From: an uncultured Anaeroplasmataceae bacterium
GTDB lineage: Bacteria; Bacillota_I; Bacilli_A; Acholeplasmatales; Anaeroplasmataceae
Reading direction: 5' to 3'
NCBI GenBank assembly: GCA_944325695.1
Contig: CALVBA010000012.1
Span: 1 to 36,479, forward strand
DNA length: 36,479 nt
Made by a program: the position numbers and the translations under genes
Shown: in pieces, positions 1-36,479 of the stretch
Position numbering within the stretch: the stretch's first letter is position 1
Layout of the letters: each line of letters begins with the position of its first letter
Notes under the pieces: generated by a model
What the model was told of the DNA's origin: nothing
What the model saw: the letters and a program-made list of their open reading frames with translations, nothing else
Database searches by the model: none

Positions 1-75
1 ATTTAAAACACCCAATGAAGTCATGCTTGGTTTATAACTTACATTAGGTGTTGCACTTAATTTGACAAATCATCT
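1..75 (+). mobile_element. Right end of a probable IS30-family insertion sequence (partial)
   Basis: The first bases read as the last codons of an IS30-type transposase. They are followed, just past the stop codon, by a GTTGCACTT...TTGACA stretch that resembles the terminal inverted repeats I recall from IS30-family elements. The rest of the element lies outside the window, so neither the other inverted repeat nor the target duplication can be seen. A TTGACA hexamer (62-67) faces out of the element towards the Rnf operon. This is an inference from a short stretch. Confidence 0.45.
2..37 (+). CDS. C-terminal tail of a putative IS30-like transposase (5' end outside window)
   Basis: The only open frame entering from the left edge reads F-K-T-P-N-E-V-M-L-G-L and then stops (TAA at 35-37). 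IS30-family DDE transposases typically end in a segment like 'RPRK.LG(F/Y)KTPxEV', so the KTPNEV motif just before the stop fits that family. Only 11 codons are visible and no catalytic residues can be checked. It could be the tail of another protein. Confidence 0.45.
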   Translation, partial: FKTPNEVMLGL

Positions 76-142
76 TTGTTAAAAATGTAAGAAAACGACG
101 ATTTAAAATTCCGATTTAGGTCTTTAAATTAAAATACATTTA

Positions 143-151
143 TGTTATCAT
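143..151 (+). promoter_or_regulatory. Candidate extended -10 promoter of the rnf operon
   Basis: TG-T-TATCAT (143-151) is an extended -10 element, giving a start near 158 and a leader of about 38 nt before rnfC. No good -35 hexamer lies 16-18 nt upstream. The TTGACA at 62-67 is too far away for this -10 and has only a poor -10 of its own (near 85-90). Confidence 0.4.
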
Positions 152-195
152 TTATATGAAAATGCTTTACATAAATTTATTTTAGAGGTGATAAA

Positions 196-1491
196 ATGAT
201 ATCAAAAGCTAGGTATATTGAAAATACTGAATCTTTAACAGAGGATTTACCGTTAATCAAATATGAAAATCCGGATTATATCTATTTAGCATTGACAAAC
301 GCTCGATGCAATAAAGGGGAAGTTTATGTTAAAGAAGGAGATTATGTCAAGATAGGACAAGTAATAGGAATCAGAAAGTCTTCTTTTTTTGAGCAAAATA
401 TTCATTCAACGGTTAGTGGAACAGTTGAAGGAATTGTTAAGAAGTTTCATCGTACAGGAAAATTACTTGATTTTATTAAAATTAAAAACGATAAATTAGC
501 TATTTATGATGAATCGATTAAAGATCGTACAGATGATGAAATAGCTCGCTTAACAAAAGATGATTTTACGAAAATTGTTAAGGATTGTTCGATTGTTGGA
601 TTAGGAGGAAGTTCATTTCCAACTTATGTTAAATTTGCTTCAGATGATCCGATTGATACTATTTTAATCAATGGAGTAGAGTGTGAACCATTATTGACTA
701 GTGATCAACGTTTAATGCTGGAATATCCTGACCGTATTATGAAAGGTATTGAGTATACATTGCAGGCTTTTAAAGCTAAAAGAGCTGTTATTGCGATTAA
801 ACATAAATATCAAAAAGTTTTTGAAGTGTTACAAGAAGCACAAAAACGTTATCCAAAATTAAATATTGAAATTAAACGTGTTGGGGATTATTATCCTCAA
901 GGTTGGGAAATTGAGTTAATTAAAAGTGCATTAAATGTAAAAATACCTGTAGGCGAATTACCATCTAAATTTGGAATTATTACCTTTAACGTTTCAACAA
1001 TTGTTGGAATTTACCGTGCTGTAAAACATAATAGTCCGGTTTTAATGCGTAATTTTACTGTAAGTGGTGATGGAATAAAAACTCCAGCTAATTTCCGCGT
1101 TCGTATCGGAACACCAGTTATGGACTTAATTGAGAAATGTGGTGGATATGAAGGTGATCAAAACAAGGTATTTATTATGGGTGGACCAATGATGGGGGCT
1201 AACCTTGTTAAAGATGATGCCATTATTACTAAAACTTGTACATCAGTAATTGTTTTACAAGAAAAAAATTACGTTGAAGAACCATGTGTTCGTTGTGGAT
1301 CATGCGTATATTCATGTCCAGTTGGTATTCAACCTGTGCAAATTATGAATGCGTATAAAATGAAAGATCAAAAAGCATTAAATGGGTTAGATGTGAATCG
1401 TTGTATTGGATGTGGGTTATGTACATATGCTTGTACTTCAAAAATTGATGTAAAAGATTATGTTCGACGTGCAAAAATGTTAATCAAGTAA
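196..1491 (+). CDS. rnfC: Rnf electron transport complex subunit C (RnfC)
   Basis: Peripheral, cytoplasm-facing Rnf subunit that exchanges electrons with NADH and passes them on through Fe-S centres. The N-terminal 100 residues look like the RnfC barrel-sandwich domain. The flavin/NADH-binding 51-kDa-like domain follows, with G137-G-S-S-F-P at the usual glycine-rich loop and the NGVECEP motif. An SLBB-like stretch comes next. The C-terminus has two 4Fe-4S motifs, C364-x2-C367-x2-C370-x3-C374 and C403-x2-C406-x2-C409-x3-C413. The 431-aa length fits the family. The ATG is preceded by GAGGTG at a good distance. It is the first gene of a tightly packed operon. Confidence 0.96.
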   Translation: MISKARYIENTESLTEDLPLIKYENPDYIYLALTNARCNKGEVYVKEGDYVKIGQVIGIRKSSFFEQNIHSTVSGTVEGIVKKFHRTGKLLDFIKIKNDKLAIYDESIKDRTDDEIARLTKDDFTKIVKDCSIVGLGGSSFPTYVKFASDDPIDTILINGVECEPLLTSDQRLMLEYPDRIMKGIEYTLQAFKAKRAVIAIKHKYQKVFEVLQEAQKRYPKLNIEIKRVGDYYPQGWEIELIKSALNVKIPVGELPSKFGIITFNVSTIVGIYRAVKHNSPVLMRNFTVSGDGIKTPANFRVRIGTPVMDLIEKCGGYEGDQNKVFIMGGPMMGANLVKDDAIITKTCTSVIVLQEKNYVEEPCVRCGSCVYSCPVGIQPVQIMNAYKMKDQKALNGLDVNRCIGCGLCTYACTSKIDVKDYVRRAKMLIK

Positions 1492-1507
1492 AAGGAGAGT
1501 AAATAAT

Positions 1508-2614
1508 ATGAAATTAGTCCGAAAAACTAGTCCTTATTTACGTAGAAAAGCTGATGTTTCACGGATGATGTTAGATGTTTTAATAGCGTTAACACCTATT
1601 GTGATTTTTTCGCTTTATTATTTTGGTTTAGGGGCTTTAAAGGTTATTTTAACTTCAGTAATTACAATGGTAATTTGTGAAGCATTGTTTGTAGCTTTAG
1701 TAAATATTCCTGAAAAAAAAGAAAATGAAAGAAGTTTTATTCGTCTATTTTCTAAAGAAAATCTACGAATAATGTTTAAAAATTATCGAAAAACTAATTT
1801 GTTATCATCATTAGTTAGTGCAATTATTTATGCAATGATTATGCCAGCTGGTTGTTCTATTTTTGTTTTAGTTATTGGAGCATTAGCTGGAATTGTATTA
1901 GGTAAATTAGTTTTTGGTGGATTAGGATCAAACATTTTCAATCCAGCTGCAGTTGGACGTATTTTTGTAATGGCATGTGGATTTCCAATTGTCGCAACAA
2001 ATGTTGACGCTACTACTGGAGCGACACCTCTACAAGATTTAAAAAATGTTATTGATGGTGTTTCAACACAATACAGTAGTATTAATGATTTTTTAAGCAA
2101 TACTAATTATTCTTTATCAGAATTATTTTTAGGAACTGTTCCAGGAGCAATTGGTGAGGTAAGCTGTCTATTAATTTTAATTGGAGCAATTTATTTGTTT
2201 GTACGCCGAAGTGCTGATTTCCGTGCAACACTAGCTTGCTTAGGTGGATTTATTTTTGTGAATTTTTTTGCAGCGCTTGCTTTAAATGCTAATATTGTGC
2301 AATTTATTTTATTTAATCTTTTGGCTGGTGGAATTTTATTTGCAGCTGTTTTTATGGTAACAGATCCAATTACATCACCGGTTACGGGTCGTGGGCGAAT
2401 CGTATATGGAATGTTAGTTGGAATTATTGCTTCATTTATTCGTTTATTTGGAGCATATCCAGAAGGTGCAGCTTTTGCGATTTTAATTATGAATATGTTA
2501 GTACCAGTAATTGACTATTATAGATGGTCAAATACAAAATATACACCAAAATACTTTGCTTTTGTAGCAATATGTTTAGCATTAACAGCTACATTAGTAT
2601 TTGTTGGATTATAG
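1508..2614 (+). CDS. rnfD: Rnf complex subunit D (RnfD), flavinylated membrane subunit
   Basis: Integral membrane subunit of the NqrB/RnfD family and part of the ion-translocating core. The sequence is mostly hydrophobic helices. The motif T170-G-A-T173 is the site where this family carries covalent FMN on the last Thr, attached by ApbE; T173 is the likely residue. The GLGSNIFNPAAVGR and TDPITSPVTG segments are family hallmarks. The 368-aa length is normal, and the start is preceded by AAGGAGAG. It lies 16 nt after rnfC and is followed at once by rnfG, whose ribosome binding site overlaps the rnfD stop. Confidence 0.96.
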   Translation: MKLVRKTSPYLRRKADVSRMMLDVLIALTPIVIFSLYYFGLGALKVILTSVITMVICEALFVALVNIPEKKENERSFIRLFSKENLRIMFKNYRKTNLLSSLVSAIIYAMIMPAGCSIFVLVIGALAGIVLGKLVFGGLGSNIFNPAAVGRIFVMACGFPIVATNVDATTGATPLQDLKNVIDGVSTQYSSINDFLSNTNYSLSELFLGTVPGAIGEVSCLLILIGAIYLFVRRSADFRATLACLGGFIFVNFFAALALNANIVQFILFNLLAGGILFAAVFMVTDPITSPVTGRGRIVYGMLVGIIASFIRLFGAYPEGAAFAILIMNMLVPVIDYYRWSNTKYTPKYFAFVAICLALTATLVFVGL

Positions 2615-2624
2615 GAGGGAGATT

Positions 2625-4433
2625 ATGAAGAATAATTTCATTATTGCCTTAAAATTATTTGTAATTACGGCACTTAGTGCTTGTTTAATCGCTATTACCA
2701 ATTACTTTACTGCACCAATTATTCAGGCTAATAAAGATAAAGTAGCATATGCTGCATATATTGAAATTTTTGAAGATTTTAATAGTGTTAATTCTAAATT
2801 TAAAACTTATGATGATGGTGTAATTTATCAAGAGATTGAAGTTTATGACGCTAATAATTCATTAGTAGGATTTTTATATAGTGGTCGTAAAACCAATAGT
2901 TTTGGAACAATCGATTTAATTGTTGGTATAAACCCTGATGGGACTTTAAAAGAAGTTGTAACCGTGGAAGTAAGTCAAACAAAAGGTGGAGTTGATGATC
3001 ATATTAATAATGCTTATCAATCAGGTATGACGCAAACTGATATTGAAAACATTGATACTAAAAATGGTGTTACAGTAGGATCGAATACGGCTAAAGATAT
3101 CGTTTTAAGCGCTTATCAAATGTTTACTGGTGATTTTACTGATTATGTTAAAGAAGCTAGTGATAAATTATTTGGTAATATTTCAGGGTATGATTATTCA
3201 AAAACAATTACTAAAAAAGTTAATTACCAAGAAGATAAATTTAAAGTAAATACGATCTACACAATTATGAATAATAACAATATTGTAATTGGGTATATGT
3301 ATGATGCTTTTATTGATAATTCGTCACAATATTCAACTGCCAGTTTACAAGCATATGTTGGAATCGATTTAGATGGTAAATTGGTTGATATGGTTGAAAT
3401 TGAATATATTCAATCTTACGCTGAACAATTTAAAGACTATTTAAATAATCACCCTATTGCCGGTAAAACCGAAGAAGAAATCGCTAATATGGATGTTACT
3501 AATAGTGGTGTTACAGGTACTTTAACAGCGATGAAAGAAATGCTTGCAAAAGTTTTTGTATATCACGAAAATAATTCACAATATCGTATGTTATTTCCTG
3601 AGTACGATGCGTCTAATTCGACAAGAAAAGAGTATTCAGAAGAAATTATTTATCAAGAAATTACTGTTCGTGATGAAAACAATCAATTATTAGGATATAT
3701 TTATAACGGACGAAAAGATGTTTATAGTGCTTCTGGAAAAAAATTTGGTTATATTGATTTGATGGTTGGAGTTAATATTGATTTAACAATTAAAGAAGTT
3801 TTAATTAATGATATTTCACAAACAAAAGATGGTGTTGATGAGCACGTCAATAACGCTTATGCACCTGGTATGACACAAGATGATGTTGATAAAGTTGATA
3901 CATCTAATGGTGTAACATATGGTTCTAATGTTGCTAAAGAAATTGTTAAAGAAGCATTAAATAAACGTCAAAAAAATGCATTAGATACATTATTTACTGC
4001 AAATTATAGCTTTGATAATACAGTAGTTGAACAAGTTAATTATAAAGACGATAAGTTCCAAGTAAATTATAAATATATCGTAAAAGATGATAGTGGTAAT
4101 ATAATTGGTTATATGTATGATGTTTTTATTGATAATTCATCACAATATTCTAAAGCAAGCTTACAAGCATATGTTGGAATTGATTTAAATGGTAGTATTA
4201 TTGATATGTTAGAAATCAATTATGTTCAATCATATGCAACGCAATTTAAAGAATATTTAGACAAACATTCTATCGCTTCTAAAACCGAAGAAGAAATCGC
4301 TAATATGGATATTACTAATAGTGGTGTTACAGGTACTTTAACAGCGATGAAAGAAATGCTTGCTAAAACATTTAACTATCACAATACTAATCAAGGAGTT
4401 ATTAGTTTTAAGGGGGTAGATTTAAATGACTAA
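2625..4433 (+). CDS. rnfG: Rnf complex subunit G (RnfG), enlarged, with four FMN-binding-like modules
   Basis: RnfG is anchored by one N-terminal helix and exposes an FMN-binding domain outside the membrane, where ApbE attaches FMN to a Thr in an [S/T]-G-A-[S/T] motif. The usual length is about 200 aa; this one has 602. After a typical anchor (residues 5-28) the protein is an A1-B1-A2-B2 array, two copies of a roughly 272-residue unit. Each module ends in a flavin-site-like motif: NGVT (T150), SGVT (T297), NGVT (T431) and SGVT (T569). All four have Val in place of Ala. B1 and B2 keep the following Gly-Thr, whereas A1 and A2 have V/Y-Gly-Ser. The ATG at 2625 follows AGGAGGG; an in-frame TTG at 2601 lies inside rnfD and has no ribosome binding site. 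Whether all four sites bind FMN is inference. Confidence 0.9.
   Translation: MKNNFIIALKLFVITALSACLIAITNYFTAPIIQANKDKVAYAAYIEIFEDFNSVNSKFKTYDDGVIYQEIEVYDANNSLVGFLYSGRKTNSFGTIDLIVGINPDGTLKEVVTVEVSQTKGGVDDHINNAYQSGMTQTDIENIDTKNGVTVGSNTAKDIVLSAYQMFTGDFTDYVKEASDKLFGNISGYDYSKTITKKVNYQEDKFKVNTIYTIMNNNNIVIGYMYDAFIDNSSQYSTASLQAYVGIDLDGKLVDMVEIEYIQSYAEQFKDYLNNHPIAGKTEEEIANMDVTNSGVTGTLTAMKEMLAKVFVYHENNSQYRMLFPEYDASNSTRKEYSEEIIYQEITVRDENNQLLGYIYNGRKDVYSASGKKFGYIDLMVGVNIDLTIKEVLINDISQTKDGVDEHVNNAYAPGMTQDDVDKVDTSNGVTYGSNVAKEIVKEALNKRQKNALDTLFTANYSFDNTVVEQVNYKDDKFQVNYKYIVKDDSGNIIGYMYDVFIDNSSQYSKASLQAYVGIDLNGSIIDMLEINYVQSYATQFKEYLDKHSIASKTEEEIANMDITNSGVTGTLTAMKEMLAKTFNYHNTNQGVISFKGVDLND
3464..3547 (+). repeat. 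Intragenic 84-nt near-identical repeat, copy 1 (rnfG B1 module)
   Basis: Identical to 4280-4363 except for one base (G to A at the second-last Asp-[V/I] codon region). It covers the K-T-E-E-E-I-A to A-M-K-E-M-L segment around the flavin-site-like Thr. The offset is 816 nt, exactly 272 codons. Confidence 0.9.
4280..4363 (+). repeat. Intragenic 84-nt near-identical repeat, copy 2 (rnfG B2 module)
   Basis: Second copy of the 3464-3547 repeat, one mismatch in 84 nt. The flanking module sequence is clearly more diverged than this core, which suggests recent gene conversion or strong selection at the DNA level. Confidence 0.9.
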
Positions 4434-5058
4434 AAAAGAAAATTTTCTAAAAGGGTTCGTTAAAGAAAATCCAATCTTTGTGTTTTTACTAGGGATGTGT
4501 CCATCTTTAGCAACGACAACGAGTTTAGAATCCGCTTTTGGAATGGGACTTTTAGTTTTATTTGTTTTAATTGGATCTAACTGTTTGATATCACTTTTAA
4601 AAAATTTTATTCCAAATGAAATTCGTATTCCGGCTTATATTGTTATTATCGCAACGTTTGTAACAATCATTAAAATGTTATGTGATGCTTTTGCTCCGGC
4701 ATTAGCTAATTCATTAGGAGTATTTATTTCTCTAATCGTAGTAAACTGTATTATCTTAGGACGTGCTGAAGCATTTGCTAGCAAAAATAATGTCTTAGAT
4801 TCATTTATTGATGCGATTAGTATGGGATTAGGATTTACAATGTCGTTAATGATTATCGGATTATTCCGTGAATTATTAGGAACAGGCGCAATAGCTTTTG
4901 GTAAATATTTACCAATCGGAGTGTCAGGAAGTATTCAATTATGGCCTAGTTATGCCATCCCATTATTTGTTCAATCTCCAGGAGCATTCTTTGTATTAGG
5001 AATTATTTTAGCTATTATTGAAGTTTTTAAAAATGTTAAAGGTGGTGCTACGAAATGA
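4426..5058 (+). CDS. rnfE: Rnf complex subunit E (RnfE)
   Basis: One of the two homologous membrane subunits (RnfA and RnfE, NqrD/NqrE-type) that form the inverted core of the pump and share an intramembrane Fe-S centre. Here the L-x-V-N-C-I-I-L-G-R-A-E-A segment holds the conserved Cys facing the membrane. It has about six hydrophobic helices and 210 aa, normal for the family. The ATG at 4426 overlaps the rnfG end by 8 nt and follows an AAGGGGG ribosome binding site inside rnfG, so translation is probably coupled. Confidence 0.95.
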   Translation: MTKKENFLKGFVKENPIFVFLLGMCPSLATTTSLESAFGMGLLVLFVLIGSNCLISLLKNFIPNEIRIPAYIVIIATFVTIIKMLCDAFAPALANSLGVFISLIVVNCIILGRAEAFASKNNVLDSFIDAISMGLGFTMSLMIIGLFRELLGTGAIAFGKYLPIGVSGSIQLWPSYAIPLFVQSPGAFFVLGIILAIIEVFKNVKGGATK

Positions 5059-5639
5059 CAATTCAAACATTTTTAGTTTCTTTATTCAGTGCAATGTTAA
5101 TAAATAACGTTATTCTATCGCGTTTTTATGGAATTTGTCCGTTTTTAGGAGTATCGAAAAAAATTGATAGTGCCATTGGTATGGGAGCTGCCGTTTTCTT
5201 TGTTATGTTACTTGCTACTTTATTGACATACCCACTATATCATTACGTATTATCACCATTAAACATCCCATTTATGGATACTATTTCCTTTATTTTAGTT
5301 ATCGCTTCAATCGTACAATTAGTTGAAATGATTATTAAAAAATATAGCGCTTCACTTTATAAATCGCTTGGAGTATTCTTACCTTTAATCACAACTAACT
5401 GTGCTGTATTAGGGGTAGCCCAAGGAAATATTAATTCCGGATATGGCTTTTTAGAATCATTAAGTAATACAATTGGTACATCATTAGGATTTGCTATTAT
5501 CTTATTTATGTTCTCATGTATTCGTACTAGATTAGAATCATCGAATGTACCTAAAGCTTTTAAAGGAGCACCGATTGCTTTAATTACTGCGGGTTTAATG
5601 GCCTTAGCTTTCATGGGATTATCAGGATTATTAGGATAG
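5055..5639 (+). CDS. rnfA: Rnf complex subunit A (RnfA)
   Basis: Membrane subunit homologous to RnfE in opposite topology. The hallmarks are N-N-V-I-L-S-R-F-Y-G-I-C-P-F-L-G-V near the N-terminus, with a conserved Cys, and the T-T-N-C-A-V-L-G-V-A segment in the middle. Together with RnfE these Cys residues are known to hold a membrane 2Fe-2S centre. It is 194 aa with six predicted helices. The start overlaps rnfE by 4 nt (ATGA). Confidence 0.95.
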   Translation: MTIQTFLVSLFSAMLINNVILSRFYGICPFLGVSKKIDSAIGMGAAVFFVMLLATLLTYPLYHYVLSPLNIPFMDTISFILVIASIVQLVEMIIKKYSASLYKSLGVFLPLITTNCAVLGVAQGNINSGYGFLESLSNTIGTSLGFAIILFMFSCIRTRLESSNVPKAFKGAPIALITAGLMALAFMGLSGLLG

Positions 5640-5640
5640 T

Positions 5641-5826
5641 ATGGAACAATTAATCGGTTTTATTGTTATTGTTGCAATGATCTTGCTATATTTTGGACTT
5701 TACTATCTAAATAAAAAAACCCCACTACCTAAAGGTTGTGAGAATTTAGTTAATAGTGAAAAATGTCAATCATGTAGTAACATTACATGTCAATTCCATA
5801 AGGAAGGGGATAGAAAAGATGATTAG
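5641..5826 (+). CDS. Small membrane protein with a four-Cys motif, inside the rnf operon
   Basis: 61 aa: one N-terminal transmembrane helix (about residues 4-23), then a short tail with C33-x8-C42-x2-C45-x4-C50 and H53. The four Cys could bind an Fe-S cluster or zinc. It sits 1 nt after rnfA, and its stop overlaps the start of rnfB by 8 nt, so it is made with the Rnf complex. I do not recognise a family. The layout (single helix plus small Cys tail) resembles FeoB-associated Cys-rich proteins, but the context argues for an Rnf accessory protein. It may replace or deliver one of the redox centres missing from the short RnfB; that is inference. Confidence 0.75.
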   Translation: MEQLIGFIVIVAMILLYFGLYYLNKKTPLPKGCENLVNSEKCQSCSNITCQFHKEGDRKDD

Positions 5827-6139
5827 TGTATTATATGCTTTCTTAGTGTTAGGAGCTTTCGGGTTATTATTTGGATTTGGGCTAGCATTAGCATCTAAAT
5901 TCTTTCATGTTGAAGTGGATACAAGAGTAGAAGATATCACTAAAATGCTTCCAAATTATAATTGTGGAGCTTGTGGAAATCCTGGATGTGCTGGGTTTGC
6001 TGAAAAAATCGTTAGCGGAGAAGCAGAACACTTATCTGCTTGTAAACCAGGTAATGTTGAAAAACATTTTAATCCGATTTTACAATATTTAAAAGACCAT
6101 CCGAATGCAGATGGTTCAATAAATAAAATAAAAATTTAG
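5819..6139 (+). CDS. rnfB: Short RnfB: membrane anchor plus single 4Fe-4S domain, no ferredoxin domains
   Basis: RnfB is the subunit thought to receive electrons from ferredoxin. Full-length members (about 260 aa or more) have an N-terminal helix, a 4Fe-4S domain of the PF04060 type and then ferredoxin-like domains with further clusters. This protein is 106 aa. It keeps the helix (residues 3-26) and the first Fe-S domain (C49-x2-C52-x4-C57-x17-C75, in N-C-G-A-C-G-N-P-G-C), then ends 31 residues later. A terminator follows at once and no CxxCxxC coding remains downstream, so this is not a frameshift. The ATG at 5819 follows AAGGAAGGGG; an upstream in-frame extension lies within the previous gene. 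Confidence 0.9.
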   Translation: MISVLYAFLVLGAFGLLFGFGLALASKFFHVEVDTRVEDITKMLPNYNCGACGNPGCAGFAEKIVSGEAEHLSACKPGNVEKHFNPILQYLKDHPNADGSINKIKI

Positions 6140-6162
6140 GCTCAAATATTTGAGCCTTTTTT
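6139..6162 (+). terminator. Intrinsic terminator after rnfB
   Basis: The palindrome GGCTCAAATATTTGAGCC (6139-6156) is followed by six T. It overlaps the rnfB stop codon. The next gene starts only 27 nt after the T run. Confidence 0.85.
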
Positions 6163-6189
6163 GGATAATTAACTAAAGGATGTGATTTT

Positions 6190-8235
6190 GTGATTGAGTT
6201 AATTAATGTTTCTAAGTACTATTCAACCAATGATAGAGCAACTTTAGGATTAAAAAACATTAATGTAAAATTTGATATTGGTGAAATTGTCGCAATTACT
6301 GGGAAAAGTGGGTGTGGTAAATCAACTTTATTAAATGTCATTTGTGGAATGGATACATATGAATTAGGAAGAATGATAATAGATGATAAAGACACTTCTA
6401 GTTTTTCTATAGAAGATTTTGAGGACTATCGTCGGAATAATGTCGCGTTTATCTTTCAAAATTATCAATTAATTGATAGTTATACTGTATATCAAAACGT
6501 TATGATGGCTTTGATTATTAGTAACTATAAAGGCGATATTAAAAAGCGTTGTTTAGAATTAATCGAAGAAGTTGGTCTTAGTCATCGTATTAATAATAAA
6601 GCTACAAAATTAAGTGGTGGAGAAAAACAACGTGTGGCAATTGCAAGGGCTTTGGCAAGCGATGCAAAAATCTTAGCTTGTGATGAACCAACCGGAAATC
6701 TAGATTCAAAGACAAGTAATGAAATTATTTCCTTAATAAAAAAAGTGAGTAAAGATAAATTAGTATTAATTGTAACGCACGATTATGAGGAAGTAAAAGA
6801 TATTGTAACACGAAAGATACGTCTTTTTGATGGTAGTATTGTTGAAGATACTAAGATTAATCCCCTTGAAGAAATCAAAGATAATCAACCTCTAAACAAA
6901 GGTCAATTAACCTTTAAGCAAGTTTTAAAGTTAGCACTTACTAATATTTTTTCAACACCAAAAAAATTAATTCTCATTACTATAACATTATTTATCTTTC
7001 TTATGGCAATCGATTTTATAATCGGAAATATTTCCAATCCGATACAATATTATTATAATCATTCCATGGCTAATTTTCAGTTTAGCGAAAATCGGCTTTT
7101 AGTTAGTAAAAAAGATGATTTAGTGGACATTCAAGAACTGAAATTTGGAAATAACACAGTAATAAAAAATGATTTTGTTTATGATCAGTATATTAGATTT
7201 AGTTATAGTAATTATCAATACATGGCCAACTTTTCAGTTCCCAATGTTAATAAAAAAGTAGTTTATGGAGATCTTCCACAAAAACATTATGATGTGGTAT
7301 TAGAAGTTCCGCAAAATATGATTAATAATTTTAAAGATGCTACTGGAAAAACGATTAATATCTCAGGAAATGAAAAAGAATATACAATTTCTGGTATTGC
7401 TATTGCTGATTCTTTTAAAATAATGCCATATGATGCTGACGATCTTTATGAAATATTTTACAGAGAAATATTATTATATGACGATGCCTTTTATAATGTT
7501 ATAGTTTCTAATAAACAATTATCGATTCAGTATAATTATTTTGATGAAAAAGATAAATTTATGGTTCCTAATATTTTTCAAGATGAAAATATATATATTG
7601 AGTATGGTGGGAAAAAGATTTTAATCCAAAAAGAGGACATTGAATATTATGAAGTAGAAACAGATGATGATTTTTATTTCATGGAAATACCGAAAAAAAA
7701 TGTTGATTTGCTTAAAAAATATTTTTTAGACAATATTTTTCAAGCTAGTGTTATTTATGAAGATGGTACATATGACGAAACAGTTAACACTTTAAAAAGC
7801 TTAGGGTATCGTGTTGTTGATGTAGAAAAAATATTAATCAGTAGGGGTAATATTTATAATTATTTTATTTTGTTTATTGCCTTTTTATTTATGCTAATGA
7901 TAGTTTATTTTGTTACAGCAGTCATTTTAACATTTATTATGCGAACTAAACAGAAAGATTATGCTATTTTGCGCACTTTTGGTCTTTCAAATAAAGATTC
8001 TAGAAAGATTTTAACCGTGGAATTTTTGGTGGTTGAAGCTATAACAATCATATTATTTATTATTTATTTTATTATTTTTCATTCGAATAAAGTTTCTTTA
8101 TTTATTGATATAACAGCTGGAAGATTTTTCTTTGATTTCATAATTTATTCAAGCTTAATTTTATTATTAGTATCTAAATTTAATAAAAAGATTTTTGTAA
8201 ACACAATTAATAAAGGATTAAAGAAAGGGGAATAA
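6190..8235 (+). CDS. ABC exporter, ATPase-FtsX-type permease fusion, type A (copy 1)
   Basis: A 681-aa fusion of a LolD/MacB-type ATPase with an FtsX-like permease. The ATPase (1-225) has Walker A G38-K-S-G-C-G-K-S-T, signature L141-S-G-G-E-K-Q-R, Walker B I161-L-A-C-D-E-P and H197. The permease has one helix near 258-279, an external loop of about 280 residues, then three C-terminal helices (about 555-670) around an R-T-F-G-L motif. The start is GTG at 6190 after AAAGGATGTG. The substrate is unknown; this class moves peptides, lipids or lipoproteins by mechanotransmission. It shares both domain types with the gene at 10322, which makes it the A member of an A/B pair. No promoter fits between the upstream terminator and this gene. 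No two-component system is nearby, unlike Bce-type peptide-resistance exporters. Confidence 0.9.
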   Translation: MIELINVSKYYSTNDRATLGLKNINVKFDIGEIVAITGKSGCGKSTLLNVICGMDTYELGRMIIDDKDTSSFSIEDFEDYRRNNVAFIFQNYQLIDSYTVYQNVMMALIISNYKGDIKKRCLELIEEVGLSHRINNKATKLSGGEKQRVAIARALASDAKILACDEPTGNLDSKTSNEIISLIKKVSKDKLVLIVTHDYEEVKDIVTRKIRLFDGSIVEDTKINPLEEIKDNQPLNKGQLTFKQVLKLALTNIFSTPKKLILITITLFIFLMAIDFIIGNISNPIQYYYNHSMANFQFSENRLLVSKKDDLVDIQELKFGNNTVIKNDFVYDQYIRFSYSNYQYMANFSVPNVNKKVVYGDLPQKHYDVVLEVPQNMINNFKDATGKTINISGNEKEYTISGIAIADSFKIMPYDADDLYEIFYREILLYDDAFYNVIVSNKQLSIQYNYFDEKDKFMVPNIFQDENIYIEYGGKKILIQKEDIEYYEVETDDDFYFMEIPKKNVDLLKKYFLDNIFQASVIYEDGTYDETVNTLKSLGYRVVDVEKILISRGNIYNYFILFIAFLFMLMIVYFVTAVILTFIMRTKQKDYAILRTFGLSNKDSRKILTVEFLVVEAITIILFIIYFIIFHSNKVSLFIDITAGRFFFDFIIYSSLILLLVSKFNKKIFVNTINKGLKKGE

Positions 8236-8237
8236 AG

Positions 8238-10310
8238 ATGATTCAAATACAAAATGCCTACAAAAAGTATAAAAAAGGTAAAAATATTGTTCATGCAATT
8301 AATGATACATCAATAGTATTCCCTGATCGTGGATTAGTAAGCATTGTTGGAAAAAGTGGAAGTGGAAAGACATCTTTTTTAAATTATATCGGTGGATTAG
8401 ATAAAGCCAAAGGGTTAATCAATTACGATGGAAAAGTCTTTAAAGATTATCAAATGGATCAAATAGATCATTTTCGTAATATATATTTTGGTTATATTTT
8501 TCAAAACTATTTATTATTGCCAAGTAAAACAGTATATGAAAATCTAGAAATTCAACTTAATTTAATCGGGATATACGACCATGAAGAAATAAATAAGAGA
8601 ATTGATTACTGTTTAGGATTAGTTGACATGTTGGATTATAAACGACGTAATTGTGCTAGTTTAAGTGGAGGACAACAACAACGCATTGCAATTGCGCGCG
8701 CTTTAATTAAAAATGCCCAATGCCTAATTTGTGATGAACCAACAGGTAATTTGGATAGTAAAAATACTGAAGACATTATGCGGATATTAAAATCTATTTC
8801 TAAAAATAAACTAGTTCTGTTAGTAACGCATGATTTAGACATGGCCAATCTTTATTCTGATCGAATTATATTAATAAGTGACGGAAAAATTAACGATATT
8901 AAGGAAAATAATACCGAAAATAATACAACATTAGATAAACATAACTTTTACTTACAAGAATATAATAAAGAAACTTTTATAACTGGAAATATAAAAATTA
9001 ATTTATATAGTAAAGAAAAAGGAACACCTAAAGAAATCAAATTAATTCAAACAGCTAATAAACTATATCTTTCAATCGGAGCACAAAAAAACTTTGAGAT
9101 CATTGATAGTAAAAGTAATAAAGAATTCATCGATAGCAAACAAGAATTTCAGCTAGTGGATAAAATAGCACATTTTGATAGCAGTAAGTTTAAAAAAGTT
9201 GAAACAAAAAAAACTAAATTTTCGTTGATCAAAGAGGTAAAACAATTTTTTAACGTTTCAAGAGGATTAAAATTTATTTATTTATTACTAATTTTCTTTG
9301 GAATGCTTCTAGCTAGTAATATGCAATCAATGGAAAAAAATATCAAATCATTTTATAATATTAATAATTATGAAAATCGTTATGTTTTAGAAAACGGCAT
9401 ATCTTCAGAATTAATTGAACAAATGTATCGCGATGGATTAATAAGTGGATTTGAACAAGGAAATTTATGGTCATACTTAGAATATCAAGTTGCACCACAA
9501 ATTTTATCTAATGTTAGTTCGCAAGTTGCTTATTATGATCAATCACTAAAATTAGTATGTGGAAAAGCCCCCCTTAATCAAGGTGAAATCATAATATCTA
9601 AAAATATCATTGATGAATACAATATGATTTTTAATTTTGATTATGTAGATTATCTAGATACTACGATTTACTTAAATAGTGATTTTTTGGATAAAGCATT
9701 TCTTAAAACTTCATTTAAAATTGTGGGAATTAGCGATACAAATAATCAATACTGTTATATGAATAAGGAAGATCTTGATTATTTAATTGATTATGCAGAT
9801 AATTTTTTCCAATATTTAAGTTTTAATAAACAATTAATAGTTCATTCGACTAATTCAGAATTATTAAATTCGCCTTATTTACAAGGAAATATCTATGATA
9901 TTACGCAAAAAAGTAATTGGGAAGAAGTTAAACTTAATATTATATTAAGTAGTATTTGGCTTTTAATTTGTATCCTTTTTAGTTATTTTATTTTACGAAG
10001 CAAGATGACCTTAGAAATATATGATATTGGTGTTAAACGTGCTATTGGAGCTAATCGCTTATATATTTTAAAAGAATACCTATTAAAAACTTGTGTGTTA
10101 GCTTTTATGACAGTGATTGTTGGATATGTCATTTATAACGCCTTTATTTTATATGTTAATAATTCTTTAGGATTATTTGATTTCAGTTTTTTAGGATTCT
10201 TTACAGGATTAATATTGATTGTTTTATTTATGATTATTTTAGGATTAATTCCAATTATTTCATTGCTTAGAAAAACACCAATTGAAATCTTAAATAAATA
10301 TGATATGTAG
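8238..10310 (+). CDS. ABC exporter, ATPase-FtsX-type permease fusion, type B (copy 1)
   Basis: 690 aa, starting 2 nt after the previous gene with an AAAGGGG ribosome binding site. The ATPase domain has GKSGSGKTS, LSGGQQQR (Q-Q-Q where the type A proteins have E-K-Q) and LICDEPTG. About 110 residues then separate it from the first helix (near 344-362); this insert is largely beta-prone and charged and is absent from the type A genes. An external loop of about 200 residues is followed by three C-terminal helices (568-675). The chain ends in L-L-R-K-T-P-I-E-I-L-N-K-Y-D-M, the classic FtsX/MacB tail. It probably forms a heterodimer with the type A neighbour. The substrate is unknown. Confidence 0.9.
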   Translation: MIQIQNAYKKYKKGKNIVHAINDTSIVFPDRGLVSIVGKSGSGKTSFLNYIGGLDKAKGLINYDGKVFKDYQMDQIDHFRNIYFGYIFQNYLLLPSKTVYENLEIQLNLIGIYDHEEINKRIDYCLGLVDMLDYKRRNCASLSGGQQQRIAIARALIKNAQCLICDEPTGNLDSKNTEDIMRILKSISKNKLVLLVTHDLDMANLYSDRIILISDGKINDIKENNTENNTTLDKHNFYLQEYNKETFITGNIKINLYSKEKGTPKEIKLIQTANKLYLSIGAQKNFEIIDSKSNKEFIDSKQEFQLVDKIAHFDSSKFKKVETKKTKFSLIKEVKQFFNVSRGLKFIYLLLIFFGMLLASNMQSMEKNIKSFYNINNYENRYVLENGISSELIEQMYRDGLISGFEQGNLWSYLEYQVAPQILSNVSSQVAYYDQSLKLVCGKAPLNQGEIIISKNIIDEYNMIFNFDYVDYLDTTIYLNSDFLDKAFLKTSFKIVGISDTNNQYCYMNKEDLDYLIDYADNFFQYLSFNKQLIVHSTNSELLNSPYLQGNIYDITQKSNWEEVKLNIILSSIWLLICILFSYFILRSKMTLEIYDIGVKRAIGANRLYILKEYLLKTCVLAFMTVIVGYVIYNAFILYVNNSLGLFDFSFLGFFTGLILIVLFMIILGLIPIISLLRKTPIEILNKYDM

Positions 10311-10321
10311 GAGGGGATAAG

Positions 10322-12430
10322 ATGATTAAAATACGCAATTTAACTAAATTTTATAACCAAGGAAAAAATATTTCATTAGCCCTTTCTAATATCGATTTAG
10401 ATTTGTGTTCAAATGAGATAGTAGTTATAACAGGACCATCAGGATCTGGGAAGACCACTTTATTAAATGTAATATGTGCTTATGATAGTTTTGATGAAGG
10501 AAAAATTGAAATTGATGGTGTCGATTATAATAGTATGACATTACAAGAACTACAAAATTATCGTAATAAACATATTGGATTTATTTTTCAAAATTATAAT
10601 TTATTAGATAGTTATACTGTTTATCAAAATGTAATGATTAGTTTAGAATTATCGGGATATGATGTGGATAAACGTCATCATAGATGTTTAGAATTAATTG
10701 AAAAAGTAGGTTTAAGTCATCGTATAAAACATAAGGCTACAAAATTAAGCGGTGGAGAAAAACAACGCTTAGTTATCGCTAGAGCTTTGGCACTAGATTG
10801 TGATATTTTAGCTTGTGATGAACCAACAGGGAATTTAGATTCTAAGACAGCTTTGGAGATTGTTGAGTTAATAAAAAAAGTTAGTAAAGATAAGTTGGTT
10901 TTAATTGTAACTCATGATTATGATCAATTCAGACCAATCGCAACTCGTCATATTGAAGTTTTAGATGGAGAGATAACACTTGATGATAAAATACCAAATG
11001 ATTCTAATAATGATATTTTAAAAGTGAAAAAAGAAGTAAAATTCGGATTAAAAGAAATCATTAAAATAGCTTTTCGTGATCTTTTATCACAACCGAAAAA
11101 ATTTGTTTTTGGCTTATTAATTTTTTTATTTTTAACATTTCAATTTGCATCATCTTTTTTAAACATAGATTTTTTGATTAGTGATCAAATAACAAGTTAT
11201 TATCCTTATAATTATATTTCTGAAAGAAGAGTTATTGTCTATGACAAAAATAAAAAAGTTTTAGATAAAAAAGCTTTAGAGGACATTAAAGATACCAAGG
11301 TGTTTTATAATAATTTAACTATTGATAATGGTGTTTTATTATCTTTTGAAGATGATTTGAACAATGATTTACCAAACAATGTTTTTGTAGATATTGCTTG
11401 GAAAAATAAAGATATTGAGATTAAAGGTCGCTTACCTGAAAAGGATAATGAAATCGTATTATACTATAATTCATTATATTATCAAATTGATGATAAGATT
11501 TTTGAAAAATCGTTAACAATCAATGATATTTCATATAGTGTTGTGGGATATGGAAGTATAGATAATAATTTATTAAGTTCAGACACTTATATTTATGGAA
11601 CAGACCAAATGATGTATCAACTAATTGAAATAAATCAAAAATATGACCACGAAATGTTTAATTATACCTTTTTACTAAATGGAAAAACAATTTATGCTAA
11701 AAATGGTGAAAAAAATACTTTATGGGGAATTCCATTAGATGAAGTAAATGATTTAAAGATGATGATTAATGGTTTTGAGTTTTCTTTAGATAAAACTAAT
11801 TTTAATACGGAAAATACATCAGAAAATGCTACTATTTCCCTTACTTTTACAAGTGATTTATTTGATAAAGTGATGAAAGAAAATGTTTATGAAGCTTCAT
11901 TATTATTAGATAATGCTAATGATAAACAAGTATTTAAAGCATTAGAAGATTTGGGATATGAATATATTGTTTCAACGGATTTTTTATATGAAAATGATGA
12001 TACAAAAGCTCTTGTCGTATTTACTAATTTGATAAGTACAGTTAGTTTAGTGTTTAATTTTGGTCTTTATTTTGTGTTGGGATATGCTGTATATACTCTA
12101 GCATTAAAATCAAAGAAAAAGGATTATACATTGTTACATACATTAGGTCTTAGTTACAAAAAGGTGCGTCTTTTAATATTTATTCAAGCAATTATTCAAA
12201 TGACTTTATCTTTTATTTTGTGTTTTATAATTGCTTTAATCTTGAATAATACATTGCATAATGATATGAAACTAGTAATTGATTTATTATTTGTGGATTT
12301 TGTTAATTTTAATGTTGTAAATATCATAAAAATTTATGGTGTATTATTATTATTGGCTATTTTAATTGCCTCAAAATTTAGCAAAAAAATGTTAAATACA
12401 ACAGTCGCAACTAATTTAAGAAGGGAGTAG
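10322..12430 (+). CDS. ABC exporter, ATPase-FtsX-type permease fusion, type A (copy 2)
   Basis: 702 aa, paralogous to the gene at 6190. The stretch from C-L-E-L-I-E to L-S-G-G-E-K-Q-R is almost the same in both, as are the Walker B region and the K-K-V-S-K-D-K-L-V-L-I-V-T-H motif. Walker A is GPSGSGKTT. The first helix lies near 261-282, the external loop is about 300 residues, and three helices close the protein. Like the other type A gene, it ends in a basic Ser-Lys-Phe...Lys-Lys tail rather than the L-L-R-K-T-P motif. The loop has diverged far more than the ATPase, which suggests a different ligand. The ribosome binding site is GGAGGGG. Confidence 0.9.
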   Translation: MIKIRNLTKFYNQGKNISLALSNIDLDLCSNEIVVITGPSGSGKTTLLNVICAYDSFDEGKIEIDGVDYNSMTLQELQNYRNKHIGFIFQNYNLLDSYTVYQNVMISLELSGYDVDKRHHRCLELIEKVGLSHRIKHKATKLSGGEKQRLVIARALALDCDILACDEPTGNLDSKTALEIVELIKKVSKDKLVLIVTHDYDQFRPIATRHIEVLDGEITLDDKIPNDSNNDILKVKKEVKFGLKEIIKIAFRDLLSQPKKFVFGLLIFLFLTFQFASSFLNIDFLISDQITSYYPYNYISERRVIVYDKNKKVLDKKALEDIKDTKVFYNNLTIDNGVLLSFEDDLNNDLPNNVFVDIAWKNKDIEIKGRLPEKDNEIVLYYNSLYYQIDDKIFEKSLTINDISYSVVGYGSIDNNLLSSDTYIYGTDQMMYQLIEINQKYDHEMFNYTFLLNGKTIYAKNGEKNTLWGIPLDEVNDLKMMINGFEFSLDKTNFNTENTSENATISLTFTSDLFDKVMKENVYEASLLLDNANDKQVFKALEDLGYEYIVSTDFLYENDDTKALVVFTNLISTVSLVFNFGLYFVLGYAVYTLALKSKKKDYTLLHTLGLSYKKVRLLIFIQAIIQMTLSFILCFIIALILNNTLHNDMKLVIDLLFVDFVNFNVVNIIKIYGVLLLLAILIASKFSKKMLNTTVATNLRRE

Positions 12431-12436
12431 ATTAAG

Positions 12437-15022
12437 ATGATTAAAGTTTCAAATTTAAACAAACAATATGGGTTTAAAAACAATAAATTTAATGTCATCA
12501 ATAATACTTCTTTTACCTTAGATAGCACTGGATTAGTGTGTTTAGTTGGTGATTCAGGAAGTGGAAAGACGACTTTATTAAATGTTATTAGTGGAATTGA
12601 TAAGTCCTCTGGTATTATTAGTTATGATGGGGTTGAATTTAGTAAATATGATGCTAATAAGATTGATGAATTTCGTTTAGAAAAAATTGGTTATGTTTTT
12701 CAAAATTATTATCTATTACCTGGTAGAACGGTTTATGACAATCTTAAATTAGTATTAAATTTTATGAAAATAATTGATGAAAAAGAGATTAATAAACGTA
12801 TTAGTTATGCCTTAGGCTTAGTCGGGATGGAACAATATAAATATCGTAATGTTGAAATGCTAAGTGGTGGGCAACAACAGCGTGTAGCTATAGCTCGTGC
12901 TTTAGTTAAAAATGCTGATATTTTAGTGTGTGATGAACCAACTGGAAATTTAGATAGTAAAAACTCAATTGAAGTTATGAATGTTTTAAAAGCCATTTCT
13001 AAAGAAAGATTAGTTTTATTAGTTACTCATGATAAGGATATGGCATATTATTATGCAACTCGGATTATAGAAATAAAAGATGGTTGTATTATCAAAGATG
13101 AGCCAAATTTATTAGAAGGAAAGGATCTTTCATTTACTGATGGAAATATTTATTTAAAAGACTATCAAGAAGAAAAATTAAATGTTGAAAATCTACAATT
13201 TGATATTTATAAACATCATGAATTTACCATTAATTTAGATATTTTATATGAAGATGGAAAGTATTATTTAAATGTTAAAAATCAAAATTTAGAGGTTTTA
13301 AATCATAATAGTGAAGTTAAAATTATCGATGATAGTGTTCAAAATATTGATTTCTTTAAAGAAAAAGAGTTACATTTTGAAACTTTTTCCAACATTAAAA
13401 AATCTAACTTTATTAATTCTATAAAAAGTAGTTTTTCTCAGTCATTTAAAAGTTTTTTTCAAGTTCGTAATCGTCAAAAATTTCTGTACATAAGTTTTAT
13501 TGCCTTGGGATTTGTGTTAGCTCTTTTTGTTTTTATGACTGCTTCATTTTATAAAGAATACTCTAACGAGATTGGTAATTATGGAAATGCGATAGCTGTT
13601 AAAAACAGTGATATGGATAGTTTAAATAGTGTTGATGTTGCTAATTATCACATTACTACTTCTGCTAATGTTTCCATTTCTAAAACATTCTTACAATCGA
13701 CTAATGGTTATGATTCAAATTGGGAAAAATTTTTCTTTAATCGAGATGAAGGAATAGCTAATTTTTATGATTGTTATATATCAAAGAGTTATGCTGATTC
13801 TTTTATTAGTAAATATAGGGCATATTATAAATCTACAAACGATTTAGTTGGTGAGAAAGTTAAAGTATTAATTAATTCTAATGAATATGAATTAAATATT
13901 ATTGGAATAAATAATTCTTCTTATAATTTATTAACCGTTAGTAAAGATTTTTATAATTTAATGACTTTCTCTGCACGTGCGATTACTAGTTTTGATATTA
14001 ATGATTATGAGGCTAATGTAAATTACCTTCCTGAAGATTTTGATGCCAGCAAACATATTGTGGAAAAGATTGAAAACTTTTCTTTTGGAAATGAATATTG
14101 TCTAGTTGAAGTTAATTCCCCTTACAAAATTGGAGAGTATATTGAGACTTCTTTTGGAAGATTACTTGTTACAGGAATACATAATTATCCTAATTTAGGA
14201 ATAATTAACACAACACAACCTATATATATAGAAGGTAGTAACGCCATGTCAAATTATTTAGTATTGCCATATATTAATAAAGAAGATGTTCGTTTAATAG
14301 AAGGACGACTACCACAAAACGCTAATGAAATTTTAATATTTAAAAATAAATTATATGTTAATTTAGAATTAAATAAAGCATATGAAATCAATGGTAAAAA
14401 ATATTTAATTGTCGGGATTATAGATGATTATACTAAAAATAAATCACCATTTTTATTAGTCAACGATGGAAATTTCTATCGTGAAACACCGATTAATTAT
14501 TTTGGAACTTATATTGATGATGATTATTATTATATTGTTGATTTTGTTAATCAAGAACAAGCCTTAAAAGTATTAAATAGTCAAGGAGTTAGAACATATC
14601 AAGTTAAAGATTTAATATTTAATGATTTTATCGTTTCTAATATTGTACTTATTTTAGCGATTATCTTCATTATTTTATTCTTTGCTATTTATACATTATT
14701 GATTATGCGAAGTAAAATGCTTTCTAAGATATATACAATTGGTGTTTATCGGAGCTTAGGAGCAAAGAAAAATGTTATTTATCAAGATTTTATTACAGAT
14801 ATTATTATTACCACGACATTAACATCGATTTTAGGATATCTTATCGCATCATATTTATTTAATATTTTGGCATCTATTTTTCCATTATTTATCGTAAACT
14901 TCACAACTGTTATAACTGGATGTATTTTAATTTACATTTTTAATTTATTATTTGGATTATTACCGATTTATACTTTATTAAGAAAAACACCGGCGGAGAT
15001 TTTATCTAAATATGATATTTAA
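12437..15022 (+). CDS. ABC exporter, ATPase-FtsX-type permease fusion, type B (copy 2)
   Basis: 861 aa, the longest of the four. It is paralogous to the gene at 8238, sharing L-S-G-G-Q-Q-Q-R, C-D-E-P-T-G-N-L-D-S-K-N, the roughly 110-residue insert before the first helix (near 350-372) and the L-L-R-K-T-P-A-E-I-L-S-K-Y-D-I tail. Its external loop is about 360 residues, against about 200 in the first copy, so it has gained or kept an extra extracytoplasmic part. Three C-terminal helices begin near residue 732. It overlaps the following apbE gene by 11 nt, which suggests translational coupling. The substrate is unknown. Confidence 0.9.
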   Translation: MIKVSNLNKQYGFKNNKFNVINNTSFTLDSTGLVCLVGDSGSGKTTLLNVISGIDKSSGIISYDGVEFSKYDANKIDEFRLEKIGYVFQNYYLLPGRTVYDNLKLVLNFMKIIDEKEINKRISYALGLVGMEQYKYRNVEMLSGGQQQRVAIARALVKNADILVCDEPTGNLDSKNSIEVMNVLKAISKERLVLLVTHDKDMAYYYATRIIEIKDGCIIKDEPNLLEGKDLSFTDGNIYLKDYQEEKLNVENLQFDIYKHHEFTINLDILYEDGKYYLNVKNQNLEVLNHNSEVKIIDDSVQNIDFFKEKELHFETFSNIKKSNFINSIKSSFSQSFKSFFQVRNRQKFLYISFIALGFVLALFVFMTASFYKEYSNEIGNYGNAIAVKNSDMDSLNSVDVANYHITTSANVSISKTFLQSTNGYDSNWEKFFFNRDEGIANFYDCYISKSYADSFISKYRAYYKSTNDLVGEKVKVLINSNEYELNIIGINNSSYNLLTVSKDFYNLMTFSARAITSFDINDYEANVNYLPEDFDASKHIVEKIENFSFGNEYCLVEVNSPYKIGEYIETSFGRLLVTGIHNYPNLGIINTTQPIYIEGSNAMSNYLVLPYINKEDVRLIEGRLPQNANEILIFKNKLYVNLELNKAYEINGKKYLIVGIIDDYTKNKSPFLLVNDGNFYRETPINYFGTYIDDDYYYIVDFVNQEQALKVLNSQGVRTYQVKDLIFNDFIVSNIVLILAIIFIILFFAIYTLLIMRSKMLSKIYTIGVYRSLGAKKNVIYQDFITDIIITTTLTSILGYLIASYLFNILASIFPLFIVNFTTVITGCILIYIFNLLFGLLPIYTLLRKTPAEILSKYDI

Positions 15023-15983
15023 AAAGTTACTAATTGTTTTATTATGTTTATTTGTCAGTGGATGTGAATTTAAAATACAAATTGATAAAGAAGAACCTAA
15101 AGTATCGTCTCGTGTTTATTTTGCGATGAGTACTAGTATGGAAGTGACACTTTATAATGTTAATAGTGCTGATAAACATTTAGATGCTATTGGGGATATA
15201 TATAAGATGTATGATCGTTATTTTGATCCATATATTTCTTATAGTCAAATCGTTAATTTACATACTTTAAATGCAAATAGTGGAAAAGAAGTTGTAGTCG
15301 ATGAATCATTATTAGAAATTATTGAAACATCACTATGGTATTATGAAAAAACAAATGGTTATTTTAATCCTTTATTAGGTGATGTGACACAAATTTGGAA
15401 AGAGGCTCTTAAGTCGAAAACAGTTCCTACAAAAGAAGAAATAACACAAGCTATGAAATACACCAATGCTTCAGAAATAGTTGTTAATAGGGACCTTAAA
15501 ACGGTAATGATTCCTTCAGGAAGTAAAATAGATTTAGGTGGTTTAGCTAAGGGGTATGTCAATGATAAAATTGTTGAATATTTAAATACTTTTAATATTA
15601 CTTCTTATTTAATAAGCAGTGGAACTTCTAGTATAAGTTGTGGAATAAAGTATGATAATACACCTTTTAAAGTGGGAATTACAAATCCAGATAATTTGCA
15701 TAATTATTTAGAAATTGTCAATTTGAAAAATAAAGGAATTTCAACATCTAGTTATTATCTGCAATACTTCAAGGTTGATAATACAAGATATCACCACATT
15801 ATTAATGCTAAAACGGGATATCCTGAAAATAAATATGATTTAGTAAGTGTAATTGGTAATAATAATACGGACTTAGATGTTTTATCGACAGCTTGTTATT
15901 CGATGACTTTAGATGACATTAAAAAAATGACTTTTGATGTTGAATACAAGATTTATAAAGGTGGCTCAAATATTTATGCTTAA
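15012..15983 (+). CDS. apbE: FAD:protein FMN transferase (ApbE), lipoprotein
   Basis: ApbE hydrolyses FAD outside the membrane and transfers FMN to a Ser/Thr of target proteins such as RnfG and RnfD (EC 2.7.1.180). The N-terminus is a lipoprotein signal: K4-K5, a hydrophobic run, then V-S-G-C18, so the mature protein is lipid-anchored. Family motifs are F-A-M-S-T-S-M near the start of the mature chain, D-L-G-G-L-A-K-G-Y, and H-H-I-I-N-A-K-T-G-Y-P with the metal-binding region D-V-L-S-T-A. The 323-aa length is normal. The start codon is inside the end of the last ABC gene. In the whole window the obvious clients are the Rnf flavoproteins encoded 10 kb upstream. Confidence 0.95.
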   Translation: MIFKKLLIVLLCLFVSGCEFKIQIDKEEPKVSSRVYFAMSTSMEVTLYNVNSADKHLDAIGDIYKMYDRYFDPYISYSQIVNLHTLNANSGKEVVVDESLLEIIETSLWYYEKTNGYFNPLLGDVTQIWKEALKSKTVPTKEEITQAMKYTNASEIVVNRDLKTVMIPSGSKIDLGGLAKGYVNDKIVEYLNTFNITSYLISSGTSSISCGIKYDNTPFKVGITNPDNLHNYLEIVNLKNKGISTSSYYLQYFKVDNTRYHHIINAKTGYPENKYDLVSVIGNNNTDLDVLSTACYSMTLDDIKKMTFDVEYKIYKGGSNIYA

Positions 15984-16341
15984 AAAATATTGGAAAGAAG
16001 TAATTATTATTGGTTTAGTTTTTATTGCATTAGGAATTTTTTATGTTTTGTCAATAAATAATAAAAATGATGCTTATGCGTATGTTTATCATAAAGATGA
16101 ATTAATATTAGAAATTGATTTATCGAAAATAAACAATACCACAACATATGATGTTATGGGTAGTTATAGTACATTATATTTAGAATGTCAAAAAAACCAA
16201 ATTCGTGTAAAAGATGTTGAAGAGACATGTCCTAATAAAATATGCATTAATTACGGTTATGTTAGCAATGGTGTTATTATTTGTGCACCAAATGAAATTA
16301 TGATTAAAGTTGTGCAAAAAAATAGTCTGGTGGATGCATAA
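15976..16341 (+). CDS. NusG domain II-containing membrane protein (EetA-like)
   Basis: 121 aa: one N-terminal helix (about residues 8-26), then an extracytoplasmic domain. Its E-T-C-P-N-K-I-C-I-N-Y-G-Y and N-G-V-I-I-C-A-P-N motifs are typical of the 'NusG domain II' family found beside ApbE and Gx transporters. In this family the conserved Cys residues face outside, and a redox or disulfide role is plausible. As I recall, members in flavin-based extracellular electron transfer loci are called EetA. I take the ATG at 15976 (AAAGGTGG upstream, overlapping apbE by 8 nt) rather than longer in-frame starts inside apbE. Confidence 0.82.
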   Translation: MLKKYWKEVIIIGLVFIALGIFYVLSINNKNDAYAYVYHKDELILEIDLSKINNTTTYDVMGSYSTLYLECQKNQIRVKDVEETCPNKICINYGYVSNGVIICAPNEIMIKVVQKNSLVDA

Positions 16342-16850
16342 TGCGATTAAAAAAAACATTATTTTTAAGTATGCTATTGGCAATTTCTGTGGTACTAGCA
16401 GCGGTTGAAAGTTTAATTGGTTTTAATCATATTCCTGGAGTGAAACTAGGACTGGCTAATGTTATTATTGTTTTATTACTTTACGAATTTAGTTTCAAAG
16501 ATGCATTTATTATTTCTATATTACGGGTTTTTATAGTATCATTTATTTTAGGAAAATTTCTCATGCCACAATTTTATATGTCGTTATTTGGGGCATTTTT
16601 TTCCATTTTAATTATGCTAATCCTGAAAAAAGGCAATAAATTTTCAATTATATTTATTTCTTGTATCGGTTCATTATTTCATAGCATTGGTCAACTTTTT
16701 GCACTTTCATTATTCTTTAATGAAATGTTGACTTTCTATTATTTACCTATAATGGGAATGTTATCGATGATTACAGGAATAGTAATTGGATTGATTGCTA
16801 AACGGGTAATACTACACTATCATGCCTTTTTTAACAATATAGAAAATTAG
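16341..16850 (+). CDS. Gx transporter family membrane protein (EetB-like)
   Basis: 169 aa, five or six hydrophobic helices. The I-P-G-V-K-L-G-L-A-N-V-I motif is the family hallmark of the Gx transporter group, often annotated as heptaprenyl diphosphate synthase component I and related in fold to ECF substrate-binding subunits. The start overlaps the previous stop by 1 nt (TAATG). Members recur next to NusG-domain-II proteins and ApbE, and a role in quinone or flavin-linked membrane electron transfer is suspected but not shown. No prenyl synthase gene is present here, so the heptaprenyl synthase name is not supported. Confidence 0.82.
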   Translation: MRLKKTLFLSMLLAISVVLAAVESLIGFNHIPGVKLGLANVIIVLLLYEFSFKDAFIISILRVFIVSFILGKFLMPQFYMSLFGAFFSILIMLILKKGNKFSIIFISCIGSLFHSIGQLFALSLFFNEMLTFYYLPIMGMLSMITGIVIGLIAKRVILHYHAFFNNIEN

Positions 16851-16860
16851 TTTTAAAAAT

Positions 16861-16939
16861 AAAAAGAAGATATATTAATAAATTTCCCCCATAAAAACAC
16901 TTATGGGGGATTAGTTTATTTTTAATTATCTTCTTTTTT
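16861..16939. terminator. Nested bidirectional terminator between gx and the aspartase-like gene
   Basis: The inner hairpin is CCCCCATAA/TTATGGGGG (16886-16909). The outer arms AAAAAGAAGATA (16861-16872) and TATCTTCTTTTT (16927-16938) pair perfectly over 12 bp and give a U-rich end on either strand. It serves the two convergent transcripts. Confidence 0.8.
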
Positions 16940-16945
16940 ATATTA

Positions 16946-18343
16946 TTATTTAACTTTAGTAAAACGTTTAGCTATATGAGTGGCGTTTAAATATTTATCA
17001 ACATCTTTTTCGCTCATTATTTTTTCTTCTAAGATAATTTCTTTGATTGTTTTATTTGTTTTAAATGCGATATTAGCAATATTTTCACATGCTTCAACTC
17101 CTAGTTCAGGGACAAGTAAAGAAATGATTCCTAAGCTATTATTGACGTGTTTTAGACATGTTTCTTTATTGATAATTAAGTTTTCAATCGTTGATTCTCT
17201 AAATAGTTTAATCGCTCGAGTTAAATATTCGATTGAATCAAATAAATTAGGATAGATAATTGGTCCAAAAACATTAAATTCTAATTGTCCATGTTCCGCG
17301 GCATATGTTATAGTAGTATCCTTACCAATAATTTGAAAACAAACTTGGTTAATTACTTCAGGAATAACCGGATTTACTTGATCTTTTAAGAAAGTCTCAC
17401 TTACCTCAACCCGAGGAATAGTAATCTCATTAAATCCTGCTCGTGGACCACTGGCCATTAAACGCAAATCTGAAGCTGTTTTTGATAAGTTAATAGCAGC
17501 TATTTTAATTGCATGACTAACGTTGACAAAAGAGTCAAAATTTCTTGTTAAGTCTAAAAGATTACGTGGATGACTAAAAGTCATTTTAGTATACTCATTA
17601 AACCGGTTAATAATATTTTTAAAGTATATAGGATTAGTGAATTCCCCTGTTCCATCATTATTAACCCCTAAATTAACATAATATAAATCTTTTAATGATT
17701 CTTCTAGCCGATAGTAATCACGTTCAATACAGCTAGCAATAGCTCCAAACTCAACCCCAAAAGTAATTGGTGTGGAATCTTGTAAGTGCATTCGTCCAAT
17801 TTTTGGAACACTAGCATATTCTTTAGCCTTATCTAAAAAACTTTTAAACAGTTTTTTTATCTCTACTAATAAACCTTTAGCTAAAATGATTGTAGTAAGT
17901 TTTCCTGCTGTTGGCACCACATCAATAGAAGATTGATTTAAGTTGACGTGTTTTAGTGGGTGAATATATTCGTATGTCCCTAAATTTCCACCTAAAAGTT
18001 CATTAGCTCTATTGGCAATAACTTCATTGATATTCATATTCATTGATGCTCCTGCTCCACCTTGAATGGCATCAGTGATAAATTGATTTTGAAATCTTCC
18101 ATTTATAATCTCGTCACAAGCATTAGCTATAGCCTTAGCTTGATCTAGTGTTAATAGATTGGCATCTTTATTAGCTAAAGCTGCCGTTTTCTTGACAATC
18201 GCTAATGATTTTATCATTTGTTTATGAATTTTTTCTTTGGCAACACAGAAGTTTTCTTTGCTTCGTAGTGTCATTATGCCATAATAAGCATCTAGTGGAA
18301 TTTTCATTTCCCCAAGTTCATCTTTTTCGATTCGATACTTCAT
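16946..18343 (-). CDS. Aspartase/fumarase-fold protein with a degenerate active site
   Basis: 465 aa, colinear with aspartate ammonia-lyase over its whole length (QGGAG..MNMN.NE..AN, HVN..QS, GR.HLQD, SGPRAG.NEI, VNPVIPEV.NQV). The catalytic positions are mostly changed. By Bacillus AspB numbering as I recall it, T101 is A99, T141 is S139, N142 is I140, T187 is M185, S318 is E316 and K324 is Q322; S138, H186 and N324 remain. The GSSxMPxKxN signature loop reads S315-E-T-F-L-K-D-Q-V-N. The frame is intact and the rest well conserved, so this is not simple decay. It may be inactive or have another substrate. It is monocistronic with its own promoter and an AGGTGG ribosome binding site. Confidence 0.85.
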   Translation of the reverse strand: MKYRIEKDELGEMKIPLDAYYGIMTLRSKENFCVAKEKIHKQMIKSLAIVKKTAALANKDANLLTLDQAKAIANACDEIINGRFQNQFITDAIQGGAGASMNMNINEVIANRANELLGGNLGTYEYIHPLKHVNLNQSSIDVVPTAGKLTTIILAKGLLVEIKKLFKSFLDKAKEYASVPKIGRMHLQDSTPITFGVEFGAIASCIERDYYRLEESLKDLYYVNLGVNNDGTGEFTNPIYFKNIINRFNEYTKMTFSHPRNLLDLTRNFDSFVNVSHAIKIAAINLSKTASDLRLMASGPRAGFNEITIPRVEVSETFLKDQVNPVIPEVINQVCFQIIGKDTTITYAAEHGQLEFNVFGPIIYPNLFDSIEYLTRAIKLFRESTIENLIINKETCLKHVNNSLGIISLLVPELGVEACENIANIAFKTNKTIKEIILEEKIMSEKDVDKYLNATHIAKRFTKVK

Positions 18344-18366
18344 TTAACCACCTCATGTTTGATTAT

Positions 18367-18394
18367 ATTATACATTAATTAGCCATTTTTTCAA
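18367..18394 (-). promoter_or_regulatory. Promoter of the aspartase-like gene
   Basis: On the minus strand: TTGAAA (18394-18389), 16-nt spacer, TATAAT (18372-18367) with TG directly before it. An overlapping second TATAAT lies at 18367-18362. Confidence 0.7.
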
Positions 18395-18426
18395 TAAACA
18401 AAAGCATATAACTTCTAGAGTGGACA

Positions 18427-18432
18427 TATAAT
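18427..18432 (+). promoter_or_regulatory. Candidate -10 box for murA
   Basis: A perfect TATAAT 15 nt before the murA ATG, but no convincing -35 at 16-18 nt. If used, the leader would be under 15 nt and barely include the AGGTG ribosome binding site. Confidence 0.3.
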
Positions 18433-18447
18433 TGAGTAGGTGAAAAA

Positions 18448-19686
18448 ATGATTTTAGAAATCAATGGAAATAAAAAATTAAAAGGTGAAATAAAAATTTG
18501 TGGAGCTAAAAACAGCAGTATTCCGTGCTTAATAGCGAGTTTATTGTCACCTAAACCTGTAAAATTATATAATATACCATTAATTTCTGATATTAATGTT
18601 GTTTTAAATATTTTACAAGAAATTAACGTTAAAGTAGATAATAATTTAGAATATTTTTTGATTGATCAAAGCCAATTAAAGTATGTTAGTTTAAAAATAG
18701 ATGAAATTAAACGACTAAGAGCGTCATATTATTTTATGGGGGTATTTTTAGCTTTATTTTCCCAAGTAGAAATTTATTATCCTGGAGGTTGTGCTTTTGA
18801 AGATCGACCAATTGATTTTCACTTAAATGGTTTTAAAACTTATGGAGCAGAATATGAAGCATGCGATAAAGTAATTAAAATTTACCGTAAAAAAAATCTT
18901 AGTGGTAAATTCATCTTACCCAAAAAATCAGTTGGAGCTACAATTAATTTATTATTAAGCTTTGCAACAAGTAAAGAAATGTGTATTATTGAAAATGCCT
19001 CAACAGAACCTGAGGTAAAAGATGTATTAAAATTGTTGCAAAAAATGGGATATCAGTACTTTATTACTGAAAAAGAAATTATTTACAATGGATATGTTAT
19101 AATAAATGATGTGGTTAGCCATCATGTTATTAGTGATCGTATAGTAGCTTTAAGTTATATTTATTTGGCTCTTGCTTTAGGTGAGATAAAAATTATAGGC
19201 GACTTTTATCCATTAATCAAAGAAGAGATAATAAATTTGAAAAACAAGAAAGCCGATATTACCATTTTCGATGATGGTCTTTTGGTAAAGATATCAAAAC
19301 TAGATAATTTTAATGTGATTGCCGATGTATATCCACATTTTCCAACTGACTTAATACAAGTTATATCGCCACTTTTAACGCAAACTAATACTTCTTATCT
19401 AGAAGATCGCATTTTTGATAAACGTATTGAAACAATTCTTGATTTAAAATTATTTAAAGCTAATGTTGCTTTATATGGTAAAAAAGTAGTTTTTAATCGC
19501 TCTGAATTAGTAAAAGCAAATACAGAAGCTAAAGACTTACGTCATTCTTTTATGCTTGTTTTTGCAGCATTAATGGCTAAAGGTACTAGTTTTATAAAAA
19601 ATGGGGAATATCTTTTACGAGGATATCCTAATATTATTAATGACTTAAAAAAACTGGGAGCTAATATTAAAATAAAAAACTCGTAA
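18448..19686 (+). CDS. murA: UDP-N-acetylglucosamine 1-carboxyvinyltransferase (MurA)
   Basis: Transfers enolpyruvate from PEP to UDP-GlcNAc, the first committed step of peptidoglycan synthesis (EC 2.5.1.7). The G-A-K-N motif (K21) near the N-terminus, L-R-A-S-Y-Y, P-G-G-C115, F-P-T-D and the C-terminal L-R-H-S are the substrate and catalytic positions, and all are kept. C115, the target of fosfomycin in the family, matches the E. coli number. The loop after it reads A-F-E-D-R-P-I-D instead of the usual A-I-G-S-R-P-I-D, so this is a divergent member. The length of 412 aa is typical. The short AGGTG ribosome binding site lies 5 nt before the ATG. It stands alone and converges on a small unknown gene. 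Confidence 0.9.
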   Translation: MILEINGNKKLKGEIKICGAKNSSIPCLIASLLSPKPVKLYNIPLISDINVVLNILQEINVKVDNNLEYFLIDQSQLKYVSLKIDEIKRLRASYYFMGVFLALFSQVEIYYPGGCAFEDRPIDFHLNGFKTYGAEYEACDKVIKIYRKKNLSGKFILPKKSVGATINLLLSFATSKEMCIIENASTEPEVKDVLKLLQKMGYQYFITEKEIIYNGYVIINDVVSHHVISDRIVALSYIYLALALGEIKIIGDFYPLIKEEIINLKNKKADITIFDDGLLVKISKLDNFNVIADVYPHFPTDLIQVISPLLTQTNTSYLEDRIFDKRIETILDLKLFKANVALYGKKVVFNRSELVKANTEAKDLRHSFMLVFAALMAKGTSFIKNGEYLLRGYPNIINDLKKLGANIKIKNS

Positions 19687-19701
19687 AAATAAATTTACGA
19701 G
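19671..19701 (-). terminator. Terminator of the small minus-strand gene 19695-19943
   Basis: CTCGTAAA (19680-19687) pairs with TTTACGAG (19694-19701). Read on the minus strand, the stem is followed by TTTTTTATTTT. On the plus strand there is no T run, so it mainly serves the minus-strand gene. Both stop codons lie in the stem. Confidence 0.65.
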
Positions 19702-19943
19702 AGATAAATATTATAATGTTTTAAAACTTTACGATACGCTCTTTTAGGTTTTTTTAATCTTCCACGATATGTCCCATAAGCTATTACATAATTAGCATAG
19801 TTTTCAATTTGTTCTAAATCACGTAAATTAAAATCACTTAGTGGTTTTAATTTTTCTTTAACACCTTTTTTTAATGAAAAAAATAAAAAGTCGATATCAT
19901 TAATTAAGGCTTGTGCATTTGCTTTTAAAAGATCCGTATTCAT
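19695..19943 (-). CDS. Small uncharacterised protein, 82 aa
   Basis: 82 aa, mixed charged and helical, no membrane segment or Cys. The C-terminal third is strongly basic and aromatic (Y-R-G-R-L-K-K-P-K-R-A-Y-R-K). The ATG is preceded by GGGGGG at 5 nt, an exceptionally G-rich ribosome binding site in this AT-rich DNA, and the gene has its own terminator, so it is likely real. I do not recognise a family. The basic tail could bind nucleic acid; that is a guess. Confidence 0.65.
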   Translation of the reverse strand: MNTDLLKANAQALINDIDFLFFSLKKGVKEKLKPLSDFNLRDLEQIENYANYVIAYGTYRGRLKKPKRAYRKVLKHYNIYLS

Positions 19944-20100
19944 TTGTACCCCCCATTTTATTCACAATTTTTTCATTTACCCTATACATTTATTTTATCA
20001 AAAAAGATAGTAAAAATAAAGTATTAAAAGTAAAAATGTTATTACAAAGTTTCTATTTTTATGACAAAAAGATGATCGATAATAAAATGTTAAAAATCAC

Positions 20101-20129
20101 TTGATTTAATATATTTTTTGTGATAGAAT
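20101..20129 (+). promoter_or_regulatory. rpmE promoter
   Basis: TTGATT (20101-20106), 17-nt spacer, TAGAAT (20124-20129) with an extended TGA before the -10. It predicts a leader of about 50 nt. No Zur-like or L31-binding structure was recognised in the leader. Confidence 0.75.
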
Positions 20130-20184
20130 GAATTGAATTAACTTACTATGGTTATATTTAACTATGGCGGAAGGAGTGAAAATC

Positions 20185-20397
20185 ATGAAAAAAGATATAC
20201 ATCCAAATTACAAAAAAGTTACTTGTAGATGTACAACTTGTGGTTCTGAATTCGAAACGGGATCTGTATTAGACTCTATCAAAGTAGATACTTGCTCAAA
20301 TTGTCATGCTTTCTATACTGGAAAACAAGCATTTACTCAAGCAGATGGACGCGTTGAAAAATTCAATAAACGTTATGGTTTAAAATCAAATAATTAA
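20185..20397 (+). CDS. rpmE: 50S ribosomal protein L31, zinc-binding form
   Basis: 70 aa. M-K-K-D-I-H-P-N-Y at the start and [12 protein letters not shown] in the middle are hallmarks of L31. The Cys ligands are C14, C16 and C19 in the N-terminal half with the C-x2-C of the second half, so this is the zinc-containing (C+) type. The ATG at 20185 has GGAAGGAG at the right distance; the in-frame ATG at 20164 is upstream of that site. Single-gene unit with promoter and terminator. Confidence 0.96.
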
Positions 20398-20408
20398 TTA
20401 ATTAATAA

Positions 20409-20439
20409 AAACTCATTTGTTATCAAGTGAGTTTTTTTT
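20409..20439 (+). terminator. rpmE terminator
   Basis: ACTCATTTG (20411-20419) pairs with CAAGTGAGT (one G-U pair), followed by eight T. Confidence 0.85.
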
Positions 20440-20450
20440 ATTTATTTTCG

Positions 20451-20459
20451 TGATATAAT
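20451..20459 (+). promoter_or_regulatory. Extended -10 promoter of the membrane protein gene at 20490
   Basis: TGA-TATAAT (20451-20459), a perfect extended -10, about 24 nt before the GAGGTG ribosome binding site. There is no clear -35 because the position is occupied by the preceding terminator T run. Confidence 0.55.
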
Positions 20460-20489
20460 ATAAAATAAATATATTATTGAGGTGATAAA

Positions 20490-21281
20490 ATGAGTTTTGT
20501 TTCAAGTTTAGTATCATCGTTTTGTTTTTTGTATTTGTTAGATTTTATTTTACGAATTTTTAATTTATCTTATAAACCGAAGATTAGATTAATAATCTTA
20601 TTAATAGTATTTTGTTTAATGTCAGTAGATAATATTATTTTATTGTTTAATGCTTTTTCTTTTTATTATTTGTTGTCACTATTAGGGAATATAACAGGTT
20701 TTATTGCGATATATATCCTTTTCTTCAATGGTATTATTACATTTAAAAGTCGTCGTTCGAGAAAATTTATGCGAGCTATTAATCGCAAAGAAGAGCTTAT
20801 GAAAGCGAAATATGTACAAATATTTTTATATATTATAGGATTTTTATTAATTATTTATGGGCTTTTTTCAATTTCATCTATTAAAGGAATTACTATATTA
20901 GTTTGTGGAATATTGATTATTTTTTTACCGCTAGTATTTAAAAACAAAAAAAACATTTTATTTTTATTACAGATAAATGATACAAAGTATTTATATAAAA
21001 AAGAAATTACTAATAATGAATCGATAAACGATTATTTAGGAGATTTAAAAGATAATTATATTTTAGATGATTTCGGTTTTATTATTGATAATAAAATAAC
21101 ATATCACTGTTATTTTTTACAAATTAAAGAAGATACAAATAACTATCTTCAAACAATTACATTGGATCGGTATGATGAACCATTAATAATTGATGCTTAT
21201 AAGGAATTTTCTAAACTAAAGCAGAAGAAAATTATCTTAGATGAAAATAAGAAAATTGTTAAGATTGTGGAAATTAAATAA
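20490..21281 (+). CDS. Uncharacterised membrane protein, 263 aa
   Basis: Five or so hydrophobic segments in the first 150 residues (about 5-25, 31-52, 54-83, 108-128, 129-148). A basic stretch between the third and fourth reads R-R-S-R-K-F-M-R-A-I-N-R-K. A soluble, acidic-basic C-terminal domain of about 110 residues follows, probably cytoplasmic. No catalytic motif is evident. GAGGTG lies 7 nt before the ATG. It is a single gene with its own promoter and is not obviously linked to its neighbours. I do not recognise a family. Confidence 0.75.
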   Translation: MSFVSSLVSSFCFLYLLDFILRIFNLSYKPKIRLIILLIVFCLMSVDNIILLFNAFSFYYLLSLLGNITGFIAIYILFFNGIITFKSRRSRKFMRAINRKEELMKAKYVQIFLYIIGFLLIIYGLFSISSIKGITILVCGILIIFLPLVFKNKKNILFLLQINDTKYLYKKEITNNESINDYLGDLKDNYILDDFGFIIDNKITYHCYFLQIKEDTNNYLQTITLDRYDEPLIIDAYKEFSKLKQKKIILDENKKIVKIVEIK

Positions 21282-21420
21282 TTATATAAAGTAGTAAATA
21301 TAAAATGTTTTAGTTTTAAAATATCGATTTTAATCTAGTTTAAAAAATGTAATTTTAAATTGTTATGTTAAAAATAAAAAAAGATGATTTTAGTATTTTT
21401 AATTAAATTATTTAATTATA

Positions 21421-21452
21421 AAAAAAGCGTAAGTTAATACTTACGTTTTTTT
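21421..21452. terminator. Bidirectional terminator between convergent membrane protein genes
   Basis: CGTAAGT (21428-21434) pairs with ACTTACG (21439-21445). The stem is flanked by A6 on the left and T7 on the right, so it works on both strands. Confidence 0.8.
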
Positions 21453-21454
21453 AT

Positions 21455-21757
21455 TTAGATAAAGTTTGAGATGATATTAATTGTTGCATAAATGAAAGTT
21501 AGTGCTAATGCAACATAAAAACTATAATTAGCTATTTTATAACTTTTTTCTTTATCAACAAGGTCTTTTTGATGTGCTTGATAAATAGATTTTGTACCTA
21601 AATAAGGATATACGGCAAAACATAAAAATAAAATAGGTAAAATTTGTACAAATTGTTGTTTAACAATAAAGGCTAGAATGCTAACCGCAACACTTATTAT
21701 GGAAAAAATAACTGTTAATTGAATATTTTTATCGAACCGTTCTTTATAGTTATGCAT
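21455..21757 (-). CDS. Small uncharacterised membrane protein, 100 aa
   Basis: Three predicted helices (about residues 13-32, 36-55, 77-98), with a charged loop H-Q-K-D-L-V-D-K-E-K between the second and third. The start has AAGGAG upstream and its own promoter. No family was recognised. It has no Cys except one in helix 2. The function is unknown. Confidence 0.7.
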   Translation of the reverse strand: MHNYKERFDKNIQLTVIFSIISVAVSILAFIVKQQFVQILPILFLCFAVYPYLGTKSIYQAHQKDLVDKEKSYKIANYSFYVALALTFIYATINIISNFI

Positions 21758-21779
21758 GTTAAAAACTCCTTTTTATTTA

Positions 21780-21808
21780 ATTATACAATAAAAATAAACA
21801 AATGTCTA
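21780..21808 (-). promoter_or_regulatory. Promoter of the 100-aa membrane protein gene
   Basis: On the minus strand: TAGACA (21808-21803), 17-nt spacer, TATAAT (21785-21780). It lies close upstream of the AAGGAG ribosome binding site. Confidence 0.7.
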
Positions 21809-21886
21809 ATGTGAAAATATGTGATTTTCACTTTAATAAATTAAAGTTTTTTTATTTATTTTTTCTATATATTTAATTGAAAAATA

Positions 21887-21915
21887 TTGCCAAAAAAGTT
21901 TTTTTCTCATATAAT
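21887..21915 (+). promoter_or_regulatory. Promoter of the aminotransferase-PEPCK-like-folD operon
   Basis: TTGCCA (21887-21892), 17-nt spacer, TATAAT (21910-21915). The predicted start near 21922 lies downstream of any earlier in-frame start codon and so supports the ATG at 21947. Confidence 0.75.
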
Positions 21916-21946
21916 AAAGATGATTAGTGAAAGGAGATTTTTAAAA

Positions 21947-23188
21947 ATGAGTCTACTATGCAAAAAAGCTATTGGAAAAGAAATTAAAAATAATATTTTA
22001 ACTCTTTCTGAAGAAGCTCGTATTGCCAAGGAAAAAGATCCAACAATTATTAACGCCACAATTGGGATGCTGTATGACGATGATGAGAAGTTGATGCGTT
22101 TTCCCACACTAGAAAAGATCCAAGAAACTTTAACTATAGTTGAAAAATATGCTTATGCTGATACAACCGGGGGAAAAGACTTTGCTTTAGCGATTAAAAA
22201 ATGGGTTTTTCGTAATTATTTATCAGAATTTGAAAAAAATATGCATTTAAGCGTTATTTCTACACCAGGTGGTAGTGGAGCTATTTCGAATACTTTTTCT
22301 AACTATTTAAATGAAGGAGAAAAAGTTTTACTACCATCTTATATGTGGAGTGCTTATAAAAATATGGCTCGAGAATTAGGTATCATTTGCGATACTTATG
22401 AATTATTTGAAAATAAACGTTTTAATTTATCAAGTGTCAAAGAAAAAATTTTAGAACATAAAAAAAATCAAGGAAGAGTATTATTAGTAATTAATGATCC
22501 ATGTCATAATCCAACGGGATTATGTTTAAAACATGAAGAATGGCAAGAGTTAGTAAGTTTTATCAATGAAGTTACAACGGATGGAACACCATTTATTTTA
22601 TTATATGACATGGCATATATCGATTTTTATAATGCTGGTTTTGATTATTCAAGACAAAATATTAGGTTATTTCAAAGATTCAATGATAGTGTTTTAACTG
22701 TTTTAGCTTTTAGCGGTTCGAAAACATTCTCGCTTTATGGACTTCGTGTAGGAGCGATGATAGGTTTATCTAAAAAAGAATCAGATATAATTGAATTTAA
22801 TAATGCCAATGAGTACTCATCACGTGCTAAATGGAGTAATGTTTCAAAATTGGGATTATCTATTATTACTAAATGTATTTTAAATGATACTTATAAAAAT
22901 GCTTTTGAACAGGAATTATCATATGCTAAAGAATTATTGGAGAAAAGATCAACAGCTTTAATTAAGGCTTTGAATAGTTTTGGTATTGAACCTTTACCGT
23001 TTGATTGTGGCTTTTTCGTATGTATTAAAGTTGATCATCCAACATTAGTAAAAGATGCTTTAGTTGAACTTGGATGCTACGTTATTCCATTAGACAATGC
23101 AATTCGTATTGCCATTTGTTCTATTGTGGAAAAAGATATGCTACCATTAGCTCAAAAAATTAGTCAGGTATTGAAAGGAAGACAGTGA
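21947..23188 (+). CDS. PLP-dependent class I/II aminotransferase (aspartate/aromatic type)
   Basis: 413 aa. PLP-fold hallmarks are T-P-G-G-S-G-A-I-S-N (phosphate-binding region), N-D-P-C-H-N-P-T-G (cofactor Asn/Pro loop), Y-D-M-A-Y-I-D-F and S-G-S-K259-T-F-S-L-Y-G, where K259 is the Schiff-base lysine, followed by R-V-G-A. This pattern fits aspartate or tyrosine aminotransferases (2-oxoglutarate/oxaloacetate exchange); the exact substrate cannot be read. The ATG at 21947 follows AAAGGAG; an in-frame TTG at 21887 is the -35 box and is excluded. It is the first gene of a three-gene operon and overlaps the next start by 1 nt. Confidence 0.88.
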   Translation: MSLLCKKAIGKEIKNNILTLSEEARIAKEKDPTIINATIGMLYDDDEKLMRFPTLEKIQETLTIVEKYAYADTTGGKDFALAIKKWVFRNYLSEFEKNMHLSVISTPGGSGAISNTFSNYLNEGEKVLLPSYMWSAYKNMARELGIICDTYELFENKRFNLSSVKEKILEHKKNQGRVLLVINDPCHNPTGLCLKHEEWQELVSFINEVTTDGTPFILLYDMAYIDFYNAGFDYSRQNIRLFQRFNDSVLTVLAFSGSKTFSLYGLRVGAMIGLSKKESDIIEFNNANEYSSRAKWSNVSKLGLSIITKCILNDTYKNAFEQELSYAKELLEKRSTALIKALNSFGIEPLPFDCGFFVCIKVDHPTLVKDALVELGCYVIPLDNAIRIAICSIVEKDMLPLAQKISQVLKGRQ

Positions 23189-24909
23189 TGAAAGAATATT
23201 ATTTTAGTGATCGTGGAATTATTTTAAATTTTAGCACAAAGTTTTGTATTACAGAAGCGGAATTATTAAATAGTGAATCATTTAAAAAGGTATTAACTAA
23301 ATATGTTGGGAGTTTAAAAAAACGTGGACATTATTTATATACTGATTATTTAGTAAAAATCTCGCGTAATACGGATTTATTAGTTGATTTATATAAAATG
23401 TTAATTTGTTTTAGTTATGATGAAATTTTAAATGAACATTTTAAATATGAACTTTTAACATCAAAAAGAGAGTACTTATATAATTTTACAGAAGGATTAT
23501 ATGATTATTGGCGTCGTTTAGAACGTTTTGCAGTGGTTGAATCAAAAAGTCGTGTTGATGGGTTTGAAAATGCTAGTTTCTCAGATGCTACAGAAGAGTT
23601 TAGTAGTTTGGTTTTAAAGGTATATCGTCGCATTGCGGAAAATATTTTAAATGAAAAATTCCATGTATATCGCCAACTACCAGCAGGAATTAACGCTACT
23701 GTTTTATTAGAACAAGTTGAATGGGCTAAAAAAGCACCATATGATAGATTAAAAGGAATTGGATTTATTAATTCTATTTCATTAAGACCACCATTTATTT
23801 CTTATACGAAGAAAAATAAAAGAGATGGTTTTTTTGAGGAAACAAATTTAAATCCATTAGAAAATATTAAATTAACTAAAAATAATTATGTGTGTTTCCC
23901 GGTTAAAGTTGGAACTTCTTTAGCTTATGTATATCTACATAAGGATTATCTAGGTCATGCTATTGCATTATCTAATTTATTCCAAATGGACACTCGTCCA
24001 TCATTTGACGGGGTTAAACCAGATTTGATTTATGTATATGGTGCTCCAAGAGTTGAAGGAATGGATAATAAAGCGATTAAATTTTATCATGATCAAACAG
24101 AAGATATTTACGTTGGATTAGCATATTATGGTGATGATATTGATTATTTTGGATATCTAAAGAAAATGCTTTTAACATTACACAATGTTCGTATGATTAA
24201 TCAGGGATATTTACCAATTCATGGAGCATGTGTTAATATTTCATTAAAGAACGGTAAAAATAAAACAGTTGTGATTATTGGAGATAGTGGTGCTGGAAAA
24301 TCAGAATCATTAGAAGCATTAAGAACTTTATTATCGGATAATATCAATGAAATGAAAACTATTTTTGATGATATGGGGACATTTAAGTTAAAAGATGGAA
24401 AAGTTTTTGCTTATGGAACAGAAATTGGAGCTTTTGTCCGCTTAGATGATTTAGAAAATGGATATGCAATGAAAGAGATGGATCGTGCGATATTCATGAA
24501 TCCAGATAAAACAAATTCGCGCTTAGTAATGCCAGTTTCGACTTATAATGATATTATTCGTGGATATAATGTTGATATGGTGTTGTATGCTAATAACTAT
24601 ACTAATACTGATCGTGAGATTAAGGAATTTAATACTTTAGAAGAATGTTTAGAAACTTTTAAATCTGGAAAAAGATTCGCTAAAGGGACGACAACAGAAA
24701 GTGGAATTGTTGAAAGTTATTTTGCAAATCCATTTGGGCCTCATCAGCGACAAGCTCAAACAGATCGATTATTAGATACATATTTTAATGTTTTATTACA
24801 TCAAGGAAAAGTAATAGGTGAAATTTATACAAAATTAGGAGTTCCTGGAATGGAACAAAAAGGACCAGAAAGTGTCGCTAGATTCTTATCTGAATTCATA
24901 AAAAAGTAG
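23188..24909 (+). CDS. P-loop kinase of the PEP carboxykinase / HPr kinase fold, function unclear
   Basis: 573 aa. The N-terminal 300 residues are unfamiliar. The C-terminal half has I-H-G-A-C-V-N-I, then Walker A G365-D-S-G-A-G-K371-S-E, then I-F-D-D-M-G-T-F. This order (HG, GDSGxGKSE, DD) matches the nucleotide site shared by HPr kinase and ATP-dependent PEP carboxykinase. A late G-T-T-T-E-S-G-I-V-E-S-Y-F-A-N-P-F-G-P stretch resembles the PEPCK arginine/threonine loop but lacks the exact motif. It is longer than HPr kinase (about 310) and near PEPCK (about 530). It could make PEP/oxaloacetate or phosphorylate a protein. Beside an aminotransferase, a C4-acid role is attractive. I start at ATG 23188 (1-nt overlap, AAAGGAAG upstream); GTG 23185 is possible. 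Confidence 0.7.
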   Translation: MKEYYFSDRGIILNFSTKFCITEAELLNSESFKKVLTKYVGSLKKRGHYLYTDYLVKISRNTDLLVDLYKMLICFSYDEILNEHFKYELLTSKREYLYNFTEGLYDYWRRLERFAVVESKSRVDGFENASFSDATEEFSSLVLKVYRRIAENILNEKFHVYRQLPAGINATVLLEQVEWAKKAPYDRLKGIGFINSISLRPPFISYTKKNKRDGFFEETNLNPLENIKLTKNNYVCFPVKVGTSLAYVYLHKDYLGHAIALSNLFQMDTRPSFDGVKPDLIYVYGAPRVEGMDNKAIKFYHDQTEDIYVGLAYYGDDIDYFGYLKKMLLTLHNVRMINQGYLPIHGACVNISLKNGKNKTVVIIGDSGAGKSESLEALRTLLSDNINEMKTIFDDMGTFKLKDGKVFAYGTEIGAFVRLDDLENGYAMKEMDRAIFMNPDKTNSRLVMPVSTYNDIIRGYNVDMVLYANNYTNTDREIKEFNTLEECLETFKSGKRFAKGTTTESGIVESYFANPFGPHQRQAQTDRLLDTYFNVLLHQGKVIGEIYTKLGVPGMEQKGPESVARFLSEFIKK

Positions 24910-24918
24910 GTAATTAAA

Positions 24919-25770
24919 ATGAGTAAAATAATAAGTGGAGTATCCTTAAGTCAAGAAATTAAATCAAAGATGAAGGAAGAGGTTAAACAACTAGTTAAAA
25001 TATTTAACCGTCCTCCTCATTTAGCGGTTATTTGTGTTGGGGATAATCCAGCATCTATTTCTTATGTTAAAGGAAAAGAAAAAGATTGTTTAGAAGTAGG
25101 CATTAAAGCTACAACGATTCATTTAGATGAAAAAGTAAGTGAAAAAACACTCCTTGATTTAATTAAGAGTTTAAACGAAGATCGAACAGTTGATGGGATT
25201 TTAGTTCAACTTCCTTTACCAAAAACAATTGATGAACAGAAAGTTTTAGATTTTATTGCACCAATGAAGGATGTCGATGGATTTCATCCAAATAATGTTG
25301 CATCACTTTATTTAAAACGCACGTCAATTCAACCATGTACCCCTAAAGGAGTTATTAAATTGTTAAAATCTGAAAATATTAATCTTGAAGGGGTAAATGC
25401 ATGCGTTATTGGTCGCAGTAATATTGTTGGAATGCCATTAGCTAAGATGTTATTAGATGAAAATGCCACTGTAACCATTTGTCATAGTAAAACTAAAAAT
25501 TTAGAGGAAATAACAAAGTGTGCTGATTTAATCATTTCTTGTGTAGGAAAACCAAAGTTTATTAAAGCATCAATGGTAAAAGATGGATGTGTTGTTATTG
25601 ATGTTGGTGTCAATCGTTTAAATGGTAAGTTGTGTGGTGATGTTGATTTTGATGAAGTTTCTAAAAAAGCTTCTTATATCACTAAAGTTCCTGGTGGTGT
25701 TGGTCCAATGACTAGATGTTGTCTATTAGAAAATACAATTTTAACTTTTAAATTAAATAATAAAATATAA
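24919..25770 (+). CDS. folD: Bifunctional methylenetetrahydrofolate dehydrogenase / cyclohydrolase (FolD)
   Basis: 283 aa. Interconverts 5,10-methylene-THF and 10-formyl-THF (EC 1.5.1.5 / 3.5.4.9). Hallmarks are S-Y-V-K-G-K-E-K-D-C with the catalytic Lys, G-I-L-V-Q-L-P-L-P, D-V-D-G-F-H, the NAD(P) loop G-R-S-N-I-V-G-M-P, and P-G-G-V-G-P-M-T near the end. Full length. The ribosome binding site is a modest TAGGT, and it lies 9 nt after the PEPCK-like gene. It is the last gene of the operon, before a large terminator. Confidence 0.96.
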   Translation: MSKIISGVSLSQEIKSKMKEEVKQLVKIFNRPPHLAVICVGDNPASISYVKGKEKDCLEVGIKATTIHLDEKVSEKTLLDLIKSLNEDRTVDGILVQLPLPKTIDEQKVLDFIAPMKDVDGFHPNNVASLYLKRTSIQPCTPKGVIKLLKSENINLEGVNACVIGRSNIVGMPLAKMLLDENATVTICHSKTKNLEEITKCADLIISCVGKPKFIKASMVKDGCVVIDVGVNRLNGKLCGDVDFDEVSKKASYITKVPGGVGPMTRCCLLENTILTFKLNNKI

Positions 25771-25777
25771 TTTTAAT

Positions 25778-25848
25778 ACTTCTAAAATGAGTAATAATTT
25801 CTAAATAAACGCATTTATCGATTATTACATCCTTTTAGAAGTTTTTTT
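25778..25848 (+). terminator. Large two-stem terminator after folD
   Basis: Outer stem CTTCTAAAA (25779-25787) with TTTTAGAAG (25833-25841), perfect; inner stem GTAATAAT (25091+700, that is 25791-25798) with ATTATTAC (25821-25828), perfect; then seven T. The 22-nt loop is unstructured. Confidence 0.8.
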
Positions 25849-26016
25849 ATATTTATACTAATATTAGTTTTATTAAATTCATTAAACCTTTCTTTATAAT
25901 ATTTAGATATATTAAGAAGATATTTACTTTTAATTTTAATATCGTCAATAGCAGATTTATCATAAGTTTAATATTTAATGTTTTTATATTTTATTTTAAA
26001 ATTATTAAGTAAAAAT
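25815..26016 (-). pseudogene. Possible decayed coding remnant upstream of tdk
   Basis: The stretch between folD and tdk (25771-26057) has no intact gene. On the minus strand one frame stays open for about 50 codons up to a stop at 25815-25817. It has a normal mix of charged residues (for example Y-Y-K-E-R-F-N-E-F-N-K-T) and continues upstream past a single TAA. There is no start codon with a ribosome binding site. The upstream part holds a 32-nt repeat shared with 27550-27581. It may be remains of an old gene; chance in AT-rich DNA is a real alternative. Confidence 0.25.
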
Positions 26017-26025
26017 TTTTTGTTT
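25994..26025. repeat. Dispersed 32-nt intergenic repeat, copy 1
   Basis: 29 of 32 bases match 27550-27581, in the same orientation. Both copies lie in gene-free AT-rich DNA on either side of the tdk-tadA-ffs block. On the minus strand both read K-K-[F/C]-L-L-[N/D]-N-F-K in an open frame. Confidence 0.5.
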
Positions 26026-26026
26026 A

Positions 26027-26055
26027 TTGGTTATTATATTTACTTGGTGTATAAT
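26027..26055 (+). promoter_or_regulatory. Promoter of tdk-tadA
   Basis: TTGGTT (26027-26032), 17-nt spacer, TATAAT (26050-26055). The predicted start near 26062 excludes the in-frame ATG at 26058 as the tdk start. Confidence 0.75.
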
Positions 26056-26105
26056 ATATGTATGTTCCTTTTTTAAAGGTCGATAAAATTTATGAGGTGA
26101 GATGT

Positions 26106-26681
26106 ATGTATTACAATCCAAATATGGGATCAATTGAAATTATTTGTGGACCTATGTTTGCTGGAAAAACAGAAGAACTAGTTCGACGAATTAAACGCAT
26201 GGAATATGCAAAAAAACGCTTTGTAGTTTTTAAACCAGAAATTGATGACAGATATTCGGAAAAAGAAATTGTAAGTCATTCTAATTTACGTTGGGATGCG
26301 ATTAGTATTAAAAAAAGCATGGAAATTTATCAATATGTAACAGCAGATATTAATTGTGTTGTGATTGATGAAGTTCAATTTTTTGATGAAGATGTAGTTC
26401 GTATTGTTGAAGATTTAGCTAATCGTGGATTACGTGTTATTTGTGCAGGACTGGATCAAGATTTTAAATCAGAACCATTTGGTGTAGTTCCAGAATTATT
26501 AGCTAAAGCAGATTTTGTAACTAAACTGACAGCTATTTGTAGTGTTTGTGGTGCGCCAGCTACAAAAACACAACGTATTGTGAATGGTAAACCTGCATCA
26601 ATTGATGAAAAACAAATTCTTGTTGGAGCAAATGAATCATATGAGCCTCGTTGCCGTAGATGTCATGTTGTTTTGAAGTAA
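26106..26681 (+). CDS. tdk: Thymidine kinase
   Basis: 191 aa, type II thymidine kinase (EC 2.7.1.21), which phosphorylates thymidine to dTMP in the salvage path. P-loop G15-P-M-F-A-G-K21-T-E-E; V-V-I-D-E-V-Q-F-F-D as the Mg/nucleotide motif; zinc-binding C-S-V-C-G-A-P-A and C-R-R-C-H near the end, which flank the lasso loop. The length is normal. The ATG at 26106 has GAGGTGAG upstream. Confidence 0.97.
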   Translation: MYYNPNMGSIEIICGPMFAGKTEELVRRIKRMEYAKKRFVVFKPEIDDRYSEKEIVSHSNLRWDAISIKKSMEIYQYVTADINCVVIDEVQFFDEDVVRIVEDLANRGLRVICAGLDQDFKSEPFGVVPELLAKADFVTKLTAICSVCGAPATKTQRIVNGKPASIDEKQILVGANESYEPRCRRCHVVLK

Positions 26682-27142
26682 TGGATGTCAAGTTTATGAT
26701 ACAGGCTTTAAAAGAAGCACAAAAAGCCTATGATAAAAATGAAGTTCCAATTGGATGTGTCATTGTTTTAAATGGTAAAATTATTGCAAGAGCACACAAT
26801 CTACGAGAAAAAAAACAAAGTATATTGTCACATGCAGAAGTATTAGCAATCGAAAAAGCATGTAAAAAACTTAATACTTGGCGTTTAGAAGATTGTGATA
26901 TGTATGTAACCCTTGAGCCGTGTAGTATGTGTAGTGGGGCTATTATTCAGTCGCGTATTAAAAATTTATATTATGGAGCAAGTGAATTTAAAACAGGAGC
27001 ATGTGGCTCAGTTTTTAATCTTTTTGATTACAAATTTAATCATCAAGTTAATGTTTGTGGGGGCATTATGAAAGATGAATGTGAATCAATTTTAAAAACA
27101 TTTTTTAAAAAACTTCGAAATAAAAAGAAAAACCTTGAATAA
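26681..27142 (+). CDS. tadA: tRNA-specific adenosine deaminase (TadA)
   Basis: 154 aa. Deaminates A34 to inosine in the anticodon of tRNA-Arg(ACG) (EC 3.5.4.33). Zinc site H51-A-E53, with E53 the proton shuttle, and P-C81-S-M-C84. G-A-S-E-F-K-T-G-A-C-G-S fits the TadA C-terminal core. The start at 26681 overlaps the tdk stop by 1 nt (TAATG) and has no clear ribosome binding site, so it depends on translation of tdk. Its last codons contain the -35 of the SRP RNA promoter. Confidence 0.95.
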   Translation: MDVKFMIQALKEAQKAYDKNEVPIGCVIVLNGKIIARAHNLREKKQSILSHAEVLAIEKACKKLNTWRLEDCDMYVTLEPCSMCSGAIIQSRIKNLYYGASEFKTGACGSVFNLFDYKFNHQVNVCGGIMKDECESILKTFFKKLRNKKKNLE

Positions 27143-27163
27143 TCTCTTTTGTTATGTTACAAT
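27135..27163 (+). promoter_or_regulatory. Promoter of the SRP RNA gene
   Basis: TTGAAT (27135-27140, inside the tadA end), 17-nt spacer, TACAAT (27158-27163) with an extended TGT before it. The +1 falls at about 27170, exactly where the RNA stem begins. Confidence 0.8.
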
Positions 27164-27169
27164 AATATC

Positions 27170-27276
27170 GTTCTATGAAGCATCTCCATTCAAGGTATGG
27201 CGGTGAACCAGGTCAGGATGGGAACATAGCAGCCTTAAGCTTAGCTTTACTTGTGGGTGGGGATGCTTCGTAGAAC
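27170..27276 (+). ncRNA. ffs: Signal recognition particle RNA (4.5S type)
   Basis: About 107 nt. The conserved core C-C-A-G-G-T-C-A-G-G, ATG-GGAA-CAT and AGCAGCC forms the domain IV hairpin with a GGAA tetraloop, the binding site of Ffh. The ends GTTCTATGAAGCATC and GATGCTTCGTAGAAC pair over 15 bp with one G-U. This is the short bacterial form without an Alu domain. A strong promoter and a terminator lie on either side. Confidence 0.96.
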
Positions 27277-27283
27277 AAAATTA

Positions 27284-27312
27284 ACATCTACTTTTAGTAG
27301 ATGTTTTTTTTA
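27284..27312 (+). terminator. SRP RNA terminator
   Basis: ACATCTAC (27284-27291) pairs with GTAGATGT (27297-27304) across a 5-nt loop, followed by eight T. Confidence 0.9.
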
Positions 27313-27861
27313 TTAATGAGCATTTGAAATCTATAAATATAAATAAATGAACAATTTTGATTATTTAATGATGTACAAGATTGTAAAGTTTATCTTTAAA
27401 AAAGACTACTATAAATCTACCAATAACAATACAATACTATTTGCAACAAATATCAATAAGATAGCGTAATCTCATAGGTTTTCAAACTCAATTTTTTTCT
27501 TTCTTATTTTCAATAATTTTAAATTTATATTCATTATTTAAATAATCATTTTTAAAATTATCAAGTAAACATTTTTTGTATTTTCAGCATAAATACCAAT
27601 ATTACAATATTTTGAAATAAACCATAACTAATTAAAATATCCTAAAAATTTGTATTTGTTTAAAGATATATGTTTTATTGATAAGACGTGCTTGTGAATG
27701 CACGTACGAATAAAAGAAAAATGACAGCATGTTAACTTAAAAAAAATTATTAAATTTAAAGCATATGATTTCATCTTAAATAATTAAAATTTTGTATATA
27801 TTATATTTAATTTTTTTGATTAAGTATGCAAAAAGAATAAGTATGATTTGTACATTTTAAT
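27313..27861 (-). pseudogene. Gene-free AT-rich stretch with possible decayed coding remnants
   Basis: 549 nt without an intact gene. Read on the minus strand, short frames with protein-like composition follow one another with shifts and stops. One of 32 codons begins M-L-S-F-F-F-Y-S-Y near 27730. One is a 31-codon frame around 27495-27590. One is a hydrophobic frame near 27365-27478 (Y-C-I-V-I-G-R-F-I-V-V-F-F) broken by one TAG. None has a ribosome binding site. A 6-bp ACGTGC/GCACGT hairpin (27686-27705) stands out by its G/C content. The best reading is an old decayed gene; chance frames are possible. Confidence 0.3.
27550..27581. repeat. Dispersed 32-nt intergenic repeat, copy 2
   Basis: Partner of 25994-26025, 29 of 32 bases identical in the same orientation. 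Confidence 0.5.
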
Positions 27862-27886
27862 AAAAAAAATCTCCTTATGGAGATTT
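27862..27886 (-). terminator. Terminator of the aminopeptidase P gene
   Basis: On the minus strand, AAATCTCC (27886-27879) pairs with GGAGATTT (27874-27867) across ATAA, then a T run (27869-27862). Confidence 0.85.
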
Positions 27887-27901
27887 CATATCAGATATTT
27901 T

Positions 27902-29689
27902 TTACAATGCTTTTGTATATGTTTCTAACCATGAAGCTTCTTTTGCGGTTAAAGAATCTTTTAAGGTATTATAAACTCTAGCATGATAGTCATTTATCCA
28001 GTTGATTTCATCTTTTGTCAACAGCTCTACATCTATCAAGTCTTTATCAAATGGTGCTATAGTAATTGTTTCAAACCCTAAAAAAACACCATATTCATTT
28101 TGTGATTTAAAAACACACAATAATTCATTTTCTAAACGAATACCATATTGGCCTTCTAAATAAATCCCAGGTTCATTTGTTGTGATCATTCCTTCTTCAA
28201 AAGGAGCAGAATCATTTCTTTCAGGAACTATTTTATATCTAAAACCATTTGGACCTTCATGAACATTTAAAATATGTCCGATTCCATGCCCTGTTCCACA
28301 TTTGTAGTCAATAAGTAATTTCCAAATTGGACCACGTGCAAGAATATCAAGGTTTTGCCCAGAACATCCTTTTAAAAAAATAGCTTGTGATAAGTTGATT
28401 AATGATTTTAAAACGGTTGTGTAATGTAATTTCATATCATCACTTACAGGACCTAAAGCAATTGTTCTAGTAATATCAGTTGATCCATATAAATAGTGAC
28501 CACCACTGTCAACTAATAATAATCCTTCATCTTTTAAAACGGCATTAGAATTTTCATTAGCACTATAATGCATCATCGCCGCATTAGCATTATATGCCAC
28601 AATTGGATTAAAGCTTAAATCAATAAATCCATCTTGCATTTTTCGTTCTTTAGTGATGTAGTTGCTGGCATCTAATTCTGTTATGGTATGCTTATTAACA
28701 TTGTTTTTTATGTAGTGCATGAATTTAGTAAAGGCAATTCCATCATTTATATGGGCAATTTTTGTGTTTTCTATTTCCGTTGGATTTTTAATCGCTTTAG
28801 CTAAAAAACTATAATTTGTTTTGTCAATTAGATTCGCCTTTTCTATTACTTTATGACAAATTGTATAATTAACACGTTTAGTATCAATTAAAACAATATC
28901 TTCTTTTTTTAAAGAATCACAATAATCATAAATAGCATTATATGGCTTAATTAAGACATTATTTTCTTTAAAATCTTCTTCTAATAATAAATCACCTAAT
29001 TTATTTTTATCCACAAAAAGGATTACTTTGTCTAATGTTATTACTAAATAAGAAATCAACACTGGACTATATGGTAAATCATTGGCTCTTACGTTTAAAA
29101 TCCATGCAATATCATCTAATTGTGTTACGATGTGAATATTGGCATGATACATTTGCATTTGTTTACGAATTTCTTTTAATTTATCACTTGATTTTTTTCC
29201 ACTGAATGGTTCGTCTAATAAAAAGGCTTTTCCACATGGTAATTTAGGACGATTATCCCAAACACGACTAACTAAATCGCATGTACTGTTAAATAATATA
29301 GATGCTTTACTTAGTTTTTCTTTTAGTTTAGTGATGTAATCAAAATTAAAAACACGACCATCAACTGCTACCATTTCGTTTCGATTTAATTTCGATAATA
29401 AGTATTCGTCTAATGAAGGTACTTTGTCATCCCCCATTCGCATTAATTTTACATTGCTATATAATTGTTTTTCAGCTTGAATAAAATATCTGCCGTCTGT
29501 CCATAAAAGAGCTTCGTTTTGTAAAACTAATAATACCCCAGCACTCCCCGTAAATCCTGATAGATAAGCTCGACCTTTAAAATAGTCACAAACATATTCA
29601 CTTAAGTGATAATCATCGGTTGGAATAATGGTTGCATGAATATTTTCATTAACCATAATTTCCTGTAAAGTTAATATTTTGTTATTCAT
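27902..29689 (-). CDS. Xaa-Pro aminopeptidase, long form (M24B)
   Basis: 595 aa. Removes N-terminal residues linked to proline (EC 3.4.11.9), cytoplasmic. The layout is two creatinase-N-like domains (about 1-300) and then the M24 pita-bread catalytic domain with the dinuclear metal ligands: D394 in V-D-S-G-G, D405 in G-S-T-D-I-T-R, the His of G-T-G-H-G-I-G-H, the Glu of T-N-E-P-G-I-Y, and the Glu of I-R-L-E-N-E. This is the long form, like the cytosolic enzymes of eukaryotes and many Bacillota, not the 440-aa E. coli PepP. I take the ATG at 29689, which follows GGAGG; an in-frame ATG 14 codons earlier has no such site and overlaps the promoter. Confidence 0.93.
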   Translation of the reverse strand: MNNKILTLQEIMVNENIHATIIPTDDYHLSEYVCDYFKGRAYLSGFTGSAGVLLVLQNEALLWTDGRYFIQAEKQLYSNVKLMRMGDDKVPSLDEYLLSKLNRNEMVAVDGRVFNFDYITKLKEKLSKASILFNSTCDLVSRVWDNRPKLPCGKAFLLDEPFSGKKSSDKLKEIRKQMQMYHANIHIVTQLDDIAWILNVRANDLPYSPVLISYLVITLDKVILFVDKNKLGDLLLEEDFKENNVLIKPYNAIYDYCDSLKKEDIVLIDTKRVNYTICHKVIEKANLIDKTNYSFLAKAIKNPTEIENTKIAHINDGIAFTKFMHYIKNNVNKHTITELDASNYITKERKMQDGFIDLSFNPIVAYNANAAMMHYSANENSNAVLKDEGLLLVDSGGHYLYGSTDITRTIALGPVSDDMKLHYTTVLKSLINLSQAIFLKGCSGQNLDILARGPIWKLLIDYKCGTGHGIGHILNVHEGPNGFRYKIVPERNDSAPFEEGMITTNEPGIYLEGQYGIRLENELLCVFKSQNEYGVFLGFETITIAPFDKDLIDVELLTKDEINWINDYHARVYNTLKDSLTAKEASWLETYTKAL

Positions 29690-29710
29690 AAAATACCTCC
29701 AATCATCATG

Positions 29711-29739
29711 ATTATAGTACAACTTAATCAAAAAAGCAA
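29711..29739 (-). promoter_or_regulatory. Promoter of the aminopeptidase P gene
   Basis: On the minus strand: TTGCTT (29739-29734), 17-nt spacer, TATAAT (29716-29711). A start near 29704 leaves a very short leader before GGAGG. Confidence 0.7.
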
Positions 29740-30029
29740 ACTATTAAATTTAGTGATGATCTATTTGAGAGAAAGATTATTTTGAAAAGTAATCTAAATA
29801 TAGAAATTATTATAATTATAGTTATCTAAAAAAATTATTGAGTATTCTTATATAACACAATAAGTTAAATCTAGAATTTAAGATAATAATATTAAAATAT
29901 AAGATTACTAAAATACTGATATGGAATAAAAATATTTTTAAACTTTAATAGGATATGAATTAATTTGAAACTTTATAATTTTTATAGCTGGAGTTTATTT
30001 TAAATTAATCTTTTTTAAGGAAAATGATG
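29740..30029. other. AT-rich divergent intergenic region, nothing recognised
   Basis: About 290 nt between the aminopeptidase promoter and the sbcD promoter. No open frame with a ribosome binding site, no structured RNA and no clear inverted repeat was seen. Confidence 0.5.
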
Positions 30030-30043
30030 TATAATAATATAAT
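30030..30043 (+). promoter_or_regulatory. Candidate -10 region of the sbcDC operon
   Basis: Two TATAAT boxes, 30030-30035 (with TG directly before it) and 30038-30043. No good -35 at 16-18 nt from either. The GAGGAG ribosome binding site follows within 15 nt. Confidence 0.45.
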
Positions 30044-30063
30044 ATTGAAAGAGGAGATAGATG

Positions 30064-31155
30064 ATGAAAATTTTACATACTTCTGATCTACATATAGGAA
30101 AAAGTTTAAATGGGTTTTCTTTGCTTGAATATCAAAGCAAAATGCTCAATGATTTAGTTTGTTATATGACATCGAATAATATAAAAAAAATTATAATTGC
30201 AGGAGATATCTTCGATAAATCTCTTCCATCATCAGAAGCGATGAATGTGTTTAGTAGCTTTTTAGTTAAATTATATAAAAGTAATATCGAAGCATATATT
30301 ATTAGTGGGAATCATGATTCTAACCTACGTTTAGATTACTTGAGTACGATTTTAGATGACAATAAAATTCATATTAATACATTTGATATTAAATTTTATG
30401 AAGAAGAGAATGTTCGTATATATTTACTACCATTTATTCATTTTATAGACTTTAAAGAAAAATTTCATTATGAAATAACTTCAAGTGAAGAAGGTTACTC
30501 GATGTTATTAAATAGCATTGATTTAGATAACAATTATTATAATATCTTAGTCGCTCATGATTATTTCGCTAATGTAAATGATGATTTAAGTTGTGAAAGC
30601 GAACGACCTATTTATTTAGGTGATAGTGAATATATTAATACTTCTTTACTAGCTAAATTTGACTATGTTGCATTAGGGCATATTCATAAAGCGATGAGTT
30701 TAGGAAATAAGATTTTTTATTCAGGTTCACCTTTAAAATATAGTTTTTCAGAAATAAAAAATCATAATAAAGTTTTTATAATAGACACATGTTTAAATAA
30801 TGTTGTTGCAGTAGAAATTCCTAGCTCTTATCAATTTGTAGAATTAGAAGGAAAATTAGATGATTTATTAAATGATAAGACATTCTATGATAAGGAAAAT
30901 ACTTTATTCAAGATTACCGTTTTAGATAAACAAGAAATTCCTAATCTAGCAAATAGAATTAAAGAAATTTACCCTAATACCTTAGAAATTATTAAAAAAA
31001 ATGATTTTTTATATAATAATTTAGATTTAAAGATGGAAAAAAAATCAATAACAGAGCTATTTTCAGACTTTTATAAGATGATTACTGATGAAGATTTAAC
31101 AAAAGAAGAGTGTCAAATTTTAAAAGAAGTGGTTGTGAAAATCGATGATCATTAA
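30064..31155 (+). CDS. sbcD: Exonuclease SbcCD, nuclease subunit SbcD
   Basis: 363 aa, Mre11-type calcineurin-like phosphoesterase. It cleaves hairpin and blocked DNA ends together with SbcC. Metal motifs: S-D-L-H-I-G near residue 8, A-G-D-I-F-D, G-N-H-D-S, V-A-H-D-Y and L-G-H-I-H. The C-terminal 100 residues form the capping domain. The start M-K-I-L-H-T-S-D-L-H is the family norm, so I take the second of two adjacent ATGs (30064), 7 nt after GAGGAG. It overlaps sbcC by 11 nt. Confidence 0.95.
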   Translation: MKILHTSDLHIGKSLNGFSLLEYQSKMLNDLVCYMTSNNIKKIIIAGDIFDKSLPSSEAMNVFSSFLVKLYKSNIEAYIISGNHDSNLRLDYLSTILDDNKIHINTFDIKFYEEENVRIYLLPFIHFIDFKEKFHYEITSSEEGYSMLLNSIDLDNNYYNILVAHDYFANVNDDLSCESERPIYLGDSEYINTSLLAKFDYVALGHIHKAMSLGNKIFYSGSPLKYSFSEIKNHNKVFIIDTCLNNVVAVEIPSSYQFVELEGKLDDLLNDKTFYDKENTLFKITVLDKQEIPNLANRIKEIYPNTLEIIKKNDFLYNNLDLKMEKKSITELFSDFYKMITDEDLTKEECQILKEVVVKIDDH

Positions 31156-34138
31156 AAAACTAGAGTTATGCGCTTTTGGACCTTTTAAGAATGTAGAAGT
31201 TATAGACTTTACTAAATTAAATGAAAAACACTTATTTTTATTGACAGGAGATACTGGATGTGGAAAAACAAGTCTTTTTGATGCTATTTGTTATTGTTTA
31301 TATGGTGGATTATCTAATAGTTTTGGAAGTGGTAGTGAGGCAAAAATCCGCAGTCATTATGCCGATAAAGAAGTGATAACGTATGTTGATTTAGAATTTA
31401 TTATTAAAAATAAAACATATCGTATTCGTCGCAGTCCGACGCAAGAAATCGTTAAAAAAGGGCGAATTGTTACAAAAAAAGCAACAGTTGAATTTATATC
31501 AGATGAAAAAAAATTAGATAAAGCCGTTCAAATAAAAGAAGAAGTACAAAATTTAATCGGATTAAATGAAGCAGAATTTAAAAAGATAGTTATGTTACCA
31601 CAAGGTGATTTTATGAAACTTCTTTTGTCATCAAGCGATGAAAAAGTACAAATTTTTAGACAAATTTTTCAAACCTCAATGTATGATGATATAACAAATG
31701 AATTAAAAGAAATCACCAAAAAAGCATATTTAGAAATTGAAGATAATAATTTAATCATTAAAAGTCAATTTCAAAACTTACCGTATGAAGGTTTAGAGAT
31801 CAATGATGCTACTTTTGAATTTTTAGAAAAAGAAATTAATTTCTTAAAAAAAGAATTAACGAAATTAGCCAATGAATATGACTTGTTAAATAATGAAAGT
31901 CAACAATTATCATCTATAATTACTAGTAGTAAAAAAAATAATGAAATTTTACTACAAATTAATATAGCTAATAATGAAGTTAACGAACTCAAAAGTCGAA
32001 ATAATGAATATTTAAAGTGGAATGAAATTTTAAAAAACTTAACGATTAAAGAAAGATATGATTCTTTAGTTCTTAAAAATAAAACATTAATGGAAAATAT
32101 TACAAAACTATCTTTTAAATTAGATAATTCTAATAAAGATTTAGAAAATAATCAAAAGAAATTAACGGAAGTTATTTCAGAGATACAATTATTACAAGAT
32201 AAAAAAGAAAAAATTGATGATTCTATCAAAGAAAAAAATAATCTTGTAAATGAATTAAATCTTTTTGAAAAGAAGTTACAATACCAAGAAAAGCTTCAAG
32301 ATTTAAAACGCAATCTTTCGAATGTTTTAGATAAGAAAAAAATAATTATGACAGAAATTACATCTAAAGAATCAGAAAAACAAAATTTATTACAAGAAAT
32401 AAATCGCATAAAAGAAGAAATTAGTTTAAAACAACAACTTAATTTAGAAGAGGATCTTGTAAAAAATAAACTATTAGAACTACAAAAATTATTTGAAAAA
32501 ATTGAGGTATTAAACGCCAAAAAAGCAATTTATCAAGCACAAACTAAAGTTTTACAAGAGATTAGATGGAATCGTGTTAATGAAGAGGCAAAGAAAATTA
32601 CAATTGAAAAATCTTTAATAGTAGATGAAGCTTCTAAACTAGCTTTATTATTAGTTGATAATGAACCATGTATGGTTTGTGGTTCACTAACTCACCCTAA
32701 GAAAGCTATTTTAGAAAATAAGTATACAAAACTAGATTTAGAGAATCAAAAAAAGATGGTCGATCAATTAATTAAACAAGAACAAGATATTACCAATGAA
32801 TTATTTATTTTAAATGATTATATTGAAACGTTTGATTTTGAATATGATATAGAAGAATTACAAAAAAATAATGAAAATCTAAATAATCATCTAAAAGAAA
32901 TTTCTAATAGTAAAGAAGAGCTTTTAATTAAAGAAGCTAAATTAAAAGATTTTCTTTTATTGCATGAAAAATTAACTACTTTAATTGAAGAAAAAACTTT
33001 ATTGTTGAATAATTTAAATGGTGAATATGAAAAAACGAACAGTGAAATAATCAAATTTCAATCTTTAGAAGAAACGATTAAAGATATTAACGTCACAGAT
33101 TATAATATAAAAATTAAGGATTTAACTACGGAAATTGAAAGCTATTATTTTAATTTAGAACATGCTTACGAAAATAAGAATACAATAAATATGCAAAATA
33201 CGACGTTAATGACAAATCTTGAACATTTTCATTCTGAGATGAATAATCTAACAAAAGAATTTGAAGATAATAAGGAAGAATTAGAAAATGTAATTTCATT
33301 ATTCACAATTGATTTATTAGAATTAAAAAAATATTTAAAAGATGATATTGCAAAGAAAATTGTCGATTATGATAATGCTTTAAATAAAGCTTTAAACTCG
33401 ATAGAGTCACTTAGTAAATTAAAAATATCTGAAAAGATAGTTGATACGGCTAATTTTGAAGAAAAATTGGCTCAAATAAAAGATAAATTATCATTATTGC
33501 AAGAAAATCGATTTATTGTCAATAATAAGTATAATATGATAAAAGTTGTTTACGATAGAACAATTTTGATATATAATAATAATGTAGAGAAGATTAGTTC
33601 TTATCAAAAATATTATAATTTGTCGAAGGTAGCTAGTGGAGATAATAATTTAAAGTTATCTTTTGAAAGATATATTCTTACAACGTATTTAGATGAAATA
33701 CTACGTTATGCGAATCTATATTTATTAAAGTTAACTAATAATCAATATGAATTGCGTCGGAAATTACATTACCAAGGTCGCGGTAATCAAGGATTAGATT
33801 TAGAAGTCTATGATTATCATAGTGCTAGTTTGCGTGATGTTAAAACACTATCTGGAGGCGAATCTTTTAAAGCTAGCTTATCGCTTGCGTTAGGCCTTAG
33901 TGAAACTGTAAGACGTAAAAACGGAAATGTAGAAATTAATACGATGTTTATTGATGAAGGGTTTGGAACTTTAGATCAGGATTCTTTAGACAAAGCTTTA
34001 TTGGTTTTAGATGAGTTAAAAAATGATAATCGTGTTATTGGAATTATAAGCCACGTATCAGAGCTAAAAGAGCGTATTTATTCCAAAATTTGTATAAAAA
34101 AAGGTGATTACAGTTATATCGACAAAATAATTATATAA
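31145..34138 (+). CDS. sbcC: Exonuclease SbcCD, ATPase subunit SbcC
   Basis: 997 aa, Rad50-type SMC-like ATPase. Walker A G35-D-T-G-C-G-K41-T-S at the N-terminus. Two long coiled-coil arms meet at a zinc hook, C509-M-V-C512, placed almost exactly at the middle. Then the signature L902-S-G-G-E-S, and Walker B M-F-I-D937-E938-G-F-G-T-L-D. The length matches the family. The start lies inside the sbcD end (11-nt overlap), so subunit synthesis is probably coupled. A strong AAGGAG for the next gene follows the stop. Confidence 0.96.
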   Translation: MIIKKLELCAFGPFKNVEVIDFTKLNEKHLFLLTGDTGCGKTSLFDAICYCLYGGLSNSFGSGSEAKIRSHYADKEVITYVDLEFIIKNKTYRIRRSPTQEIVKKGRIVTKKATVEFISDEKKLDKAVQIKEEVQNLIGLNEAEFKKIVMLPQGDFMKLLLSSSDEKVQIFRQIFQTSMYDDITNELKEITKKAYLEIEDNNLIIKSQFQNLPYEGLEINDATFEFLEKEINFLKKELTKLANEYDLLNNESQQLSSIITSSKKNNEILLQINIANNEVNELKSRNNEYLKWNEILKNLTIKERYDSLVLKNKTLMENITKLSFKLDNSNKDLENNQKKLTEVISEIQLLQDKKEKIDDSIKEKNNLVNELNLFEKKLQYQEKLQDLKRNLSNVLDKKKIIMTEITSKESEKQNLLQEINRIKEEISLKQQLNLEEDLVKNKLLELQKLFEKIEVLNAKKAIYQAQTKVLQEIRWNRVNEEAKKITIEKSLIVDEASKLALLLVDNEPCMVCGSLTHPKKAILENKYTKLDLENQKKMVDQLIKQEQDITNELFILNDYIETFDFEYDIEELQKNNENLNNHLKEISNSKEELLIKEAKLKDFLLLHEKLTTLIEEKTLLLNNLNGEYEKTNSEIIKFQSLEETIKDINVTDYNIKIKDLTTEIESYYFNLEHAYENKNTINMQNTTLMTNLEHFHSEMNNLTKEFEDNKEELENVISLFTIDLLELKKYLKDDIAKKIVDYDNALNKALNSIESLSKLKISEKIVDTANFEEKLAQIKDKLSLLQENRFIVNNKYNMIKVVYDRTILIYNNNVEKISSYQKYYNLSKVASGDNNLKLSFERYILTTYLDEILRYANLYLLKLTNNQYELRRKLHYQGRGNQGLDLEVYDYHSASLRDVKTLSGGESFKASLSLALGLSETVRRKNGNVEINTMFIDEGFGTLDQDSLDKALLVLDELKNDNRVIGIISHVSELKERIYSKICIKKGDYSYIDKIII

Positions 34139-34149
34139 GGAGAGATATC

Positions 34150-34893
34150 ATGGATGTTTTTGGATTAGGATGGTTTGGAATATTTGATATTTTAATTGTC
34201 ATTTCATTTTTCGCCACTTTATTTTATTATTTTAAAAAAGGTATTTTAACTAAGATTGTAGAGATTGCGAATGGTTTATTTGGAATTTTTGTCTCTTTAT
34301 TATTAGCTATTCCATTTAATAACTGGATTGTAGAAGAGCATAGTGACCTATATCTAACGACAATTCAAGAAATACTACAAGGAAATATTACTAATGCAAT
34401 GATTAATGATCCTAGTATTGCCGAATCAGGAAATGTGGGACGAGCTTTAATTGAAAAGTTAGGTTTACCGGAATTTGTTGCGAATATGGTTCCAAATATC
34501 GATTCTTTGACAATTGATAATGTTGCACAACAATTATCATCAGGAATTACAAATAATGTTATTGGAATTGTGATTGCCTTTTTAATCTTATTTTTTGGAA
34601 CTACTATCTTATGTTTTATTTTAAAAATTTTAATTAAGATTTTACGTAATGTTCCTGTTTTCCGTGTGATTGATTCAATTTTTGGGATTGTCTTTGGTTT
34701 TGTTAAATATACAATTATTTTATCTATCGTTTTTTTAGTTTTAATGTTGTGTTTAGAATATTTCCCAGGTATTAGTGATTTAATCGGAGATTTTGTTAGA
34801 ACCGATATGCAACTAGGAAACGATACATTTAGATTGTCAAAGTATTTATATGAACATAACTTTTTACTAAACTTCTTATCATTGTTTTTTTAA
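34150..34893 (+). CDS. CvpA family membrane protein
   Basis: 247 aa with helices near 9-29, 35-57, 130-160 and 180-205. An extended polar stretch of about 70 residues sits between the second and third. The start (F-D-I-L-I-V-I-S-F-F-A-T-L-F-Y-Y-F-K-K-G) matches the CvpA pattern 'D.(i/l)....(l)..G...G', which is linked to colicin V production in E. coli and to envelope or stress functions elsewhere. The true function is uncertain. It starts 12 nt after sbcC with AAGGAGAG and probably shares its transcript. It ends at a terminator. Confidence 0.7.
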   Translation: MDVFGLGWFGIFDILIVISFFATLFYYFKKGILTKIVEIANGLFGIFVSLLLAIPFNNWIVEEHSDLYLTTIQEILQGNITNAMINDPSIAESGNVGRALIEKLGLPEFVANMVPNIDSLTIDNVAQQLSSGITNNVIGIVIAFLILFFGTTILCFILKILIKILRNVPVFRVIDSIFGIVFGFVKYTIILSIVFLVLMLCLEYFPGISDLIGDFVRTDMQLGNDTFRLSKYLYEHNFLLNFLSLFF

Positions 34894-34916
34894 AGGATAG
34901 ATTTTTCTATCCTTTT
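34892..34916 (+). terminator. Terminator after the cvpA-like gene
   Basis: AAAGGATAG (34892-34900) pairs perfectly with CTATCCTTT (34907-34915) across ATTTTT. The T run is short (about four), so some read-through into the next gene is likely; that gene starts 22 nt later. Confidence 0.7.
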
Positions 34917-34937
34917 ATCATTGAAGGAGAGTAATTT

Positions 34938-35873
34938 ATGCGTTATAAATTGAATGATGAATTAAATAATATATTAGAAAAGCATAATTTAGTTATTCCA
35001 ATAAATAATAAATACCAATATTTTAAGCAGTTATTAAAATATTTTCCATATGAAATTGCTAATTTTATTTTAGATTGTAAATATGACGAATATCAATTGG
35101 AATATTTAGTATTTGAAAAAAATAGGGTTATTTCTACGAAAAAAAATGAATTGATTTTTATTCCTAAATATCATTTTAATCGTGAAATTATTGTGGCTAA
35201 AGGTGCACTTAAAGATTCGCAATGTCATTATATCATTGATGCAAGAATGGAAATTGGAGCTTTTTCTATTATGGAACCGGTTAAAGTAGAAGTTTTGCAT
35301 TTTATTGATGATATAAATTATTTAGATTTAATTATAAAATCATTTGATAAGTGGATAAAACAAGAAGAAGAAATTTGTTTATCACTTTTTTTAAGTTATG
35401 AATATTATTCATTAAAACCATCGAGCAATATAGCCAATTTTACTAATTTAATTTATTCTTCTTTACAACACGATTTAGATATTGTAAGCTTAGAGATGCT
35501 TTTTGACTTAGTATATAAGAGCTTTGATTCTTATTATCTAACAAAAATGTTATATCATTTGTTAGTTATTGCTTCAATTACAAATATTTCTTTTAATTTA
35601 AAGTATGATGTGATTGTTCGAATGGCTAAAAAGCTTTCAACTGTTAAAGAAGTTAATTTAGAATTATTATTACAATTTTATGTTGATGATATTAATGATT
35701 ATAAAGATAATAATTTAAAAATGACTTTTTTGGCTTTAAATGCATTAGGAAAGATGTTACAATATTATTATAATGATAAATATGTAAAAATTTTTATATC
35801 GTCTTTAGATTTAATTAAAGATGAAGAAGATTATAAAAAATTATTATATATCAAAGAAAGTTTGGGATATTAA
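34938..35873 (+). CDS. Uncharacterised protein, 311 aa
   Basis: Soluble, mostly helical by composition, with many Leu, Tyr, Asp and Lys. The first third has no motif I know. The last 120 residues look like a bundle of amphipathic helices (M-L-Y-H-L-L-V-I-A, L-E-L-L-L-Q-F-Y, F-L-A-L-N-A-L-G-K-M-L-Q), reminiscent of a TPR-like or helical scaffold, but that is only an impression. The ribosome binding site is GAAGGAGAG. It is coupled by a 1-nt overlap (TAATG) to the zinc-ribbon protein gene that follows, so the two likely act together. No family was recognised. Confidence 0.7.
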   Translation: MRYKLNDELNNILEKHNLVIPINNKYQYFKQLLKYFPYEIANFILDCKYDEYQLEYLVFEKNRVISTKKNELIFIPKYHFNREIIVAKGALKDSQCHYIIDARMEIGAFSIMEPVKVEVLHFIDDINYLDLIIKSFDKWIKQEEEICLSLFLSYEYYSLKPSSNIANFTNLIYSSLQHDLDIVSLEMLFDLVYKSFDSYYLTKMLYHLLVIASITNISFNLKYDVIVRMAKKLSTVKEVNLELLLQFYVDDINDYKDNNLKMTFLALNALGKMLQYYYNDKYVKIFISSLDLIKDEEDYKKLLYIKESLGY

Positions 35874-36361
35874 TGGAATGTGTTGTATGTGGTAAAAAGA
35901 GTCGTAAAAAAATTTGTAAAAGTTGTTATTTCAAGATAAGTAAAGAAGTATTAATATTACTCCCAGAATTAATAACAAATCTTTTTTATGTTAATTTTTC
36001 AAGAACATATTCTGGATGTTATATCGCATTCAATAAACTAAAAGTTACAATGAGTAATCTACATAATTATTTAGCGTTAGATATATTAGATTTACCACGT
36101 TTAGAAAGTGATGTAGAAGAATTAAAACAAGCTTTAAAGACTAAAAATAACTATGTTTTATACTGTAAAACGAAAGCTCAAAAACATGAGTATTTAGTTA
36201 ATATAGATGATTTAAAATTCTTAAAAGGTAAAGTTAATGATGAATTATTGATATATTTTTATAATATCAAAAAATATCATATGCCTTTTAATGTAGAAGT
36301 AACACTAGAGAGTTTAAACGATTTTACAAAAACATTTCTATATTTTAAAAAATTCCTATAA
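35873..36361 (+). CDS. Uncharacterised protein with N-terminal zinc ribbon, 162 aa
   Basis: The N-terminus has C3-x2-C6 and C15-x2-C18 in a very basic context (G-K-K-S-R-K-K-I-C-K), a small zinc ribbon. A stretch of about 140 residues without known motifs follows, lysine- and leucine-rich and largely helical. The start overlaps the previous stop by 1 nt and has no strong ribosome binding site of its own, so translation is probably coupled. A zinc ribbon with a basic patch suggests nucleic acid or protein binding, but no family was recognised. The gene ends at a strong terminator. Confidence 0.7.
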   Translation: MECVVCGKKSRKKICKSCYFKISKEVLILLPELITNLFYVNFSRTYSGCYIAFNKLKVTMSNLHNYLALDILDLPRLESDVEELKQALKTKNNYVLYCKTKAQKHEYLVNIDDLKFLKGKVNDELLIYFYNIKKYHMPFNVEVTLESLNDFTKTFLYFKKFL

Positions 36362-36373
36362 ACAAATAATTTT

Positions 36374-36403
36374 CGATATATTATCTTAATATATCGTTTT
36401 TTT
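36374..36403 (+). terminator. Terminator after the zinc-ribbon gene
   Basis: CGATATATTA (36374-36383) pairs perfectly with TAATATATCG (36387-36396) across a 3-nt loop, followed by seven T. Confidence 0.85.
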
Positions 36404-36405
36404 AT

Positions 36406-36435
36406 AAAAAAAGACCTAGAAATTAATCTAAGTCT
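36406..36435 (-). terminator. Terminator of the minus-strand gene at the right edge
   Basis: On the minus strand, AGACTTAGA (36435-36427) pairs with TCTAGGTCT (36420-36412, one G-U), followed by T7. The stem contains the last sense codons and stop of that gene. Confidence 0.75.
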
Positions 36436-36479
36436 TGTTTTACAGGTTCTTCGCTTATTAACTCATACATTTCTTTGGC
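36423..36479 (-). CDS. C-terminal end of a minus-strand gene (5' part outside window)
   Basis: One minus-strand frame runs from the right edge for 18 codons and ends A-K-E-M-Y-E-L-I-S-E-E-P-V-K-Q-D-L-D before TAA (36425-36423). A terminator directly after it supports a real gene end. The acidic tail is not diagnostic and the product cannot be named. Confidence 0.6.
   Translation of the reverse strand, partial: AKEMYELISEEPVKQDLD

Follow-up and report, generated by a model that had tools for sequence, protein, structure and literature searches.

The window, by which we mean the whole stretch of 36,479 nucleotides analysed, belongs to a genome (G000) of 1.34 Mb that is 97% complete. An aspartase-like gene, P0001, lies on its minus strand, divergent from murA. 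The features of this locus are given below, with replacements named against the aspartase AspB; f1 (the window), f9, f12, f16, f19 and f22 are codes for families or groups of relatives.

16885..16910, either strand: terminator hairpin, readable in both directions
16946..18343, minus strand: aspartase-like gene P0001, catalytic residues lost, 465 aa, ATG start
17372..17401, minus strand: former SS catalytic loop, codons 315-324, SETFLKDQVN (GSSIMPGKVN in AspB)
17789..17791, minus strand: codon 185, Met for Thr187
17849..17878, minus strand: helix with K156, K163 and K164 of a clade-specific basic set, codons 156-165
17924..17926, minus strand: codon 140, Ile for Asn142
17969..18343, minus strand: N-terminal domain, codons 1-125, unusually conserved in P0001 and the f9/f19 proteins
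18047..18049, minus strand: codon 99, Ala for Thr101
18348..18353, minus strand: Shine-Dalgarno-like AGGTGG, read from the sequence
18367..18394, minus strand: sigma-70-like promoter TTGAAA-16-TATAAT, 11 of 12 positions matching
18448..19686, plus strand: murA (UDP-GlcNAc 1-carboxyvinyltransferase, NCBIfam), divergent neighbour of the P0001 gene

The reading frame, promoter and terminator had been described as intact in the original prediction, and this holds: the ORF is whole, and the promoter-like site, the Shine-Dalgarno sequence and the hairpin are all present. Elsewhere in the window, genes for Rnf-type electron transport occupy positions 196-6139; RnfC was confirmed by NCBIfam, and D, G, E, A and B were recognised by reading. 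Four large ABC transporter genes (6190-15022) and ApbE come next. The 574-aa protein at 23185-24909 matches PEP carboxykinase only weakly (E 4e-8, over residues 230-435) and may be a kinase of the HPr-kinase/PEPCK fold. Besides murA, G000 encodes six Mur_ligase_M proteins; many genomes of the same family and order gave no murA match, and two of these that were tested, G005 and G044, have only one Mur ligase each. G000 appears to have a cell wall in a group where some members lack one.

P0001 fits the fumarase-aspartase superfamily over its full length, both by profiles and in the AF2 model (pLDDT 88, pTM 0.88), whose best PDB match is the AspB variant 8RJ0 (TM 0.94). It shares about 43-44% identity with aspartate ammonia-lyase (AspA/AspB; PDB 1J3U, 3R6V) and scores above the cut-off of NF008909 for this enzyme (532.6 vs 510 bits), so automatic annotation will name it an aspartase. 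On the other hand, it remains under the equivalog cut-off of TIGR00839 (488 vs 681 bits) and under those for class II fumarase (TIGR00979, 390 vs 665 bits), ArgH (TIGR00838, 48 vs 280 bits) and PurB (TIGR00928, 38 vs 326 bits). The model has low confidence (pLDDT <50) mainly in two internal stretches: residues 318-321, in what was the SS loop, and residues 301-303, at the SGPxxG turn.

The alignment of P0001 (3-454) with AspB of Bacillus sp. YM55-1 (1J3U, 5-456) covers 452 residues (E=2e-120) and is gapless at a constant offset of 2, as had been proposed. The five replacements claimed for the active site (T101 to A99, N142 to I140, T187 to M185, S318 to E316 and K324 to Q322) are all real, and so is the change of the loop from GSSIMPGKVN to SETFLKDQVN. 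Further changes are T141 to S139, A192 to S190, Q199 to V197, T230/A231 to NN, P322 to K320 and N343 to K341. In AspB, catalysis depends on the SS loop with Ser318, the alpha-carboxylate is bound by Thr187, Met321, Lys324 and Asn326, and His188 and Asn142 contact the carboxylate and the amine (PMC11744663). P0001 resembles aspartate ammonia-lyase in the gapless alignment and the predicted fold, but it lacks the GSSxMPxKxN signature, the catalytic serine and four more substrate contacts; from the set T101, N142, T187, H188, K324 and N326 only the equivalents of H188 and N326 are retained, as H186 and N324. A compensated frameshift was discarded, since GSSxMPxK is read in no other frame, and the exchange of serine for glutamate (codon GAG) requires at least two base changes.

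We compared P0001 with 27 canonical aspartases, which share 91 invariant columns, and found 17 of them changed; in leave-one-out comparisons, each canonical aspartase shows 0-6 changes at columns invariant in all others. The changes in P0001 affect 8 of 11 motif sites vs 9 of 80 other invariant sites (Fisher p=3.5e-5) and a single one of the 29 invariant sites of the N-terminal part, and none of the 27 canonical relatives has an active-site replacement of this kind. With changes concentrated at the active site and the N-terminus spared, the pattern is unlike uniform decay. Judged by its sequence, P0001 is a pseudoenzyme in the sense that catalytic residues invariant in the family are missing.

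These replacements could also be those of an enzyme acting on another substrate, M185 and Q322 replacing the alpha-carboxylate clamp and E316 serving as base instead of the serine. The retention of H186 and N324 and the intact ORF and fold agree with this possibility, as do the engineered AspB acrylate hydroaminases (8RJ0, 8RJ1; PMC11744663), where positions 187 and 324 are changed as in P0001 and activity is kept despite an altered Thr187/Lys324/Asn326 pocket. However, Ser318 and the other loop residues are retained in those active variants, unlike in P0001, whereas N326 is changed in them and kept in P0001. T101, N142, T230/A231 and the Gly and Pro of the loop are also gone in P0001, the former loop is a low-confidence region of its model, and the parallel cases in f19 dropped the loop entirely. 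We consider such an enzyme unlikely, and the earlier idea of re-purposing for a new substrate specifically is not supported.

In G000, we found no second aspartase, FumC or ArgH and no class I fumarase; the only other Lyase_1 protein has 431 aa and is probably PurB. A second, normal aspA had been suggested as a check, and its absence from this genome counts toward the reading of lost catalysis and re-purposing. A homologue of P0001 was present in 1 of 160 genomes of the order, that of the window itself, and a broader profile applied to the order members of the class sample gave the same result. In the class sample, 69 of 395 genomes match P0001 at 1e-30. A search with an N-terminal consensus query added nothing, and no genome of the same genus was among the relatives searched. 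The loop of P0001 was not found in any homologue from the 160 order genomes, the 395 class genomes, GTDB contigs or IMG/VR, the last two scans detecting only places with short exact peptides in common with P0001. Canonical motifs are kept in f12, f16, f22, Fusobacteriaceae, Clostridia and Aerococcaceae. Since the loop decays in other forms in other lineages, E316 and Q322 look specific to the lineage of P0001.

This restricted distribution raises the possibility that P0001 is a once-useful aspartase now losing its function, in a lineage whose relatives no longer have the gene. The absence of the gene from all other genomes of the order is consistent with ongoing decay, and so are the long terminal branch of P0001 (0.88) and the lack of class I fumarase and FumC in G000, which breaks the route from aspartate to malate. 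A split aspartase is also known elsewhere in the class: L099 of f16 (G181:C2:393333-394669) is divided into two reading frames, apparently by true decay or by an assembly error, in contrast with the f19 proteins. Nevertheless, P0001 has neither stops nor indels over the 452 aligned residues, the signals for its expression and termination are intact, and the changes avoid the N-terminal sites and concentrate at the active site, which makes decay a rather unlikely explanation.

In the phylogenetic tree, f9 and f19 form one clade (support 100/99), with P0001 outside it near the base, a placement that is not firm (84/39). A single shared loss for P0001 and the truncated f19 proteins was rejected by the AU test (p-AU 0.0012), and the loop states need a minimum of four changes on the tree. 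P0001, L080 of f9 and the truncated f19 clade show strict loss of the serine at Ser318, so that catalysis would have been lost independently at least three times. The aspA-like gene is divergent from murA in the window, in 5 of 6 f9 genera and in several f19 genera. The order in f12 and f16 is fumarase-malic enzyme-aspA, and malic enzyme-aspA' is found in some f9 and f19 members (neighbours were named by reading their translations, the murA of the window being confirmed by NCBIfam). The common divergent murA and the catabolic synteny point to vertical descent, the ancestor at class level having had a set of genes for aspartate catabolism. A gene for an M55/DppA-like D-aminopeptidase, recognised by reading, is often beside the aspartase-like gene (L060, L061, L062, L054 and f19 loci).

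The repeated vicinity of murA might suggest that P0001 is a regulator or partner of MurA in cell-wall synthesis. Yet in f19, the genomes G256, G196, G185 and G303, which have at most one Mur ligase and are presumably wall-less, keep the pseudo-aspartase with murA not adjacent. The persistence of the gene there disfavours this partnership for f9 and f19, and we regard it as very unlikely. Control of an active lyase paralog by an inactive subunit in mixed tetramers, a common mode of action in pseudoenzymes, would have a possible partner in the 431-aa protein of G000. Ten f9/f19 genomes (e.g. G196, G206, G391), however, encode no further Lyase_1 protein, which disfavours an active-paralog partnership in these families and makes this the least credible explanation, an extremely improbable one.

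Families f9 and f19 present a graded series. In f9, GSSxMPGKxN is mostly kept and SGPxxG is altered; L054-L066 are full-length, with the SS loop mostly intact and the SGPxxG turn altered or deleted, and may have changed specificity or lower activity. In f19, some genera retain S318 and K324 without SGPxxG; most have truncated proteins, and the complete copies from eight genera have 363-376 aa and lack both the SS loop and the C-terminal domain (in a ninth truncated genus, g165, the copy is cut by the contig end). The gene is found as a single copy in all 10 near-complete f9 genomes and in 14 of 14 near-complete f19 genomes, in one of them as a fragment. Within genera, truncated f19 copies show dN/dS of 0.05-0.29, similar to glyA, for pairs with measurable dS (it is saturated in genus g141). 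Divergence in their first 125 residues is around two- to fourfold lower than in the remainder of the protein, and canonical aspartase pairs show no such bias. Against canonicals, which have a ratio of N-terminal to remaining divergence of 1.05 among themselves (0.93-1.18 per sequence), P0001 has 0.79 and the truncated f19 proteins have 0.58-0.72. The N-terminal shift of P0001 is the constraint signature of these putative pseudo-aspartases. Counting against a common role, P0001 lacks H85, G86, K157 and R375, which are invariant in f9 and f19. Purifying selection is clear for the f9 and f19 homologs and is indicated only indirectly for P0001.

Compared with outgroup aspartases, the f9 and f19 proteins have turned basic at 16 positions and lost basic residues at 2. 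At these 16 sites, outgroups have 0-5 basic residues, f12 and f16 8-12, P0001 11 and f9/f19 13-16, considering that the sites were picked for conservation in f9/f19 and that the ancestry shared with P0001 contributes to its count. Nearly all of the 31 f9/f19 proteins have the series KRRHKKKKRRR at eleven K/R/H positions, and the basic sites on two bundle helices face away from the hydrophobic side. We infer that these sites form a putative surface for an anionic ligand, either a nucleic acid or an acidic protein, older than the loss of catalysis; they could instead serve as oligomerisation contacts. Since the basic set is common to P0001, f9/f19 and the nearest active relatives, binding may have arisen on an active enzyme and later displaced catalysis.

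Avian delta-crystallin, of the same superfamily, is likewise an enzyme with a second, structural role. The delta-I form is inactive. Delta-crystallin is an argininosuccinate lyase recruited as a lens protein (PMC10211241); it is eukaryotic and from the argininosuccinate lyase branch, whereas P0001 is bacterial and from the aspartase branch. AspA of epidemic Yersinia pestis, described through a citation of Viola 2008 in PMC4209828 as catalytically inactive by a missense change, is like P0001 a full-length aspartase, but that case involves one recent change within a species, in contrast with the remodelled active site and long-term retention of P0001. The bacterial fumarase of the DNA damage response (PMC5711358) was set aside as a poor model, its function seeming to depend on catalysis, with L-malic acid named in the title of the paper. 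An integrative crosslinking model, PDB 9A75, pairs AspA with EF-Ts, which is a lead towards a role of aspartase beyond catalysis; AspA is not discussed in the paper examined for this entry. Within the collection searched, we found no paper naming both aspartase and pseudoenzyme.

We suggest, with moderate confidence, that P0001 is a pseudo-aspartase, an orthologue of aspartate ammonia-lyase inherited within the class, which would have the fold of the enzyme without aspartase chemistry and be kept for non-enzymatic binding. The original view of a protein that lost catalysis, kept its fold and was re-purposed agrees with the lack of a second aspartase, the structural match, the focus of changes on the active site and the parallel losses in f9 and f19 proteins under strong purifying selection; the new function would be binding. 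In the course of events that we propose, the ancestor of f12, f16, f1, f9 and f19 would have had an active aspartase in a gene set leading from aspartate through fumarate and malate to pyruvate. This enzyme would have acquired basic residues on its surface together with a second role, in binding; after aspartate catabolism ceased to be needed, the catalytic loop could have been lost separately in f19, within f9 and in the lineage of P0001. The binding role, probably carried by the N-terminal domain and by the two bundle helices that bear basic residues specific to the clade, would have preserved the rest of the protein. More tentatively, a surface binding polyanions or proteins may have displaced catalysis at least three times in the class, with the active aspartases of f12 and f16 being still bifunctional, a possibility that we consider less probable than its opposite.

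Misannotation of P0001 as an aspartase would wrongly place this enzyme in metabolic models of the window genome. If the proposal is true, f9, f19 and the window lineage hold a conserved family of pseudo-aspartases, a rare example of pseudoenzymes with several origins, preserved intermediates and still-active relatives bearing the same candidate surface. The f12 and f16 proteins (active by motif), the partly altered f9, the loop-less and truncated f19 and the separately inactivated P0001 would then be a series in which to ask whether the second function came before the loss of catalysis.
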